DNA from: Polyangium fumosum
Lineage (GTDB): Bacteria > Myxococcota_A > Polyangia > Polyangiales > Polyangiaceae
DNA: 64,000 nucleotides
NCBI RefSeq assembly: GCF_005144585.1
Contig: NZ_SSMQ01000056.1
Location: 1-64,000, forward strand
Direction: 5' to 3'
The translations under genes and the position numbers were made by a program. Position 1 is the first letter of the stretch; each line of letters begins with the position of its first letter. The notes under the pieces are model-generated. The model ran no database searches and was not told where the DNA came from. It saw only the letters and a list, made by a program, of their open reading frames with translations. Shown here one piece after another: positions 1 to 64,000 of this stretch.

Positions 1-82
1 GTCCACACCTGCATATGTCGCCAGCCGTGAAAATGTACCGACGGCTGGACCGACGCTGGTTAAATTGATCCCACAAAGTGGG

Positions 83-292
83 ATGTTGGAGCCGATGGTC
101 CTACCGGATGGTTTATGGGATGACTTCTACTGCATCGAGAGCCTCATCGTGGGGATCGTCGGAACGACGCTGGTCGTCCTGCTGCCTGGGGATACGGCAT
201 GGCCGCTCCCGGCTTATTGCGCCCTCATGGCCGTCGTCGTGCTCGGCTTTGTCTGGCGGTTGGAAAAGGCCCCGAGGCTCCCGCCGGCGTGA
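83..292 (+). CDS. possible small membrane protein
   Basis: A 69-residue open frame with two hydrophobic stretches, roughly residues 16-30 and 40-55, separated by a short Pro/Asp turn and followed by a basic, proline-rich tail. That pattern would fit a two-helix membrane peptide. A second ATG at 95 has GGAG just upstream. I recognise no family. It lies in front of the aldolase gene with a gap of about 120 bases. It may be a chance frame: other frames are open across the same bases, so confidence is low. Confidence 0.25.
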   Translation: MLEPMVLPDGLWDDFYCIESLIVGIVGTTLVVLLPGDTAWPLPAYCALMAVVVLGFVWRLEKAPRLPPA

Positions 293-413
293 ACGAGGAG
301 GCTGGAGGGGCGGCAAACACGCCGCCTCTCCGGCTTCGGCGCCCCGCCTCTTTCGCGAACGACCGTGTGGCAGGTACACTCTTGCATCGACCTGCGACGA
401 CCGGAGGCTCCGC

Positions 414-1535
414 ATGAACCCCATGGAACTGCGCCAGCGTTGCCACACGTTTTTCTCGGGAGAAAAGCCGACCACGGCCGCCGAGGACTTCGCCGCCATG
501 GCGCGCTGGTGCGAAGCGAACGACATCGCCCATGACGCCTACGGCGAGGGCGCGCTCGTGCAGGACTTCGAAAAGAAAATCGCTGAACTGCTCGGCTTCG
601 AAAAGGCCGTCTTCTGCATCACCGGCACGATGGTGCAATCCGTCGCCTTGCGGCTCGCCTGCGAAGCCGCCGGCAGCCAGGTGGTCGCCCTGCATCCGAC
701 CGCGCACGTGCTGCTGCACGAGCGAGGCAACCATCAATTGCTCGACCATTTCAAGTCGCTGCACGTCGGGGATCCTTTCCGCACCTGGACCACCTCCGAC
801 CTCGAGGCCTGGCCCGATCGGATCGGCGCGGCGCTCTATGAATTACCGATGCGCGAGATCGGCGGACAGTTGCCGGGCTGGGCGGAGCTCGAAGCGCTCA
901 AGGCGCATTGCCGGCAACGGAGCATTCACCTGCACATGGACGGCGCGAGATTGTGGGAAGCATCGGCCGGCTACAAGCGCTCGCTGAAGGAGATCGCGCA
1001 AGGCTTCGATTCGGTCTACGTCTCGTTTTACAAGGGCATCGGCGCGCATGCGGGCGCGATGCTGCTCGGCCGCGCGGATTTCATCGCGAAGGCCGACATG
1101 TGGATGAAACGCATGGGCGGAAACGTCTATCGCCGCTCGCCCTATGTCGTGTCGGCGGCGATGCGCTTCGACGAACGGCTGGCGAAGATGCCTGCCTACC
1201 TCGATCGCACCGAACGACTGTATGACGTACTGCGCGATTTTCCGCACCTGCAAGTCAATCCGGCGCGGCCACACGTCAACATGCTGCATGTGTATTTCCC
1301 GGTCGGCCGCGGGCGCCTGACCGAAATACGCAACGAGCTCGCGGCGGAGTACGGCATCTGGCTGTTCGGCGGCGCGAAACATGCCGCCTTGCCGGATCAG
1401 AGCGCGATCGAATGGTATGTGGGCGAAGCGTTGTCGACCCTGTCCGACGCGCGGGTCCGGGAGATTCTCGCGCTCGTGAGCACGCGCCTCTCGGTGCACC
1501 AACCTTCGCGACCGTCCTCCGCCGGCTCGGCCTGA
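414..1535 (+). CDS. threonine aldolase / beta-eliminating lyase family PLP enzyme
   Basis: A 373-residue fold-type I PLP enzyme resembling low-specificity L-threonine aldolases (PF01212), which cleave threonine or allo-threonine to glycine and acetaldehyde. The N-terminal part has the family pattern of a Tyr-Gly-Glu stretch and a loop before the cofactor pocket. The segment LHMDGARLWEA carries the Asp expected to pair with the pyridine nitrogen. SFYKGIGAHAGA carries the probable Schiff-base lysine. The ATG at 414 is chosen because GGAGG lies 7 bases upstream, although the frame stays open much further 5'. Cytosolic. Exact substrate is not shown by sequence; a related beta-eliminating lyase role is the main alternative. 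Confidence 0.9.
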   Translation: MNPMELRQRCHTFFSGEKPTTAAEDFAAMARWCEANDIAHDAYGEGALVQDFEKKIAELLGFEKAVFCITGTMVQSVALRLACEAAGSQVVALHPTAHVLLHERGNHQLLDHFKSLHVGDPFRTWTTSDLEAWPDRIGAALYELPMREIGGQLPGWAELEALKAHCRQRSIHLHMDGARLWEASAGYKRSLKEIAQGFDSVYVSFYKGIGAHAGAMLLGRADFIAKADMWMKRMGGNVYRRSPYVVSAAMRFDERLAKMPAYLDRTERLYDVLRDFPHLQVNPARPHVNMLHVYFPVGRGRLTEIRNELAAEYGIWLFGGAKHAALPDQSAIEWYVGEALSTLSDARVREILALVSTRLSVHQPSRPSSAGSA

Positions 1536-1671
1536 GAGGCCGGTGCACAACGGGGCACAACATGTGCCTTCATGCGCCACAACCTACCTCTACATCGGCT
1601 CACACCTCATCAAAACCGGCTCAATCATCGGATTCTTGATTGGCACAGTTCATGCCTGGGGCCGGCGCACG

Positions 1672-2229
1672 ATGACACGTTACGCTTTTCCTCTCCGCTC
1701 CCTTGTCCTTGGCGCACTCTCCTTGCTCCTGCCCCTTGGCTTGGTCGCTTGCGACGGTGAAATCAACGAGGACACCCCGCCGAACGACGTCCCTGCGCAC
1801 GTCGATCTTTTCGCCTGCGGCGTGCAGCTCACCTGCCCTGCCTACTGCATTCACCTCTCCATTGCCGACTGTAGTAGTGGCGGACCGGAAACGCTGGGGT
1901 GCGCGGGTGAACTCTGGCTCGAAGGCGGGAGCGGAGCGCTCGAAGTGCACGACCGGCCGGGCCCCGGCAATTGGATGGGCGACAAGCTCACTTTGTTCTT
2001 GGGCGACGGCAAGGCGCTCGTCCAAAACCGAACGCGCAGTTGCCTCGACGCCCCCTGCGAGACGATTCCCTGGGAGCTCGGCGCGCACGAGCTGTGCGAC
2101 GTGGCGACGCCGCCCGCTACCTGCCAGCCCGACAACTGCTCCGAACTTCCCGTCCTGGAAAACTGCGCTCCGCTCGAAACCGATTGGAGCTGCGGCGAGG
2201 TCGCGACGGCGATGTCCCCCATGCCGTGA
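1672..2229 (+). CDS. secreted lipoprotein, cysteine-rich, unknown function
   Basis: A 185-residue protein starting with a basic n-region and a hydrophobic core ending in a lipobox (GLVAC), so it is a predicted lipoprotein anchored at Cys24 or so. The mature part is rich in Cys and acidic residues (many CxxxC-type spacings) and should be disulfide-bonded outside the cytoplasm. The start at 1672 is chosen because it gives a proper signal peptide; the frame is open upstream with no such feature. No family recognised. It stands alone between the aldolase and a TetR gene. Confidence 0.75.
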   Translation: MTRYAFPLRSLVLGALSLLLPLGLVACDGEINEDTPPNDVPAHVDLFACGVQLTCPAYCIHLSIADCSSGGPETLGCAGELWLEGGSGALEVHDRPGPGNWMGDKLTLFLGDGKALVQNRTRSCLDAPCETIPWELGAHELCDVATPPATCQPDNCSELPVLENCAPLETDWSCGEVATAMSPMP

Positions 2230-2372
2230 GCTGGGCCGGCGGCAGGAAAACCTCCCAAAGCCTACCGCGTGGTCTCTTTGCCCTCGGGCCCCGCCCCTCC
2301 GAACGCGTACAAACGCGCGCCGGCGCCGCTTCCGTTTGACGATCCCGCCGGTGACGTGCGAGCAATCTGCCG

Positions 2373-3053
2373 ATGGCATCGGCAGGCAAGCCCCATGGCG
2401 AGCGGCGCACCTTCATCGAGGAGGCGCGACGTGCGCAGATCATCGAGTGTACGATCGCCGTGCTCGCCAGCCACGGGTACGCGCACGCGTCGCTCGCGAC
2501 GATCGCCGAGCGGGCGGGGATCAGCAAGGGCGTCATCTCGTATTATTTCGAGGGAAAAGAAGACCTGATCGCCCAGGTGCATGCCGAGACGATGACGCTC
2601 GTCACGAAGCTCGTCCTGCCTGCGGTGATGAAGGAGGCAAGCGCGTCGGACAAGCTGCGCGTTTACATCGAGGGCAGCATCTCGTTCGTGGAGACGCACG
2701 CCGCGCATGCCACAGCGCTGCTCGAGATCTGGAACGGCCTCCGCACGCCGGAGGGCCGTCCTGCGTTCGACGCGCGTGCGCACGAGCCGGGCCTCGAATT
2801 CCTGGAGGGCATCATGCGCCAGGGCCAGAAAGAGGGCGAGTTCCGCGCGTTCGCGCCGCGCGTCATGGCCCTCGCGATCCGCGGCGCGATCGACTGCGTC
2901 TTGCTTCAGCGGGTCGCTTATGGGGACAAGGTCGACCTCCGCGAAGCCGCGCGCGAGCTCGTGGCGCTCTTCGACGCGGCGATGCGAGACGTCGGGGGGC
3001 GTCGACCGACGCGCGACGCTCCGCCGCCTAAGGCGCGTCGTGGGCGTCGATGA
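2373..3053 (+). CDS. TetR/AcrR family transcriptional regulator
   Basis: A 226-residue repressor-type protein. Residues about 15-65 form the TetR DNA-binding domain: a helix beginning RRAQIIECTIAVLASHG, then the helix-turn-helix containing AERAGISKGVISYYF and the conserved KEDL. The remainder is an all-helical ligand-binding domain of usual length. The C-terminus is basic and Pro-rich. It runs convergently into the alpha/beta-hydrolase gene and overlaps it by 26 bases. A perfect palindrome of TetR-operator type lies upstream of that hydrolase (4101-4122), making the hydrolase its most likely local target (inference). Confidence 0.92.
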   Translation: MASAGKPHGERRTFIEEARRAQIIECTIAVLASHGYAHASLATIAERAGISKGVISYYFEGKEDLIAQVHAETMTLVTKLVLPAVMKEASASDKLRVYIEGSISFVETHAAHATALLEIWNGLRTPEGRPAFDARAHEPGLEFLEGIMRQGQKEGEFRAFAPRVMALAIRGAIDCVLLQRVAYGDKVDLREAARELVALFDAAMRDVGGRRPTRDAPPPKARRGRR

Positions 3054-3885
3054 ACGACGAGAGGCGATCCCGGAGCATCGGGTCGATGATCGTCGTCAGA
3101 TGCGTCCGACCCGGCACGATGACGGCCTCGAGGTCCGGTAGCTCCCGCCGCAAACGCGATGTGGTGGAGTAGGGCTTGTCGAATTCTCCGATGATCGACA
3201 ATACCGGAAACTCGATCGCGCGCAGATCGACCGGCGGCGGCCACCACGTGCCGTGCCCCTTCGCGATGGCTTCCACGACGAGCGGATCCGGCGGCTCGCC
3301 GCCCATGGCCAATTCGAGGAGCTTTTCCTCATCGGGATCGGTCCCTTGCGGGTCCATCGCCTCGGCCTCCGCTCGGATGACCTCCTCTGTCTCTTCGAGG
3401 CCCATGGCGCCGAGGCTCGCCGTGAGGAATCGCTCCGGCGCGCGGTCCATCAATCCAAGCGTGATCGCACCCCCCATCGAATAGCCGCCGATGTGAGCCC
3501 GAGGGATGTCGAGGTGATCGAGCAGCTCGATCACGTCGGTCAGCATGCGTTCGCCGTACGCCGCCACGTCTTTCGGTTTGTCACTCTCGCCATGCCCCCG
3601 CTGATCGAGCAGCACGACCCGATGACGTGACGCGATTGCGCTGGAGATCCCGGGCGCGATCCAGTTCCCCTCCGCCGATCCCAGGAAGCCGTGCACGAGG
3701 ACGACGGGGGAGCCGGTCCCTGCGTACTCCACGTAATGCAGCTTGATTCCATCTCTCGCCGAGAACCAGTGGTCGACAGGCTCGCTCGGCAGAGCCGGGG
3801 CCTCTGGTTCGTCCGCGTCTTCGGCGGTACAACCGAGCAACGAAGACGCAGCGACCGTGAGCGCAAGCAGTAAGACTTTCGACAT
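3028..3885 (-). CDS. alpha/beta-hydrolase lipoprotein
   Basis: A 285-residue exported hydrolase. The first 19 residues are a signal peptide with lipobox LLGC. After an acidic spacer the alpha/beta-hydrolase fold begins: VVLVHGFLG is the oxyanion-hole HG segment, LLDQRGHGES follows, and GGYSMGG is the nucleophile elbow with the catalytic serine. EFD and the histidine of GRTHLTT complete a likely Asp-His pair. It probably cleaves an ester or amide at the cell envelope; the substrate is unknown. The ATG at 3885 has AGGAG upstream and gives the signal peptide; the upstream open frame is ignored. It overlaps the convergent TetR gene at its 3' end. Confidence 0.9.
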   Translation of the reverse strand: MSKVLLLALTVAASSLLGCTAEDADEPEAPALPSEPVDHWFSARDGIKLHYVEYAGTGSPVVLVHGFLGSAEGNWIAPGISSAIASRHRVVLLDQRGHGESDKPKDVAAYGERMLTDVIELLDHLDIPRAHIGGYSMGGAITLGLMDRAPERFLTASLGAMGLEETEEVIRAEAEAMDPQGTDPDEEKLLELAMGGEPPDPLVVEAIAKGHGTWWPPPVDLRAIEFPVLSIIGEFDKPYSTTSRLRRELPDLEAVIVPGRTHLTTIIDPMLRDRLSSFIDAHDAP

Positions 3886-4308
3886 AAGGATCCTCCTGGA
3901 CGGGGATGGCCCGGCGCTGGACGAGCCGCGCACACGTCACCATCACCCGAAACGAAGTCGAGCCGTGGAAGCAAAGAATGCGAATGTTGCATCGACGACG
4001 ACGCGCACGTGTTCCGCGCGCCGCCGGGACACGACGTCCTCCGAACCGTACGACGAGGCCAAGCATGAGGCAGCGCGCGCGTGTTGTCCAGGCGATTAAC
4101 AATTTGACCCGTCGGTCAAATTTTAGGATACAAGGCCAACATCCGACCGCTCGTGTGGGGCAGAAGGATGCTGTTCCCGGCCGACGCTCCATCGCGCGCG
4201 CCGCCACCCGCGGTTGGCGGTCTGCGCTCGAATCCTCAACCCGGTTGCATCAACATCCGCGAGACGCAGAGCCCGTGCAAAGGAACGTTTCGTGCATGAG
4301 CTTTTGGC
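3886..4308. other. divergent intergenic region between hydrolase and lipoprotein genes
   Basis: A 423-base spacer between two divergently transcribed lipoprotein genes. I see no convincing coding region in it. It is locally less GC-rich than its neighbours around 4090-4130 and there holds a perfect 9+9 inverted repeat described separately. On the plus strand TTGACC followed by 17 bases and GATACA is a weak candidate promoter for the gene at 4309. Confidence 0.6.
4101..4122. promoter_or_regulatory. TetR-type operator palindrome
   Basis: AATTTGACC, four bases (CGTC), then GGTCAAATT: a perfect 9+9 inverted repeat. The TGACC-N4-GGTCA core has the look of TetR-family operators, and a TetR gene lies one gene away. 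It lies 216 bases upstream of the hydrolase start and 187 bases upstream of the gene at 4309, and contains a possible plus-strand -35 (TTGACC). Which regulator binds it is inference. Confidence 0.55.
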
Positions 4309-4932
4309 ATGCGCGTATCGATTGCCTTGCTCTTCGTCGCCCCGCTGCTTTCTCCCCTCGGCTGTTCTGCCGACGTCCACCTCGATCGTTGTGATCCGGA
4401 GTTCTCGATGGAGCTCATGGCGGTGCCCCCCTCGAACATTTCCATCGGGGGCCGATGCCTGTCATCGGCGCCGCCGCTGCTTTCTTCGGGAGAATCGGCG
4501 TGCGCCGTGATCGTCGCCGAGCACGTGTCCGATACCTGCGCCTGCGATGCGGCCGCGGCGCGCATCCCCGTGGCGCCCGAACACGAGGCGGCTCTCGGGA
4601 TGCTGCGCGAGACGGACCTCGCGCGCGAGCTCGATTGGAACTGCTTCTGCGAGATTCCTCAGCTCAGCGGCGCCGCGGCGGAGGGGTGTCGGACCGACAC
4701 ATCGAATCCCCCCATCGTCGACGACCACCCCGTCCATGGCTTCTGCTACATCGACCCAGCGCACGAGCCGCCGATCGGGAATCCGGAGCTGCTGGCGGTG
4801 TGCCCCGCGGAAATGCCGCGCGTGCTGCGTTTCGTGGGGACAGGCAAGGCATCTCCCAACGCGCTCGCCTCGGGCTCCCACGTCGCGGTGATGTGTCCAG
4901 CCCGCGTGTGCGCCAGCGGATCGGGGGAGTGA
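4309..4932 (+). CDS. secreted lipoprotein, cysteine-rich, unknown function
   Basis: A 207-residue protein with a clean lipoprotein signal: short basic start, hydrophobic core and lipobox SPLGC at about residue 19. The mature region contains about ten further cysteines, often paired (CACD, CFC), and is otherwise acidic, so an extracytoplasmic disulfide-stabilised fold is likely. No known domain recognised. It is followed 100 bases later, same strand, by the FG-GAP repeat lipoprotein, and could be co-transcribed with it. Confidence 0.75.
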   Translation: MRVSIALLFVAPLLSPLGCSADVHLDRCDPEFSMELMAVPPSNISIGGRCLSSAPPLLSSGESACAVIVAEHVSDTCACDAAAARIPVAPEHEAALGMLRETDLARELDWNCFCEIPQLSGAAAEGCRTDTSNPPIVDDHPVHGFCYIDPAHEPPIGNPELLAVCPAEMPRVLRFVGTGKASPNALASGSHVAVMCPARVCASGSGE

Positions 4933-5032
4933 CGATTTCAGTATCGCGGGCCCTCCGAGGAGCAAGCAATTGCAGCACTTGCCAACGGAAGAGCACAGCT
5001 CGTACCCTTGCGGGGATGTCGATGGAGGGATC

Positions 5033-7339
5033 ATGCGCTGGGTCTGCTTAGCCATGTCGATGCTCGCGACGTCCGCGGGATGCACGCCGACGGTGGACAT
5101 CGGCGGCGCGGGCGGGGGCGCCTCGACCTCCAGCGGTGGCATGGGCGGGAGCGATGCCACAACGGCCTCCAGCGCAAGCAGCGCAAGCTCCAGCAGCGCC
5201 AGCAGTTCCAGTTCCAGCAGCGCAAGCTCCGGCAGCGGGGGGAGCGGCGCCGGTGAACCATTCTGTGTGCCCGAGCTGCCCGCGCCGCCCATGATGACCG
5301 GCGTCGGCGACGCGCGGGTGGCGGATCTGAACGGCGATGGGAAGCCCGATATCGTCTCCCACGAGGGCACCAGCGTGCGCGTACACATCAACACCGGCGG
5401 CGGTACCTTCGCCGCTCCGGTGAGCCACGACGTGGGGGCGGTGTTTTACGATTGGGCGCTCGGCGATCTGAACGGCGACACGAAGCTCGATCTCGTCTTC
5501 AATGTCGTTGGGGGAGTGAGGGTGATGCTCGACGCCGGCGACGGCACCTTCGGCGCCGCGGTTGATGTCCCGATCGCAGGGGTCGCGGCGTACGAGCACG
5601 TGGCGCTGGGAGACCTGAACGGCGACGGAATGCTCGACATCACCGTGTCCACCAAGACCGGCGGCGGCCCCTTTTCCGTCACGATCGCCGGCGTGACCAC
5701 GCTGCTCAACGCCGGTGACGGGTCCTTCTTCGCCGGCGCGGCGTACGAGTTCGAGATCTTTGCCAACGTCGGGTCGATCAGGCTCGGGGATCTGAACGGG
5801 GACGGCGCGCTCGACATCACCGTCAGCGAACACAGCGTCGGCGTGCTCTTCAACACGGGCGATGGGACGTTCGCGCCGTTGGTCGACCTCGGGTATCCCC
5901 ATGTCGTCACCGATGTGGCGATATCGGATCTGAACGGCGATGGAGCGTTGGACCTCGTCGTCGCCGGCTATCCCAAAGAGTTCGTGAGCGTGCTGCTCGG
6001 TGCCGGAGACGGCACATTCGCCGCGCGCGTCGACCATCCGGTCACGACCGGCTCCAGCCTGGCCATCGCCGACGTGAACGGCGACGGAGCGCGCGATATC
6101 GTCTCGGTGTTGAACCGCGACGGCGTGGATGTGCTCTTCGGCGCCGGTGATGGCTCCTTCGCGCCCGCGGTCCATTACGCTTCCGGGAGCGGGCGCATCG
6201 ATGTCGCGGACATGAACGGCGACGGAGAGCCCGATCTCGTCCTCGACCACGGCGCCGTGGGCCTCGTCTGGAACACCGGCGGCGGCGCCTTCGCCGCGCC
6301 GACGCGCTACCCGATCTCGACTGCGCCGGTGCTGTGGCCCTCCGAGACGCCTGCCACGGCAGCCATGGGCGATCTGAATGGGGACGGCAAGCTCGACCTC
6401 GTGGTCTCCCATTCCGGTGAGAACAACGTGACCGTCCTGCACAACGCCGGCGACGGCACCTTCACCGCGCCGGTCGTCTCCGCCGCAGGGTCCACGCCCA
6501 GCTCGGTGGCCATGGGGGATCTGAACGGGGACGGCAAGCTCGATCTCGCCGTCACGAACCAGTCCACCGGCACGGTGAGCGTCCTGCTCGCCACGGACGA
6601 TGGAGCCTTCGCGGCCCCGGTCGGCTACGAGGTGGAGTCGAAGCCCAACTCGATCGTGATCGGCGATCTGAATGGGGACGACAAGCTCGATCTCGTCGCC
6701 GCCAACACGTCGAGCCCCAGCGTGAGCGTTCTCTTCAACAAGGGAAACGGCACGTTCGACGGCGCGATCCATCTCGTCACGCAGTCGCCCCCCAATGCCG
6801 TCGCTGCGGGCGATCTGAACGGCGACGGCAAGCTCGATCTCGCCGTCGCCTGCGCCACGGACCACAAAGTGAGCGTGTTCTTCAACGAAGGCGACGGGAC
6901 GTTCGCCGCCCCCATCGCTCACGCCGTGGGCAAGGCGCCCGCCGCCGTGGCGATCGCGGATCTGAATGGCGACGGCAAGCTCGATCTCGCCGTCACCAAT
7001 CGCGGCGACGGCACCCTCAGCGTGCTGCTCAACCAGGGCGACGGGGCCTTCCACGCGACGAGCTACTTCCCGATCGAGCTAGCCAGGTCCATCGCGGCGG
7101 GAGACATGAACGAGGATGGGAAGCTCGACCTGATCATTTCCTCGGCCACCGGCACAGTCCAACTGCTCTTCAATACCGGCGAAGGCACGTTCGCCCCCGC
7201 GCTCGTCTATATCGCCGTGCTCACGCCCCAGGCGGGGGCACTCGGGGACCTGAATGACGACGGCAAGCTCGACATCGCCCTCGCCATCGACGGGGGCAAC
7301 GCCGTGACCGTCATGCTCAACAAGGGCTGTCCACCGTAA
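5033..7339 (+). CDS. FG-GAP/VCBS-repeat lipoprotein, double beta-propeller
   Basis: A 768-residue surface protein. Signal peptide with lipobox TSAGC, then a Gly-rich and a Ser-rich linker of about 45 residues (5100-5250), then 14 repeats of roughly 50 residues. Each repeat carries a GDLNGDGKLDL-type calcium-binding loop plus a downstream GDGTFA motif. This is the FG-GAP/VCBS architecture of integrin-like propellers; 14 repeats would make two seven-bladed propellers. Likely function is adhesion or ligand binding at the cell surface with bound Ca2+. ATG 5033 is chosen for its signal peptide and GGAGGG upstream; the open frame starts earlier. The protein ends soon after its last repeat. Confidence 0.93.
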   Translation: MRWVCLAMSMLATSAGCTPTVDIGGAGGGASTSSGGMGGSDATTASSASSASSSSASSSSSSSASSGSGGSGAGEPFCVPELPAPPMMTGVGDARVADLNGDGKPDIVSHEGTSVRVHINTGGGTFAAPVSHDVGAVFYDWALGDLNGDTKLDLVFNVVGGVRVMLDAGDGTFGAAVDVPIAGVAAYEHVALGDLNGDGMLDITVSTKTGGGPFSVTIAGVTTLLNAGDGSFFAGAAYEFEIFANVGSIRLGDLNGDGALDITVSEHSVGVLFNTGDGTFAPLVDLGYPHVVTDVAISDLNGDGALDLVVAGYPKEFVSVLLGAGDGTFAARVDHPVTTGSSLAIADVNGDGARDIVSVLNRDGVDVLFGAGDGSFAPAVHYASGSGRIDVADMNGDGEPDLVLDHGAVGLVWNTGGGAFAAPTRYPISTAPVLWPSETPATAAMGDLNGDGKLDLVVSHSGENNVTVLHNAGDGTFTAPVVSAAGSTPSSVAMGDLNGDGKLDLAVTNQSTGTVSVLLATDDGAFAAPVGYEVESKPNSIVIGDLNGDDKLDLVAANTSSPSVSVLFNKGNGTFDGAIHLVTQSPPNAVAAGDLNGDGKLDLAVACATDHKVSVFFNEGDGTFAAPIAHAVGKAPAAVAIADLNGDGKLDLAVTNRGDGTLSVLLNQGDGAFHATSYFPIELARSIAAGDMNEDGKLDLIISSATGTVQLLFNTGEGTFAPALVYIAVLTPQAGALGDLNDDGKLDIALAIDGGNAVTVMLNKGCPP

Positions 7340-7470
7340 CGGCAAGGAGGAACCGATACCATCCACCTCTACGGAGCCCCATGGCGCCCCAATGAAGGGC
7401 GCGGCGCCGCGGCCCGCTTCTGCCGAGGGACGAGATTGCGGCTGCCGACCGCCCATCGCACCCTCGGCGC

Positions 7471-10242
7471 ATGTACCACCTGCCGAATCCCCCGGAGGTC
7501 TTCGAAGGCCGAACGGACGAGCGCGCGTGGCTCTGCGAGCGGCTCACGCAAAGCCCCCTCTCCATCCTTTGGGGCCCGGTCGGCCTCGGCAAGACGGGGC
7601 TCGCGCTGCGCGTCGCCGCGGACCTTCGATTCTCACGCGCCGCCTATCACTCGGCGCTCGACACGCCCGAGGACACGACCTTCCTCATCGGCCTCGGGCG
7701 GTGCCTCGCCGGGCTCGCCGGAGAGACGGTCGAATGGCTGGCGCAGGGGCGCTCGCGCGCCGATCTCATCCTGCTGAACATCGAGCTCGCCGAGCGCGCC
7801 CGCGCCGTCGTCCTCGTCGACGACCTCCACGCGGTCGATCACGACCTCACGGAACGGTTGCTCTTATCGATCAGCCGTCACGCGCGCGCGAGCCGTTTCG
7901 TCGTGATGACACGCACGCGCCCCCGCCACGAGGAGCTCGCGGACAAGGCGCTCCGCATCGAGCCGCTCCCCGAGGACGACCTCGTCCGGCTCGTGCGTCG
8001 CTGCGCGCCCTTGCGCTCCGCCCCCGAGGCGGCGGCCCTCGCGCGCGAGGCCATGGGCTCCCCCTTCCGCGCCCGCCGCTTGGTCCTCTCGCAGGGCGCC
8101 GATCCGGGCGGGTCGCTGCTCGTCGACCTCGGCGACGAGGCGAAACGCGCCGTGCAAGCCTTGCGGGTCCTCCGCTTCGCGGTCGCGTTGCCCGCGCACG
8201 TCGCGCGCGAGCTCGACGAACGCGGGCTGATCCGGCTCACGGCGGGCGGGGTTCGTCTCGACGATCGCCTGCGCTCGCTGGTGGACACCGAGCCCCTCGA
8301 CGCCGAGGCGCGGCGTATCGCGCTTTCGCTGGTCCTCCACACCGAGGGCCCTGCCGCGGCGTTCGAGGCCGTGCGGCTCGCCATCGAGGAGGGCGACGCG
8401 GCGCTCGGCGCATCGCTGCTCGACGAGCGCCTGTTCACGCTCTGCGCGGCTGGGTATGCCGAGGGGCTCTTCGAGCTGCTCGGCCGCCTCGAAAGCCCGG
8501 CCCTGCTCGGGCATCGGCTCGGCTGCGCCGACTGGATCCACGGGGGCGCGTCGCTCGCATGGGCCACGGCCCTGCCCGAGCCCGCCGATCCCCACGTGCG
8601 CCTGCTCTGGTGCAGGTTGCTCGTGCATGGCGCCGCCGTCGCGCAGGCGCGCGACACGGCCCGCGCGCTCGCGGAGCACGGGCCGCTCGACGTCCAGACG
8701 GACGCGGCGTTGCTCCTCGCCGACATCCTCCGCCACACGGCGGAGGTCGACGCGTCGGTCGCCTTGCTCGAACGGATCGAGGTCCACAATCCCTCCCAGC
8801 GGATCGATCGCGACCTGCGGCTCGCGACCGCGCTCATGTTGCGCGGCGACTTCGCCCGCGCGACGGACATGCTCGCGTCCATGCCGGACCAGCTCCAGGG
8901 CCTCCGGGTCGAGGAGCGCCGCCGGCTGCGCGCCACGCTCGCCTCGGCGCTCCTCGCGTCTTCCCGCTTCCGCGAGCTCGAACGCGTGCTCGGCCCCGGC
9001 GAGCCGCCCGCCGATTGTCGCCCGACCGAGCTCTTCGCGCATCTCGCGCTGGCGGTCGAGCGCGGACGCTTTGGCCTGGGGCAGCGTCTCCTCGATCGCG
9101 TCGAGCCCTTCATCGACGAATCCGTCTACCTGCGCTTCGTCCACCGGTACAACACGCTCCGGTTGCGCCTCTTCGCGGGCCCCGGGCAAGGCCTGGAGGA
9201 GCTCGCGCGCGAGCTCGCCTTCGACGCCCCGCTCTTCAAGTTGCCGGAGCTCGTCGTGTGGGCCCTTTGCGCCAAGGCGGCCGTCGACGTCACGCATGCG
9301 CCGCCTGCCGCGCTCGCGGATCTGCCGGCCGGCATGGCGGTCCCGGAAGGAACGGCGCGGGTGCTGCACGAGGCGTGGCAGGGGATCGTCGCGGCACGTC
9401 GCGGCGCGGCGACGGCCTCGTTCACGGCGCCGCCGGACCTGCCGACCGACGTCGGGCTCGTCGCGCGACGCGCGGAGGCGGAGGCTGCGATCGCCCGGGA
9501 GGAGCTCGATCAGGCCGACGGCATCCTCGAAGGCGCGCTGGATATCGCCCAGCGCGAGGGCTTCGCGATCGAAGAGGCGAACCTGCTCGCCCTCCTGCTC
9601 GACGTCCGCCTCCTCCGCGCGGCGCGGGGCACGAGCGCGCGCACGCTCGTCGAGCTCATCGCGCGCATGCTTGCGCAGGCCGCGGAGCGACTCGGCTCGG
9701 CGCGCCTCGCCGCGGAGGCGCGCCTCGCGACGTGGCTCGTCTCGGACCGGAGGGACCCGGCCGTCCTCCTGGAGATGGCCGAAGACCCGGCCTCGCCCGT
9801 CGTGCGCCGGCGGGCGCGAGGGCTTCTCGGACGCGAGGTCACGCTCGACGCCTTGGACCGAAGAATCGTGGAGCGCTCGACCCACGCGGTGACGAGGAGT
9901 GAGGATCTGGTGGTGGTGGTGCTCGACCTCGAACAACGCACCCTGCGGCTGCCCTCGGGCAAGCAGGTGGACCTGTCGTCGGCGGACCTGCACGTGCGCA
10001 TCCTGGAGGTCCTCGTGCGCGGCGGCGGGCGCGCGACGAAGCAGGACCTGGTCCTCGGCGCGTGGGGCCTCGCGAGCTACCATCCGCACCGCGATGACAA
10101 GCGACTCCAGGTCGCTGTCCACCGGATGCGGCAGGTGCTGGAAGAAAACCCGAAAGAGCCGGCGCTGCTCCTCCGCGACGGAGACGGCTACCGCCTCGGC
10201 GCGCCCGTGCGCCTCGGCCGCCTCGGCGCGCGCGCGATGTAA
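7471..10242 (+). CDS. STAND-type ATPase with C-terminal winged-helix DNA-binding domain
   Basis: A 923-residue cytoplasmic regulator. Residues 35-42 (GPVGLGKT) are a Walker A motif and VVLVDDLHAVD at about 113-123 is a Walker B. MTRTRP is a probable sensor arginine region. The long middle is helical and Ala/Leu/Arg-rich, as in TPR-type arrays. Residues about 813-911 look like an OmpR/SARP winged helix: a strand pair, LSSADLHVRILEVLV, a recognition-helix region and the closing GDGYRLG wing. In AfsR-like proteins this domain is N-terminal; here it is C-terminal. A direct repeat follows the stop codon and precedes the next lipoprotein gene, a possible target. Confidence 0.88.
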   Translation: MYHLPNPPEVFEGRTDERAWLCERLTQSPLSILWGPVGLGKTGLALRVAADLRFSRAAYHSALDTPEDTTFLIGLGRCLAGLAGETVEWLAQGRSRADLILLNIELAERARAVVLVDDLHAVDHDLTERLLLSISRHARASRFVVMTRTRPRHEELADKALRIEPLPEDDLVRLVRRCAPLRSAPEAAALAREAMGSPFRARRLVLSQGADPGGSLLVDLGDEAKRAVQALRVLRFAVALPAHVARELDERGLIRLTAGGVRLDDRLRSLVDTEPLDAEARRIALSLVLHTEGPAAAFEAVRLAIEEGDAALGASLLDERLFTLCAAGYAEGLFELLGRLESPALLGHRLGCADWIHGGASLAWATALPEPADPHVRLLWCRLLVHGAAVAQARDTARALAEHGPLDVQTDAALLLADILRHTAEVDASVALLERIEVHNPSQRIDRDLRLATALMLRGDFARATDMLASMPDQLQGLRVEERRRLRATLASALLASSRFRELERVLGPGEPPADCRPTELFAHLALAVERGRFGLGQRLLDRVEPFIDESVYLRFVHRYNTLRLRLFAGPGQGLEELARELAFDAPLFKLPELVVWALCAKAAVDVTHAPPAALADLPAGMAVPEGTARVLHEAWQGIVAARRGAATASFTAPPDLPTDVGLVARRAEAEAAIAREELDQADGILEGALDIAQREGFAIEEANLLALLLDVRLLRAARGTSARTLVELIARMLAQAAERLGSARLAAEARLATWLVSDRRDPAVLLEMAEDPASPVVRRRARGLLGREVTLDALDRRIVERSTHAVTRSEDLVVVVLDLEQRTLRLPSGKQVDLSSADLHVRILEVLVRGGGRATKQDLVLGAWGLASYHPHRDDKRLQVAVHRMRQVLEENPKEPALLLRDGDGYRLGAPVRLGRLGARAM

Positions 10243-10253
10243 CCGCCCGTAAC
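10237..10253 (+). promoter_or_regulatory. heptamer direct repeat upstream of lipoprotein gene
   Basis: GTAACCG occurs at 10237-10243 and again at 10247-10253, a 10-base period. It overlaps the stop codon of the STAND regulator and lies 87 bases before the lipoprotein start at 10340. Direct heptamers about one helical turn apart are the usual sites of OmpR/SARP winged-helix proteins, and the gene just upstream encodes one. Binding is inference. Confidence 0.4.
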
Positions 10254-10339
10254 CGGAAGCGCGCCCGACCGAGGTGCATAGTGCTCTCCGTCAACCCAAC
10301 GCGCTCTCTTGCAGCGCGGAAATCGATAACGGAGGCACC

Positions 10340-11104
10340 ATGTCTCGTTTTGCTGGTCTGTGTATGCTCCTTGCCCTGGCTCCCCTTGCTTGCGTGGCCT
10401 CGCCGGGCGCGGAGGACGAGATGGAAGACGCGCTCGACGAGACGGTGTCGAGCAGCGCGTCGGCGATCACCACCGGGACCGAGGAGCTGTTCGAGAGCAA
10501 CATCACGACCGGCGCGCTCACGGCGACGCAGATTCGCACCAAGTACAGCTCGAAGCCTGCCACGTTCGGCAACTTCGTGCTGGGCATGCGTCAACGATCG
10601 TGCGGAACGAGCGGTTGTGGAGCCTGGCAGGGCGCCACGATCCCCGTGTACGAGCAGAGCAACGTGCTGGGCGACGCGTACGATTTCAGCGTCCCCATGG
10701 CAGTGAACGGCTTGGCACAGCTCAAATATGGGACCGGGACCAATGCCAAGAATCCGGTCGTGTACGGAACGGCGTATGTCACCCCTGCCTGGTACAACGG
10801 GCAATGCTGGGTGACCTTCAACGGCATGTTCAAGACGGCGTCCGGCAAGACGACGGCGACCATCTCCCATGACTATCAATGCATCGCGAACGGCAAGATT
10901 GCGGACAATCGGATCCTCCCGAAGCTCCCCCACGCGGCCGTGAATGCCACTCGCTTCATCGCCCGCAGCGACATCAGCGAGACCACGCCGCTCTCGGACG
11001 GGAGTTATGAAGAGCGCCAGTACGCGATTTATGCGCGGCTCGACCCGGCAGAGACGACGACGCTGGTCGTCGGCGACGACGGCTCGCTCAGGGCGAGCTG
11101 GTGA
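10340..11104 (+). CDS. secreted lipoprotein, unknown function
   Basis: A 254-residue protein with a lipoprotein signal ending at ALAPLAC. An acidic stretch (GAEDEMEDALDE) and a Ser/Thr-rich spacer follow, then a Tyr/Gly/Asn-rich beta-type globular region with four cysteines, two of them in CGTSGCG. No family recognised. ATG 10340 is chosen because GGAGG lies directly upstream and it gives the signal peptide. It follows the STAND regulator gene by 97 bases on the same strand and may be its regulated partner. It converges on the proline-rich lipoprotein gene across a 42-base gap. Confidence 0.8.
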   Translation: MSRFAGLCMLLALAPLACVASPGAEDEMEDALDETVSSSASAITTGTEELFESNITTGALTATQIRTKYSSKPATFGNFVLGMRQRSCGTSGCGAWQGATIPVYEQSNVLGDAYDFSVPMAVNGLAQLKYGTGTNAKNPVVYGTAYVTPAWYNGQCWVTFNGMFKTASGKTTATISHDYQCIANGKIADNRILPKLPHAAVNATRFIARSDISETTPLSDGSYEERQYAIYARLDPAETTTLVVGDDGSLRASW

Positions 11105-11113
11105 AGCGAGCGA

Positions 11114-11147
11114 AGGGCGCGGCTTCGCCACCTACCCGCGGCGCCCT
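11114..11147. terminator. possible bidirectional terminator hairpin
   Basis: AGGGCGC at 11114-11120 pairs with GCGCCCT at 11141-11147, with a GG/CC pair possible inside, in the 42-base gap between two convergent genes. There is no clear T-tract on either side, so the role is uncertain. Confidence 0.4.
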
Positions 11148-12385
11148 CAACGCGCCTCGAGCCGGGCGCCCCCGCCGAGGAAGCGCTTCGCCGCCTCGTG
11201 CTTCACCACGCGCGTCGGCGCGCACAGCCTCAATTTCCCGCCCTCGACGCGATCGACCTTCGGCGCGCCCAGATAGGGCGATGAGAGGAACGCGCTCCGC
11301 TCGATGCACACCTCCTTCGCCCCGGCCGCGGGCTTCGGGACGTTGATCTCGCGCCGCACCTTCGTGACGACGTGCCCCGTCTCGGCGGCGAGCGCGGTGC
11401 CCGCCGCGAGATACCAGCGCTCCACGCCGAGCACCCCACCGAATCCGAAACCCACGCCCCCGCTTGGCCCGGGACCGGGCGCTTCGTACGCTCTGACCTC
11501 GGCCTTCGCCGCGAGCACCGTCGCCGAGCCACACGGGCCCGACAACGGAAACCCGACCTGCGCACCCTTCGGCTCGACCGTCGCGGCCAGCGGCGCCATC
11601 AGCCAGATCCGCAGCGGCACGCGCGTCTCGGCGAAGCCTACGTCCTTCGCGTGCAGCGCGAACTTCGGCTCGAATGTCTCCCACGTCTCCTTCGGCGGCG
11701 TGAGGTACGCGTGCCCGATCGACGCCGCGGGCAACACGACCGGCAGCCACGCGAACGTGAACCCGACGAGCGAGCGCCCGTCCGCGAGCGGCACGATCGG
11801 CGCTCCGGGCAACACCTCGATCTTGCTTCCGTCGGGGTAGGACGCCGTGAATTTCGTCGTGACGACCGGCGCGAGATCCTCGCGCTTCACGAACAGCCGG
11901 AGCCGCTCGACATCGAACTGGCTCCGCAGGTGGAACCACGCGCAGTTGGTGACATCGTTTTGCGCACCGTCGAGGAACGGCGGCTCGACCTCGACGAATG
12001 CCCCCTTCGCCGCGACCACCCGCATCGGCACCGCCTCCGCGACGTGATCCTTGCGCGCATCGAGCTTCGCGAGCTGGAGCCGCGGCGCGTCCTCCATCGC
12101 CGCCAGGTAAAACGGCGCATCGACCCATACCAGCACGCTGCCCGCGAGCGGCGCGGAAAGCGGCGCACCTTGGGGCTCGGCGCGCTCCAGCACCGGCGCC
12201 GCGGGCTTCTCGGCCGGCGGCGGAGGCGGGACGGGCGCGGGGGGCACCGGCTCCGGCGCAGGCGTAGGCGCAGGCCGCGCCGCCACGACGACCGGCGCCG
12301 GCTCCTCGGCGACCGGCGCTGAACTCCCGCCACAACCCACGAGCACGATCGCCACGGCGATCGTGCTGAACCGCAACACGTACAT
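11147..12385 (-). CDS. proline-rich lipoprotein, unknown function
   Basis: A 412-residue protein with a signal peptide and lipobox VLVGC. A long Pro/Ala/Val spacer (PAPTPAPEPVPPAPVPPPPP region, residues about 28-65) follows, typical of an arm crossing periplasm or peptidoglycan. The folded part is beta-rich with several Trp and few cysteines, including repeated VLVWVD/WLMAPL-type strands. No known domain recognised. ATG 12385 is the first ATG with a proper signal; a TTG lies 12 bases further upstream. It is divergent from the next lipoprotein gene (12612), sharing a 226-base promoter region in which I see no strong operator. Confidence 0.8.
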   Translation of the reverse strand: MYVLRFSTIAVAIVLVGCGGSSAPVAEEPAPVVVAARPAPTPAPEPVPPAPVPPPPPAEKPAAPVLERAEPQGAPLSAPLAGSVLVWVDAPFYLAAMEDAPRLQLAKLDARKDHVAEAVPMRVVAAKGAFVEVEPPFLDGAQNDVTNCAWFHLRSQFDVERLRLFVKREDLAPVVTTKFTASYPDGSKIEVLPGAPIVPLADGRSLVGFTFAWLPVVLPAASIGHAYLTPPKETWETFEPKFALHAKDVGFAETRVPLRIWLMAPLAATVEPKGAQVGFPLSGPCGSATVLAAKAEVRAYEAPGPGPSGGVGFGFGGVLGVERWYLAAGTALAAETGHVVTKVRREINVPKPAAGAKEVCIERSAFLSSPYLGAPKVDRVEGGKLRLCAPTRVVKHEAAKRFLGGGARLEAR

Positions 12386-12611
12386 GCCGAGATACAATCA
12401 GTTCCCGCCCACAAACGCTACCTTGCTGCGCTGCGGCGGGTTGCGATCGATGTATCGGCCCGCCCGTCGGACACGTCCGGCCATCCTTAACGAATTCGCT
12501 GCGGAAGAATGGGATGCGCCCTCCTGGCCACCTCCTCATACCACACGCGGCGCCCTTGCCATGCCGATGCTCATGAGCAATAAAAGGTCCCCTCACCCTG
12601 GAGATGACATG

Positions 12612-13970
12612 ATGAACAAATCGCGCTTCCTTGCAATCGGTCTCCTGGCTGCCCTCGCCGTGCCCGCGTGTGCTGCGCAGGATTCTACGCTGCCGGAGGA
12701 GACGGGGTCGGCCGCCTCCGCCGCTGCGGCGACCCGAATCTATGCCTCGGAGGGAGACCTCGACTTCTCCTTCGAGACGCTCGGCACTTTCGAAGAGCGC
12801 GACGGCGTCCGCGCCCTCATTTTTCGCGGCACCGCGAACCGCTACCTGAAGAACGTGTTCAGCTTCGTGCCCGATGACGCCTTCGGGCAAGCGAACATCA
12901 TCAGCGAGCGCCGGCTCGAAGTCGTGATCCACGAGGGCCACGAGCTGAATAGCTTGCTCTCGGGCCTGCCGCTCTTCGTCTCCATCAACACCTTCACGGG
13001 CACGCCCAACCAGTACACCGCCCGCGTCGAGATCGGGGCGCGTTTTTACGATTTCCTCGGGGCGAGTGACCTCTGGATCGACGAGGTCGTGCAGCCCTTC
13101 TACGCCGTCAACGGCATCGATAACGTCGTCTATCGCGGCGGCGTCGACGTGCTCGGAAACCCGCTCACCGTCACGGCGCCCGACGGCGCGCCGTCGGTCT
13201 TCCCCGTCGACGCGAATAGCTACCGCCTCGACTGGTCATACGCGAATCTGCACGACGCCATCGATCCGCACACGCAGCACCTCTCCTTCAGCGCGACGCG
13301 CCCCAACGGCACCGTCGCGAACAAGACGGCGCGCCTCGTCGCGCGCGTGACGGGCCTCGCCCTCACCTCCGGCGACCCCTACGAAGTATGGCAGACGCCC
13401 CCGTGTGAGCCGGCCGTTTATAGCTGCTACCACAGCCAACCCGCGGGCACGACCGACTTCGCGGCGTGTGGCACCTACCGCCAGGTGCAGCGCTGCGTCT
13501 ATGCGAATGCGTGTGACGTGAACCAGGAGCCCCTCTCGCTCTCCCCGCTCGACGCTGCCTCGCTCGAACCGGCACGCGCGGCGTGGAACCAGGGATCGAC
13601 CGGCTACAACTGGCGCAACCTCCAGCCCGTCGCCGCCTACGACACGCCGGAGTGCCCGGAATCGCCGATCACGATCGCGAGCGTGATCGACGAAATCGCC
13701 TCGACGGATCAGAACCAGCCGGCCGTCGAATACGGCACGTTCACCGATCGCGCCGGCCTCTCTTCGACCACGTTCTTCGGATCGAACGGCGGCAGCGCCC
13801 TGCTCGCCGCGATCGACGCGTTCGCGGGCGGCGGCAACATCGAGGCGTGGCACTACAGCGAGCAGGTCTCGTGCCACAACTGCACCGACAACATCACGCG
13901 CGTCGTGCTCTTCTACCCGGATAGCGGCGTGGTCCTCGTCCTCGACGGCAATTACGGCTACGATTCCTGA
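12612..13970 (+). CDS. secreted lipoprotein, cysteine-rich, unknown function
   Basis: A 452-residue exported protein starting with a signal peptide ending in VPACAA, compatible with a lipobox cysteine. The mature part is rich in aromatic residues and Asp/Asn, strongly beta-like. Cysteines are concentrated in the second half (CEPAVYSCYHS, CGTYRQVQRC and CHNC segments), suggesting several disulfides. Two adjacent ATGs (12609, 12612) are possible; GGAG lies just upstream of both. No family recognised. The frame is open about 240 bases further 5' but lacks a signal sequence there. Confidence 0.8.
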   Translation: MNKSRFLAIGLLAALAVPACAAQDSTLPEETGSAASAAAATRIYASEGDLDFSFETLGTFEERDGVRALIFRGTANRYLKNVFSFVPDDAFGQANIISERRLEVVIHEGHELNSLLSGLPLFVSINTFTGTPNQYTARVEIGARFYDFLGASDLWIDEVVQPFYAVNGIDNVVYRGGVDVLGNPLTVTAPDGAPSVFPVDANSYRLDWSYANLHDAIDPHTQHLSFSATRPNGTVANKTARLVARVTGLALTSGDPYEVWQTPPCEPAVYSCYHSQPAGTTDFAACGTYRQVQRCVYANACDVNQEPLSLSPLDAASLEPARAAWNQGSTGYNWRNLQPVAAYDTPECPESPITIASVIDEIASTDQNQPAVEYGTFTDRAGLSSTTFFGSNGGSALLAAIDAFAGGGNIEAWHYSEQVSCHNCTDNITRVVLFYPDSGVVLVLDGNYGYDS

Positions 13971-14010
13971 TCGGAAACCGGACGGGTCCTGCGATCCGAC
14001 CGACGGCCTC

Positions 14011-14754
14011 TCAGCCTCCCCGACCAGCCTCGAACGCGCGGACGGCGTCGAATCCGCGCGCAGCGAAACGAGGCGCATAATCACGCTCCAGCGTTCGCTC
14101 CACGATCTTGCCGTACCGCGCCGGAGGCATGAGCCCCCAGGCACGATCCTCCGCGGCAATCGCGTCATTTCCCTTTGCGCTGGGTGGCGCGTAGTTCCGC
14201 TGCAGGCGCCCGAACATCGCCGGCAGCTCGGCATCGACGAGGCGTCGCACATCGTCGGCAAAGGGAAATTCGAGGAAATGGTCGAGCATGCTCCAGCCGA
14301 AGTCCCGGTGCCGGACCTCGTCGCGCAATACGCGGTCGAGCGTGCGCCGCGCTTGGGGTACGGTGCACCCTTCGCGCAGCACCTTGAACAGCGGCACCGC
14401 CACCGTTTCGCCCAGGCAAAACACCTCGATCCCTGCGCGCGCCGCGGCCAGGTGAAGGGGCTCCGACGAACTGCGGCGCAGCCCGAGCGTCTCCTGGGCG
14501 AGGACAGGCGCCTCCTTTCCGCCGGCCGCTCGGTATGTCGCGTGGCTCATGCGGGCGTGGGCGAGCTCGTCCTTGACGATACGTAGACCGTCGTGGATGA
14601 GGTCGGGCGAGACGCCGAGCTGGATGAGCCAGAGCGTCAGGTGCTGCGTGATCGCAGCCGAGCGGTATTCGGCGTGCACGCGGCGGAGCCATTCGGCGCG
14701 GACCGCGTTGCTCGCGGCGGCGCGTGGAGCGCGCTTCGAGGAGGGCGAGGGCAT
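14011..14754 (-). CDS. ferritin-like domain (di-iron) protein
   Basis: A 247-residue all-helical protein with two candidate metal-binding helix pairs. The first includes Glu in HAEYRSAAITQHL and the ExxH of VKDELAHARMS; the second includes GIEVFCLGE and the ExxH of LRDEVRHRDFGW. This E...ExxH twice pattern is that of ferritin-like/rubrerythrin-like di-iron carboxylate proteins. It could be an oxidase, a hydroxylase or an iron-handling protein; sequence alone does not decide. It starts 7 bases after the stop of the cysteine-rich lipoprotein gene and is very likely co-transcribed with it. It has no signal peptide, so it probably acts in the cytoplasm. Confidence 0.88.
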   Translation of the reverse strand: MPSPSSKRAPRAAASNAVRAEWLRRVHAEYRSAAITQHLTLWLIQLGVSPDLIHDGLRIVKDELAHARMSHATYRAAGGKEAPVLAQETLGLRRSSSEPLHLAAARAGIEVFCLGETVAVPLFKVLREGCTVPQARRTLDRVLRDEVRHRDFGWSMLDHFLEFPFADDVRRLVDAELPAMFGRLQRNYAPPSAKGNDAIAAEDRAWGLMPPARYGKIVERTLERDYAPRFAARGFDAVRAFEAGRGG

Positions 14755-14761
14755 GGCAGGT

Positions 14762-15316
14762 TCAGGGGCTCGGCGATAGGCATACCGAAACGGTCATGCC
14801 GCAAGCGTCGCACGCCAGGTTGTAGCAGGGATCGATGACCGCTTCCTGGCACGTCTTGTCGTCGCCACACGTGACGCCGACGCAGTCCACCTTGGCAAAA
14901 CAGCCAGCCTGCGGAAGAAGGGGAGGCTCGCAGCCCGGGACGAGCCAGCGGCAGTCCTCGGTCGCGCTGCACTCCGCCTCGGTCGCGAGGGCCTGGCACG
15001 TGTCCGGGGGATTGTCGGGCGGGATCGGGGGATTGCACGGAATCCCCGCATCGACGACCCAGACGTCGTCTTTGCACGTGGCCTTTGCGGGTTGAGGACC
15101 GCAGCCGACATTGAACTCGTAGTCGCACGTGAGGTCGCCGCTACAAGCCTCTCCCTGCAACGGCTGCTCGGGAGGACAGGAAGGCGCCTCGGTGGGAGGC
15201 GGGTTCGACGTGACGGTCGTCTCGATACAACCGGGCAACAACGCGACGGTCGCCACCTGGGCAAAGGTAATGACGAAGGGCTTTCGTCGAGGCTTCTGCT
15301 TGCGGGGAAGAGGCAT
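14762..15316 (-). CDS. cysteine-rich lipoprotein in operon with ferritin-like gene
   Basis: A 184-residue predicted lipoprotein: a very basic n-region, hydrophobic core FAQVATVALLPGC with lipobox cysteine, a Pro/Thr spacer, then about 16 cysteines in short repeating blocks (CPPEQPLQGEAC, CDYEFNVGC and similar). It resembles small disulfide-rich modules common in myxobacterial lipoproteins. The ATG at 15316 gives the signal peptide; the frame extends upstream without one. It is the first gene of a probable two-gene operon with the ferritin-like protein downstream. Promoter should lie in 15317-15453, where I recognise no distinct element. Confidence 0.82.
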   Translation of the reverse strand: MPLPRKQKPRRKPFVITFAQVATVALLPGCIETTVTSNPPPTEAPSCPPEQPLQGEACSGDLTCDYEFNVGCGPQPAKATCKDDVWVVDAGIPCNPPIPPDNPPDTCQALATEAECSATEDCRWLVPGCEPPLLPQAGCFAKVDCVGVTCGDDKTCQEAVIDPCYNLACDACGMTVSVCLSPSP

Positions 15317-15453
15317 GGTCGTTCTCTCCAAGGATGGCGCAAGATGGCGCAACGGGCGCGAGAATAGGCTCGACGGGACGAGCCATGCAACAACCGTGCG
15401 TTCAGCGGCGCCGGGTTCCTGATGTGCCGTGGGAATTCGAGCGCTGGCCTTCC

Positions 15454-15990
15454 TCACGCCCGCAGCACGCGCTCACTCTCGTCCGCCCAGCTCAACCACG
15501 CGCGCTCACGCGTGATGCCGAGGCGCAGCGTCAGATAGATCATTTTTTTCCACCGCGGCATCGTGTCGACCGGCTCCGCATAGTGCTGCGCCGCGATCGC
15601 CTCGTAGGTGGCGAGCAGCGCCGCATGGTGCTCACGCGCGAGCGCGAGCTGGGCACGTAGATCCTCGATGCCGACAAGCTCGGCCGCGAAAAACTTGATC
15701 ATCAGCGGGTCGGCGTGCCGGGGCGCCTCGGGCGGCTCGCGAAACCAGTCGGCGAACGCACGCCGGCCTTTCGCCGTGATCGTGTACACCTTCTTGTCCG
15801 GCTTGCCCTGCTGCGCGACTTCCTTGAATCGCACGAGCCCCGCCTCGGCGAGCGTCGCGAGCTCGCGATACACCTGCTGGTGTGTCGCGCGCCAGTAGAA
15901 ACCGGCGACTTCGTCGAACTCCTTCGTGATCTCGTAGCCCGTGGACGGGCGCGCGCCGACGACGGCCAGGATCAAATGCTTCAGGGACAA
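15454..15990 (-). CDS. PadR family transcriptional regulator
   Basis: A 178-residue regulator. The N-terminal winged helix begins SLKHLILAVVGARPSTGYEI and continues with the recognition helix around THQQVYRELATLAEAGLV and the wing strand KKVYTITAKGRRAF. This is the PadR signature. The C-terminal half is the helical dimerisation region (VirR-like, with LRAQLALAREHHAALL). It is divergent from the Lnt-like gene and the 95-base gap plus the start of that gene holds two palindromes with PadR-type geometry (ATGC-N8-GCAT), so it probably represses itself and the acyltransferase. Confidence 0.93.
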   Translation of the reverse strand: MSLKHLILAVVGARPSTGYEITKEFDEVAGFYWRATHQQVYRELATLAEAGLVRFKEVAQQGKPDKKVYTITAKGRRAFADWFREPPEAPRHADPLMIKFFAAELVGIEDLRAQLALAREHHAALLATYEAIAAQHYAEPVDTMPRWKKMIYLTLRLGITRERAWLSWADESERVLRA

Positions 15991-16016
15991 GGCGAGGCTC
16001 CTCCGATCGGTCTACG

Positions 16017-16034
16017 TATGCACAGAGTTGCATA
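16017..16034. promoter_or_regulatory. PadR-type operator palindrome, copy 1
   Basis: TATGCA, six bases, TGCATA: a perfect inverted repeat 27 bases upstream of the padR start. Its inner form ATGC-N8-GCAT parallels the ATGT-N8-ACAT consensus known for PadR proteins. A second copy lies 41 bases away. Confidence 0.65.
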
Positions 16035-16057
16035 TCCCGACGCCGGATGCTAGGACC

Positions 16058-16075
16058 TATGCCACAAGGTGCATA
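16058..16075. promoter_or_regulatory. PadR-type operator palindrome, copy 2
   Basis: TATGCC, six bases, TGCATA: the same 6-6-6 layout as copy 1 with one mismatch, centred 41 bases (about four helical turns) from it. It overlaps two early ATGs of the acyltransferase frame, which is a reason to prefer the later start at 16086. Confidence 0.6.
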
Positions 16076-16085
16076 TGTGGTCGCG

Positions 16086-17576
16086 ATGCCTTCGCTGAAG
16101 ACGCCTTCTTCCGAGCCCATGCGCTGGGTGATCCTCGCCCTCGGTACGCTCGCGCTCTGCTTCTCCAACGGCGTTCACGCCAACGTCGTCGCGGCGTGGG
16201 TCGCGCCGGCTTTGATGTTGCGCTTCGTGATGATGTCGCCGCCGCGCTCCGGATTCGCCGTGACGGCGGTCGCGTGCGCCGTCGCCTCCTTCGTCACGTT
16301 CCGAGGCGCCATTCCCATGCCGGACGTGGAGTACGCCGTCACGAGCGTGATCTCCGGCCTGTTCGGCGCGATCCCTTATTTGCTGCACCGCCTCGTGGCC
16401 CCGCGCCTCGGAGGCGTACCGGGCTCCCTCGTGTTCCCTGCGGCAAATGTCACGCTTCTCTACGTGGTCTCTCTCGGCAGCCCGTTCGGCACGTGGGCGA
16501 ACGACGCGTACGTCGAGCTCGATTTCCTGCTGCTCTCGGAGCTCGCGTCGGTGACGGGGCTGTGGGGCGTCGCGTTCTTCGTTGCGTGGTTCGGAAGCGC
16601 AGTGCAGGGGCTCTTCGAATCTCGCGCGCCTCGCGAGAACCGAGCGCTCGCTGCGTTCGGCGGATGCTTGCTCCTCGCGCTCGGTTACGGCACCTGGGCC
16701 CGGTATACGCCCCTGCCCCCGCGTCCAACCGTGCGCGTCGCAGCGCTCAGCAATCCTTCGACCCTGAGTGACCTCTTCTTCCAAGGCTGCGCCTCACGCG
16801 AGGACACCACCTGCCGCGCCGAACACAGCCGCGCACGTCTCGACGTCCTCTTCGAGATGTCCAAAACCGCCGCACAAAAGGGCGCGCGGGTGATCGTCTG
16901 GTACGAAGGCGCGGCGCAATACGACGAAGGACTCGAGCCCGCGTTCGTCGCGCGCGCCCAGGACTTCGCTCGCCAACACGACGTCCATCTCGTCGCCGGC
17001 GCCCTCCAGGTCCCCCGGGATCCCAACGCGCTGATGACCAACAAGGCGATGGTGTTCACGCCCGAGGGCCGCCTCGCGTTCGAATACGTGAAATCGATCC
17101 CGGTGCCTGGCGAGCCGATCGTCGCGGGCAAGGGCGAGGTGCAAACGCTCGACACGCCGTACGGACGCCTCGGCGTGATCATCTGCTTCGACGCCGACTT
17201 CCCCGCGCTCGGCCGCCAGGCTTCGCAGCGCGGCGTCGATCTGCTGCTCGTGCCGGCCAACGATTGGCGCGCGATCACGCCGCTGCACGGCGAGATGACG
17301 GTGTTCCGCGCGATCGAGGGCGGCTTCAGTCTCGTGCGGGCCGCGAGCAACGGCCTGTCGGTCGCGACCGACGCGCGCGGCGTGCGCCTCGGGTCGAACG
17401 ATTCCTTCGCCTCGCCTGGCGCCATCTTGTACGCCGACGCGCCGATGGCGGGCCGCGCGACCCTTTACGCCAGATACGGCGACGTTTTTGCTTCCCTCTG
17501 CGCCCTCGCGCTCGCAGCCCTCACAACCAGCGCAATCGGGTCGGCTCTTCGGCGGCGGGGCGAGCAAAGTCGATGA
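16086..17576 (+). CDS. apolipoprotein N-acyltransferase-like membrane protein
   Basis: A 496-residue protein with five to six hydrophobic helices in the first 210 residues and a carbon-nitrogen hydrolase domain after them. A further C-terminal helix follows (about 460-480). The nitrilase triad is visible: Glu in IVWYEGA, Lys in EYVKSIPVPGE and Cys in VIICFDADFP. ARYGDVFA near the end matches Lnt proteins, which add the third acyl chain to lipoproteins. It could also be a related transacylase. Start is uncertain among 16047, 16059 and 16086; the last clears the palindrome. It is divergent from PadR, so probably repressed by it. Whether this is the housekeeping Lnt or a paralogue cannot be told here. 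Confidence 0.87.
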   Translation: MPSLKTPSSEPMRWVILALGTLALCFSNGVHANVVAAWVAPALMLRFVMMSPPRSGFAVTAVACAVASFVTFRGAIPMPDVEYAVTSVISGLFGAIPYLLHRLVAPRLGGVPGSLVFPAANVTLLYVVSLGSPFGTWANDAYVELDFLLLSELASVTGLWGVAFFVAWFGSAVQGLFESRAPRENRALAAFGGCLLLALGYGTWARYTPLPPRPTVRVAALSNPSTLSDLFFQGCASREDTTCRAEHSRARLDVLFEMSKTAAQKGARVIVWYEGAAQYDEGLEPAFVARAQDFARQHDVHLVAGALQVPRDPNALMTNKAMVFTPEGRLAFEYVKSIPVPGEPIVAGKGEVQTLDTPYGRLGVIICFDADFPALGRQASQRGVDLLLVPANDWRAITPLHGEMTVFRAIEGGFSLVRAASNGLSVATDARGVRLGSNDSFASPGAILYADAPMAGRATLYARYGDVFASLCALALAALTTSAIGSALRRRGEQSR

Positions 17577-17703
17577 ACTGCACCGAGCACCGACACGAGC
17601 GCCGAGCCGTGGCACGCCTTCGTACGCGCCGTCGTCGACACGCACCCCATGCCGGCGACAAAGATCCCTTACGCTGCGCGCCGCGGTGACGTATCGTCGT
17701 GCC

Positions 17704-18165
17704 ATGTCGTGTGATCGCCGCTTCGTCCTCCTGCTCCTGCTCGCCGCGTGTGGCGGCACCTCCTCGCCGCCACCTGCGGAGCCCGCCGCGCGTACCGCCG
17801 CCGATCTCGGGCCGATGTGCCATCGCTACTACGCGCGGCAAGCCACGTGCAACGACGACTACCTATCCGCGGTGCTCGACCTCCGCATCGAGCTCGACAT
17901 GCCGAAGGGCATTGGCGAGCGCGTCAAGACCGAGGGGCGCGACGTGGTTCTGAAGGAATCACGCGTCCAGTGGGAGAGCGACATGGAGCCCGCGAAAATC
18001 GACGCGATGTGCGACGCGATGGCGACTCGCACCCCCGCCGACCAACTGGAGCGGCTGCTCAAGCAAGGCGACGCCTGCGAGGCGGCGGCCGACTGCAAGG
18101 CGTTCGCGACCTGCGCGGTCGGGACCGAACGGTCGTACATCGCGTCGGGCGCGACACACCACTAA
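17704..18165 (+). CDS. small lipoprotein, unknown function
   Basis: A 153-residue protein with a short signal peptide and lipobox LLAAC at about residue 16, a Pro/Ala-rich linker, then a helical mature region with six cysteines spaced CHRYYARQATC, CDAMATRTP, CEAAADC and C. Chance is unlikely because the cysteine pairs fall in a regular pattern like other small myxobacterial lipoproteins. The longer frame from 17488 is rejected since it runs over the end of the previous gene without a signal. Function unknown. Confidence 0.72.
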   Translation: MSCDRRFVLLLLLAACGGTSSPPPAEPAARTAADLGPMCHRYYARQATCNDDYLSAVLDLRIELDMPKGIGERVKTEGRDVVLKESRVQWESDMEPAKIDAMCDAMATRTPADQLERLLKQGDACEAAADCKAFATCAVGTERSYIASGATHH

Positions 18166-18225
18166 GCGGAATCGCGCACCAGCAAGTGTGGAGCGACTCG
18201 CGCCTCCGAGCGGGAACCTCGACGC

Positions 18226-18678
18226 ATGACACCTCTCCTTCGCTTTTACAGCGTCCAAGACGCCTATGGCGAGTTCTCCAATTTCGCGCCGTATCCCGTC
18301 TTCCTGGACAAGAAACGCTGGCCGACCTCGGAGCACTATTTTCAGGCCCAGAAGTTTCTCGATCCAAAGGTGCAGGAGCGCGTTCGCTGCGCGTCCACGC
18401 CGCTGCTCGCGGCACGGCTCGGGCGCGATCGGCGACAAAAACTCCGCGCTGACTGGGAATCGGTGAAGGTTTCGGTGATGCGCCGGGCGGTCGAAGCCAA
18501 GTTCCGGCAACATGACGACCTGGCCAAGCTCCTCCTGTCGACGGCAGACGCTCCCCTTATCGAGCACACCGACACCGATTCATTCTGGGGCGACGGCGGG
18601 GACGGCTCGGGCAAAAACATGCTCGGGCGCATTCTCATGGACGTCCGCACGATCCTGCAGACGGAAAGACGGCCTTGA
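18226..18678 (+). CDS. NADAR family N-glycosidase (YbiA-like)
   Basis: A 150-residue cytosolic protein of the NADAR/YbiA family. It opens RFYSVQDAYGEFSNFAPYPV and continues WPTSEHYFQAQKF, both signature stretches of the family. The C-terminal part has DSFWGDGGDGSGKNMLGRILM, again conserved. YbiA proteins hydrolyse the N-glycosidic bond of early riboflavin-pathway intermediates, which are reactive; other NADAR proteins act on ADP-ribose adducts. Length matches the family. It converges on smpB with a 21-base gap. Confidence 0.93.
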   Translation: MTPLLRFYSVQDAYGEFSNFAPYPVFLDKKRWPTSEHYFQAQKFLDPKVQERVRCASTPLLAARLGRDRRQKLRADWESVKVSVMRRAVEAKFRQHDDLAKLLLSTADAPLIEHTDTDSFWGDGGDGSGKNMLGRILMDVRTILQTERRP

Positions 18679-18679
18679 G

Positions 18680-18700
18680 ATGCCGTCACGAGCCCGGCAT
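18680..18700. terminator. weak hairpin between convergent genes
   Basis: ATGCCG at 18680-18685 pairs with CGGCAT at 18695-18700 across a 9-base loop in the gap between the NADAR gene and smpB. Stem is short and there is no T-tract; terminator role is tentative. Confidence 0.3.
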
Positions 18701-19182
18701 TACCCGCCGCGGCGCTGGCGGGCACGCAGCTCTTGCAGCGCTTCGCGTTCCTCGGTGCGCTCGGCGATGGCGGCGCGCTTGTCGTGGACCTTCTTCCCGC
18801 GACCGACGCCGAGGGCCACCTTCACGTGGCCATTCCGGAAATGCAGATCGAGCGGCACGAGCGTGTAGCCCTCGCGCATGATGGCGCGCTCGATCTGCTG
18901 AATCTCGCGCGCGTGGAGGAGCAGCTTGCGCGCGCCGCGCTCGTCGTGCGGAAATGCGCGGGCGTGGAAGAAGGATGCGATGTGCATGTTCCTCAGCCAT
19001 ACCTCGCCCCGCTCGACCACCGCGAACGCATCGGCCAGGTGCACGCGCCCCTCCCGCAGCGACTTCACCTCGCTCCCGCGCAGCACGATGCCCGCCTCGT
19101 ACCGGTCCGATAGCTCGTAGTGGAACGTCGCCGCGCGGTTCCGCGCGATGACGTGCTCGTCGCTTTGCTTCCGTCCTGTCAT
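18700..19182 (-). CDS. smpB: SsrA-binding protein SmpB
   Basis: A 160-residue small basic protein that binds tmRNA and delivers it to stalled ribosomes for trans-translation. Recognised by VIARNRAATFHYELSDRYEAGIVLRGSEVKSLREG at the start (OB-fold region), the conserved LLLHAREI, and the basic tail GRGKKVHDKRAAIAERTEEREA that enters the decoding centre. Length is typical. No tmRNA (ssrA) gene was recognised near it. It is convergent with the NADAR gene and preceded by a 418-base non-coding region. Confidence 0.97.
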   Translation of the reverse strand: MTGRKQSDEHVIARNRAATFHYELSDRYEAGIVLRGSEVKSLREGRVHLADAFAVVERGEVWLRNMHIASFFHARAFPHDERGARKLLLHAREIQQIERAIMREGYTLVPLDLHFRNGHVKVALGVGRGKKVHDKRAAIAERTEEREALQELRARQRRGG

Positions 19183-19600
19183 GGGCGGCGTCTTTTTGAT
19201 GTCCTGGGCCCCAGCGCTGGGACGGGCAAACGGTCTGCAAGAAGAGACTCCATGTCTACCGACGAGAGTCTACGCATCGCGCATGCGCAGGGAAAGTGCG
19301 ATGGAGACGCTCGGCTTCGGAAATCGCGCACCCGTTCTCGCGAACGTGCCATGGCCCGAGCAAGTACGTCCGCGGACCAGCGATCTACGGCGCAGCCCCA
19401 TCCTCCGACGCGCCCGGAGCGCCGCCATCCGGCCCTCGTCCGAGCGAAACCTCTTCAGCGCCTCGTCACGGCCGAGGTCCGAAAGCGCAAATCAACGACT
19501 CTCTTGTAGCTCGGCGAAGTTCGTGAGATACGCGCCCGTCGTGGGCCAAGGCCCGGGGCAGACAAGGATCTCCTCGTCCAGAGAGGGTGGAGCGCTTCGC
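19183..19600. other. intergenic region upstream of smpB and the GyrB-like gene
   Basis: A 418-base gap between divergent smpB and the GyrB-like gene. Frames are open across it but show no start with a ribosome site and no recognisable domain. The only distinct element is a perfect 12-base palindrome CCCAGCGCTGGG at 19210-19221, 28 bases upstream of smpB. I looked for tRNA or tmRNA here and saw none. Confidence 0.55.
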
Positions 19601-20695
19601 ATGATCGACTCCGATGCGGACATCGATGCCATCCGTCGCAGGCCAGGGATGTTCATTGGTGACGTCCACGACGGCAGTGGCTTGTTGCACATGGTGTGGG
19701 AGCTGCTTGCGAATGCGCTCGATGAGCATGTTCGAGGCTCTTGCCGGGCCGTGTCGGTCGAAGTTGGCGAAGACGGCTCGATGACGGTTCGGGACGACGG
19801 CCGTGGGATCCCTGTCGATCGAGTCGATGGGGTTCCTTTCGTTCAGAAGGCCCTCACGTCCCTGCACCGAACGCCCACCTTCGATGGCCACACGCCCCAC
19901 GAGCATGTGGGACTGCATGGCGTCGGGTTGGTTGCGGTGAATGCCTTGTCCTCGTGGCTCAGCCTCGAGATCTTTCGGGACGAAAAGCACTACAGACAGC
20001 GCTACGAACGCGGTATCCCTTGTGACGCCCTCGAAGCGGTCGGCTCGACGAGCCAAACGGGGACGGCAATCACGTTCCTTCCCGACCCGACCATCTTTTC
20101 GAACCCGTGGTTCAACGCAGGCGCCATCGCTACACGGCTGCGCGAACTCGCATGCCTCGTGCCCTCGCTGAGCTTCTCCTTTGTCGATCATCGGAGGCAC
20201 CACTTCCACGAGCCGCGCGGCATTCGCGTATTTCTTGAAAGAACACGCTCCCCAGGCAAGCGTATCTTCGGCGTCGTCGCCGTCGAAGAGGTCGAGAATG
20301 ACATCTCGGTCGAGGTGGCGATGGAGTGGCGAGATCATCCCCGGACGTCGATTGACAGTTTCGCCAACATTCAACGTACGACCGAGGGCGGCACGCACGT
20401 CCGAGGTCTATTGAATGGCTTGGCTCGTGGGCTGCGGGATGTCGAAGGAGCGCGCGTGAACAAGCGATCGCTGGAGCAACTCCGCGACATCGTTGCCAGC
20501 GGCTTGCATGCAGTCGTTTGCGTCCGGCTCCGGGACCCCACCTATGCGTCCCCTACGACGAGCAGACTCGCAACACCGGCAGTGGCAACCGTCGTTTCGG
20601 CGGTGGTGCGCCGCGCCTTCGCGCATGAACTTCGACACAACGCTGAACTACGAGCGCATATCGTCGGCCAGATCAAACGCGTCGACCACCCTTGA
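19601..20695 (+). CDS. GyrB-like ATPase/transducer protein lacking TOPRIM domain
   Basis: A 364-residue protein matching only the N-terminal half of type IIA topoisomerase B subunits. The GHKL ATPase is clear: RRRPGMFIG, then WELLANALDEH with the catalytic-type Glu34 and Mg-binding Asn38, RDDGRGIP, and the lid GLHGVGLVAVNALSSWL. The transducer follows, with GGTHVRGLLNGLARGL. It stops at the point where TOPRIM would begin, and the next bases belong to an opposite-strand gene, so it is not a frameshift remnant of a full GyrB. The QTK loop lysine that contacts ATP gamma-phosphate is replaced (PTTSR, residues 318-322). It may be a dimerising ATP-binding regulator rather than a topoisomerase. Confidence 0.85.
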   Translation: MIDSDADIDAIRRRPGMFIGDVHDGSGLLHMVWELLANALDEHVRGSCRAVSVEVGEDGSMTVRDDGRGIPVDRVDGVPFVQKALTSLHRTPTFDGHTPHEHVGLHGVGLVAVNALSSWLSLEIFRDEKHYRQRYERGIPCDALEAVGSTSQTGTAITFLPDPTIFSNPWFNAGAIATRLRELACLVPSLSFSFVDHRRHHFHEPRGIRVFLERTRSPGKRIFGVVAVEEVENDISVEVAMEWRDHPRTSIDSFANIQRTTEGGTHVRGLLNGLARGLRDVEGARVNKRSLEQLRDIVASGLHAVVCVRLRDPTYASPTTSRLATPAVATVVSAVVRRAFAHELRHNAELRAHIVGQIKRVDHP

Positions 20696-20723
20696 AATCA
20701 ACGTCCGCGCTGGCGCGGGTCGA

Positions 20724-21986
20724 TCATGCCCTGACGCCACGCCGAGGTAAAGACGCCCGCCCCTTTCCCCGCACCGCATACGCAATGCCGTCCTGCAACG
20801 ACGCGAGCGTCACCACGCCGCCGAGATCCGCGCCGAGGTCGACCAGCGCCTGCGCCACGGCGGGCCGGATGCCCGTCATGATCACCTCTGCGCCGAGCAG
20901 CTTCGCCGCCCGCGCGGCGCGCACGAGCACCTCGGCCACGTGGGTATCGACGTTGCTCACGCCGGTCACGTCGACGACGACGATCTGCGCCCCGCGAGCG
21001 TCCACCCCGCGCAGCATCGTCTCCACGAAATGCGCCGCGCGCACCTCGTCGATGGCCCCGATGAGCGGAATGGCCACCGCCTCGTCCGTGAGGGGGACGA
21101 GCGGCGTCCCGATCTCCTGAATGGCCAGCCGTTGCGCCTCGATGATCTGCTCCTGGAGCCGCCGCTGCTCCTGGGCCGCGCGCCTCTGTTCCGTCACGTC
21201 GCGCCCAAAGATCGCCAGGCGCGCGGGCCGTCCGTCGCCATTCCGCACCGGATACGCGGTCACCTCGAACCAGCGCTCGTCGCGCGCGGCATCGAAACGC
21301 GCAGGGGTGCCGGTGCGCCGCACCTCCTCCACCAAAAAGGCCCGGCGGTCCGGCTCATCGAGCGGGAAGACGTCGCGCCTCCCGACCGCCTCCGCCGGAG
21401 AGCACCCGAGCCGACCCGCGGCCGCCTGGTTGGCCATGACGACCACGCCTTCGAGATCCACGAGCAGGAGCAGATCCGTCGACGCGTCGAGCATGGCCTG
21501 CGCGCGCGCCTGGCTCTCGCCCAGCCGCTCCTCGGCCCTGCGCTCGGCCGTCACGTCCGTCGCGATGCCGCCGATCCAGCGAATGGTCCCCTCGCCGTCG
21601 CGTATGGGGAACTTGATGGATCGGTATACCTGTATGCCGTCGTCCCCTGGGCCAGACTCTTCCGCCACGATGGCTTCGCCCTTCGCGACCACCAGGCGAT
21701 TGTTCTCCCTCCAGGCCGCGAAGACTTCGGGAGGAAAGAACTCGCTGGCGTTGTGCCCGACGATCTCGGAGACGTCCTTTCGGCCCATGAAGGCCGCGCA
21801 GGAATGGTTCGTGTGGCTGTACGTGTCCTCCAGATCCATCACGAAGATGAGCGCCGGGACGTGGTCGATGATCGTCTGCGTGACTCGATCTCGCTGCCGG
21901 ACGGTCTCCTCGAGCTCGGCCACACGCTTGCGTAGCGTATCGTTCTCGAGCCTCAGCCTCTCGACGATTTCCATCTCGTTCGTCAT
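20724..21986 (-). CDS. PAS-PAS-STAS sensor protein (RsbR-like)
   Basis: A 420-residue cytosolic signalling protein. An N-terminal coiled coil (ERLRLENDTLRKRVAELEE) leads to two PAS domains: about 35-165 ending GGIATDVTAERR, and about 170-285 ending AIFGRDVTEQRR. A helical linker and a C-terminal STAS domain (about 305-410) follow. The STAS contains VVVDVTGVSNVDT, with Thr/Ser at the place phosphorylated in RsbR/RsbS. Such proteins build stressosomes or modulate anti-sigma kinases. No RsbT-type kinase lies next to it here. ATG 21986 is chosen for GGAGG just upstream. Confidence 0.9.
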   Translation of the reverse strand: MTNEMEIVERLRLENDTLRKRVAELEETVRQRDRVTQTIIDHVPALIFVMDLEDTYSHTNHSCAAFMGRKDVSEIVGHNASEFFPPEVFAAWRENNRLVVAKGEAIVAEESGPGDDGIQVYRSIKFPIRDGEGTIRWIGGIATDVTAERRAEERLGESQARAQAMLDASTDLLLLVDLEGVVVMANQAAAGRLGCSPAEAVGRRDVFPLDEPDRRAFLVEEVRRTGTPARFDAARDERWFEVTAYPVRNGDGRPARLAIFGRDVTEQRRAAQEQRRLQEQIIEAQRLAIQEIGTPLVPLTDEAVAIPLIGAIDEVRAAHFVETMLRGVDARGAQIVVVDVTGVSNVDTHVAEVLVRAARAAKLLGAEVIMTGIRPAVAQALVDLGADLGGVVTLASLQDGIAYAVRGKGRASLPRRGVRA

Positions 21987-22114
21987 CACGCCTCCCGCGC
22001 GGATGAACTTTACCAGGCCCCTCCCCAACAGAACAGAGAGGAAAACGCTGCCCTGACCGCTGTAGAATCGGCGAAGTACGCTGGATCGCTCCCCCGGGGC
22101 GTGCCAATCCCGGC

Positions 22115-23127
22115 TCAGCGTGCCTTGGAGCGATTGCGCTTCGATCCATCCATGCTGGAAAGTACGGAGGCGGTGTTCATGGGGCCTTGCAGCACGTAGG
22201 TAGCGAACGGCCCGTTGTTCAGGGAGCAGCCTTGGCAAAGGTTGCCGTAGCGATAGTAGCCGCTGCTCACGTCGTACCCGCAGGTCGTGGTGGCCGCGCC
22301 GAACAAGCATGAACCGAGCGAATCATCGTTGATGAATCCGAGCGCCTTGCAGGTCGTCATGGTCTGACCGGCGACGGCGTTGATCCGATCGAGCGGTCGA
22401 TTGTTGCCCGTGGCGCGGAGGCCCCACATCTCGCAGACGCCGGCCGCGTGGTCGAGGACGCTCGTCATGACGTAATCGAGGTTCGAGCCCTCGCGGGTCC
22501 TGCCCTGGTGGACGCCCTGCGTCTCGGTGCAGAGCGCGACGCCGAGGGCCATGTCGCAATAGGCGAAGAATGGATTCTGCCCGTTCGGCGCGACCCAGTA
22601 TTCCCCGTCGGGCGAGCCCGGGCACTGGGCTTTCTGCGCGGCGCAATCGACCGCGGCCGGCACGCAAGCACCCGCGACGCAGTTGAGGCCCGTGCCGCAC
22701 TGGGCCGTCTGGGTGCAAGCCGTGCAGACCCCGTCGACGCACAGATGGAAGGCGCAATCGTCCGTTCACGCAATCGGAGCCACTCAGGCAACCCTCCCCG
22801 TCGGCGCAGGGGCCACAGATGGCGCCGCCGCAGTCGACACCTGTCTCGGTGCCATTCTTCACGGCATCCGCGCACGTCGGCTCCGCCCCGCCACTCCCGC
22901 CAGCTCCACCCGCCCCGCCACTCCCGCCAGCGCCACCCGCGCCGCCCATGCCGCCGGCCCCGCCCGTGCCGCCCACGCCGCCGGCTCCACCCACGCCACC
23001 GCTCCCCGCTTCACCGCCGGCCCCGCCGTTGCCCGGGGGGTGGGGTCACCGCGTCCCCGCCACAGGCGACGACCAGAAGGGCGGACACGAACGCCCCCGA
23101 CCAAACTCCGAAACGCGAATGTTGCAT
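22115..23127 (-). pseudogene. Gly-rich lipoprotein with fibrinogen-like domain, twice frameshifted
   Basis: Three frames join into one protein of about 336 residues if two extra bases are skipped. Frame one starts at 23127 (AGGCTCGC upstream) with a signal peptide and lipobox VVAC and breaks at a run of six G (plus strand 23035-23040). Frame two holds the GGAGG linker and a Cys-rich DCGG...CADGEGC module and breaks near 22766-22772. Frame three has CVDGVCTACTQTAQC and then DGEYWVAPNGQNPFFAYCDM, like fibrinogen-related C-terminal domains of secreted lectins. Each break needs one inserted base. It is either a decaying gene or sequence error; the G6 run could also permit slippage. Confidence 0.7.
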
Positions 23128-23390
23128 GCGAGCCTCCTTTTACACGAGTGGCAAACCGATAGAAGACCGCAATTGGGAGACGACGTCAATGGACACCGTT
23201 GCTCTCTCCGATCTCGAGTGCTAGCGCTCTTCCTATTTGCACCATCCGCTTGCAACCCGGCTGCGTTATGCCCCCGTGCGTTGCGACGACGGCGCCGTGG
23301 CCTGAGGGGTGCTGAGATGGCATTCGAGGCACGACGGGACGCGTCGATGGGTCTTCGCGTCCGCCCGCGAAGATGGTAGATGCCCGGCCC

Positions 23391-23903
23391 ATGAGCCAGG
23401 CCACGATTCGTCGCGCCACGCCCGCCGACACCGAGACCTTGCGCGCGCTCGCCTGCGCGACCTTCGTCGAGACCTTCGGCCACCTCTACCCGCCCGAGGA
23501 CCTGCGCGACTTCCTTGAAACGGCCTACGCCGAGGACAGGGCCCGGGGCGAGCTGTCCGATCCGGCGCAGGCCCTCTGGCTGGCCGAGGCGGATGGCCGC
23601 GCCGTCGGGTATGCCCACGTGGGGCCGTGCAGGCTACCGCACGAGGACGTCACGCCCGCGTGTGGCGAGTTGAAGCGCCTCTATGTGCTGAAGACCGAGC
23701 AGGGCTCCGGTCTGGGCAGCCGGCTGCTGAAGCTCGCGCTGGATTGGCTGGAGCGACCCGGGCGCCTCCTGTGGATCGGCGTGTGGTCGGAGAACCACGG
23801 CGCCCAGCGGCTTTACGGCAAGCACGGCTTCGTGAAGGTGGGCGAATACGAATTTCCGGTCGGGCGTGTGCGGGACCGCGAGATCATCCTGCGCCGCGGC
23901 TGA
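23391..23903 (+). CDS. GNAT family N-acetyltransferase
   Basis: A 170-residue acetyltransferase. IRRATPADTETLRALA is the typical first strand and helix. ELKRLYVLKTEQGSGLGSRLLKLAL is motif A with the acetyl-CoA pyrophosphate loop (Q-G-S-G-L-G). WSENHGAQRLYGKHGFVKVGEYEF is motif B with the Tyr that often acts as general acid. The substrate may be a small amine, peptide or protein N-terminus; sequence does not say. ATG 23391 is preferred over 23373 because it aligns with the family start. It stands alone before the hairpin-rich spacer. Confidence 0.92.
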   Translation: MSQATIRRATPADTETLRALACATFVETFGHLYPPEDLRDFLETAYAEDRARGELSDPAQALWLAEADGRAVGYAHVGPCRLPHEDVTPACGELKRLYVLKTEQGSGLGSRLLKLALDWLERPGRLLWIGVWSENHGAQRLYGKHGFVKVGEYEFPVGRVRDREIILRRG

Positions 23904-24532
23904 CATCATATTCAGCGGCAAGTTCGACGAGGAAGCCAACAAGACCAACAACCCTCCTGGCGGACCCCCTCGACCCTCCCCAACGACCGTCCCCTCCCCC
24001 CGAAAGACGCCCTCGTCCCTGTTCGACGACGGCGCCATCCCTCCCCAAAAGGCTCTCACCCCTCTCGGACGACGCTCTCGTCCCTCCCCTTCAACGCTGA
24101 CCATCCCCGCCGAGCCCCTCCCGTCCCCCGTTCGCAACCCCTCGTCCCTTCCGGGACAGGGTTCTCCGTCTCCGCGAGGACATGCTCGACCCTCTTGCAG
24201 GAGGGTCTCGTCCTTCCCCGCAGGGACGGTCCTTCCTCCCCGAGACCCCCGCGCCCCTTCCGGAGGAGGGTCTCCTCCCCCTCGAAGACGCTCCCGACCC
24301 TCTTGCAAGAGGGTCTCACCCTCCCGGAAGACACGCTCACCTGTCTCTGGAGATGGTCTCCCCCCTCCCGGAGACGGTCTCACCGATACGTCCGTTCGCT
24401 CGCTACCCACCAAAAACATGACGCCGAGCGTGCCCGCGGTCACCACGGAGGATCCGAGAAAACACGCGCGCCCGATGCTAGCATCGCTCCCCCGAAGCGA
24501 GGACGAGGGGCGGGAGGCACGAACGAACGGCG
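23904..24532. repeat. pyrimidine-rich spacer with repeated hairpins
   Basis: A 629-base non-coding stretch with strong C/T bias on the plus strand. It contains degenerate units with CCCTC...GAGGGTCTC. Two nearly identical stem-loops are clear: GACCCTC at 24188-24194 with GAGGGTC at 24201-24207, and the same stem at 24296-24302 with 24309-24315, 108 bases apart with loops TTGCAG and TTGCAA. Further weaker CGGAG...GGTCTC copies occur to 24385. Open frames cross it on both strands but encode low-complexity Pro/Ser or Gly/Glu/Arg peptide without a domain. It precedes the kinase gene and would include its leader. Confidence 0.55.
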
Positions 24533-29197
<4,665 letters not shown>

Positions 29198-29207
29198 CAC
29201 AGGAGCC

Positions 29208-30449
29208 CTACGCCCAGACCAGCGGCAGGCTCGTGACGGCCAGGTTGAAGCCCCCCGTGAACCGCGGCGGCGCCTGGGGGTCGAGCCGGAACGGCGGGAT
29301 ACGCTTCAACCACTCCTGGTAAAACACCTTCATCTCCAGGCGGGCCAGGTTCAGGCCGACGCACCGGTGGGGGCCCGCATTGAACGTCATGTGTTGCTCC
29401 GTCCGGCCCAGGGTGAACTGCTCGGGATTGGGGAATGCGGCGTCGTCGTAGTTCGCCGCGGGAAGGAGCAACAACAAGGCGTCGCCTTGCTTGAGCTGGA
29501 CGCCGTGAAGGACCACGTCGCGCGTCACGCGCCGGGGCGGGCACGCGACGCCGTAAAGGCGCAAGAGCTCCTCGACGGCGCCGGGCAGGAGGCTCGGGTC
29601 GGCCCGGAGTTTGGCCTGCAATGCCTGATCCCGCGCCAGGTGACGGACGCCGAAGCTCAGGGCATTCACGACGGTGTCGAGCCCGCCGAGGAACAGGGTG
29701 ATGCTGTAGCCCAGCATCTCCTGGAACGTGGGCTTGCGGCCGTGGATGTTCGCGTCGAGCAGGCGGCTGATCAGGTCGTCCTCGCGCTTCTCCTGCCGGA
29801 GCTTGATGGACTCCGTCAGGATCCCCGCGATCCGTTTGAAAATCTGCTCGCGTGTCGCGTGATCCACCGTGGCGGAGGTGGCCTGCGTGGCGAGCGCACG
29901 GAACTCGGCCAGGCGGTTCGTCGGCATGCCGGCGAGCTGCATGAAGAGCGTGACGGGCAGCGGCTCGGCGATGTCCGAAAGGAAATTGCAGCGTCCTGCG
30001 TCGAGCACGTTGTCGATGAGCTCGTTCGTCATGGTCCGGATGGCCGTCTCGAGTGCGGCGACGGATTTGGCCGCCAGCGGCTGGTTGAGGGGGGCCCGGT
30101 ACGCGGTGTGTTGCGGCGGATCCGTCGAAATGGGCAACATCAGGAAGCCCGGCTGCGGGGCCGCGTGCTCCCCTTCCCCCGCGGGTGATTCTGCGGCGTG
30201 GAAGAGGCTGTTGCTGTAGACCTCCGGGTTCATCGTGATGTCCACGATGGCCTGCTTCCGGGTGACGAACCAATGGCCCCCGTTGTGCGGGGAGAAGAAG
30301 ATGGGCGGCGCCTCCAGGAGGAGGGAGCGCATCCGGGCGTGCGGGTCCTCGAGCATCCGCGGATCTCGGCTGCTGTCGTAGTCGTACACGAGCTCCGGCG
30401 GGACGTGCGCGGGGATCTGTTCCAATTTCTGACCGCTGAATGCGTGCAT
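29208..30449 (-). CDS. cytochrome P450
   Basis: A 413-residue soluble bacterial P450 monooxygenase. The I-helix oxygen-binding segment is LFLGGLDTVVN, the ExxR motif lies in VEELLRLYG, and the heme-thiolate loop is FNAGPHRCVG with Cys as axial ligand. No membrane anchor. It takes electrons from the ferredoxin encoded just upstream. Two starts are possible: ATG 30449, chosen because AGAGAGG lies 7 bases upstream, or ATG 30476 which overlaps the ferredoxin stop (ATGA). Third gene of a reductase-ferredoxin-P450 operon controlled by a divergent TetR. Substrate unknown; the lack of PKS or NRPS genes nearby argues against a local natural-product cluster. Confidence 0.95.
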   Translation of the reverse strand: MHAFSGQKLEQIPAHVPPELVYDYDSSRDPRMLEDPHARMRSLLLEAPPIFFSPHNGGHWFVTRKQAIVDITMNPEVYSNSLFHAAESPAGEGEHAAPQPGFLMLPISTDPPQHTAYRAPLNQPLAAKSVAALETAIRTMTNELIDNVLDAGRCNFLSDIAEPLPVTLFMQLAGMPTNRLAEFRALATQATSATVDHATREQIFKRIAGILTESIKLRQEKREDDLISRLLDANIHGRKPTFQEMLGYSITLFLGGLDTVVNALSFGVRHLARDQALQAKLRADPSLLPGAVEELLRLYGVACPPRRVTRDVVLHGVQLKQGDALLLLLPAANYDDAAFPNPEQFTLGRTEQHMTFNAGPHRCVGLNLARLEMKVFYQEWLKRIPPFRLDPQAPPRFTGGFNLAVTSLPLVWA

Positions 30450-30472
30450 GTTCGAACCTCTCTCGGAAGGGC

Positions 30473-32076
<1,604 letters not shown>

Positions 32077-32105
32077 GTCCGCGACGTACCTCTCGTGCGT
32101 CTCAA

Positions 32106-32122
32106 GGCAACTTGTAGTTGCC
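32106..32122. promoter_or_regulatory. operator palindrome, copy 1 (P450 operon/TetR)
   Basis: GGCAAC, five bases (TTGTA), GTTGCC: perfect 6-5-6 inverted repeat just downstream of a possible -10 of the operon promoter. An exact second copy of both arms lies 40 bases away. Confidence 0.75.
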
Positions 32123-32150
32123 ATAGTACCCAGACGTGTAGCTTTGGCAA
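32123..32150 (-). promoter_or_regulatory. promoter of reductase-ferredoxin-P450 operon
   Basis: Reading the minus strand: TTGCCA (-35, 32145-32150), 16 bases, TACTAT (-10, 32123-32128). The -35 lies in palindrome copy 2 and the -10 abuts copy 1. Consensus matches are 5 of 6 and 4 of 6. Not experimentally shown. Confidence 0.5.
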
Positions 32151-32162
32151 CAGATAGTTGCC
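32146..32162. promoter_or_regulatory. operator palindrome, copy 2 (P450 operon/TetR)
   Basis: GGCAAC, five bases (AGATA), GTTGCC. Same arms and spacer length as copy 1, centre-to-centre 40 bases. It covers the -35 of both candidate divergent promoters, so repressor binding here would shut both directions. Confidence 0.75.
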
Positions 32163-32186
32163 TTTGTGGCAAATCTGCGCGAAAAT
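32158..32186 (+). promoter_or_regulatory. candidate promoter of the TetR gene
   Basis: TTGCCT at 32158-32163, 17 bases, GAAAAT at 32181-32186, 30 bases before the TetR start. The -35 overlaps palindrome copy 2, consistent with autoregulation. Confidence 0.4.
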
Positions 32187-32216
32187 CCCGGCGGATCCGT
32201 TAGATAGACCCAGGCC

Positions 32217-32852
32217 ATGCAGCACGAGAGCACCCCCCCGCCCGGTCCTCGAACCCGCCGCACCGAAGGCACCCGCGTCCATGGACGCGCCGAGCGCGTG
32301 GTGTCGGCCGTGCTCGCCGCGACGCACGAGGAGCTCGGGCGCGTGGGCTACGGCGCGCTGCGCATCGAGGATGTCGCGGCGCGCTCGGGGGTGAACAAGA
32401 CGACGATCTACCGGCGCTGGCCGACGAAGTCGGAGCTCGTCGCGGCGTCTCTGCGCGCGGCCAACGAGGAGCAGGAGGCGGTGGATACGGGCACGCTGCG
32501 CGGGGATCTGCTGGCCGTGGTGATGCGCTCCGTGCGGTTGTGCCAGACACCGACGGGCCGGGGCATCGTGCGGATGTTGCAGATGGAGCGCGCGGATCCA
32601 GAGGTGGAGGCCATTTCGAGGGCCCTGCGCGATCGACGGCAGCAGCGCAACACGGCCATGCTCGAACGCGGCATCACGCGCGGCGAGCTCCCCGCGGACG
32701 TGAACCTGGAGCTCATCCACGACCTGATCTTCGGGGGGATTTTCACGCGCCTCATCCAGCGCGGCGAGGACGTCAGCGAGGACTACGCCGCCGCGGCCAT
32801 CGACACCGTGCTCGCGGGCGCCCGCGCAGGTGCGGCGCGCCTGCCCCGGTGA
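32217..32852 (+). CDS. TetR family regulator of the P450 operon
   Basis: A 211-residue regulator. After a Pro/Arg-rich N-tail the TetR helix-turn-helix is clear: SAVLAATHEELGRVGYGALRIEDVAARSGVNKTTIYRRWPTKSELV (residues about 30-75). The C-terminal ligand domain resembles the group often found with a TetR_C_11-like fold (GIVRMLQMERADPEVEAISRAL). Divergent from the ferredoxin reductase gene, with twin palindromes between them, it is the probable repressor of the P450 electron-transfer operon and of itself. Its ligand is likely the P450 substrate or a related molecule (inference). Confidence 0.94.
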   Translation: MQHESTPPPGPRTRRTEGTRVHGRAERVVSAVLAATHEELGRVGYGALRIEDVAARSGVNKTTIYRRWPTKSELVAASLRAANEEQEAVDTGTLRGDLLAVVMRSVRLCQTPTGRGIVRMLQMERADPEVEAISRALRDRRQQRNTAMLERGITRGELPADVNLELIHDLIFGGIFTRLIQRGEDVSEDYAAAAIDTVLAGARAGAARLPR

Positions 32853-32879
32853 GGGCGAGCGCGCCCAATCGTCCAGCGC

Positions 32880-33734
32880 TCAAGCACGCGGCGCGCGCGC
32901 GCCGATGCTCCAGCAGGCCGCGGAGAAGCGGACGTCTGCGCCGTGCACATAGGGCTCGAAGGCGGCGCGCACCGTTTCGAGGACCTGCGCGCGCGTCCGA
33001 TCGTCCACCTGTTGAAGGATCAGGCCGACGGGGCCGAGCCGGGTCAGGTACCGGACGAGCTCGCTCGCGGGCAGGGTGCAGGCGACGTCGATCGGCTGGA
33101 TGTCGATCTCGGCCCAGCCGCTCTGCGAAAGGAGGGCGGAGACGCGGCGCGGGTCCGCGAAGGCGAACTGCCCCGTGGGCGCGTCTGGGCGGCGGACGGG
33201 GAGGTTCGGCAGGAGCGGCGCCGCGGCGCGCTCGGCCGTCGTCATGAACGGATTGTCCGCGGCGCTCCGCCAAGCGATGAACCGGCACGCGGCGTCGGGT
33301 TTTGCCGCGCGCCGCAGGTTCACGAAGGCCTGGACAGGGTCGTCGAAGAACATGACGCCGAAGCGCGAGATGAGCATGTCGAAGCTCGCAGGCTCGAACG
33401 CGTGGGTCTGCGCGCTGTCGCGGAGGAAGCTCGCGGGCGTCGTTTCCCGTGCGGCGCGGGCGCGGGCGGCGGTGATCATCGGCTCCGAGAGGTCGATGCC
33501 GACCGAGCGGCCCTTCGCGCCGAGCCGCCGCGCGACGGCGAGCGTCGTGCTGCCCGTGCCGCAGCCGATGTCGAGCACGTGACTCGCGGCTCCGGCGGCG
33601 ACCGCTTCGACGAGCAGGTCTTCGAACGGTTGGAACATCTGATCGAGCAGCGCCTGCTCATCGACCCAGGCGTGTCCGGCAGGGCCGTTCCAAAGCTTCG
33701 ATTGTTCGTCCTCGGTGGGATGCGCTACGGCCAT
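32880..33734 (-). CDS. class I SAM-dependent methyltransferase
   Basis: A 284-residue methyltransferase. HVLDIGCGTGSTTLAVARRLG is motif I binding S-adenosylmethionine, GIDLSEPMI holds the acidic residue for the ribose, and FDMLISRFGVMFFDDP is the post-motif region. Small-molecule methyltransferase by overall type; substrate unknown. ATG 33734 has AGGAG upstream and matches the family start (HPTEDEQSKLWNGPAGHAWV). It converges on the P450-linked TetR gene and diverges from a MerR regulator, with a SoxR-box-like palindrome in the shared promoter. Confidence 0.92.
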   Translation of the reverse strand: MAVAHPTEDEQSKLWNGPAGHAWVDEQALLDQMFQPFEDLLVEAVAAGAASHVLDIGCGTGSTTLAVARRLGAKGRSVGIDLSEPMITAARARAARETTPASFLRDSAQTHAFEPASFDMLISRFGVMFFDDPVQAFVNLRRAAKPDAACRFIAWRSAADNPFMTTAERAAAPLLPNLPVRRPDAPTGQFAFADPRRVSALLSQSGWAEIDIQPIDVACTLPASELVRYLTRLGPVGLILQQVDDRTRAQVLETVRAAFEPYVHGADVRFSAACWSIGARAPRA

Positions 33735-33784
33735 GATCGTCTCCTTGGCTTGCCTTCGAGAAGTGGAAGCTGCACGGTGCCAGT

Positions 33785-33804
33785 TCAAGTCGACTTGAGG
33801 TCAA
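33785..33804 (-). promoter_or_regulatory. MerR-type operator (SoxR-box-like) with -35 element
   Basis: A perfect 14-base palindrome TCAAGTCGACTTGA (33785-33798). With its flank it matches the SoxR box half ACTTGAGG exactly and the other half with two changes. On the minus strand TTGACC (33799-33804) precedes it, as in MerR-type promoters where the regulator sits between -35 and -10; the -10 side (CACCGT after 19 bases) is poor. It would serve the methyltransferase gene. Confidence 0.55.
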
Positions 33805-33808
33805 GAGG

Positions 33809-34246
33809 GTGAGAGACCTGGACATCGTGGAAGTTGCGCGTCGGTCTGGCGTTCCTGCCTCGACGCTGCGGTTCTATGAGGAAAAGGGGCTGATCACGTC
33901 CATCGGCAGGCGAGGCTTGCGCCGTCTGTTCGATCCCGGCGTGCTGGAGCGGCTTGCGCTGATCGCGCTGGGGCGCACCGCCGGCTTTTCGCTCGACGAG
34001 ATCGCTCTGATGATCGCGCCGGACGGGAGGCCGCGTATCGATCGGCAAAGGCTCACGGCCAAGGCGGAGGAGCTCGACGCGACGATCCGCGACCTCTGCG
34101 CGATACGCGACGGCCTCCGGCACGCCGCGGCCTGCCGCGCGCCGAGCCACATGGAATGCCCGACCTTCCGCAGCATTTTGCAGGCCGCCGCATCGGGCGC
34201 GAGGGGAGCACGAAAGAAGAGGGCTCCGCTGCCGCCGCGGGGCTAG
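33809..34246 (+). CDS. MerR family transcriptional regulator
   Basis: A 145-residue regulator starting with GTG. DIVEVARRSGVPASTLRFYEEKGLI is the MerR winged-helix signature, followed by GLRRLFDPGVLERLALIALGRTAGFSLDEI. A dimerisation helix and a C-terminal tail with three cysteines (CAIRDGLRHAAACRAPSHMEC) follow; the tail lacks the four-cysteine [2Fe-2S] pattern of SoxR. It could sense a thiol-reactive compound or metal, or something else. It is divergent from the methyltransferase gene with a MerR-type operator between them, so it most likely activates that gene. Confidence 0.92.
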   Translation: MRDLDIVEVARRSGVPASTLRFYEEKGLITSIGRRGLRRLFDPGVLERLALIALGRTAGFSLDEIALMIAPDGRPRIDRQRLTAKAEELDATIRDLCAIRDGLRHAAACRAPSHMECPTFRSILQAAASGARGARKKRAPLPPRG

Positions 34247-34339
34247 CTCGATTCTGCCCATGACGCGGAATGCGGTGCGCCATAGGGCGCGGCGCGACGT
34301 AAGCGTGCTGCGGATTGGCAGCTCGACGGCGGAGGACGT

Positions 34340-34412
34340 GATCGGCCTCGTCTCGATCGTAGCTCGACGCCACTTGGTCGTACGTCTCGCGAATCAGCTC
34401 GTTCGTATCCAT
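34340..34412 (-). other. methyltransferase N-terminus on the opposite strand (possible inversion scar)
   Basis: On the minus strand from 34412 the frame begins MDTNELIRETYDQVASSYDR, which reads like the first residues of a SAM methyltransferase. It then runs out into non-homologous sequence. The adjacent plus-strand methyltransferase lacks exactly this N-terminal segment and picks up at REVLDVLYWF about 110 bases away. A local inversion of roughly 34350-34520 would join them. See the finding. Confidence 0.45.
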
Positions 34413-34442
34413 GGTGCGGCCTATCGGGAGCGGAGCCCCCGG

Positions 34443-35273
34443 ATGACCCGGGGCCGCTCGATTCCGTGCCTTCGTTGCGTTCGATCACATGGTGCCGCCA
34501 CACGTCAGGACGGCGCCGCCGGACGTGAGGTTCTCGATGTGCTCTACTGGTTCGTCTACGAGAGCCTCACGTGGAACGCGGTGGCTGCCGTGCTCCCCGA
34601 GGGCCGGAGCCTACGCATTCTCGACGCCGGAGGCGGGAGCGGCAAGTACGGCGCGCTCTTTGCCGAGCGGGGTCATCACGTCACGGTGCTCGATCTCTCG
34701 CCGGGAATGCTCGAACAGGCCAAGGCCCGCTTCGCGCAGCGAGGGCTGCTCGCGCGTGCCGCCTTCGAGGTGGGGACCATCGTCTCCTTGCCCTTCGCCG
34801 ACGGCGCATTTGATCTGGTGTTCTGCGAAGGCGATCCAGTCTCGTATTGCACCTCCCAATACCGAGAGGCCATCGCGGAGCTGTGCCGGGTCGCGGCTGC
34901 AGGGGCTTACGTGGTCCTCGGGGTCGACAATCGACAGTCTTATTTTCTAGGCGCCCTGGAGTCCGGAAAGAAGGCGGAGGCCATGGACATTCTTCTCACC
35001 GGGCGGGCGACCTGTCCGTACGGGCTGCCCGTCCACGCCTTCACCCTGCGCGAGCTCGAGGAAGCCGTGGATGCGGCTGGCGCGGAGGTGGTCGAGATCT
35101 TCGGCAAGCCGATCCTTTTTCGCGAGATGCTGGAGGCGCTCGGGGCGGCGCGGGGACCCGGCTTCGATCCATGGGAGGCTCGGCAGGAGTTCCTCGCATT
35201 GCAAGAGCGGATCGCGCACGAGGGGTATGCGACCGCGGGTGGCCACCTCCAGGTCATGGCGCGCCGCCGCTGA
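34443..35273 (+). CDS. class I SAM-dependent methyltransferase with disrupted N-terminus
   Basis: From about 34520 the frame is a clear methyltransferase: EVLDVLYWFVYESLTWNAVA, then motif I RILDAGGGSGKYGALFAERG, acidic loop VTVLDLSPGML, FDLVFCEGDPVSY and a C-terminal ALRELEEAVDAAGAEVVE-type region. The preceding 70 or so residues of the open frame are Arg/Ser-rich with no similarity to the family, and no convincing start or ribosome site is visible; 34443 is only the nearest in-frame ATG. The natural N-terminus appears to lie on the opposite strand at 34412. The gene may be inactive or may use an unusual start. Neighbours: MerR upstream, a hypothetical gene downstream. Confidence 0.65.
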   Translation: MTRGRSIPCLRCVRSHGAATRQDGAAGREVLDVLYWFVYESLTWNAVAAVLPEGRSLRILDAGGGSGKYGALFAERGHHVTVLDLSPGMLEQAKARFAQRGLLARAAFEVGTIVSLPFADGAFDLVFCEGDPVSYCTSQYREAIAELCRVAAAGAYVVLGVDNRQSYFLGALESGKKAEAMDILLTGRATCPYGLPVHAFTLRELEEAVDAAGAEVVEIFGKPILFREMLEALGAARGPGFDPWEARQEFLALQERIAHEGYATAGGHLQVMARRR

Positions 35274-35288
35274 ACACGCCAGTACCTG

Positions 35289-35738
35289 CTACTGCAACAT
35301 CGCGCTGGCTTCCTGCGGCATCACGAGGGCGAGGATCTCCTCGCCGCTCCGGGAGGAGAGCACGGCGTACGTCGCGGGGCAGAGCGACAGGATCTGCTCG
35401 AGCCACGCGTCGGCCTCGAACGCGGTGAGCTCGTCGTGCGACGACGTGATCCAGCAGAGCAGCCCGAGCAGCGACGACGGCCCCGCGAAGATCCGCAGCT
35501 CGCCTCGCCCGCCCTGGAAGATCCCGCACGTCGCGGCGCCGCGGGTGAACAAGACCGAGAGGCGCACGAGGCCTGCAGCAGGGTCGTACCCGAGGGAGAG
35601 CGTCGAGTCGACGGCGACGCGCCGCACGGCGAGCCCACCCGAGGGTGCCCCGCCGATCGGCGAAAAACCGGCCTCGTGAAGGTGGTGCGCCGCACGCCGG
35701 CAGAGGTCGTCATGCTCTCGGTCCATGTTGCAGTCCAT
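35289..35738 (-). CDS. hypothetical protein
   Basis: A 149-residue protein of unknown function without signal or membrane segment. It looks like one compact domain of mixed helices and strands: a His/Asp-rich N-terminus (REHDDLCRRAAHHLHEAG), a central VAVDSTLSLGYDPAAGLVRLSVLFTRG and a C-terminal LSSRSGEEILALVM. ATG 35738 is the family-independent first choice; an alternative is 35726. It is divergent from the DUF1826 gene and shares with it a 49-base gap holding a palindrome, so the two are probably co-regulated. Confidence 0.7.
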   Translation of the reverse strand: MDCNMDREHDDLCRRAAHHLHEAGFSPIGGAPSGGLAVRRVAVDSTLSLGYDPAAGLVRLSVLFTRGAATCGIFQGGRGELRIFAGPSSLLGLLCWITSSHDELTAFEADAWLEQILSLCPATYAVLSSRSGEEILALVMPQEASAMLQ

Positions 35739-35746
35739 GTAGAACT

Positions 35747-35760
35747 ATAGTTGCAACTAT
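35747..35760. promoter_or_regulatory. palindrome between divergent genes
   Basis: ATAGTTGCAACTAT, a perfect 14-base palindrome placed 9 bases upstream of the hypothetical gene and 28 bases upstream of the DUF1826 gene. The gap is AT-rich compared with the window. Probably an operator for an unidentified regulator acting on both genes. Confidence 0.5.
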
Positions 35761-35787
35761 GATGCGTTTGCAATATAGAAGGCCCTC

Positions 35788-36444
35788 GTGATCCTTCATG
35801 CCGTCACATCTTCACGCCAGGACAGCTCGTTTCGCCTCGGCGGCGCTCCCGACGTCCTCGCGTCGATCCACGAACCTTCCGTGAACGTCGCGATCTGGAC
35901 GCGTCCGGTCCCGCCGGGCCTCGGGCCCGAGATGGCGGCGTGGGCCGACAAGAAGGACGCTTTCGAGGGGATCTTCGACGCGGCGGAGATCAAGGCGGGC
36001 CGGCCCTTCGACCCCGACGACGACACGAGCCCGCTGCGCTCCGATCTCGGGCGTCTGCTCCGGCGCTTCGCGGAGCTCACCCGTGTCCGGCGCATCCAGG
36101 TGTCTTTCGGAGCGATACGGCACGATCAATGCCGCAAGTTCCACGTGGACTACGTGCGCCTGCGCATGGTGACCACGTACCTCGGGCCTGGGACGGAGTG
36201 GTTGCCGGACGACGGGGTTCGTCGGGAGGAGCTCGCGCCGGCCCCACTCGCGCCCGCGGAGGCCAATCGCCGGATCGTGCGGGACCCCGACAAGGTGCGC
36301 CGGGCAAACGCCGGAGACGTCGTGCTGCTCAAAGGGGAGCGATATCCGGGCGCGGAGCGGGCGGCGGTGCATCGATCACCGCCCATTCAGGAGCTCGGCG
36401 TCACGCGCGTCGTGCTCGTCGCGACGACCTACGACAAGAGATGA
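35788..36444 (+). CDS. DUF1826 domain protein
   Basis: A 218-residue cytosolic protein resembling DUF1826. Conserved stretches are RKFHVDYVRLRMVTTYLGPGTEWL and GDVVLLKGERYPG followed by AAVHRSPP. The HxD in FHVD and the later His in VHRSP give an HxD...H triad as in Fe(II)/2-oxoglutarate or cupin-type metal sites; that role is inference. In some proteobacteria DUF1826 genes sit in zinc-starvation (Zur) regulons, but no Zur-type box is obvious here. It has the hypothetical gene divergent and the epimerase gene convergent downstream. Confidence 0.85.
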   Translation: MILHAVTSSRQDSSFRLGGAPDVLASIHEPSVNVAIWTRPVPPGLGPEMAAWADKKDAFEGIFDAAEIKAGRPFDPDDDTSPLRSDLGRLLRRFAELTRVRRIQVSFGAIRHDQCRKFHVDYVRLRMVTTYLGPGTEWLPDDGVRREELAPAPLAPAEANRRIVRDPDKVRRANAGDVVLLKGERYPGAERAAVHRSPPIQELGVTRVVLVATTYDKR

Positions 36445-36481
36445 GGAAGGACGCAGCGAGCGCGAGGAGCCACGGTCGATT

Positions 36482-37372
36482 TCATCGGACGTGTTGCGTG
36501 ACCCAGTCGACGACCGAGCGATGTCGGGGGCTCCAACCGAGCTCGGCGCGGGCCTTGTCGGCGCGGACGCGGCTGTTGGAGCCGAGCGCGAAGACGGCGA
36601 GCTCGCGGCCCCATTTCGCGACCGCTGCCTCGGCCGGCCAGGACTGCGCCTCGCCCAGCCCGAGCGCCTTGCCGATCGCGCGGACGAGATCCCCAAACGA
36701 AGCCTCGCCGTTCTCGACGTAGTAAAAGCTGCCCGCGGGCGCCTTCTCCAGCGCGAGCAGATAAAGGTCGACCACGTCGGCGATGTGGACATTGGACCAG
36801 ATGTTGAGGCCGCGCCCGATATAACGAGGAATCCCGCTCTCCTTCGCCTGCACGATCAGAGGCGGAATCTGCACGCTCTGCGCGGGGGGGCCCAGCGTGT
36901 CGCCATAGATCAGGGTGTTGCAGAGCACGATGGTCCGCACGGCAGGCGCCGCGTCGACGATGCGCTGGTTCAACGCGACGCGGTGGACCTTGTCGGGCTC
37001 GGGTTTGACCGGGGTGTCCTCCGTGTAAATCGCGTCGGAGGGCGCGCCCATCGCCTCGTCCCCGACGATGCTGCTGCCGCTCGTGTGGAGAAAGGGTTTG
37101 CCCGACCCCGCGAGCCCGGCGAGCAGGGCCTCGACGGCACCTGCGTGATCACTGTCGGCGGCGTTGATGACGGCGTCGGCGGCCTTCGCCTCGGTGCTCA
37201 GCAAGGCGGCATCGTCGAGCGTGCCAAACACGGGCGTGATGCCCTTCGCGCGGACGCCGTCGCCCTTGGCCGTCGAGCGAACGAGGCCACGCACGGTATG
37301 GCCTTGGGAGGCGAGCTGCGCGGCGATGGAGCCACCGATGTAACCACTCGCGCCAGTCACGAAGATCTTCAT
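36482..37372 (-). CDS. NAD(P)-dependent epimerase/dehydratase (extended SDR)
   Basis: A 296-residue oxidoreductase. The N-terminal KIFVTGASGYIGGSIAAQL is the TGxxGxxG cofactor motif and GHTVRGLVRS gives the adjacent Arg that suggests NADP preference. No clear SDR YxxxK is visible: the position after LHTSGSSIVG has VHRVALNQRI instead. VENGEASFGDLVRAIGKALG matches atypical SDR proteins. It may act on a sugar nucleotide, an aldehyde or a flavonoid-like compound, or act as a redox sensor. It is divergent from a LysR gene, its likely regulator. Confidence 0.88.
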   Translation of the reverse strand: MKIFVTGASGYIGGSIAAQLASQGHTVRGLVRSTAKGDGVRAKGITPVFGTLDDAALLSTEAKAADAVINAADSDHAGAVEALLAGLAGSGKPFLHTSGSSIVGDEAMGAPSDAIYTEDTPVKPEPDKVHRVALNQRIVDAAPAVRTIVLCNTLIYGDTLGPPAQSVQIPPLIVQAKESGIPRYIGRGLNIWSNVHIADVVDLYLLALEKAPAGSFYYVENGEASFGDLVRAIGKALGLGEAQSWPAEAAVAKWGRELAVFALGSNSRVRADKARAELGWSPRHRSVVDWVTQHVR

Positions 37373-37486
37373 GCGACGTTCCTTTCCACGCAGGAGGATG
37401 GAAGCTCCGCGGCCCTTCGGGAACCCGCGCCGGGTGCACGAGATCTGTGAAGTCGGTTCACCAAACGGACGAGGACAGGCTCGACG

Positions 37487-37503
37487 CGCGACGCGGCGTC
37501 GCG
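37487..37503. promoter_or_regulatory. GC-rich palindrome upstream of LysR gene
   Basis: CGCGACGC, one base, GCGTCGCG: a perfect 8+1+8 inverted repeat ending 25 bases before the LysR start in the promoter shared with the epimerase gene. It lacks the T-N11-A form of classical LysR sites, so it may be an operator for something else or a hairpin in the leader. Confidence 0.35.
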
Positions 37504-37528
37504 TAGACCCACCCAGGACAGGAGCAAG

Positions 37529-38494
37529 ATGGACAATCGCGCAGGCGAGATGCAGGTCTTCGTGCGGGTGGTGGAAGCGCGGAGCTTCTCGGAGGCCGCT
37601 CGCCAGCTCCGGATGACGCCGTCGACGGTGAGCAAGCTGATCGGCCGGATCGAAGCGCGGATGGGCGTGCGTCTCGTCGAGCGTTCGACGCGACGTCTAT
37701 CGCTGACCGACGAAGGACAGCTCTACTTCGAGCGGAGCCGCGCGCTGCTCGCGGAGCTCGAGGATCTCGAACGCGAGCTCGCGCGAGGAGGCGCGCACGC
37801 GAGCGGGACGGTGCGCGTCAGCGCCTCGGTGGCCTTCGGCGCGCGCGGGCTCGTGCCCTTGCTGCCGGCCTTCTGGGAGCGGTACCCCGACATCGTCGTC
37901 GACCTCTCGCTTTCGGATGAAATCGTCGATCTTTACCTCGATCGCACCGACGTCGCGTTTCGCATCGGGGCGCTCACCGATTCGAACCTCGTCGCGCGCA
38001 AGATCGGCACGGCGCGGCGCAGAATCGTGGGATCTCCGGGGTACCTGAAGCGGCGCGGGACGCCGCGGACCGTCGAGGATCTCGACCACCACAACTGCCT
38101 CGGCTTCAACTTCCGGCGGGCGGCGCCGGTGTGGCCGCATCGGCAGGCAGGTCGCCTCGTCGACCGGATGGTGCAGGGGAGCCTGCTCGCGAACAATGGC
38201 GAGACGGTTCGCACGATGGCGATCGCAGGCGTGGGGCTCGGGCGGTTGGCCGATTTCCATATCGATCCCGACATCGCCGCCGGTCGCCTCGTCGAAGTGC
38301 TGACGTCCGAGGAGCACAGCGACGCGGAGGACGTGCACGCGCTTCATCTCGGGGGCCAGCGCGTGCCCCCGCGGGTGCGCGCCTTTCTCGACGACACCGT
38401 TCCGCGGCTGCAAGCGTTCATGGAGGCCCAAGGGCGACAGGACGTGTCCGTGGCCATTGACACCGGCGCAGGGAAGGAGCACAGGCTGGTCTGA
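37529..38494 (+). CDS. LysR family transcriptional regulator
   Basis: A 321-residue LysR-type regulator. The N-terminal winged helix contains FVRVVEARSFSEAARQLRMTPSTVSKLIGRIEARMG and VRLVERSTRRLSLTDEG. A coiled-coil linker and a two-lobed substrate-binding domain (GTVRVSASVAFGARGLVPLLPAF onward) follow. Its stop codon overlaps the ATG of the aldo/keto reductase (TGATG), so both are translated from one message. The divergent gene encodes an NAD(P)-dependent epimerase. Together the three genes look like a small redox-metabolism module controlled by this regulator. Confidence 0.94.
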   Translation: MDNRAGEMQVFVRVVEARSFSEAARQLRMTPSTVSKLIGRIEARMGVRLVERSTRRLSLTDEGQLYFERSRALLAELEDLERELARGGAHASGTVRVSASVAFGARGLVPLLPAFWERYPDIVVDLSLSDEIVDLYLDRTDVAFRIGALTDSNLVARKIGTARRRIVGSPGYLKRRGTPRTVEDLDHHNCLGFNFRRAAPVWPHRQAGRLVDRMVQGSLLANNGETVRTMAIAGVGLGRLADFHIDPDIAAGRLVEVLTSEEHSDAEDVHALHLGGQRVPPRVRAFLDDTVPRLQAFMEAQGRQDVSVAIDTGAGKEHRLV

Positions 38495-39525
38495 TGGAGT
38501 ACAGACAATTGGGCGGATCGGGGCTCAAGGTCCCGGTGTTGAGCTTCGGCACCGGCACCTTCGGGGGGTCGGGCGAGTTCTTCAAGGCGTGGGGTTCGAG
38601 CGACGTGGCCGAGGCGACTCGCCTCGTCGACATCTGCCTCGACGCTGGATTGACGATGTTCGATACGGCCGACATCTATTCGGGTGGCGCGGCGGAGGAG
38701 ATCCTCGGGCGCGCCCTCCAGGGGCGGCGCGACCGCGTGCTCATCTCGACGAAGGGCACGTTCCGCGCCGGCCCTGGGCCGAACGACGTCGGGTCGTCGC
38801 GAAGCCACCTGCTGCGCGCGGTGGACACGAGCCTCACGCGGCTTCGCACGGACTACATCGACCTGTATCAACTGCACGGCTTCGACGCGGTGACGCCGAT
38901 CGAGGAGGTGCTGAGCACGCTCGACACGCTCGTGAAGGCGGGGAAGATCCGCTATGTCGGCTGCTCGAATTTCTCCGGCTGGCACCTCATGAAATCGCTG
39001 GCCGTCTCCGATCGCCACGGATGGGCGCGGTACGTGGCGCACCAGACGTATTATTCGCTGATCGGGCGCGACTACGAATGGGAGCTGATGCCACTCGGGA
39101 TCGATCAGCGTGTCGGCGCCGTGGTGTGGAGCCCGCTCGGATGGGGCCGACTCACCGGGAAGATCCGGCGCGGTCAGCCGCTGCCGCCGGCGAGCCGGCT
39201 GCAAAGCAAGGTCGTCGTCGATCGCGGGCCGCCGGTGGAGGACGAATATCTCTATCGTGTTGTCGACGCGCTCGACAAGGTCGCCGCCGAGACGGGCAAA
39301 ACGGTGCCGCAGGTCGCGCTGAACTGGCTCCTGCAGCGGCCGACGGTCTCGTCCCTCATCATCGGCGCGCGCACCGAGGAACAACTGCGGCAGAACCTCG
39401 ACGCCGTGGGGTGGACGCTGGCACCGGAGCACGTCGCCGCGCTCGATGCGGCGAGCGTGGTAACGCCGCCCTATCCGTACTGGCACCAGCGCGGGTTCGG
39501 GGAACGGAATCCGCCGCCGGTGTGA
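38494..39525 (+). CDS. aldo/keto reductase
   Basis: A 343-residue NADPH-dependent oxidoreductase of the AKR superfamily (YajO/IolS-like group). The catalytic tetrad is visible: Asp in MFDTADIY, Tyr in the same motif, Lys in LISTKGTF and His in DLYQLHGF. IIGARTEEQLRQNL is the C-terminal cofactor-binding signature. It reduces an aldehyde or ketone that cannot be named from sequence. Translationally coupled to the upstream LysR gene by a one-base stop/start overlap. Followed by a strong terminator hairpin. Confidence 0.94.
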   Translation: MEYRQLGGSGLKVPVLSFGTGTFGGSGEFFKAWGSSDVAEATRLVDICLDAGLTMFDTADIYSGGAAEEILGRALQGRRDRVLISTKGTFRAGPGPNDVGSSRSHLLRAVDTSLTRLRTDYIDLYQLHGFDAVTPIEEVLSTLDTLVKAGKIRYVGCSNFSGWHLMKSLAVSDRHGWARYVAHQTYYSLIGRDYEWELMPLGIDQRVGAVVWSPLGWGRLTGKIRRGQPLPPASRLQSKVVVDRGPPVEDEYLYRVVDALDKVAAETGKTVPQVALNWLLQRPTVSSLIIGARTEEQLRQNLDAVGWTLAPEHVAALDAASVVTPPYPYWHQRGFGERNPPPV

Positions 39526-39533
39526 GGAGGCGC

Positions 39534-39566
39534 GTCCTCGACGGCTGGGACTCCACCGTCGAGGAC
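39534..39566. terminator. strong bidirectional terminator hairpin
   Basis: GTCCTCGACGG pairs perfectly with CCGTCGAGGAC, an 11-base stem with an 11-base loop, in the gap between convergent genes. CTTCTCT follows on the plus strand. It would end both the LysR-AKR transcript and the opposite lipoprotein transcript. Confidence 0.75.
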
Positions 39567-39591
39567 CTTCTCTCCGAGCAGAACGGACCTG

Positions 39592-40128
39592 CTAATAGGT
39601 AGGACCCGTCTCCGCAGCGAGCTGCGTGAGCGCTTTCTCCCAGGTGGCGCCGCGCTCATCATCCTGCCAGTTCGTGGCCACGCTATCGCCGCGGCTCACC
39701 TCCCCGATATGCGCCATCGCTTCGACGTGCGCGGGGCTGCCGACGAACTGGAACATTGCCTCTTCGTCCTTCCAGACGGTGAGCGTACGCCCCGCGTGGC
39801 AGCTCGCGGAGCTGCCGAGTTGGAACGCCACGAGCCCCGGCTGGGTCTGGAGCGCCTCGCCGATGGGGCCCACGAGCTCCTCGAACTTCGCTTCGGACGC
39901 CGACGTGCCCTTCCGGTGGATCCACGTGCTGCTCACGATGTAGCTCCCCGGCGCAAGGTTTCCCTCGGCGTCGACCCCGGCGCCCATGAGGGGGGAGGAC
40001 GCGAAGTCTTGCTCCAGTTTGTCCCGCGAACAACCGTCGTCCTTCGTATCGGGGGGCTCGGCCGAAGGGCCGCTGCACGCAAGGAGGGAAAGGGAGAGGA
40101 GAGCTTTTGCTACGAGGTTTCGTTTCAT
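39592..40128 (-). CDS. lipoprotein with ABM (dimeric alpha/beta-barrel)-like domain
   Basis: A 178-residue protein with a signal peptide and lipobox SLLAC. The mature region from about residue 60 has the layout of an antibiotic-biosynthesis-monooxygenase-like ferredoxin-type fold: IVSSTWIHRKGTSASEAKFEELV, QPGLVAFQLG, TLTVWKDEEAMFQFVGSPAHVEAM. Such domains bind or oxidise small aromatics or heme without cofactors, or are only structural. Export as a lipoprotein is unusual for this fold. ATG 40128 has AGGAG upstream. It follows a small secreted protein by 38 bases and is probably co-transcribed with it. Confidence 0.82.
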   Translation of the reverse strand: MKRNLVAKALLSLSLLACSGPSAEPPDTKDDGCSRDKLEQDFASSPLMGAGVDAEGNLAPGSYIVSSTWIHRKGTSASEAKFEELVGPIGEALQTQPGLVAFQLGSSASCHAGRTLTVWKDEEAMFQFVGSPAHVEAMAHIGEVSRGDSVATNWQDDERGATWEKALTQLAAETGPTY

Positions 40129-40166
40129 GGGGTGGCTCCTTCGAAGGGAAAGCAATCGCAGGGAAT

Positions 40167-40535
40167 TCAGCGCGTGTCGGGCGCTCCGGACCGGACGGTG
40201 CCGAAGAGCAGCGGCGAAAACTCGCGGCCCAGGCGCTTCGAATGGAAGTCCTCGGCACGCGCGAAGATCCGAACCTCGACGTCCTCCGCCGGAGAGGCGG
40301 TGGACGTCAGCGTGGCGATCCAATGGCGCGCACCCGCCGAATCCCGCACGCGGAGATAGAGGTAGGAACCGGCGGAAAGGCGCTCCTCGACGTGGCCCGT
40401 GAAGCCGAACCTCGCCGAGGGCCCGAGCGTGTATTGCATCAAGGGGTTTTCGACACGCCGCTCCGAAGAGATCGTGTGGGCCGCCGAAAGCCCCGCGGCC
40501 AGCATCATCAGGGCGGCAAGGATCGTTCGTCGCAT
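40167..40535 (-). CDS. small secreted protein
   Basis: A 122-residue protein with a classical signal peptide (MRRTILAALMMLAAGLSAAH, cleavage probably after the last Ala). The mature part is beta-rich, with VEERLSAGSYLYLRVRDSAGARHWIATLTS and an acidic loop, and has no cysteine. No family recognised. It lies 38 bases before the ABM-like lipoprotein gene on the same strand. The two may act together at the cell envelope. Confidence 0.78.
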   Translation of the reverse strand: MRRTILAALMMLAAGLSAAHTISSERRVENPLMQYTLGPSARFGFTGHVEERLSAGSYLYLRVRDSAGARHWIATLTSTASPAEDVEVRIFARAEDFHSKRLGREFSPLLFGTVRSGAPDTR

Positions 40536-40631
40536 GCGCGGAAGCTACAGGCCCCGCCGCTCGCCTCCGGTCCGAGCCGATGGACGGCGCGCGCGAGCGG
40601 ATGAGCGGCGCGCCCCGGCCGATGAACGGTC

Positions 40632-41390
40632 CTACGCCTTGCGGAGACCGGGCTCCTCGTTGAGGCCCAGCGCCGCCTTCACCGCGGGCAGGGAGCGCCG
40701 GCTCACGCGCGCGACCTGGCCATCGTCGAGCTCGACCTCGTAGATCCCCTCTTCGCTGCGCAGGGCCTTCACGCTGTCGATGTGGATGAGCTCACCCCGA
40801 TGCACGCGCAAAAAGCCATGGGCACGCAGCCGCTCTTCGAGCGTGGACAGCGGCTCCTCGGTGCAATGTTCGTCCTGGTCCGCGCGAAAAAGCGTGTATT
40901 TGTCGCTGCTCCAGAAACGCGTGACGTCGCGGGCGTCGAAGAAACGAAGGACCCCACGCGTGACGGTGACGATACGCGTCGACGATCCCCCGCGGCTCGT
41001 GACCATGGAAAGGGCGCGGGCCGCTGCCTCCTGGGTCGCGAGGAGCCGCCGGCGCGCGCGTTCGATGGCGGAAAGGAGTCGCTCGGGTCGCACCGGCTTG
41101 AGCAGGTAATCGACCGCGCTCACCTCGAAGGCCTGCACGGCGTATTCATCGTACGCGGTGATGAAAATGAGCGGCGGCAGGTCCGTGTACCGTTGCGCGA
41201 GCGAGAGCCCATCCAGGCCGGGCATTCGGATGTCGAGCAGCATGAGCTCGGGGCCCCGCACCTCGATCTGCCGGAGCGCTTCTTCCCCGTCCCCGGCCTC
41301 TCCCACGACCTCGGTGTCCGGGATGTCTTTCAACAATCGAATCAAGCGCCGACGCGCGGGCTCTTCATCGTCGACGACCAGAATCTTCAT
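40632..41390 (-). CDS. LytTR-family response regulator
   Basis: A 252-residue response regulator. Receiver domain at 1-120: KILVVDDEEPARRRL, phosphorylatable Asp in LMLLDIRMPGLDG, Thr in IFITAYDEYA and Lys in YLLKPVRPERL. A LytTR DNA-binding domain fills about 140-240, with FWSSDKYTLFRA, LEERLRAHGFLRVHRGELIHIDSV and VSRRSLPAVKAAL. It overlaps the kinase stop codon by ATGA and is translated with it. LytTR regulators bind direct imperfect repeats, none of which I identified nearby. Confidence 0.95.
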   Translation of the reverse strand: MKILVVDDEEPARRRLIRLLKDIPDTEVVGEAGDGEEALRQIEVRGPELMLLDIRMPGLDGLSLAQRYTDLPPLIFITAYDEYAVQAFEVSAVDYLLKPVRPERLLSAIERARRRLLATQEAAARALSMVTSRGGSSTRIVTVTRGVLRFFDARDVTRFWSSDKYTLFRADQDEHCTEEPLSTLEERLRAHGFLRVHRGELIHIDSVKALRSEEGIYEVELDDGQVARVSRRSLPAVKAALGLNEEPGLRKA

Positions 41391-42484
41391 GCCACCACGT
41401 CCTTCACGGGAATGGCCACCCGCGCGAGGCAACCTCCGCCGGGCGCCGCCGAGAGGGCGATCCCTCCCTGCTCCCCATAAAGCAGGTGCAGGCGTTTGCA
41501 GATGTCCTCCACGCTCGTCTGGCTCCCGCGGTGCGCCGAGGCGAAGGGCCCGGGCCCATCGTCGAGCACCTCCAGGGAGACACGATGCCCCTCGTGCCGG
41601 ATGCAAACGAACACGCTCCCGCTGCGCCGGTGGGCCATTCCATGCAAAATCGCGTTCTCCACGAGCGGCTGCAGGATGAGCGGCGGGACGAGGATCTCGG
41701 CGGCCCGCTCGTCGAGCTCCACCTGCGTGCGGAGACGCGCGCCATACCGCGCCGACTGGATGGCCAGGTAGTCGCGCACCATCTCCACCTCGCGCCGGAG
41801 CGTGACGAACCGCGTCTTCGAGCTATCGAGCGCATAACGAAAGAGATCCGCCATGCGCTCGAGGGTGCGCTCCGCGAGCGCGGGGTCGTCGTGGATGAGG
41901 CTCGCCACCGTGTTGATGCTGTTGAAAAAGAAGTGCGGATTCGTGCGGCCCTGGAGCGCCTTGAGCTGGGCCTCGAGCGCGGCTTGCCGTTCGAGCTGGG
42001 CCATGCGTTCGATGTTCTGCGCCTTGTTCCGCAGGCGCTGCACGATGAGCGCTGGAAACAAGTAGACCCAAGAAATGATGATGCATTCGAGGACAAACTT
42101 GGGCAGGTCGTAGTGTCCCGGGACGATCCTCCTCTTGAAGGAAAGGACGAGCGGGGCCAGAAGCATCGGGACTGCGATCGTGACCACGACGTGGAGTGCG
42201 CCACGCGCAAGCGGCGCGCGAACGCGCGGTACCACCTTGGGCAGGACCGCCGCGTAGAGCGCGTGGAAGACGAACGAGTGCGCGAGAAAAGGAACGTAAA
42301 CCCCCGCGATCCGCACGAGCGCCGTGTCGAGCGGGAGCGAGAACAGGTCTTTGAGGAGCAGCGGCGCGGCTGCGAGCGGCACGATCGGGTAGAGCCAGAG
42401 CATCTCGCGGGGCAGGAGATCTCCGCCCCCCGGCAGGAGGATCTCGAGACGGCTGCTCGGGCGGCTTTCGGAAGGCCTCCTCAT
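41387..42484 (-). CDS. LytS-type sensor histidine kinase
   Basis: A 365-residue membrane kinase of the His_kinase (PF06580) family. Four to five hydrophobic helices occupy residues about 25-160. A coiled coil with QAALEAQLKALQGRTNPHFFFNSINTV follows, where the His in NPHF is the phosphorylation site. The ATPase has LILQPLVENAILHGM (N box) and LEVLDDGPGP. It phosphorylates the LytTR regulator encoded in the overlapping next gene. The ligand sensed is unknown; there is no separate extracytoplasmic domain, so sensing is likely within the membrane. ATG 42484 is chosen; a TTG lies further upstream. Confidence 0.94.
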   Translation of the reverse strand: MRRPSESRPSSRLEILLPGGGDLLPREMLWLYPIVPLAAAPLLLKDLFSLPLDTALVRIAGVYVPFLAHSFVFHALYAAVLPKVVPRVRAPLARGALHVVVTIAVPMLLAPLVLSFKRRIVPGHYDLPKFVLECIIISWVYLFPALIVQRLRNKAQNIERMAQLERQAALEAQLKALQGRTNPHFFFNSINTVASLIHDDPALAERTLERMADLFRYALDSSKTRFVTLRREVEMVRDYLAIQSARYGARLRTQVELDERAAEILVPPLILQPLVENAILHGMAHRRSGSVFVCIRHEGHRVSLEVLDDGPGPFASAHRGSQTSVEDICKRLHLLYGEQGGIALSAAPGGGCLARVAIPVKDVVA

Positions 42485-42590
42485 ACGAGGCGGAGCGTAG
42501 CGGGCCTCGCTCGCAGGGTTCAACCCGCCCCGGATGGATGGTCCCTCCGGGCCGATGAACGGCCGGCGGAAGGGCCGCGGGCCCGCGCCC

Positions 42591-43019
42591 TCAGCGTGTC
42601 CGGGCGTGCTTCTCCGCCAGCAGCACGAGGATCCGCGTGAGCTCGGCGCGCTCCCCCGTCGAGAGCCGCGCGAGCCTTCGCCCGAAGGCTTCGTCGAGGA
42701 TCTTGCGGGCCGCCTCCATCGCTTTGCGCCCCGAGGGGGTGAGCGTCAGGCGAAAACGCCGCAGGTCGTCCGCCTCTGTCTGGCGCTTGACGAAGCCGGC
42801 CGCCTCCAGCCGCTTCACCATGAAGGTGATCGTCGGCTTGGGCATGAGCAACGCGCGCGCGAGGTCCGCCGGGTACGGGTGATCGTCGAGCTTCCCGAGG
42901 AGGAAAAACTCCTTCATCTCGATCCCCTGCGCGCGCACCTCGGGCTCCACCTCGGCCATGACCCCCATGGTCATCTCGAAGTGGAGCGTCCAGAGCTCCC
43001 AGGGCGAAGGCTTTCCCAT
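42591..43019 (-). CDS. MarR family transcriptional regulator
   Basis: A 142-residue regulator with the MarR winged helix. KEFFLLGKLDDHPYPADLARALLMPKPTITFMVKRLEAAGFVKRQTEADDLRRFRLTLTPSGRKAM covers helices, recognition helix and wing. Dimerisation helices flank it. It diverges from the aldo/keto reductase gene across a 111-base gap that holds a perfect TTGACA and a 16-base palindrome, so it probably represses both genes. Inducer unknown. Confidence 0.94.
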   Translation of the reverse strand: MGKPSPWELWTLHFEMTMGVMAEVEPEVRAQGIEMKEFFLLGKLDDHPYPADLARALLMPKPTITFMVKRLEAAGFVKRQTEADDLRRFRLTLTPSGRKAMEAARKILDEAFGRRLARLSTGERAELTRILVLLAEKHARTR

Positions 43020-43035
43020 GTTCTCCTACTTGCGC

Positions 43036-43064
43036 TTGACAACGGAACCGGCGGCGTTACTACT
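43036..43064 (+). promoter_or_regulatory. promoter of the aldo/keto reductase gene
   Basis: TTGACA (43036-43041, perfect -35), 17 bases, then ACTACT as a weak -10 (43059-43064). The operator palindrome begins immediately after. Distance to the ATG at 43131 is 66 bases. Confidence 0.5.
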
Positions 43065-43080
43065 AGTTCAATCTTGAACT
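43065..43080. promoter_or_regulatory. MarR operator palindrome
   Basis: AGTTCAA, two bases, TTGAACT: a perfect 16-base inverted repeat, MarR-operator-like in length and symmetry, lying at the transcription start region of the aldo/keto reductase. A related GTTC-N7-GAAC occurs about 17 bases downstream (43097-43111). Confidence 0.65.
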
Positions 43081-43130
43081 GTTCGGAAGTGGAACCGTTC
43101 GAGTGTAGAACTATTTCGGGAGGAGACGCG

Positions 43131-44210
43131 ATGTCGCTCGATCATTACGTCACGCTCGGTCGCTCAGGTCTGCGGGTGAGCCCTTTTTGCCTCGGCGCCA
43201 TGACGTTCGGAGAAGACCTCGGCTGGGGGAGCAGTGTCAAGGACTCCGAAGCCATCCTCGATCGCTACATCGAGCTCGGGGGCAACTTCATCGACACGGC
43301 AAACCTTTACACGAAGGGGCATTCGGAGAAGATCATCGGTGACCACCTCGGCCACGACCGCGAGAAGCGGGACCGGCTGGTGATCGCCACGAAGTTCAGC
43401 GGGAATCTGTACGTCGGGGATCCCAACGGCGGCGGTTCGAGCCGGAAGTCGATCGTGGCCGCCTGCGAGCAATCGCTCCGCCGGCTGCGCACCGACTACA
43501 TCGATCTTTATTGGCTGCACAACTGGGACAAGTTCACGCCGATCGAGGAGACCATGGCGGCGCTCCACGATCTCGTCCGGTCGGGCAAGGTCCGCTACAT
43601 CGGCGTGTCCGACACGCCCGCGTGGAAGGTGGCGCAAGCGCAGCTCATCGCGCAGTTCCGCGGGTGGGCGCCCTTCATCGGGCTGCAAATCGAGTATTCG
43701 CTCCTGGAGCGGACGATCGAAGGGGAGCTGCTCCCCATGGCCGAGGAGCTCGGTCTCGGCGTGACGCCGTGGTCTCCCCTGCGGAGCGGCGTCCTGAGCG
43801 GCAAGTACACGCGGCAAAACGGCCTGAAGCCGGAGGTGCGCCCCTGGGCCGCGAATTACCTCGACGAGCAGAGCTACGTGGTGATCGACGAACTCCAGCG
43901 GATCGCCAAGGAGCTCGACACCACCGTCGCGCGCGTCGCCCTCGCCTGGGTGCAGGCCCGCCCGACGGTGACGTCCACGATCATCGGAGCGCGCACGCTC
44001 GCGCAGCTCGACGACAACCTCAAGGCGCTCGACCTCAAGCTCACGCCGGCGCAAACGGCCTCGCTCGACGCGCTCACCAAGCCGAAGCTCAACTTCCCCG
44101 CCGATTTCCTCGAACTGGCCCGGATGATCCAGGCCGGAGGGACGACGATCAACGGACAACCCTCGCAGCTCATCCCCTTCGGCGTCACGAAGAAGGGCGA
44201 TCACTACTGA
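43131..44210 (+). CDS. aldo/keto reductase
   Basis: A 359-residue AKR of the YajO-like subgroup. Catalytic residues: Asp and Tyr in FIDTANLYTKG, Lys in VIATKFSG, His in LYWLHNWD; the cofactor signature IIGARTLAQLDDNLKALDL is near the C-terminus. GGAGGAG precedes the ATG at 43131. It is the likely target of the divergent MarR regulator and may detoxify an aldehyde. It is a distinct paralogue of the LysR-linked reductase at 38494 and has a different C-terminal tail. Converges on the propeller lipoprotein gene with a strong hairpin between. Confidence 0.94.
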   Translation: MSLDHYVTLGRSGLRVSPFCLGAMTFGEDLGWGSSVKDSEAILDRYIELGGNFIDTANLYTKGHSEKIIGDHLGHDREKRDRLVIATKFSGNLYVGDPNGGGSSRKSIVAACEQSLRRLRTDYIDLYWLHNWDKFTPIEETMAALHDLVRSGKVRYIGVSDTPAWKVAQAQLIAQFRGWAPFIGLQIEYSLLERTIEGELLPMAEELGLGVTPWSPLRSGVLSGKYTRQNGLKPEVRPWAANYLDEQSYVVIDELQRIAKELDTTVARVALAWVQARPTVTSTIIGARTLAQLDDNLKALDLKLTPAQTASLDALTKPKLNFPADFLELARMIQAGGTTINGQPSQLIPFGVTKKGDHY

Positions 44211-44224
44211 CGGAGGCGGACGGA

Positions 44225-44256
44225 GGGGGCGCGTGGTCCCGCGGGCCGGCGCCCCC
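44225..44256. terminator. bidirectional terminator hairpin
   Basis: GGGGGCGC at 44225-44232 pairs with GCGCCCCC at 44249-44256, eight G/C pairs with a 16-base loop that can itself fold, between convergent genes. No T-tract. Confidence 0.55.
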
Positions 44257-45998
44257 TACCGAAGCTCGACCCTCCTGCCCGCATCATCCGTGCGCACCCA
44301 GCACCCCGCCTCTTCGTCCCACACGACCCGCCCAGGGTTGTCCCTCGGCGCTTGGCCCAGCAAGCGCGCGTCTTGCGGGTTTCGGGTGACCTCGAAGATC
44401 TGAGCGTCGATGTCGTAAAAGGCGACGGCCCCATCGCGGGCGCGCACGGCATAGAGTTCCTTTTTGAGCGTAGGCGCGCTCCCCGGCACCTCGATGGGCG
44501 GATCGGGCCGCGTCCCGGGCTTCACGAAGACCACCGCCAGGTGGTTGTTTTTCACGCCGATCAGCGCGAAGAAGCCGCCTTCGAGCGCGAGCACCTGTTC
44601 GATCTTCTCGAGCGCGACCTCCCCCACGCGCGCCGTGGCCACGTCCGCCGCGGGCGCGCCGTGCGCGACGTGCTCGACGGCGCAGCGCTCCCTCGTGGGC
44701 CCGTCGCAGCCGACGAACAGGGTGTCCTGCCGGCTCGAGGCCGACACCTGGAAATGCATGGCCATGTAATCGTGCGAGACCACGAGCGCGCGATGCGCGG
44801 GCTCCCAGCGGGCGAGGCGCCCGGCGCCGGCGACGAGCAGCTCGTCGTCCGACAGGAGCGAAAGGCGGACGGCGATCCAGTCGGTGCCGTGGGTGTTGAT
44901 GCCCGAGAGCCAGGGCCCGACCTTTCCATCCTGGAGGCGGACCGCGGCGACCGAGAAGTTGTCGACCGCAAAATAGGCCGTGCGCTCGCTCGGCGCCTTG
45001 CCCGTGCAGCAAGCCGCGTCGATGATGTTGCCGCCGAGCTCGAAGACATCGAGCAGGCGTTCGCCCGAGAAGCGCCAGAGACGGTTGTCGTCACCGCCGC
45101 CGGCGAGGATGCCGGTGACCGGATCGAAGGTGACCGCGCGCTGATCGCGGGCCATCCCGCCATGGGTCGCTCGATACACGTTCATCGCGGAGGTCGAATC
45201 AAAGACGGACTCGTACGACGACGGCTTGGAGACGCCGTAGCCGTAGATGTCAATCGTGTCTCGGTTGCTCGCGACGGCGACCTGGTCGGGGCGCCCGGGC
45301 ATGGGGAACACGTCGTTGGAGTCGCTGCCTACCACGCGGCTCTCTCGGGAGGTGATGTCGAGAAGGTTCACGTACGCCCCGGCGATCACAACGCGGGCGC
45401 CGTCGGCCGAGAAGCGCATGCGGCGGGGGTAGGCGACCTCGGGGAACGAAGCGACGGGGGCGAGCGACGGGAACGAGACGACCTCGACGCGGACCTTTTT
45501 GTCGCTTGTGTCGATGGCGTAAGCGATCGTCGCGCCGTCGGGCGAAGCGGCGACGTCGAGCACGGGCGACGGCACGAGACGGACGCGCATGGCGAGGGTG
45601 CGCGTCTCGTGGAGCCAGAGGCCGGTGGGGCTCGCCACGACGAACCACGTCCCGTCGCCCACCGGCGCGACGCTCCGCGCGGCGTGCGGGACGAAGCGGA
45701 GGGCGCCGTCCTCGCCGGGGAGGATCGCGCCGCGCAGGGGGCGCTCGAAGTCGCCGTCGACGGGGAGCGTCGACGTGTCGCCGCGCGCGCCGACGCGGCG
45801 CTCGGGGAGGAGGAGGGGCGCGGGTGCGCCCTCGGGGAGCGTTTCGGGGATGGGCAGCCGAAGCGTAGGGCCGAGGGGGACGGGGCGCTGCTTGAGGGGG
45901 CGCTCGGTCCACGGGCGCTCCTTGCGGCCGCACGCCGAGGGCCCGGCGAGGAGCGCGAGACCGGCGAGGGCGCAAAGCAGGCGGGCGGCGTGGTTCAT
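44256..45998 (-). CDS. beta-propeller lipoprotein
   Basis: A 580-residue exported protein with a signal peptide and lipobox GPSAC. A Pro/Arg-rich arm leads to WD40/YVTN-like repeats: VAPVGDGTWFVVASPTGLWLHETRTLAMR, LDVAASPDGATIAYAIDTSDKKVRV and RMRFSADGARVVIAGAYVNLLDI among others. There is a central Cys pair (AACCTGK) and more Cys in FVGCDGPTRERC. It is probably a surface protein that binds a ligand or partner through the propeller. Start at 45998 is chosen for the signal; the frame is open beyond. Divergent from the PPC-like lipoprotein at 46341. Confidence 0.87.
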   Translation of the reverse strand: MNHAARLLCALAGLALLAGPSACGRKERPWTERPLKQRPVPLGPTLRLPIPETLPEGAPAPLLLPERRVGARGDTSTLPVDGDFERPLRGAILPGEDGALRFVPHAARSVAPVGDGTWFVVASPTGLWLHETRTLAMRVRLVPSPVLDVAASPDGATIAYAIDTSDKKVRVEVVSFPSLAPVASFPEVAYPRRMRFSADGARVVIAGAYVNLLDITSRESRVVGSDSNDVFPMPGRPDQVAVASNRDTIDIYGYGVSKPSSYESVFDSTSAMNVYRATHGGMARDQRAVTFDPVTGILAGGGDDNRLWRFSGERLLDVFELGGNIIDAACCTGKAPSERTAYFAVDNFSVAAVRLQDGKVGPWLSGINTHGTDWIAVRLSLLSDDELLVAGAGRLARWEPAHRALVVSHDYMAMHFQVSASSRQDTLFVGCDGPTRERCAVEHVAHGAPAADVATARVGEVALEKIEQVLALEGGFFALIGVKNNHLAVVFVKPGTRPDPPIEVPGSAPTLKKELYAVRARDGAVAFYDIDAQIFEVTRNPQDARLLGQAPRDNPGRVVWDEEAGCWVRTDDAGRRVELR

Positions 45999-46340
45999 GC
46001 GCGACGGACGATAGGCCACGCAGGTGGCGGCAGGCAACATGTGGCGGGGAGCAACATCCCTGATCTGCGTGTCCTGCGCCGCCGGGACGTGCCCGCGCCG
46101 AAGGCCCGCGCCTCCCTCGCGAACGCCGCGGGAAAACCTCGTGGGATTCTTACTCGTCCGCGGAAGAACCGGTACTCGCGTCCCCTTCGAGGTGGGCTTC
46201 CGCAGACGCTTTTGAGGAGGGTCACGGCGATGTAAGACGCATGTAAGTGCCTCGTCAGCCATCTTCGGGCCAGGTCTGTGCCGACCGGAGCGCAAACGAT
46301 GACGCCGCGCGCCGGGCCCTTCCACCCCACGGAGACAGAC
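45999..46340. other. divergent intergenic region with direct repeats
   Basis: A 342-base non-coding gap between two divergent lipoprotein genes. The only clear element is the ATGTAAG direct repeat at 46230-46247. Rare ATG codons and no ribosome site make coding unlikely. Confidence 0.6.
46230..46247 (+). promoter_or_regulatory. SARP/AfsR-type direct repeat, copy A
   Basis: ATGTAAG at 46230-46236 and 46241-46247, an 11-base period, oriented toward the lipoprotein gene at 46341 and 94 bases upstream of it. A near-identical element precedes the lipoprotein at 48884. The geometry is that of SARP heptamer boxes. Confidence 0.65.
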
Positions 46341-47756
46341 ATGATGGTCCGCAAGAGCTTCCTCCTCGTCGCCGGAGGTTTCCTCGCTTTGATCGGCGCC
46401 TGTAGCAGCGACGATGGCGCCGCGTCGAGTGCGTCGGCAGCGTCGGAGGTCGTCGAATTGCCCCTGCACGGAGAAGACAACCTCTTCCCCGGATTCGCCT
46501 ATTCCACGGGGCTCCAGCCGAGCGGCTCGCCGGTGCAGGCATCGTTCGACCTCACGGCGAAGGGCGTGGCGACGGTGGACGCCAAGGCAGCGCCGAGCGG
46601 ATCGAAGAGCGCGCCGAAGCTCAACGGCATGGCGGGCAGCGGCAAGGTCGCGCTTTCGGGTGGCTTTTCGATGGTGGGCAACCTCAAGGTCGACATCAAC
46701 ATGTTGCCTCCCTACGACGGCCCGATCCCCGGCCTCGACAACGTCGAAATCGCTTTCGAGGGGAGCACGGCGTTCGACCCCTTCTCGATCGGGACGGGCG
46801 TCACGACGCAGGCGCTGATCCCGCCCGTGCGGCTGCCCGACATCCCGCTGCCCGGAAACATCCCGGGCTCGCTCGTCCTGGAGATCGAGGACGGGAGCTT
46901 CGTCGAAATCGGATTCACCGGCACCTGCGCCGCGATTGACGGGACCGACGTGGCCTACGAAGGCGACATCGTGCGTGGCGGGTCGCTCCTCATTCAGCCG
47001 AGCATCGAGATCAAGGTGCCCCTCGTCGGCACGAAGACGTTCGAGATCCCCAAGTTCACGGTGGACCTCGCCCTCGGCACCACGAACCTCGCCATGAGCG
47101 CCGAGGTATCGACGTTTGGCCTGCCCGCGAGCGGAGACGAGGCCAAGGTGGGGACGTGCGAAGGCGATGGGGCGGGCGGCGGCGGCGGATCGTCGTCGTC
47201 GTCGTCGTCGTCCTCCTCCGGCACCGGTGGCACGGGCGGCTCGGGCACGGGAGGTTCAGGCGCGGGCGGCTCGGGGGGTTCGGGCGGGGGGCCCGCCTGC
47301 AACGAGGACCTGAATCCCGAGCCGAACAATACCAAGGACACGGCGACCAAGATCACGACCAACATCAGTTGCAGCCCGCTGACGGAGGACACACGGGTCG
47401 GCGTGCTCAGCGGCGAGAGCGACATCGACATGTATTCGTACCCGAACGGGATCGACACCTGCGCCGGCCCGGCCAAGCCGTGGCTCAAGGCCTATCCGAC
47501 CAAACTCTCGACGTGGTTCTGCCTCATCCCGCATTGCGCCACCAAGGAAATCCCGGACATCCTCGAATGCCAGGACGGGCAATACTACACGATTGACGGC
47601 ATGGAAGCCTGCTGCAACCAGGGCGCCGACGTGCTGATGCACCTCCAATGCACCGTCGGCGGGAGCACCCTGACGAACTACCTGGTGTACGTCGATCAGC
47701 CCGGCGTGAACGAGTGCACCGATTACGCCTACTCGCTCACGTTCGTCTCACCTTGA
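46341..47756 (+). CDS. secreted lipoprotein with Ser/Gly linker and PPC-like C-terminal domain
   Basis: A 471-residue lipoprotein (lipobox ALIGAC). Residues about 30-280 are a beta-rich domain with few cysteines. A linker of Gly and ten Ser plus GTGGSG repeats follows (encoded at 47165-47290). The C-terminal Cys-rich part begins CNEDLNPEPNNTKDTATKI and includes GVLSGESDIDMYSY, which resembles bacterial pre-peptidase C-terminal (PPC) domains. Start at 46341 (ATGATG) with GGAG upstream. An ATGTAAG direct repeat lies 94 bases before it. Its stop region overlaps the convergent next gene by 9 bases. Confidence 0.87.
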   Translation: MMVRKSFLLVAGGFLALIGACSSDDGAASSASAASEVVELPLHGEDNLFPGFAYSTGLQPSGSPVQASFDLTAKGVATVDAKAAPSGSKSAPKLNGMAGSGKVALSGGFSMVGNLKVDINMLPPYDGPIPGLDNVEIAFEGSTAFDPFSIGTGVTTQALIPPVRLPDIPLPGNIPGSLVLEIEDGSFVEIGFTGTCAAIDGTDVAYEGDIVRGGSLLIQPSIEIKVPLVGTKTFEIPKFTVDLALGTTNLAMSAEVSTFGLPASGDEAKVGTCEGDGAGGGGGSSSSSSSSSSGTGGTGGSGTGGSGAGGSGGSGGGPACNEDLNPEPNNTKDTATKITTNISCSPLTEDTRVGVLSGESDIDMYSYPNGIDTCAGPAKPWLKAYPTKLSTWFCLIPHCATKEIPDILECQDGQYYTIDGMEACCNQGADVLMHLQCTVGGSTLTNYLVYVDQPGVNECTDYAYSLTFVSP

Positions 47757-48884
47757 AGAGACGCCGCGCGCTGCACCCTCGCCCCGCAGCGCGCGGTTGT
47801 ACCGCTCCACGAAGCGCCGGACCTCGCTCTTCGTGAAGAGGTGCTCGTCCGTCCATCCGTCATAGGGCGCGCCGAGGAGCGCGAGCCCCGGCGCCAGCGT
47901 CGGGACTGCAATGCCCAGCATGATCCCTCCGACCGCAGGCACGCGCCGGTCGGGCCCCGCGGGATTGTCCGTCGCGAGAATCACCACGCCCACCGCCGCC
48001 GCCAAGAGGCCGAGGCTCCCGAGGACCACGCCGGTCGCGCGCATCTGCGGGCTGCGATCGCGTAAGAAATCGTCGAGCTCGTGGGAGCCGGTCCGGTTCG
48101 CGTACCGGCGTATGAACTCGTTCTCCGTGATGCAGCGCTTCTTCGTGCAGAGCTCGAAATGGTCTCGATTCCGCGTCGACTCGCGAACCTCGATGCTCTC
48201 TGCATCGTACGTCGCCCCTCCCGCGCGCTCGGGTTCCGCCGCGTCTGCGGAGGGGGGCAGAGCGCCCTGGCCGCCGAGCGCGAAGGCAACAACCCCGCGC
48301 ACGTGGCGCCGCTCGAGGCGCGTGAGTTCGAGCGGACGGGGGCCCTCATCGAACGCGACGTCCGCAGGGTCGCCGGGCGCCGTCTCGCGCGCGAGCATGA
48401 TCTCCCCTTCGCCGAGCGTCGCCGACCGGACGTAGCCGACGCCGCACGAGGCGCTCTGGCAGCACGCTGCATAGGCCTTCGTCGCGGCCTTCTCGACGCG
48501 TGTGCGCACGTCGAAGCGGTAGTAGACGTGCGACGCGCCGGGCGCTCCGGCCGCGCGCGCGGCGTCCGGGGTGAGGACCTCCGCGTCTTCGATGACGTCG
48601 CCGGGGACCGGCCGCGGCTCGACGTCGACGAGCGCGTCCGCGCACGGGTTGGGCGCGAGCTGGTCGGCGAGCGGCCGCGTCGTGACGTAAGGCGCGAGGA
48701 GGACACGGCCGAGCAGGGACGCATCTTCGGAGGGGGCGAAGACGAGGTGTTCGTCGCCCGCGAGGGGAGCGCGCGCGCGGAAGGCGGCGAACGCGCCGCC
48801 GCGCAAGGTGGGAGAGGTGTTGTTCACACAGCCGGCGGTGGACGCCAGCACGAGGAGGGCGGCGAGGCCCGCGCGTGGTTTCAT
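47748..48884 (-). CDS. lipoprotein with two C-terminal membrane helices
   Basis: A 378-residue protein. Signal peptide and lipobox STAGC at about residue 19. The first part is a mixed domain with Cys pairs (AACCQSASC) and many charged residues. Two hydrophobic helices appear near residues 283-303 (VVLGSLGLLAAAVGVVILA) and 315-340. A C-terminal LFTKSEVRRFVERYN segment follows. Unknown family. AGGAG precedes ATG 48884, and an ATGTAAG direct repeat lies 53 bases upstream on the same strand. Its neighbour upstream is the large STAND regulator on the same strand, making this gene the probable regulatory target. Confidence 0.85.
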   Translation of the reverse strand: MKPRAGLAALLVLASTAGCVNNTSPTLRGGAFAAFRARAPLAGDEHLVFAPSEDASLLGRVLLAPYVTTRPLADQLAPNPCADALVDVEPRPVPGDVIEDAEVLTPDAARAAGAPGASHVYYRFDVRTRVEKAATKAYAACCQSASCGVGYVRSATLGEGEIMLARETAPGDPADVAFDEGPRPLELTRLERRHVRGVVAFALGGQGALPPSADAAEPERAGGATYDAESIEVRESTRNRDHFELCTKKRCITENEFIRRYANRTGSHELDDFLRDRSPQMRATGVVLGSLGLLAAAVGVVILATDNPAGPDRRVPAVGGIMLGIAVPTLAPGLALLGAPYDGWTDEHLFTKSEVRRFVERYNRALRGEGAARGVSSR

Positions 48885-48936
48885 GGGGCTCCTGGGTCGG
48901 AGAAAGGGAACCACGTCCACCGTGCGGTCCCGGGGG

Positions 48937-48954
48937 CTTACATGCCGCTTACAT
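48937..48954 (-). promoter_or_regulatory. SARP/AfsR-type direct repeat, copy B
   Basis: On the minus strand ATGTAAG, four bases, ATGTAAG (plus-strand CTTACAT at 48937-48943 and 48948-48954). It points toward the lipoprotein gene starting at 48884 and lies 21 bases after the end of the STAND regulator gene. The 19-base core differs from copy A at two positions only. Confidence 0.65.
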
Positions 48955-48975
48955 CCGAGGGTTCCCCCGGGGGAT

Positions 48976-51810
48976 TCAGCAGAACTCGATCGAGAGATCG
49001 GGCGAAAAGAAGTAACCGAGGTCGTTCCCGAGCAGGACCTCGCGCAGCCCGAGATCCCGCATGCGGGTCAGCATGACGTGGAGGCGGTTGCGCGCGGCGT
49101 CCGCCAGGATCCGCTCGCCGGGCCAGCCGATCTCGATGAGCTGCTCGAACGAGGACGGGCCGGCCGGCGCCGCGAGGTGGGCTCGCGCGAGCGCGACGAG
49201 CAGGCGCCGCATGACCGGTCGGTTCGCGCACGCGACGCGCGGGCCGCTCGGCGGCTCGACCCAGCGGCCGGTGGCGTCGATCCGCAGGACACGCGGCGCC
49301 GCGGGGGCCGGGGACGCGTGGGTCGCGAGCGCGCTGCCGAGCAGGCGCGCAAGCACCCGCAGCTCGGTGACCCACCGCGCGCCCGCGCCGTTCGCGGTCG
49401 CGAGCACGGCGCCGAGCCGCCTCTGGGCGCCGCTCTCGAGCGCGGCCGCGGCCCCGTCGTCGCCGTTCGTCCGCGCGCGCTCGGCCTCGGCCAGATCGAG
49501 GAACCCTTTGCAGATGTCGAGCGCGGGCAGGTGCGTGTCGACCCCCGCGTCGAGGTCTTGCTCGGCCGCCGCGAGCAGCTCGCGTGCCTCGTCGAGGTGG
49601 CCGACCGCGGCTTCGAGCACGCTCGCGACGACCGTGACGAGCCCCGAGTAGAGATGGCGGCCGAGCGCGCGCACCCGCGGGAGCGTCTCGCGTAGCTCCA
49701 GCCGCGCTTCGAGCGGACGCCCCTGCTCGAAGAGCACGACCGCGCCGCACGCCAGCGCGGCCACCTCCAGCGTGTGCTCGCCGGTGGCGCGCGCCGCGTC
49801 CCGGGCCTCGCGGTACCGGAGCGATGCCTCGCTCGGATCCCCGGCCTCCAGCGCGGCGTGCCCCAGGCCGAGCAGCAGGCGCGCGGGCGGCGCGAGGCCA
49901 AGCGCTCGGGCGTGGGCGAGCGCCTGCTCGGCGTAGGCGCGCGCGGCATCGAGCTCCCCGGCGTCGAGGTGCACGTACATGAGCTCGAGGCGCATGCTCA
50001 GCTCGAAGGGGGCCTCCCCCACCTCGCGGAAGCGTTCGAGCGCCTGCTCCACGAACATCCGCGCCCGCGGCTGCTCCCCGCGCAGCCGGGCGACGAAGCC
50101 GAGCATCGCGTACGCGAGGCCCTCCAGGCGGCGATCGCCGACCTCGATCGCGAGCCGGAGCGCGTGGTCGGCGGCGCTGCGGCTCTCCTCGAAGCGCCCG
50201 CGCAGGAGCAGGACGAGCGCGACGAAACGCCGGGCGAGCGCTTCGAGGGACACGTCGTTCGCGCGCACGGCGAGCGCCACCGCCTCGTCGAAATCGCGCT
50301 CGCTCACGTCGAGCCTCGCGACACGCCAGGCCACGCGCCCGCGGGCGATCAGCGCATGGCCGCGGACGCGCGGATCCACCTCGGCCGCGGACGGGTGCGC
50401 GAGCGCTTCGTCGAGCCAGAGCAGGTGCGCCGAGGGGGAGCCGTCGTGCCAGCGAGGCTCTTCGAGCGCCACGAGGATCCGGAGCGCGACCTCCACCTCC
50501 TTCGGAGCGCTCGACGCGAGGCCACGACGCACGACCGCGAGCAGGTTCTCGCGCTCGACGAGCAGCCGCCGCGCGGCGGCGCTCGGGTCCTTGCGCGTGA
50601 GCGCGGCAGAGCGCTCGGCGTACCCGAGGAAGTAATGCGTGTGTCGCTCGAACGCCGCCGCGCGTCCCTCCGACGCCACGAGCCGCTCCTCGGCGTACTT
50701 GCGCACGCTCCGGTACATCGTGAGCCCCAGCTCGCCTTTGCCGTCGTCGTGCCGCGCATGAGTCAGGAGCGACTTGTCACGCAGCGCTTGCAAGGCGAAG
50801 AGCGCGTCGTCCCCGCCGGGATCGAGCACGGCTTCGGCCGCGTCGGCGCCGATGCGGCCGTGAAAGACCGCGCATTGCGCGAAGGCCTCCTGCTCCCAGG
50901 GTGGAAGGAGCCCCCACGACCAGTCGATCGCGTCGCGCAGGGTCGATTGACGGCCGCCGGCCTTGTCGCGCCCCCGGAGGACGTCGATGCGCCGCTCCAG
51001 ACGTTCGAGCAGCTCGGCCGGCGTGAGCGTGCCGAAGCGCGCGGCCGCGAGCTCGATGGCGAGCGGCAGCCCATCGAGCTCCCGCACGAGGCGCGCCACG
51101 ACGGGCCCTTCGTCCGGCGTCGGGTCGTACCCGGGGACCACCTCGCGGACGCGCTCCATCCACAACGCGACGGCTTCGCTGCCGGCGAGATCATCCCGCT
51201 CGGGCAACGAGAGCGGCGTGAGCTCGTGCACGACCTCCCCGGGGATGCGCAATCGCTCCCGGCTCGTCACGAGGAGCTGCAGCTCGGGCACCGAAGGGAG
51301 CCACGCGCCCACGGTCGCGTCTGCGTGTTCGACGACGTGCTCGAACGGATCGAGCACCAGGAGCGCGGGCCCGAAGGCCGCGAGCGAGCGGACCATCCGC
51401 TCCCTCAGCTCACGCTCGCCGGCCCCTTCGGGTTCGGGCACGCCGATCGCGCGCGCGACGGCGGCGCGGATCCCGGCCACCCCGCGCGCGCCTTCGAGGT
51501 CGCAAAACACGACCCGCAGCGGCTCGTCCTGCGCGGGATCCGCGAGCCGGGCCGCCAGGCGCGCCGCGAGCGCCGTCTTGCCGATCCCCGCGGCGCCGGT
51601 GAGCGTGACGAGCGGCGCCCCTTCGGCGACGAGCTGCCCGACACGCGCGAGGTCGGCGCTCCGGCCGACGAAGCTCCGGGAGGCCCTCCGCGGACGGCCT
51701 CGGAGCGCGTGCTCCCCCTCCTGCGCGCGACGCCCTCGTGGGTCCGATCCGGGCTGCACACGAAGCCGCAGCGATGAACGAACACGCCCTCTCGTCACGT
51801 TGGATGCCAA
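48976..51810 (-). CDS. AfsR/LuxR-like STAND ATPase with TPRs and C-terminal winged helix
   Basis: A 944-residue regulator. Walker A TGAAGIGKT at 71-79 follows FVGRSADLARV. LLVLD near 150 is Walker B and LVTSRERL the sensor region; VRELDGLPLAIELAAARFG is the GLPLA motif of NB-ARC/AfsR proteins. The middle is a TPR-like helical array (LARRFVALVLLLRGRFEESRSAADHAL and similar). Residues about 845-944 look like an OmpR-type winged helix ending LLGNDLGYFFSPDLSIEF. Start codon is TTG at 51810, or GTG 12 bases later; no ATG is available. It probably controls the lipoprotein genes bearing ATGTAAG repeats. Confidence 0.88.
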   Translation of the reverse strand: MASNVTRGRVRSSLRLRVQPGSDPRGRRAQEGEHALRGRPRRASRSFVGRSADLARVGQLVAEGAPLVTLTGAAGIGKTALAARLAARLADPAQDEPLRVVFCDLEGARGVAGIRAAVARAIGVPEPEGAGERELRERMVRSLAAFGPALLVLDPFEHVVEHADATVGAWLPSVPELQLLVTSRERLRIPGEVVHELTPLSLPERDDLAGSEAVALWMERVREVVPGYDPTPDEGPVVARLVRELDGLPLAIELAAARFGTLTPAELLERLERRIDVLRGRDKAGGRQSTLRDAIDWSWGLLPPWEQEAFAQCAVFHGRIGADAAEAVLDPGGDDALFALQALRDKSLLTHARHDDGKGELGLTMYRSVRKYAEERLVASEGRAAAFERHTHYFLGYAERSAALTRKDPSAAARRLLVERENLLAVVRRGLASSAPKEVEVALRILVALEEPRWHDGSPSAHLLWLDEALAHPSAAEVDPRVRGHALIARGRVAWRVARLDVSERDFDEAVALAVRANDVSLEALARRFVALVLLLRGRFEESRSAADHALRLAIEVGDRRLEGLAYAMLGFVARLRGEQPRARMFVEQALERFREVGEAPFELSMRLELMYVHLDAGELDAARAYAEQALAHARALGLAPPARLLLGLGHAALEAGDPSEASLRYREARDAARATGEHTLEVAALACGAVVLFEQGRPLEARLELRETLPRVRALGRHLYSGLVTVVASVLEAAVGHLDEARELLAAAEQDLDAGVDTHLPALDICKGFLDLAEAERARTNGDDGAAAALESGAQRRLGAVLATANGAGARWVTELRVLARLLGSALATHASPAPAAPRVLRIDATGRWVEPPSGPRVACANRPVMRRLLVALARAHLAAPAGPSSFEQLIEIGWPGERILADAARNRLHVMLTRMRDLGLREVLLGNDLGYFFSPDLSIEFC

Positions 51811-51882
51811 GGACCGATGCTACGACCGCCGCGTCGAGCGGGAAAGCGTGGACGTTCCCGGGCCACGCGCGGGGCCCCTTGA

Positions 51883-54800
51883 ATGCCCATACAAATTTCC
51901 CACCTCACACCAAAACCGAGCGACGTCACGGAGCGGAATCCCCTCGAAAAACGCCCGAGCCTCGCTGCCCGACCGGACAATCCCGCTCGGGCCTCCTATC
52001 CTCGCCGCCCCGTGCGACGCGAAAAAATCGTCATTCTCGGCGGCGGAATGGCCGCCCTGACCACGGCCTTCGAGTTGACCAGCGTGCCCGGCTGGGAAGA
52101 TCACTACGAGGTCACCGTCTACCAGCATGGGCACCGCCTCGGCGGGAAAGGCGCGAGTGGCCGCAACCGCGAGCGATTCGATCGCATCGAGGAGCATGGC
52201 CTCCATCTCTTCTACGGCTTCTACGACAACGCCTTTTCCGTGATGCGCCGCTGCTACGAGGCGCTCGGGCGCCCCGCCGGCGCGCCCCTCGCGACCCTCG
52301 AAGACGCATTCAAGCCCCACTCCCTCATCGTCTTCGAGGAGCCCTCCGAGGGCACCTGGCAGCACCAGCCCCTTCTCTTTCCCCGGAACAGCGATCCCCC
52401 GGGCCTCGGCCACAAGGTCCCCACCCCGGCCGAGCTGATCCCGATCATGCTCCAGTTCCTCCTCGACCTCTTCGACGCGCAGCCCGCGCTCCGCGGCGGC
52501 GCGGACACGACCCCGCAGCCGCGGAGCGTCGGGCTCCGTGTCCTCCGGCGCGGCGTCGCTCGTTTGCTCGCGTCCTTGCGGGATCTGCTCGCCCCGCCCG
52601 CGCGGGGCCTCGTGGCGGTGCGCCGCGAAGAGCTCCTCCGCCGGCTGCTCGCCTGGTCTGCCGCTGCGTTCCGCCGCGGCGAGCGGCTCCTCGCGCGGCA
52701 GCCGGAGATCCGGAGCGCCTGGGTGGCCGTGGACATCACGCTGGCGATGATCCGCGGGATGATCGCCGACGGCCTGACCGACCAAGACGACGTCGATTGG
52801 CGGCGCCTCGACCACGAAGACTTCCGGGCGTGGCTCATGCGGCACGGCGCCTCTGCCTCCTCCGTGCGGGCCTCGACGGTCTCGGGCGTCTACGCCGGGG
52901 CCTACAGCGCCGGCCGCGAGATCGGCGCGGGGACGGGCCTGCACTGGACGCTGCGTATGCTCTATACGTACCGCGGCGCGATTTTTTACAAGATGCAGGC
53001 GGGGATGGGCGACGTGATCTTCGCCCCGCTCTACGAGGTCCTCCGCCGCCGCGGCGTGCGCTTTCGTTTCTTCCATCGCGTCGACAAGCTCCGCCTCTCG
53101 GCCGATCGCCGGCGCGTCGCGGCGATCGAAATCGGCCGGCAAATCGCGGTGAAAGACGGCGCCGACTACACGCCGCTCATCGACGTGAAGGGCCTGCCCT
53201 GCTGGCCGAGCGAGCCCCTTTACGAGCAGCTCGTCGGAGGCGACGCCCTCCGCGCGAGCGGCGAGAGCCTGGAAGACTGGGGCGCGCAGTTCCCCGATCA
53301 GGAGCCGCCGCTCGTCCTCGAAGACGGCCGCGATTTCGATCGGGTCGTCCTCGGCGTGGGCCTCGGCGTGGTGCCGGCCCTCTGCGAGGAGATCGTCGCC
53401 GACGCCGGAAACCCGCGCTTCGCCGCGATGCTCCGGGAGGTCACGACCACGCCGACCGTGTCGGCGCAGCTCTGGAAGCGCGACGATCTCCGCGCGACCG
53501 GCTGGCCCCTGCCGCCGCCGGTCATGATCCCCTACGCCGCGCCCCTCGATACCTGGGCGGACATGAGCCACCTCCTGCCGCGCGAGAGCTTCCCCGAGCC
53601 GGGTGGCCCGCGGAGCCTCGCGTACCTCACCGCGGCGATGGACGACGACGAGCCGCCGCCGATCGAGCGCTCCGCCTACGTGGGATACGCCGCGCGGCAG
53701 CTCCAGCGCGTCCGCACCCTCACGGCGCGCCACCTCGACACGTCCGCGGCCCACCTCTGGCCTGCGATCTCCCGGCCCGACGGCGCCCTCGACCGCAGCC
53801 GCCTCCACGCGCCGGCGTCGAGCGACGATCCCCTCGCCTTCCAGCACCATAGCCCGGTCCAGCACCCCTCCGATCGGTACGTCCTCTCGCCGCGGGGGAC
53901 CACACGCCACCGCCTCGCCGCGGACGAATCCGGCTACAAAAACCTCGTCCTCGCCGGCGACTGGACCCTCACGCCGATGAACCTCGGCTGCGTCGAGGCG
54001 GCGACGATGTCGGGCATCCGCGCCGCCCAGGTGCTCACGGGCCTGCCGATCCCGATGCACGACGACTGGCTCCGCGGCCGCGCCGCCGCGCCGCCGCGCG
54101 CCCCCCTCTACATCGAGCGAGGCCTCAACGAGTCGACCTCCCCACCCTACGACGCGCGGTCGAGCGTCATGGTCGCGACGCTGCTCCAGGCCGATCCGCG
54201 CCGCCTGCGCGACCTCTGCGGCCGCCACCTCGGCCTGCACGAGGAGCGCGTCTACATCCCGCTCGGCCCGATGGTCGTCTTCTACGCGCAGGACAACCGC
54301 CTCCTGTCGGCCGTCGACGCGAAGGGCGCGGTCGCGGAGCGCGATTTTGGCTTCCTCGTCCCGGTGGTGATCTGCGAGCGCCGCGGCGGGCGGCTCGACC
54401 CCCGCGCCCTCGGCGCCTACATCCCTGCCCTGTGGGTCGACCTCGGCGCGGCGCTCATCGGCGGCCGCGAGGTCCTCGGCTTCCCGAAAGGACACGCCGA
54501 TCTCGGCTTCGAGGCCCAGGCCTCCGGCGCCCTCGCCCTCCACGTCGACGCGTGGCTGCCGCCCGAGGGCGGCGACGCCCTCACCCCGTGGCGCCACGAG
54601 CGGCTCGTCGAGGTCCGCGACGCAGGTGAAGGGGCGCCCGCGGTCTCGCTCCTCGACGCCCTGCGCGCGAGCCACGACGCGGCCTGGCTCGGCGCCGCGG
54701 GCCTCGACGGCTGCGCGCAAGGCCAGGTGCTCGCCCTCGGCGTCGATTGCCTGCGGACAGGGTCGGTCTCCATGGTCTTCCTCAAGCAATTCCGCGACGC

Positions 54801-55077
54801 GGCCCGCCGCGAGCTCGCCTGCTACCAGGCGATCATCGAGGCTCCGTGCCGCCGCATCGGTTCCTCCCGCGTGAACACGAGGCTCCCGCGCCCGATCGAG
54901 GTCTCCGTCTTGCGACGTACCGGCCTCGCGGACGCGCTCGGGCTCGTCGGCGAAGGAGACGACGAGGAGCGGGTGCGCCTGCGGGCCCTCGCGGGCGTGT
55001 ACATGGAGCTCGACTTCACGATAGGCGCCGGCGAGGTCGTGAACCCGCGCCGCGACAGGCACGACGGCGTGCGCTGA
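51883..55077 (+). CDS. FAD-dependent amine-oxidase-like protein fused to acetoacetate-decarboxylase-like domain
   Basis: A 1064-residue two-domain enzyme. Residues about 48-735 are a FAD oxidoreductase of the amine-oxidase/carotenoid-desaturase type: KIVILGGGMAALTTAFEL, an Arg/Gly FAD loop (GHRLGGKGASGRN), and at its end NLVLAGDWTLTPMNLGCVEAATMSG. From about 745 an acetoacetate-decarboxylase-like domain starts, with ALWVDLGAALIGGREVLGFPKG holding the probable Schiff-base lysine (Lys869); the second Lys of the canonical PKK is replaced by Gly. The domain could therefore be an aldolase/dehydratase rather than decarboxylase. The two may act in sequence on one substrate, a fatty-acid- or isoprenoid-like ketone (speculative). 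Confidence 0.9.
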   Translation: MPIQISHLTPKPSDVTERNPLEKRPSLAARPDNPARASYPRRPVRREKIVILGGGMAALTTAFELTSVPGWEDHYEVTVYQHGHRLGGKGASGRNRERFDRIEEHGLHLFYGFYDNAFSVMRRCYEALGRPAGAPLATLEDAFKPHSLIVFEEPSEGTWQHQPLLFPRNSDPPGLGHKVPTPAELIPIMLQFLLDLFDAQPALRGGADTTPQPRSVGLRVLRRGVARLLASLRDLLAPPARGLVAVRREELLRRLLAWSAAAFRRGERLLARQPEIRSAWVAVDITLAMIRGMIADGLTDQDDVDWRRLDHEDFRAWLMRHGASASSVRASTVSGVYAGAYSAGREIGAGTGLHWTLRMLYTYRGAIFYKMQAGMGDVIFAPLYEVLRRRGVRFRFFHRVDKLRLSADRRRVAAIEIGRQIAVKDGADYTPLIDVKGLPCWPSEPLYEQLVGGDALRASGESLEDWGAQFPDQEPPLVLEDGRDFDRVVLGVGLGVVPALCEEIVADAGNPRFAAMLREVTTTPTVSAQLWKRDDLRATGWPLPPPVMIPYAAPLDTWADMSHLLPRESFPEPGGPRSLAYLTAAMDDDEPPPIERSAYVGYAARQLQRVRTLTARHLDTSAAHLWPAISRPDGALDRSRLHAPASSDDPLAFQHHSPVQHPSDRYVLSPRGTTRHRLAADESGYKNLVLAGDWTLTPMNLGCVEAATMSGIRAAQVLTGLPIPMHDDWLRGRAAAPPRAPLYIERGLNESTSPPYDARSSVMVATLLQADPRRLRDLCGRHLGLHEERVYIPLGPMVVFYAQDNRLLSAVDAKGAVAERDFGFLVPVVICERRGGRLDPRALGAYIPALWVDLGAALIGGREVLGFPKGHADLGFEAQASGALALHVDAWLPPEGGDALTPWRHERLVEVRDAGEGAPAVSLLDALRASHDAAWLGAAGLDGCAQGQVLALGVDCLRTGSVSMVFLKQFRDAARRELACYQAIIEAPCRRIGSSRVNTRLPRPIEVSVLRRTGLADALGLVGEGDDEERVRLRALAGVYMELDFTIGAGEVVNPRRDRHDGVR

Positions 55078-55553
55078 GGCCCAGGCTCTGCCACGCGGCG
55101 GCGCGGAGGGACCTGAAATCCAGCCGAACACGTGTCGTCCCCCCTCGACAGAGCGTGTTCGGCAGCGCAGCCGGAGCCTCCTCCCGGCGACCCCCCGAGG
55201 GACACGGACCGCCCGCCCTGCGGTGGACCTGGACGCTGGGGGGTCGTCCCCCGCGACAAGCTCCCTCGACGGCCGACGGTCCTTGTTCGGCCGCTCGACA
55301 CGGCCCCTCGGCCACCTCCGGCCCTCGTCGTTCGGCTCGACCTCCCCCCGGAGACACGCCCAGCCCCGTGTCCGGGCGGCGTGACCGTCGCCTTGTCGCG
55401 CCGACGAGCCTTGTTCGGTTCCCTGCGCGAGGTCGCGTGGTGGGCATGCGGCTTGTCGCGGCGCAGAACATCCGAGGACGAGGGTGGATGTCGCCGGTCG
55501 AGGATGTGCAGGGCAACAACTCGGAAAGGATGCGGTTCGTGTACCATGGGAAC
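55078..55553. other. low-complexity intergenic region
   Basis: A 476-base gap without a convincing gene. It is pyrimidine- and GC-rich with degenerate copies of TTGTTCGGC and GCTCGAC, e.g. around 55284, 55330 and 55408, reminiscent of the spacer at 23904-24532. Open frames exist in several phases but contain only Pro/Arg-rich low-complexity peptide. Confidence 0.5.
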
Positions 55554-56984
55554 ATGCATTCCAGAGTTCTGGGGATTCACCTCGCGATCCTGATCGCGAT
55601 GAGCACGGCATGTGAAGTCACCGAGGACCCGCCGCGCGATAGCACCGGCTCGACCGGCGCATCGACAGGGGGCACGGGCGGCATGGGAGGCGCGAGCGCG
55701 TCGAGCGGCGCCGGCGGCGCGAGCGCATCCTCCAGCAGCACCGGGGGCGCGGGCGGCGCGGGGACGGGGGGCGCAGGCGGTACAGGCGGCGTGGGCGGCG
55801 CAGGCGGCACGGGAGGCGTGGGCGGCGCGGGAGGCGTGGGCGGCGCAGGCGGCATGGGAGGCAGCGGGACGACGACGTCCTCGAGCTCCGGCGGCCTCAT
55901 GTGCAATGGCAATCAGATGCTCTGCGGCGACGCTTGTGCCGACCTCGCCACGGACGCGAACCACTGCGGCGCCTGCGGTCACTCCTGCCTCGGCGCCGCC
56001 TGCAATGCGGGCCAGTGCGCCGCGACGGCTCTGTATACGGGCCATCAAGCCGTTCTGGTGCGCGTGGACGAACAACGCGTCTTTTTCTCGTCGCACATCG
56101 ATATCCTGAGCATGCCGCTCACCGGGGGCGCCACGACCAAGGTGAACAAGGAGGAGGGCGTGTTGGCCTTCGGCGCAAGGAACATGGAGATCGCCGGAAA
56201 CAACGTCTTCTGGACGACGCCGGATTCGCCGAACTTCGGCTACATCTCGAAGGTCAGCAAGAGCGGGTTTGGCCAGGTCCACATCGTGGAGCCCGCCGTG
56301 AATCACGGGCAGCCGCACAAGCTTGCGCTCGGAGACCTCGATCCCTCCGGCAACGCGACGGCCGTGTATTGGTGCGCGAACGGCAACGGTCAATTGCCCA
56401 AAACCGCCATCGTGAAGACGACGTGGAACCCCAGTGGCACCGGGACCTCGACGAAACTCGCGGACGCGTCGGCCCTGTACCTCCGAGGAATCACGCTGCA
56501 CCAAACCGATGTGTATGTCCTCTCCGCCCAGCCCTCGCAGATCGTTCGCGTGCCGCAAGCAGGCGGCGCCGCGACGGTGTTCACGCCCGGCACCTGGTCC
56601 GGGATCGATCTCCTTTCGGACGCAGAAAACCTGTACGTGCTCGACGTGGGCCCAGGAGCGAACGGCAAGTACGCCGACGGCAAGGTGTGGAAGATCCCGT
56701 TCGCGGACGGCGTGCCCGTCGCGCTGGTGACGGGCGTGGCCAATCCATCGGCGTTCGCGACCGACGGCGAGCGTATTTATTACACGTCCGCGTGGAACGA
56801 GAGCGGGCAGCTCGCCGACGGAGCGGTGTTCGCCGTGCCCATCGCGGGCGGTCCAGCGGTCACCATCGCGGACAAGCAGCCGGCCCCGCGCGGCATCGCC
56901 GTCGACGGGACGCATGTGTACTGGGCGAATTATGGCGTCGGGCCCAACCAAGTGGATGGCGGGGTGCTCAAGGCGCCGAAGTAG
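55554..56984 (+). CDS. Gly-rich-linker lipoprotein with cysteine motif and beta-propeller
   Basis: A 476-residue lipoprotein with lipobox MSTAC. A GTGG/GAGG linker of about 80 residues (55660-55890) follows. Then comes a short Cys-rich motif CADLATDANHCGACGHSC common in myxobacterial surface proteins. The rest is a propeller of repeats such as NNVFWTTPDSP, TDVYVLSAQPSQIVRVPQAGG and THVYWANYGVGPNQVDGGVLKAPK, as in DUF5050-like or YVTN proteins. Probably a surface binding protein. The start is taken as 55554 for its signal; 55530 is an in-frame alternative. Convergent with the amidohydrolase gene 21 bases away. Confidence 0.87.
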   Translation: MHSRVLGIHLAILIAMSTACEVTEDPPRDSTGSTGASTGGTGGMGGASASSGAGGASASSSSTGGAGGAGTGGAGGTGGVGGAGGTGGVGGAGGVGGAGGMGGSGTTTSSSSGGLMCNGNQMLCGDACADLATDANHCGACGHSCLGAACNAGQCAATALYTGHQAVLVRVDEQRVFFSSHIDILSMPLTGGATTKVNKEEGVLAFGARNMEIAGNNVFWTTPDSPNFGYISKVSKSGFGQVHIVEPAVNHGQPHKLALGDLDPSGNATAVYWCANGNGQLPKTAIVKTTWNPSGTGTSTKLADASALYLRGITLHQTDVYVLSAQPSQIVRVPQAGGAATVFTPGTWSGIDLLSDAENLYVLDVGPGANGKYADGKVWKIPFADGVPVALVTGVANPSAFATDGERIYYTSAWNESGQLADGAVFAVPIAGGPAVTIADKQPAPRGIAVDGTHVYWANYGVGPNQVDGGVLKAPK

Positions 56985-57005
56985 GTGGGGAGCGAGCGGG
57001 CCTCG

Positions 57006-58394
57006 TCAGAGATCCGCGACCCGCCCGCCCATCATGACCTTGCGAACCCCATGGATGACGACGTTGATGTCCGTCAGGGGGTCGCCCTCGACCGCGATGA
57101 TGTCGGCGTAGTAACCCACGGCGACCTTTCCGATCTCGTTCTGGGCGCCGATGCTCTCGGCGCCGTGGAGGGTGGCCGTGCGCAGCGCTTCGAGCGGGGT
57201 CATCCCGGCCTGCACGAGCCAGGCGAGCTCGCGTGTATTCTCGCCGAATCCGGTGAACACGGCGTCCGAGCCCATCGCGATCTTCACGCCGACCTGGTGC
57301 GCCTGGGTCGCGCTGGCGAGGTTGTCCTGGATGTATGCTTCGAACTTCGCCTCCAGATCGGGGGCGTAACCGAAGAACGCGAGGTTGTCCTTGTAATAGC
57401 GGTTGTGATCGATGGTCGGCACGTAGATCGTCCCCTTGTCGATCATGTTGCCGCAGTCGACCATGTCGAGGCCCTCCGGGTGCTCGATCGAGTCCGGGCC
57501 GGCCATGATGGCGAGCTTGGCCGTGTCCTGGTGGTAGGCGTGGATCGCGATGGGCAACCCCTCCTGGTGGGACGTGTCGACGAGCAGCTTGAGCTCGTCG
57601 AACGTGAACGTCGGCGAGCATTCGAGCGTCTGGTCGGTGCACTTGTCGGCCCATACCTTCACGAGGTCGGCGCCGCGCAGCACCTGCAGATGCACCCAGT
57701 TCTTCAATTCCTCGGTGGGGACCGCGGCCGGGTACTTGTAATTCGAGATTCCGCCGATGGAGTTGTACATCCGCGGTCCCAGCGTCTTGCCGGACATGAT
57801 CTCGGCGCGCAGGGGGTTCAGGATGAAGTCGCGGCCTCCCTTGTCGATCGCGGTGGTGACGCCGGTCTTGAGCGTCGCCAGCGCGGCGTTGCGGGCGAGG
57901 TCCATGAGCTTGTAGACGTTGTTGTTCATCAGCCAGTTGACACGGGTCCAGGGGAGCGTGCCCGGCTCCTGGTCCGTCTGGTAGGTGAAGTGGACGTGGG
58001 CATCGACGAGGCCGGGGAGACCGGTGTACGCCGACCAATCGATGACGCTGGCCCCGCACGGGATCTGCTTCTCATCCGTGCCGACGTAGCTGATCCGATC
58101 CTCGTGGATCACGACGATCGCCTTGTCGATGACCGTGCCGTCCTCGGGATGGACGAGCTTGCCAAACCGAATGGCCTTGTCGCTGGTCACGCATTCACCA
58201 CCGCCGGTGCCGCCGGTACCACCGCCGACGCCGCCGGTGCCGCCGGTGCCGCCACCGATGCCGCCGGTGCCACCGGTACCGCCGGTGCCGCCGGTGCCAC
58301 CGGCTCCGGTGGTGTTCTCATTTCCCGGCCCGCAATGGACCGTCGCAAGGAGGAGGAGGGCCAACGAAGAGGTTCGAAAAGCTAGGTTCCACAT
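57006..58394 (-). CDS. exported amidohydrolase lipoprotein
   Basis: A 462-residue metal-dependent hydrolase carried on a lipoprotein signal (lipobox TVHC) and a GGTGG linker. The amidohydrolase barrel has HxH in GLVDAHVHFTYQ, the probable carboxylated lysine in LVKVWADK, histidines in IAIHAYH and SIEHPEG, and the late Asp in IAMGSDAVF. ALRTATLHGAESIG and GYYADIIAVEGDPL are typical C-terminal signatures. It resembles imidazolonepropionase-like or Xaa-Pro dipeptidase amidohydrolases. It would act in the periplasm or outside on an amide or lactone. AGGAG precedes ATG 58394. Confidence 0.93.
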   Translation of the reverse strand: MWNLAFRTSSLALLLLATVHCGPGNENTTGAGGTGGTGGTGGTGGIGGGTGGTGGVGGGTGGTGGGECVTSDKAIRFGKLVHPEDGTVIDKAIVVIHEDRISYVGTDEKQIPCGASVIDWSAYTGLPGLVDAHVHFTYQTDQEPGTLPWTRVNWLMNNNVYKLMDLARNAALATLKTGVTTAIDKGGRDFILNPLRAEIMSGKTLGPRMYNSIGGISNYKYPAAVPTEELKNWVHLQVLRGADLVKVWADKCTDQTLECSPTFTFDELKLLVDTSHQEGLPIAIHAYHQDTAKLAIMAGPDSIEHPEGLDMVDCGNMIDKGTIYVPTIDHNRYYKDNLAFFGYAPDLEAKFEAYIQDNLASATQAHQVGVKIAMGSDAVFTGFGENTRELAWLVQAGMTPLEALRTATLHGAESIGAQNEIGKVAVGYYADIIAVEGDPLTDINVVIHGVRKVMMGGRVADL

Positions 58395-58643
58395 GAGAGA
58401 ACTCCTGACTGTCGGGAAGCGGCTCCATGCCGAGCGATGGGTGGACGCCGACACGCTAGGCGCGTGAACCACAAACTGACATCCGGATGCGCTGCGCAGG
58501 TTTTTCGCGTCCTTCGTGTCGACGAGCCGTTCTGGCGCGACAAGAGCCATTCTTGCGCAGAGCGCGCTCGGAATCCCCGGAACGGCGCGCTCGTGGGGGG
58601 ACGGAGCCGCAATCCCACGCGCTTCCGCGGGGCGAGCCGTCGC

Positions 58644-59858
58644 TCACGCCGACGCCGTTCGGCGTACCATCCGCACGGCCAGGGCGGCGGTGGAGGCCGT
58701 CGTCGCCAGCGCGACGACGCCCAGCCAGCCCCATTGCGCCAGCGCCAAGCTGCCGAGCGCGGCGCCCGTCGCCATGCCCATGAACATCCCGGTGAACAGG
58801 AGCGCGTTCAGGCGGCTGCGCGCGCCGGGCTCGATGCCATACACCAGCGTTTGGTGCGCTACGAGCGTGCCCTGGACGCCGAAGTCGAAACCAATCGCGG
58901 CGACGACGATCAGGCCCAGTTGCGCCGTGGTCGGCAAGAGGGGGAAGAGCCCCAGGGCCGCGAACGACAGCGCGGTCAGTCCTGCGCCGAGGCGCGCGAC
59001 GAACTCCGGTCCACGCCGGTCGGCCAAACGCCCGGCCAGGGGCGCGCCCAGCGCGCCCGCCGCGCCCGCCAGCCCGAAAGCACCGGCGGCGGCGCTGCCC
59101 AGGTGGAAGCGGCTATGCAACATGACCGCGAGCGTCGACCAGAAGGCGCCAAAGCCGATCGACAACATTCCCTGCGAGAGCGTCGCCTGGCGTAGCGCCC
59201 CGTAACGGCGCCACAACGCGACGAGCGAACCCATCAAAGCGCGATAACCGAGCTGGGTCGTGGGCTGAAAGCGCGGCAGGCCGCTCCAGGCGACCACGCC
59301 GATCATGGCAATGGACGCCGCGGCGGCGAGATACACGGCGCGCCAGCCGAACTGCTCGGCCACGAAGCCGCTGACCACGCGCGAGAGCAGGATGCCCAGA
59401 AGCAGGCCGGTCATGACCGTGCCCACGACCTTGCCGCGCTGCGATTCCGGCGCCAGGGTCGCGGCGGCCGGCACGATGTCCTGCGCCAGCGTCGCCGTCA
59501 GCCCGACGGCCAGGTTGGCCCCGAGCAAGGAGGCAATCCCCGGGGCGAAGCCGCCGAGCAAAAGCGCCAGGGAAAGCAACGCGGCCTTGACCAGAATGAT
59601 GCTGCGCCGGTCATAACGGTCCCCCAAGGGGGCGAGCAGCAGGATTCCGAGGGCATACCCCAATTGCGTCATCGTGGGCACGAGGCCCACCAGCCGGTCG
59701 CCGGCCTGGAGGTCCGCGCCCAGCACCCCCAGCATCGGCTGACTGTAGTAGAGCGACGCGACGCTCAGCCCGGCGCCGGTGGCCAGCAGAAGCACGAGCG
59801 AGCGGGAGAGCCCGGCCTGCGTGGGAACGGCAACATGCGCTACATGAATAGATGCCAT
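58644..59858 (-). CDS. MFS transporter (efflux type)
   Basis: A 404-residue inner-membrane protein with about 12 hydrophobic helices. LGDRYDRRSIILVK is the MFS motif between helices 2 and 3, and LAGRLADRRGPEFVAR is the matching loop of the second half. Overall it resembles drug-efflux or sugar-efflux proteins such as YfcJ or AraJ types. Substrate unknown. The ATG at 59858 is chosen over an upstream in-frame start. It is divergent from a LysR regulator in the next gene, which probably controls it. Confidence 0.92.
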   Translation of the reverse strand: MASIHVAHVAVPTQAGLSRSLVLLLATGAGLSVASLYYSQPMLGVLGADLQAGDRLVGLVPTMTQLGYALGILLLAPLGDRYDRRSIILVKAALLSLALLLGGFAPGIASLLGANLAVGLTATLAQDIVPAAATLAPESQRGKVVGTVMTGLLLGILLSRVVSGFVAEQFGWRAVYLAAAASIAMIGVVAWSGLPRFQPTTQLGYRALMGSLVALWRRYGALRQATLSQGMLSIGFGAFWSTLAVMLHSRFHLGSAAAGAFGLAGAAGALGAPLAGRLADRRGPEFVARLGAGLTALSFAALGLFPLLPTTAQLGLIVVAAIGFDFGVQGTLVAHQTLVYGIEPGARSRLNALLFTGMFMGMATGAALGSLALAQWGWLGVVALATTASTAALAVRMVRRTASA

Positions 59859-59977
59859 GGGAGACGCCTCTTCGGTTGACGTGTTGCCATCGTACAAGCC
59901 GTTCCGACGACGTGGTAGCTGCCTCCCATGCAGACTTGATATACGCTGCGCGCATGACCCACCCGGACACGAGCGGC

Positions 59978-60874
59978 ATGGACCGCATCGGACTGATGCA
60001 GACCTTCGTGCGCATCGTCGAGGCCGGCAGCCTTTCGGCCGCGGCCGCGCAGCTCGGGACCAGCCAGCCCACGGTCAGCCGGCGCTTGCAGGCGCTCGAG
60101 CGCTCGCTGGGCCTCGAGCTGCTGCAGCGCTCGACCCACGCGATGAAGCTCACCGACGATGGCGCGCGCTGCTTCGCGCACGCGAAGACGCTTCTGGAGA
60201 GCTGGCAGGCGATGACCGCCGACCTACGCGGGGCCAAGGACGCGCCGGAGGGTCATCTCCGGGTCCTGGTTCCGCACGCGTTCGGGCAGGACCAACTGAT
60301 CGCCCCTTTGATGGCGTACCTGCGGCGGTATCCCCAGGTCACCGTCGAATGGTTGTTGCATGATCGGCGTCCCGATTTCATTGCCGAGGGCATCGATTGC
60401 GCCGTGCAGGTCGGCGCGGTGGACGATCCCGCCGTGATCGCCCTTCGGTTGGCCGAGGTGCCGCGCATCGTGGTGGCGTCCCCGAAATTGTTCGGCGAGC
60501 GTCCGTTTCCGCGGGAGCCTGACGATCTCGCGGCGCTGCCTTGGCTCGCGCTGCAGACCTTTTATCGCAACGAGGTGGCGCTCGTGCGAAAGGCCGACGG
60601 CGTCACCCGCCGCTTTGCGATCCGACCACGGCTGAGCACCGATAGCCTGTATGCCTTGCGCAACGCGATTCTCTCGGACCTGGGGGTCGGAATCGTCTCC
60701 GCGTGGATGGTGACCGACGATCTGGAGCAAGGGCGCCTTCGGCACCTGGCGCCGGGGTGGGAAGCGCCGCGGCTTCCTGTCCACCTGGTCTATCCGTACG
60801 CGCGCTTCTACCCGGCCCGGCTGCGCGTGTTTCTGGAGGCCATGCGCGAGGCGCTGCCGACGATCGCTGGGTAG
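59978..60874 (+). CDS. LysR family transcriptional regulator
   Basis: A 298-residue LysR-type regulator. The DNA-binding part is MQTFVRIVEAGSLSAAAAQLGTSQPTVSRRLQALERSLG with LELLQRSTHAMKLTDDG. The effector domain follows, with GHLRVLVPHAFGQDQLIAPLMAYLRR. Start at 59978 fits the family; an in-frame ATG at 59954 would add eight residues. It is divergent from the MFS exporter gene by 119 bases, a common arrangement in which LysR controls the transporter in response to its substrate. Confidence 0.93.
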   Translation: MDRIGLMQTFVRIVEAGSLSAAAAQLGTSQPTVSRRLQALERSLGLELLQRSTHAMKLTDDGARCFAHAKTLLESWQAMTADLRGAKDAPEGHLRVLVPHAFGQDQLIAPLMAYLRRYPQVTVEWLLHDRRPDFIAEGIDCAVQVGAVDDPAVIALRLAEVPRIVVASPKLFGERPFPREPDDLAALPWLALQTFYRNEVALVRKADGVTRRFAIRPRLSTDSLYALRNAILSDLGVGIVSAWMVTDDLEQGRLRHLAPGWEAPRLPVHLVYPYARFYPARLRVFLEAMREALPTIAG

Positions 60875-61129
60875 CTTCGCGCGCTGGGCGCGGCGATGGC
60901 GTATGCGTTGACGCCCGCGGTGCCGTCACCGGCACGTATCGCCGGAACAACTCCTCCCCTGGCGCGGAAGCTCGCCCGGTCGAGCCCGGCGCTGGACGCG
61001 CGCTTTTGTACGTCGGCCCCCTCGGCGAGCCTCCCCCTCGTGATCGCGCTCCGACGCGTCCCGCGGATCACAAGCCTCGCGCGCCGGGCCTTGACACGGC
61101 CGGCTCCGGTCACATGTTGGGCCGCCTGA

Positions 61130-61381
61130 ATGAGCACCAAGGCCTCCCTTCACCTCGCCCGAGCCAGCAAAGCCGCGAAGCTCTTGAAGGAGGCGACGTC
61201 GCAGGAGGAAGCCGCGCTCTTGCTCGACGCCGGCCTGACGGAGCTGAACGCGGCCCTGGCCGCGGCGCCGAAGGCGATCGCTGAGCGCGTGCAGCGCGTC
61301 GTCAACGACATCGCACGGCAGATGATGAGCGTCGTCCACGAGGACGTGCTCGCCGAGGCGGCCGAGGCGGCGCAGGCCTGA
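61130..61381 (+). CDS. small helical acidic protein, hypothetical
   Basis: An 83-residue Ala/Glu/Leu-rich protein with no cysteine, predicted as two or three amphipathic helices (KAAKLLKEATSQEEAALLLDAGLTELNAALAAAPKAIAERVQRVVNDIA). No signal, no family. The sequence looks like a genuine helical-bundle protein rather than a chance frame, but the ribosome site is weak and it stands alone. Confidence 0.45.
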   Translation: MSTKASLHLARASKAAKLLKEATSQEEAALLLDAGLTELNAALAAAPKAIAERVQRVVNDIARQMMSVVHEDVLAEAAEAAQA

Positions 61382-61699
61382 CGTCAGGTATCCGCTCTCA
61401 CCAGCTTCCTCCTCTCACCCACATCCTCGGTTCCGGCGCCACGGGCACCTCCCGCTGCCCCCTCCGCGTGTGCGCCTTCCCCCGCGACAGAATGCTCTGC
61501 CCACCGGCTTGAGCCGCGTGTATTTCGGCGCCATTGCAAAATCGCAGCGCCGACCGGGCGCCCGAATGTTGGCGAGCCCTTGACATCGCGAATCCATTTG
61601 GGCCCACTGGTCGTGGCTGTCTGTCCGCTACGCCCTGCCGCTTTCCTTCACGGACCAACGCTCCTCCGGAAGGACCCCTCCCAGAAAGAACCTCACGCG
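61382..61699. other. intergenic region
   Basis: A 318-base gap before the lipoprotein gene at 61700. I see no coding signal. TTGACA occurs near 61581 but no fitting -10 follows, so it is not called as a promoter. Confidence 0.5.
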
Positions 61700-63010
61700 A
61701 TGAAGCGACCACCGATCCATCCTTTCGACCGCGCTCGCGCCGGCGCGCTCGCGCTCCTCGTCGTGCTCACGGGCTGCTCCGGCGGCGAGGAAAAGGGCAC
61801 CTCCTCGGGCTCGCCGACCCCGCCTCCGTCGAACGGAGGCAACGAACCGCCGCCGCCCGTCGTCGAGGGTGCCACGTGCGACAACGGCGAGTTCGAGGTC
61901 CGCTTGATCGGGACGACCGAGCTCGACGGCGAGACATACAAGGTCGTCACCGCCACGCCTTGCGAATACGTCCTCTCCCACGTCCAAGGAAAGAAGAACT
62001 TTCCTATCGAGGAGCACGAGACGTTCTACGTGGCCGACAGCCATTTCGAGATCCCGTACATCCCCGGCGTCATGGACGACGTCGCCTATACGCCCGGCGA
62101 GAAGAACAAGGGCTGGGCGACGGGCATGGATGTCGAGGCCGAGGTGGCGAAGCTCGGCGCGCTTCCCGTCCTCTACCACGTCACTCCTGGGTACGAATAC
62201 GGATACTTCACCGAGTACGACGACGACCAAGGCGACATCTTCGGGGCGTTCCGGCCCACCTGGCGGTTCGTCAAGAAGGGCGGCGACGTCAACCTGCTCT
62301 TCTTCGCGCCACCCGACACCACGTGGCCGCGTCACCGCGGTGGATGGAATCCGAGGGAGATCAACCAGGAAATCGGCTTCGGTTTCCTCGTCGACACCGA
62401 CGGCAAGGTCTACGTCCCGAAGGGCGTGCCGCTCGGACGACGGGGGTGGGACGACGAACTCCGCTGCGTCGTCATCAACAAGGCGAAGCAGCCGGTGCCG
62501 GTGACGCGCACCCAGTTCCCCGGCGACGAGTCCTATTACATGGCCGAGACCCTCATGCCGGGATACGCGAGCATCAGCTCGCCCGGTCACCTGTACTGGG
62601 GCCACAAGGGCAAACGCATGATCGACGTCGCCAAGTGGGACGACACCTTGCCCGGCAATTTCGACAAACCATTCATCTGGGGTTGCAGCCCCGATGGCTA
62701 CAACGTCGGCCACGCCGAGGGGTTCACCTGGCCGGAGCTCCGCGAGAAGAAGCGCGACGAATACCTGGCCGGCCTCATCGACGCGATCCCCAAGGAGAAC
62801 CTCTATCGCATCAAGGTGTACCGCAAGGATGATCCGAACGGCGCCGCCGAGCTCCTGGGCGAGCTCTTCTACGAGTGGGACGGCGACGAGTGGCTGCCTC
62901 GCGCCACGGGCGAAAAGCTCATCACGATCGACGAGGCGCGGTCGACGTACCGGATCAGCGGGCACCTGGGTGAAGGTCAACGCGCATTCATCGTGATCGA
63001 GGATCTCTGA
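61700..63010 (+). CDS. secreted lipoprotein, unknown function
   Basis: A 436-residue lipoprotein: signal peptide with lipobox VLTGC, a short Gly/Pro linker, then a large domain rich in Asp, Tyr and Trp. Features seen are DGETYKVVTATPCEYV, GFGFLVDTDGKVYVPKGVPL and a C-terminal YRISGHLGEGQRAFIVIEDL. Only a few cysteines. No known family recognised. ATG 61700 is chosen for the signal. It is 67 bases upstream of the TOS1-like gene, same strand, and may be co-transcribed. Confidence 0.82.
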   Translation: MKRPPIHPFDRARAGALALLVVLTGCSGGEEKGTSSGSPTPPPSNGGNEPPPPVVEGATCDNGEFEVRLIGTTELDGETYKVVTATPCEYVLSHVQGKKNFPIEEHETFYVADSHFEIPYIPGVMDDVAYTPGEKNKGWATGMDVEAEVAKLGALPVLYHVTPGYEYGYFTEYDDDQGDIFGAFRPTWRFVKKGGDVNLLFFAPPDTTWPRHRGGWNPREINQEIGFGFLVDTDGKVYVPKGVPLGRRGWDDELRCVVINKAKQPVPVTRTQFPGDESYYMAETLMPGYASISSPGHLYWGHKGKRMIDVAKWDDTLPGNFDKPFIWGCSPDGYNVGHAEGFTWPELREKKRDEYLAGLIDAIPKENLYRIKVYRKDDPNGAAELLGELFYEWDGDEWLPRATGEKLITIDEARSTYRISGHLGEGQRAFIVIEDL

Positions 63011-63077
63011 CCCCTCGAACGAGAATGAGGACCGCAAGGGCGCAGGGAATGCGCGAGGGACGCAAGGAGGAGAACTC

Positions 63078-64000
63078 ATGACGAAGCTCTCGAGGCAATT
63101 CGTTCACGCGGCTCTCGCCCTCCTCGCCTGCGCCTGCGGAAGCGCGCGCGAGGAGGGAACGGGGGGCGCAGGAGGCACCGGAGGCGCAGGAGGCACCGGG
63201 GGCGCCGGGGCGAGCGGGTCGACATCGTCGTCGACGTCGAGCGGGGACACCGGCGGCGGCGGCGGCCTGGGGATGCACCCCACGGAGCCGAGCACGCCCA
63301 CGCGGGGCGGGACGATGACGTTCACCAATGTCGGCGCGCCCGGGTGGTGGCCGCGTCGCATCGATCGCGCGTCGGGTGATCCGGCCTGTACCTACAAGGA
63401 CGGGACGGATACCTGGGGTGGACACTGCTGTATGAAGGAGCAGCACACGACGAGCACCACGCTCGCGCCCTTCGACGAGGAGATGACCCTCATCATGAAG
63501 GCCATCCGCCTAAAGCAGCTCGCCATTTACCAGCCCGGCGCCGACGCGTCTTCCTGGTCGATGATTTCCTCCTGGGACGCGAAGAGCGGCCACGGCTCGA
63601 ACCTCGTCGTCACCGAAGGGCAGATGACGTCCTCCGACTTCACGGGCGATCTCACGAAGAAAGATTGCGTGAACTATTTCATGCAAGAAGCTTCGTTCGC
63701 ATGCGGAGACGGGAAGGATTATTATTGCCCGAGCGATCCGGGCATCAACCACCTCGGCTGGTCGGGCTCGAAGCTCATCGTCTTCCTTGGGTCGATGACG
63801 TTCGATGACGCAGGCGTGAGCAAGTGCGACGGCGGCGGGCAAGGCCACGCGGGCCCGTGGGTGGCGTTCGTCGCGTCCGAGCTGATTCGCGACGGCGGCC
63901 GCAAGTGGAACGGGCTCTGCAATTGTTATTCGAAGACGGGCTCGGTCGGCGACGGCTGCGGCGAGATCAACGTCTTCGAGGTGGTGCTCGACAACAATCA
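63078..64000 (+). CDS. TOS1-like glycine-rich secreted protein, 3'-truncated by window end
   Basis: At least 307 residues, running off the window. Lipoprotein signal with lipobox LACAC, a GGTGGAGG linker, then TFTNVGAPGWWPRRIDRASGDPACTY and later WSMISSWDAKSGHGSNLVV, INHLGWSGSKLIVFLGSMTF, and CNCYSKTGSVGDGCGEINVFEVV. The last pattern is like the C-S-C-W...CGEFDIFEVL stretch of fungal TOS1/DUF2401 cell-wall proteins, and the first part resembles DUF2403. AGGAGGAG precedes the ATG at 63078. Assignment is from memory of the families and moderate; a glucan- or cell-wall-active protein of a predatory myxobacterium would fit. Confidence 0.7.
   Translation, partial: MTKLSRQFVHAALALLACACGSAREEGTGGAGGTGGAGGTGGAGASGSTSSSTSSGDTGGGGGLGMHPTEPSTPTRGGTMTFTNVGAPGWWPRRIDRASGDPACTYKDGTDTWGGHCCMKEQHTTSTTLAPFDEEMTLIMKAIRLKQLAIYQPGADASSWSMISSWDAKSGHGSNLVVTEGQMTSSDFTGDLTKKDCVNYFMQEASFACGDGKDYYCPSDPGINHLGWSGSKLIVFLGSMTFDDAGVSKCDGGGQGHAGPWVAFVASELIRDGGRKWNGLCNCYSKTGSVGDGCGEINVFEVVLDNN

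Follow-up and report, generated by a model that had tools for sequence, protein, structure and literature searches.

A STAND NTPase regulator of Polyangium fumosum and the two lipoprotein genes adjacent to it probably form a self-contained sensor-regulator module, in which the regulator would bind two ATGTAAG-N4-ATGTAAG direct repeats as a tandem dimer and activate both genes. This reading was built from comparisons of sequence across the locus, the genus and the taxonomic family.

Two direct repeats and two lipoprotein genes adjoin a STAND regulator

The window, i.e., the whole stretch of 64,000 nucleotides that was analysed, contains the following features.

46230-46247, plus strand: copy A of the repeat, ATGTAAG-ACGC-ATGTAAG, 11-bp period, ATGTAAGACGCATGTAAG; reads toward lipoprotein gene 1
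46271-46276, plus strand: putative, weak candidate -10 element of lipoprotein gene 1, CAGGTC, 23 nt past copy A
46341-47756, plus strand: lipoprotein gene 1, 471 aa, lipobox LIGAC, Ser/Gly-rich linker; predicted target
47748-48884, minus strand: lipoprotein gene 2, 378 aa, lipobox STAGC; predicted target
48919-48924, minus strand: putative candidate -10 element of lipoprotein gene 2, CACGGT, 12 nt past copy B
48937-48954, minus strand: copy B of the repeat, ATGTAAG-CGGC-ATGTAAG, 11-bp period, ATGTAAGCGGCATGTAAG; between the regulator stop codon and lipoprotein gene 2
48976-51810, minus strand: regulator, STAND NTPase + TPR + C-terminal winged helix, 944 aa, TTG start, conserved leader
48979-49287, minus strand: C-terminal OmpR-like winged-helix domain, residues 842-944 (hhalign)
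49045-49098, minus strand: predicted recognition helix AARNRLHVMLTRMRDLGL, residues 905-922, [RK]NRLHV type
49555-50238, minus strand: TPR region of the regulator, residues about 525-752 (TPR_12), resembling the AfsR TPR
50977-51672, minus strand: STAND/NOD ATPase region, residues about 47-278 (AAA_22, NACHT and NB-ARC matches)

A preliminary description of this DNA had placed the two repeats at these coordinates and strands, and both were recovered there as exact copies; its start-codon distances were likewise correct, with 93 bases between repeat and start codon for copy A and 52 bases for copy B, as were the two differences that it counted between the 19-base cores. The copies are the predicted binding sites of a regulator dimer. 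When up to two mismatches were allowed, copies A and B were the only matches to ATGTAAG-N4-ATGTAAG in the 64-kb window. In 100 dinucleotide shuffles of the window the mean was 0.01 matches and two were never reached, in line with the earlier judgement that a chance pair is very unlikely. Further, the intergenic DNA of the window (8.9 kb) contained no other 11-bp-period repeats scoring at least 14.5.

The preliminary description also proposed a dedicated lipoprotein regulon. Its central claim is supported by the comparisons given below, but a scan of the whole 12.98 Mb Polyangium genome for the motif returned exact copies at this locus only (n = 2), and therefore the regulon is apparently limited to two genes rather than genome-wide. 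Tolerance of up to two mismatches added one further site across the genome, compared to three for a reversed control pattern.

Both lipoprotein open reading frames were as previously described, with clear lipoboxes, and the two products are predicted bacterial lipoproteins, each having a signal peptide with a lipobox cysteine; they may be exposed at the surface. Searches of Pfam, NCBIfam and PADLOC gave no match for lipoprotein 1, nor did searches of curated families for lipoprotein 2, homologs of which occur in 17 of the 108 genomes searched in the taxonomic family. A reading of the locus as a defence system was rejected, the matches in its favour being confined to weak NTPase and TPR ones. 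In lipoprotein 1, a Ser-run (TCG repeats) followed by a Gly-rich linker (GGC-rich repeats) at window positions 47180-47290 joins two parts of the protein, and similar linkers were seen in many lipoproteins adjoining regulators of the STAND/C-terminal winged-helix family.

The regulator carries a predicted OmpR-like winged helix at its C-terminus

The regulator reading frame also agreed with its earlier description (48976-51810, minus strand, 944 aa). Domain searches matched AAA_22 (3.8e-11), NACHT (3.8e-7) and TPR_12 (1.9e-17), together with a weak NB-ARC match under its cut-off; the protein thus combines an AP-ATPase/NACHT-type P-loop NTPase with a superhelical repeat region, as STAND proteins do.

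Searched alone, the C-terminal domain of about 100 residues gave no Pfam match, Trans_reg_C included. An alignment of 46 winged-helix sequences of the family was compared by hhalign to 16 OmpR-type domains from the same genome and matched them with an E value of 4.8e-5 and a probability of 68% over 75 columns, so that NRLHVMLTRMR falls on the recognition helix and LGYFF on the hairpin of the wing. Trans_reg_C was the commonest Pfam match within the winged-helix family, at a weak level (6 of the 46, best E 0.0037). By profile similarity over the whole domain, the C-terminus is predicted to be an OmpR/PhoB-type winged helix. An AlphaFold model made from three sequences reached a mean pLDDT of 45. 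In searches of solved structures, a profile of 14 winged-helix sequences had AfsR as its best match, which was not significant (E 0.34), and a profile of 46 gave no useful match.

No BTAD domain was found in the regulator with Pfam, and for this reason it is not a SARP; nor was a receiver domain found, as a two-component response regulator would have. Its own conserved leader holds no ATGTAAG-type repeat, so autoregulation through that element is unlikely.

The repeats are conserved with the regulator within Polyangium

Five other Polyangium genomes (G001-G005) were compared. The exact repeat is present in three of them, in two copies in G002 and G003 and in one copy in G004, where the second repeat (copy B) carries a single change. 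These three genomes also have orthologs of the regulator (87-94% identity) and of lipoprotein 2 (79-90%). G001 and G005 are without the repeat, without lipoprotein 2 and without a regulator ortholog, and hold paralogous regulators only. When the regulator was used as a query against genome contigs, matches were obtained only in Polyangium sp. 6x1 and y55x31. The repeats are thus conserved in orthologous loci and co-occur with the regulator, as the proposed link between regulator, repeats and lipoprotein genes predicts; at the sequence level, they behave as conserved elements that travel with it.

Copy A is kept in G002, G003 and G004, and the DNA farther upstream diverges: the four Polyangium genomes are largely unalignable 5' of copy A, and the conserved block runs from the repeat through CTTCGGGCCAGGTCTG. 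Copy B likewise marks the start of a conserved block. No homolog of the divergent gene (44256-45998) was found in the 11-kb locus of G003, which retains copy A; this copy therefore most likely belongs to lipoprotein gene 1.

These data bear on whether the repeats could be functionless, either as one sequence duplicated together with its promoter or as a chance pair. The genome has only two copies, and near-identical elements are what a promoter duplication would be expected to leave. We nevertheless consider this explanation extremely improbable: beyond the repeats the upstream regions are unlike, each copy is separately conserved in orthologous loci, 0.01 matches are expected from the shuffles, and the same word occurs at a distant lipoprotein 2 homolog in another genus.

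Repeats of 11-bp period precede lipoprotein genes near sister regulators

Across the taxonomic family, 67 of 108 genomes together contain at least 150 regulators with this C-terminal domain, and at the level of the class the domain was matched in 97 of 241 genomes; eight regulators of the family were found in the Polyangium genome alone. Outside the genus, 100 regions around regulators were sampled by the winged-helix profile alone and searched for repeats of 11-bp period scoring at least 14.5 in non-coding upstream stretches. Around 102 non-Polyangium regulators, such repeats were found at 9 of 57 lipoprotein genes vs. 4 of 356 other genes (Fisher p 4.6e-6), on home-made gene and lipoprotein calls and with related genomes that are not independent of each other. 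One of the four other cases, at L107 (plus strand), is a lipoprotein gene with a missed start. As a control, 872 kb of DNA away from such regulators had an 11-bp repeat at 1 of 51 lipoprotein genes (p 0.018 compared to 9 of 57), and other periods from 7 to 25 reached at most 3 of 57. The link between regulator, repeat and lipoprotein gene is accordingly specific to period 11 and to lipoprotein genes near such regulators.

A plain scan past the regulator stop codon gave a modest 11-bp excess, which became clear after the upstream regions of lipoprotein genes were separated. Counting 11-bp repeats over whole loci, coding DNA included, was abandoned: periods of 3n are drowned out by the periodicity of codons, and the counts carried no information. 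No 11-bp repeat could be recognised beside most regulators of the family, and the same is true of most lipoprotein genes near them.

Several loci illustrate the arrangement. In paralog group G6, CTTTCAAC-AAA-CTTTCAAC (CTTTCAAC-N3-CTTTCAAC) is conserved in five species. It lies about 20 bp past the stop codon of the regulator and about 60 bp ahead of a lipoprotein ATG, arranged as copy B is. Two-site modules resembling that of the window were seen again: TTCAGGT repeats lie upstream of two lipoprotein genes at L151, and in genus g19 TTAAG-N6-TTAAG precedes two paralogous lipoprotein genes at each of the loci L147, L148 and L165. Comparison thus shows sister regulators to have putative 11-bp-period elements of their own before nearby lipoprotein genes, and supports recurrence of the predicted arrangement (regulator, 11-bp repeat and lipoprotein gene) in at least eight genera.

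The lipoprotein genes of L147, L148 and L165 share a common leader, CCTAGCCTGTTCGGCGGAGGTCACGCC and variants of it, and these pairs are apparently duplicated targets of one regulator. In group G1, TCGATAA-N4-TCGATAA lies upstream of the regulator in four Polyangium species (L005 at about 1319-1350, L028, L030 and L031); this element possibly consists of three 11-bp units (CATAAGATG, CGATAATC and CGATAAGATG).

The repeat word varies with the recognition helix

The relation between recognition helix and repeat word was analysed in 116-119 regulators with 4-18 kb of flanking DNA, mostly about 9 kb, one mismatch being allowed. Of 54 regulators in which asparagine precedes the helix arginine, 7 were accompanied by TGTAAG repeats, vs. 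none of 62 others, and five of these seven were of the [RK]NRLHV type, which comprises only seven regulators overall. TGAAAG repeats were found with 8 of 12 regulators having E or M before the helix arginine vs. none of 104 others (5 of 9 vs. 0 of 95 when orthologs were merged, p 1.4e-6); the recognition helix ERVYAA pairs with TGAAAG. TTAAG repeats occurred with N types only, mainly ANRIYVAMNQLR. At L130, which surfaced in this test without being picked, AGTAAGCGCCGTGTAAG directly follows a KNRLHV regulator and a lipoprotein gene lies downstream.

These matches lend support to the earlier proposal that the C-terminal winged helix reads the repeats, with binding as the presumed basis, and point to a provisional code in which the word follows the helix. 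Shared ancestry explains part of the match; sites and helices were co-inherited while target genes changed, as binding predicts.

The same words were also sought in other genomes. TGTAAG-N5-TGTAAG had 22 matches in 108 genomes. Among those outside Polyangium, a G096 site stands at a divergent pair of lipoprotein genes with a regulator 1.3 kb away, and sites in G128, G129 and G029 lie directly past regulators or at most 1.5 kb from them. A further site in G128 (L287) lies 51-74 bp 5' of a distant lipoprotein 2 homolog, the range being set by the choice of start; no such regulator was found within 8 kb of this gene. TGAAAG-N5-TGAAAG was found in the G6 orthologs and, in addition, at most 1.5 kb from a regulator in G127, G129, G068 and G069 and at 7.1 kb in G128. 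By a rough estimate (about 250 regulators in about 830 Mb), about one in two hundred matches would have a regulator within 8 kb by chance. The copy in G033 was discarded as probably due to chance; it sits in a predicted coding region on a short contig without a regulator. At L283 (about 8167) in G098, GTGTAAGCGACGTGTAAG lies between two divergent lipoprotein genes, and no regulator of the family was found within 8 kb.

Regulators of the OmpR/PhoB family typically read direct heptamers at 11 bp, at least 16 Trans_reg_C proteins were counted in the genome, and L283 and L287 carry the repeat with no STAND regulator nearby. Another OmpR/PhoB-type response regulator for envelope genes might thus use the repeats, the nearby STAND regulator being incidental. 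This appears improbable to us, since a global regulator should have more than two sites in 13 Mb, the presence of the repeat tracks the STAND regulator, and the word varies with the recognition helix of the neighbouring STAND regulator.

Promoter geometry

A -10-like [TC]ANNNT hexamer was found 22-24 nt past the repeat at 12 of 23 sites, a partly hand-picked list, and none of 2000 shuffles reached that number. A minor second peak, at 12 nt (four sites), lies one helical turn closer. The spacing of 22-24 nt puts the repeat at about -52 to -36, which is usual for OmpR/PhoB-type activators. In the window, CAGGTC lies inside a block that is invariant in the four Polyangium genomes, and its position fits the 22-24 nt peak, its last base not being T. 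The candidate -10 element of lipoprotein gene 2 reads CAC[CG]GT across the four genomes.

Among the points against the activation model are that the -10 elements of both window promoters are weak and that the winged-helix fold is predicted from profile similarity. Further, copy B is near its -10-like element (12 nt) and the start codon, and some family sites lie just 30-40 bp before the ATG, as could be the case if the same regulator bound the repeats and repressed the lipoprotein genes or acted as a switch. We hold this to be rather unlikely, given that 12 of the 23 repeats end at the usual place of an OmpR/PhoB-type activator. Moreover, the characterised protein closest to the regulator in domain make-up, AfsR, activates transcription (PMC10936776). 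Activation is the reading followed below.

Comparison with known systems

Like MalT-type STAND activators, the regulator has a STAND NTPase, a TPR-like sensor (with a weak MalT-like TPR match) and a C-terminal DNA-binding domain. In MalT that domain is a LuxR-type (GerE) helix-turn-helix and the DNA sites are different, whereas in the regulator the domain is predicted to be OmpR-like. With OmpR/PhoB response regulators it shares an alignable recognition helix and GY hairpin, as well as tandem 7-bp half-sites 11 bp apart near -35; it differs from them in that it has no receiver domain and has STAND NTPase and TPR regions as input.

The closest likeness is to AfsR of Streptomyces coelicolor, a 'large' SARP with STAND/NOD, TPR and OmpR-type winged-helix regions and direct repeats of 11-bp period (PMC10936776). 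The winged helix of AfsR is N-terminal and followed by a BTA domain (PMC10936776), whereas that of the regulator is C-terminal and no BTAD was detected. In addition, the predicted targets of the regulator are the adjoining lipoprotein genes. SARP targets have direct repeats of 11 or 22 bp period, with the 3' repeat 8 bp from the -10 element (PMC10936776). Both window copies and the family-wide period scan agree with this period. The 8-bp spacing was not found: the distance to a -10-like element is 22-24 nt at 12 of the 23 sites, 12 nt to the candidate element for copy B and 23 nt to the weak candidate for copy A. Hence, the term 'SARP-type' used in the preliminary description fits the spacing of the repeats but not the protein, which has no BTAD and a C-terminal winged helix, nor the -10-like hexamer, mostly 22-24 nt away. 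By analogy, the regulator would work like AfsR or OmpR, yet it is not a SARP.

Proposed mechanism and significance

In the proposed mechanism, the STAND NTPase regulator would be inactive until a signal permits nucleotide binding and oligomerisation. Two subunits would then bind head to tail on the two ATGTAAG half-sites, one helical turn apart, so that each of the two promoters would carry a dimer, either over the -35 region or directly 5' of it. This would help RNA polymerase to initiate transcription of both neighbouring lipoprotein genes, whose promoters are weak. We infer that binding is direct, that the outcome is activation and not repression, that oligomerisation and a signal are involved, and that the lipoproteins may have a surface role.

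Polyangia have many STAND regulators of this kind. In the literature searched, neither a target of the family nor the arrangement across the family was found described. What appears to be new is the pattern across the family: STAND regulators with a predicted C-terminal OmpR-like domain, putative dedicated lipoprotein targets and a word that varies with the recognition helix. The sequences yield target genes, DNA sites and a provisional helix-to-word code, which gives a testable target for dozens of regulators, and the code could supply orthogonal transcription switches.

With lipoproteins as predicted targets, attention turns to the cell envelope, at which myxobacteria make decisions about kin, prey and outer-membrane exchange. 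We tentatively suggest, as a possibility somewhat short of even, that Polyangia have a large family of STAND switches, each a single protein, which is diversifying and in which every member has a word of its own, set by its recognition helix, and is wired mainly to one or two adjacent lipoprotein genes; these orthogonal modules might control the display of envelope lipoproteins, perhaps in kin recognition, predation or envelope defence.

A second STAND regulator in the window

The window contains a second STAND regulator (7471-10242, plus strand), with a more canonical C-terminal Trans_reg_C domain. A repeat of period 10, GTAACCG-N3-GTAACCG (about 10235-10260), overlaps its stop codon and is followed at about 10340 by a lipoprotein open reading frame (MSRFAGLCMLLALAPLACVAS). 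Past the ortholog of this regulator, neither a GTAACCG-type repeat nor a lipoprotein gene was found in G004 and G005; in G002 (L357), both a similar GTAACCG-type repeat and the lipoprotein gene are present.
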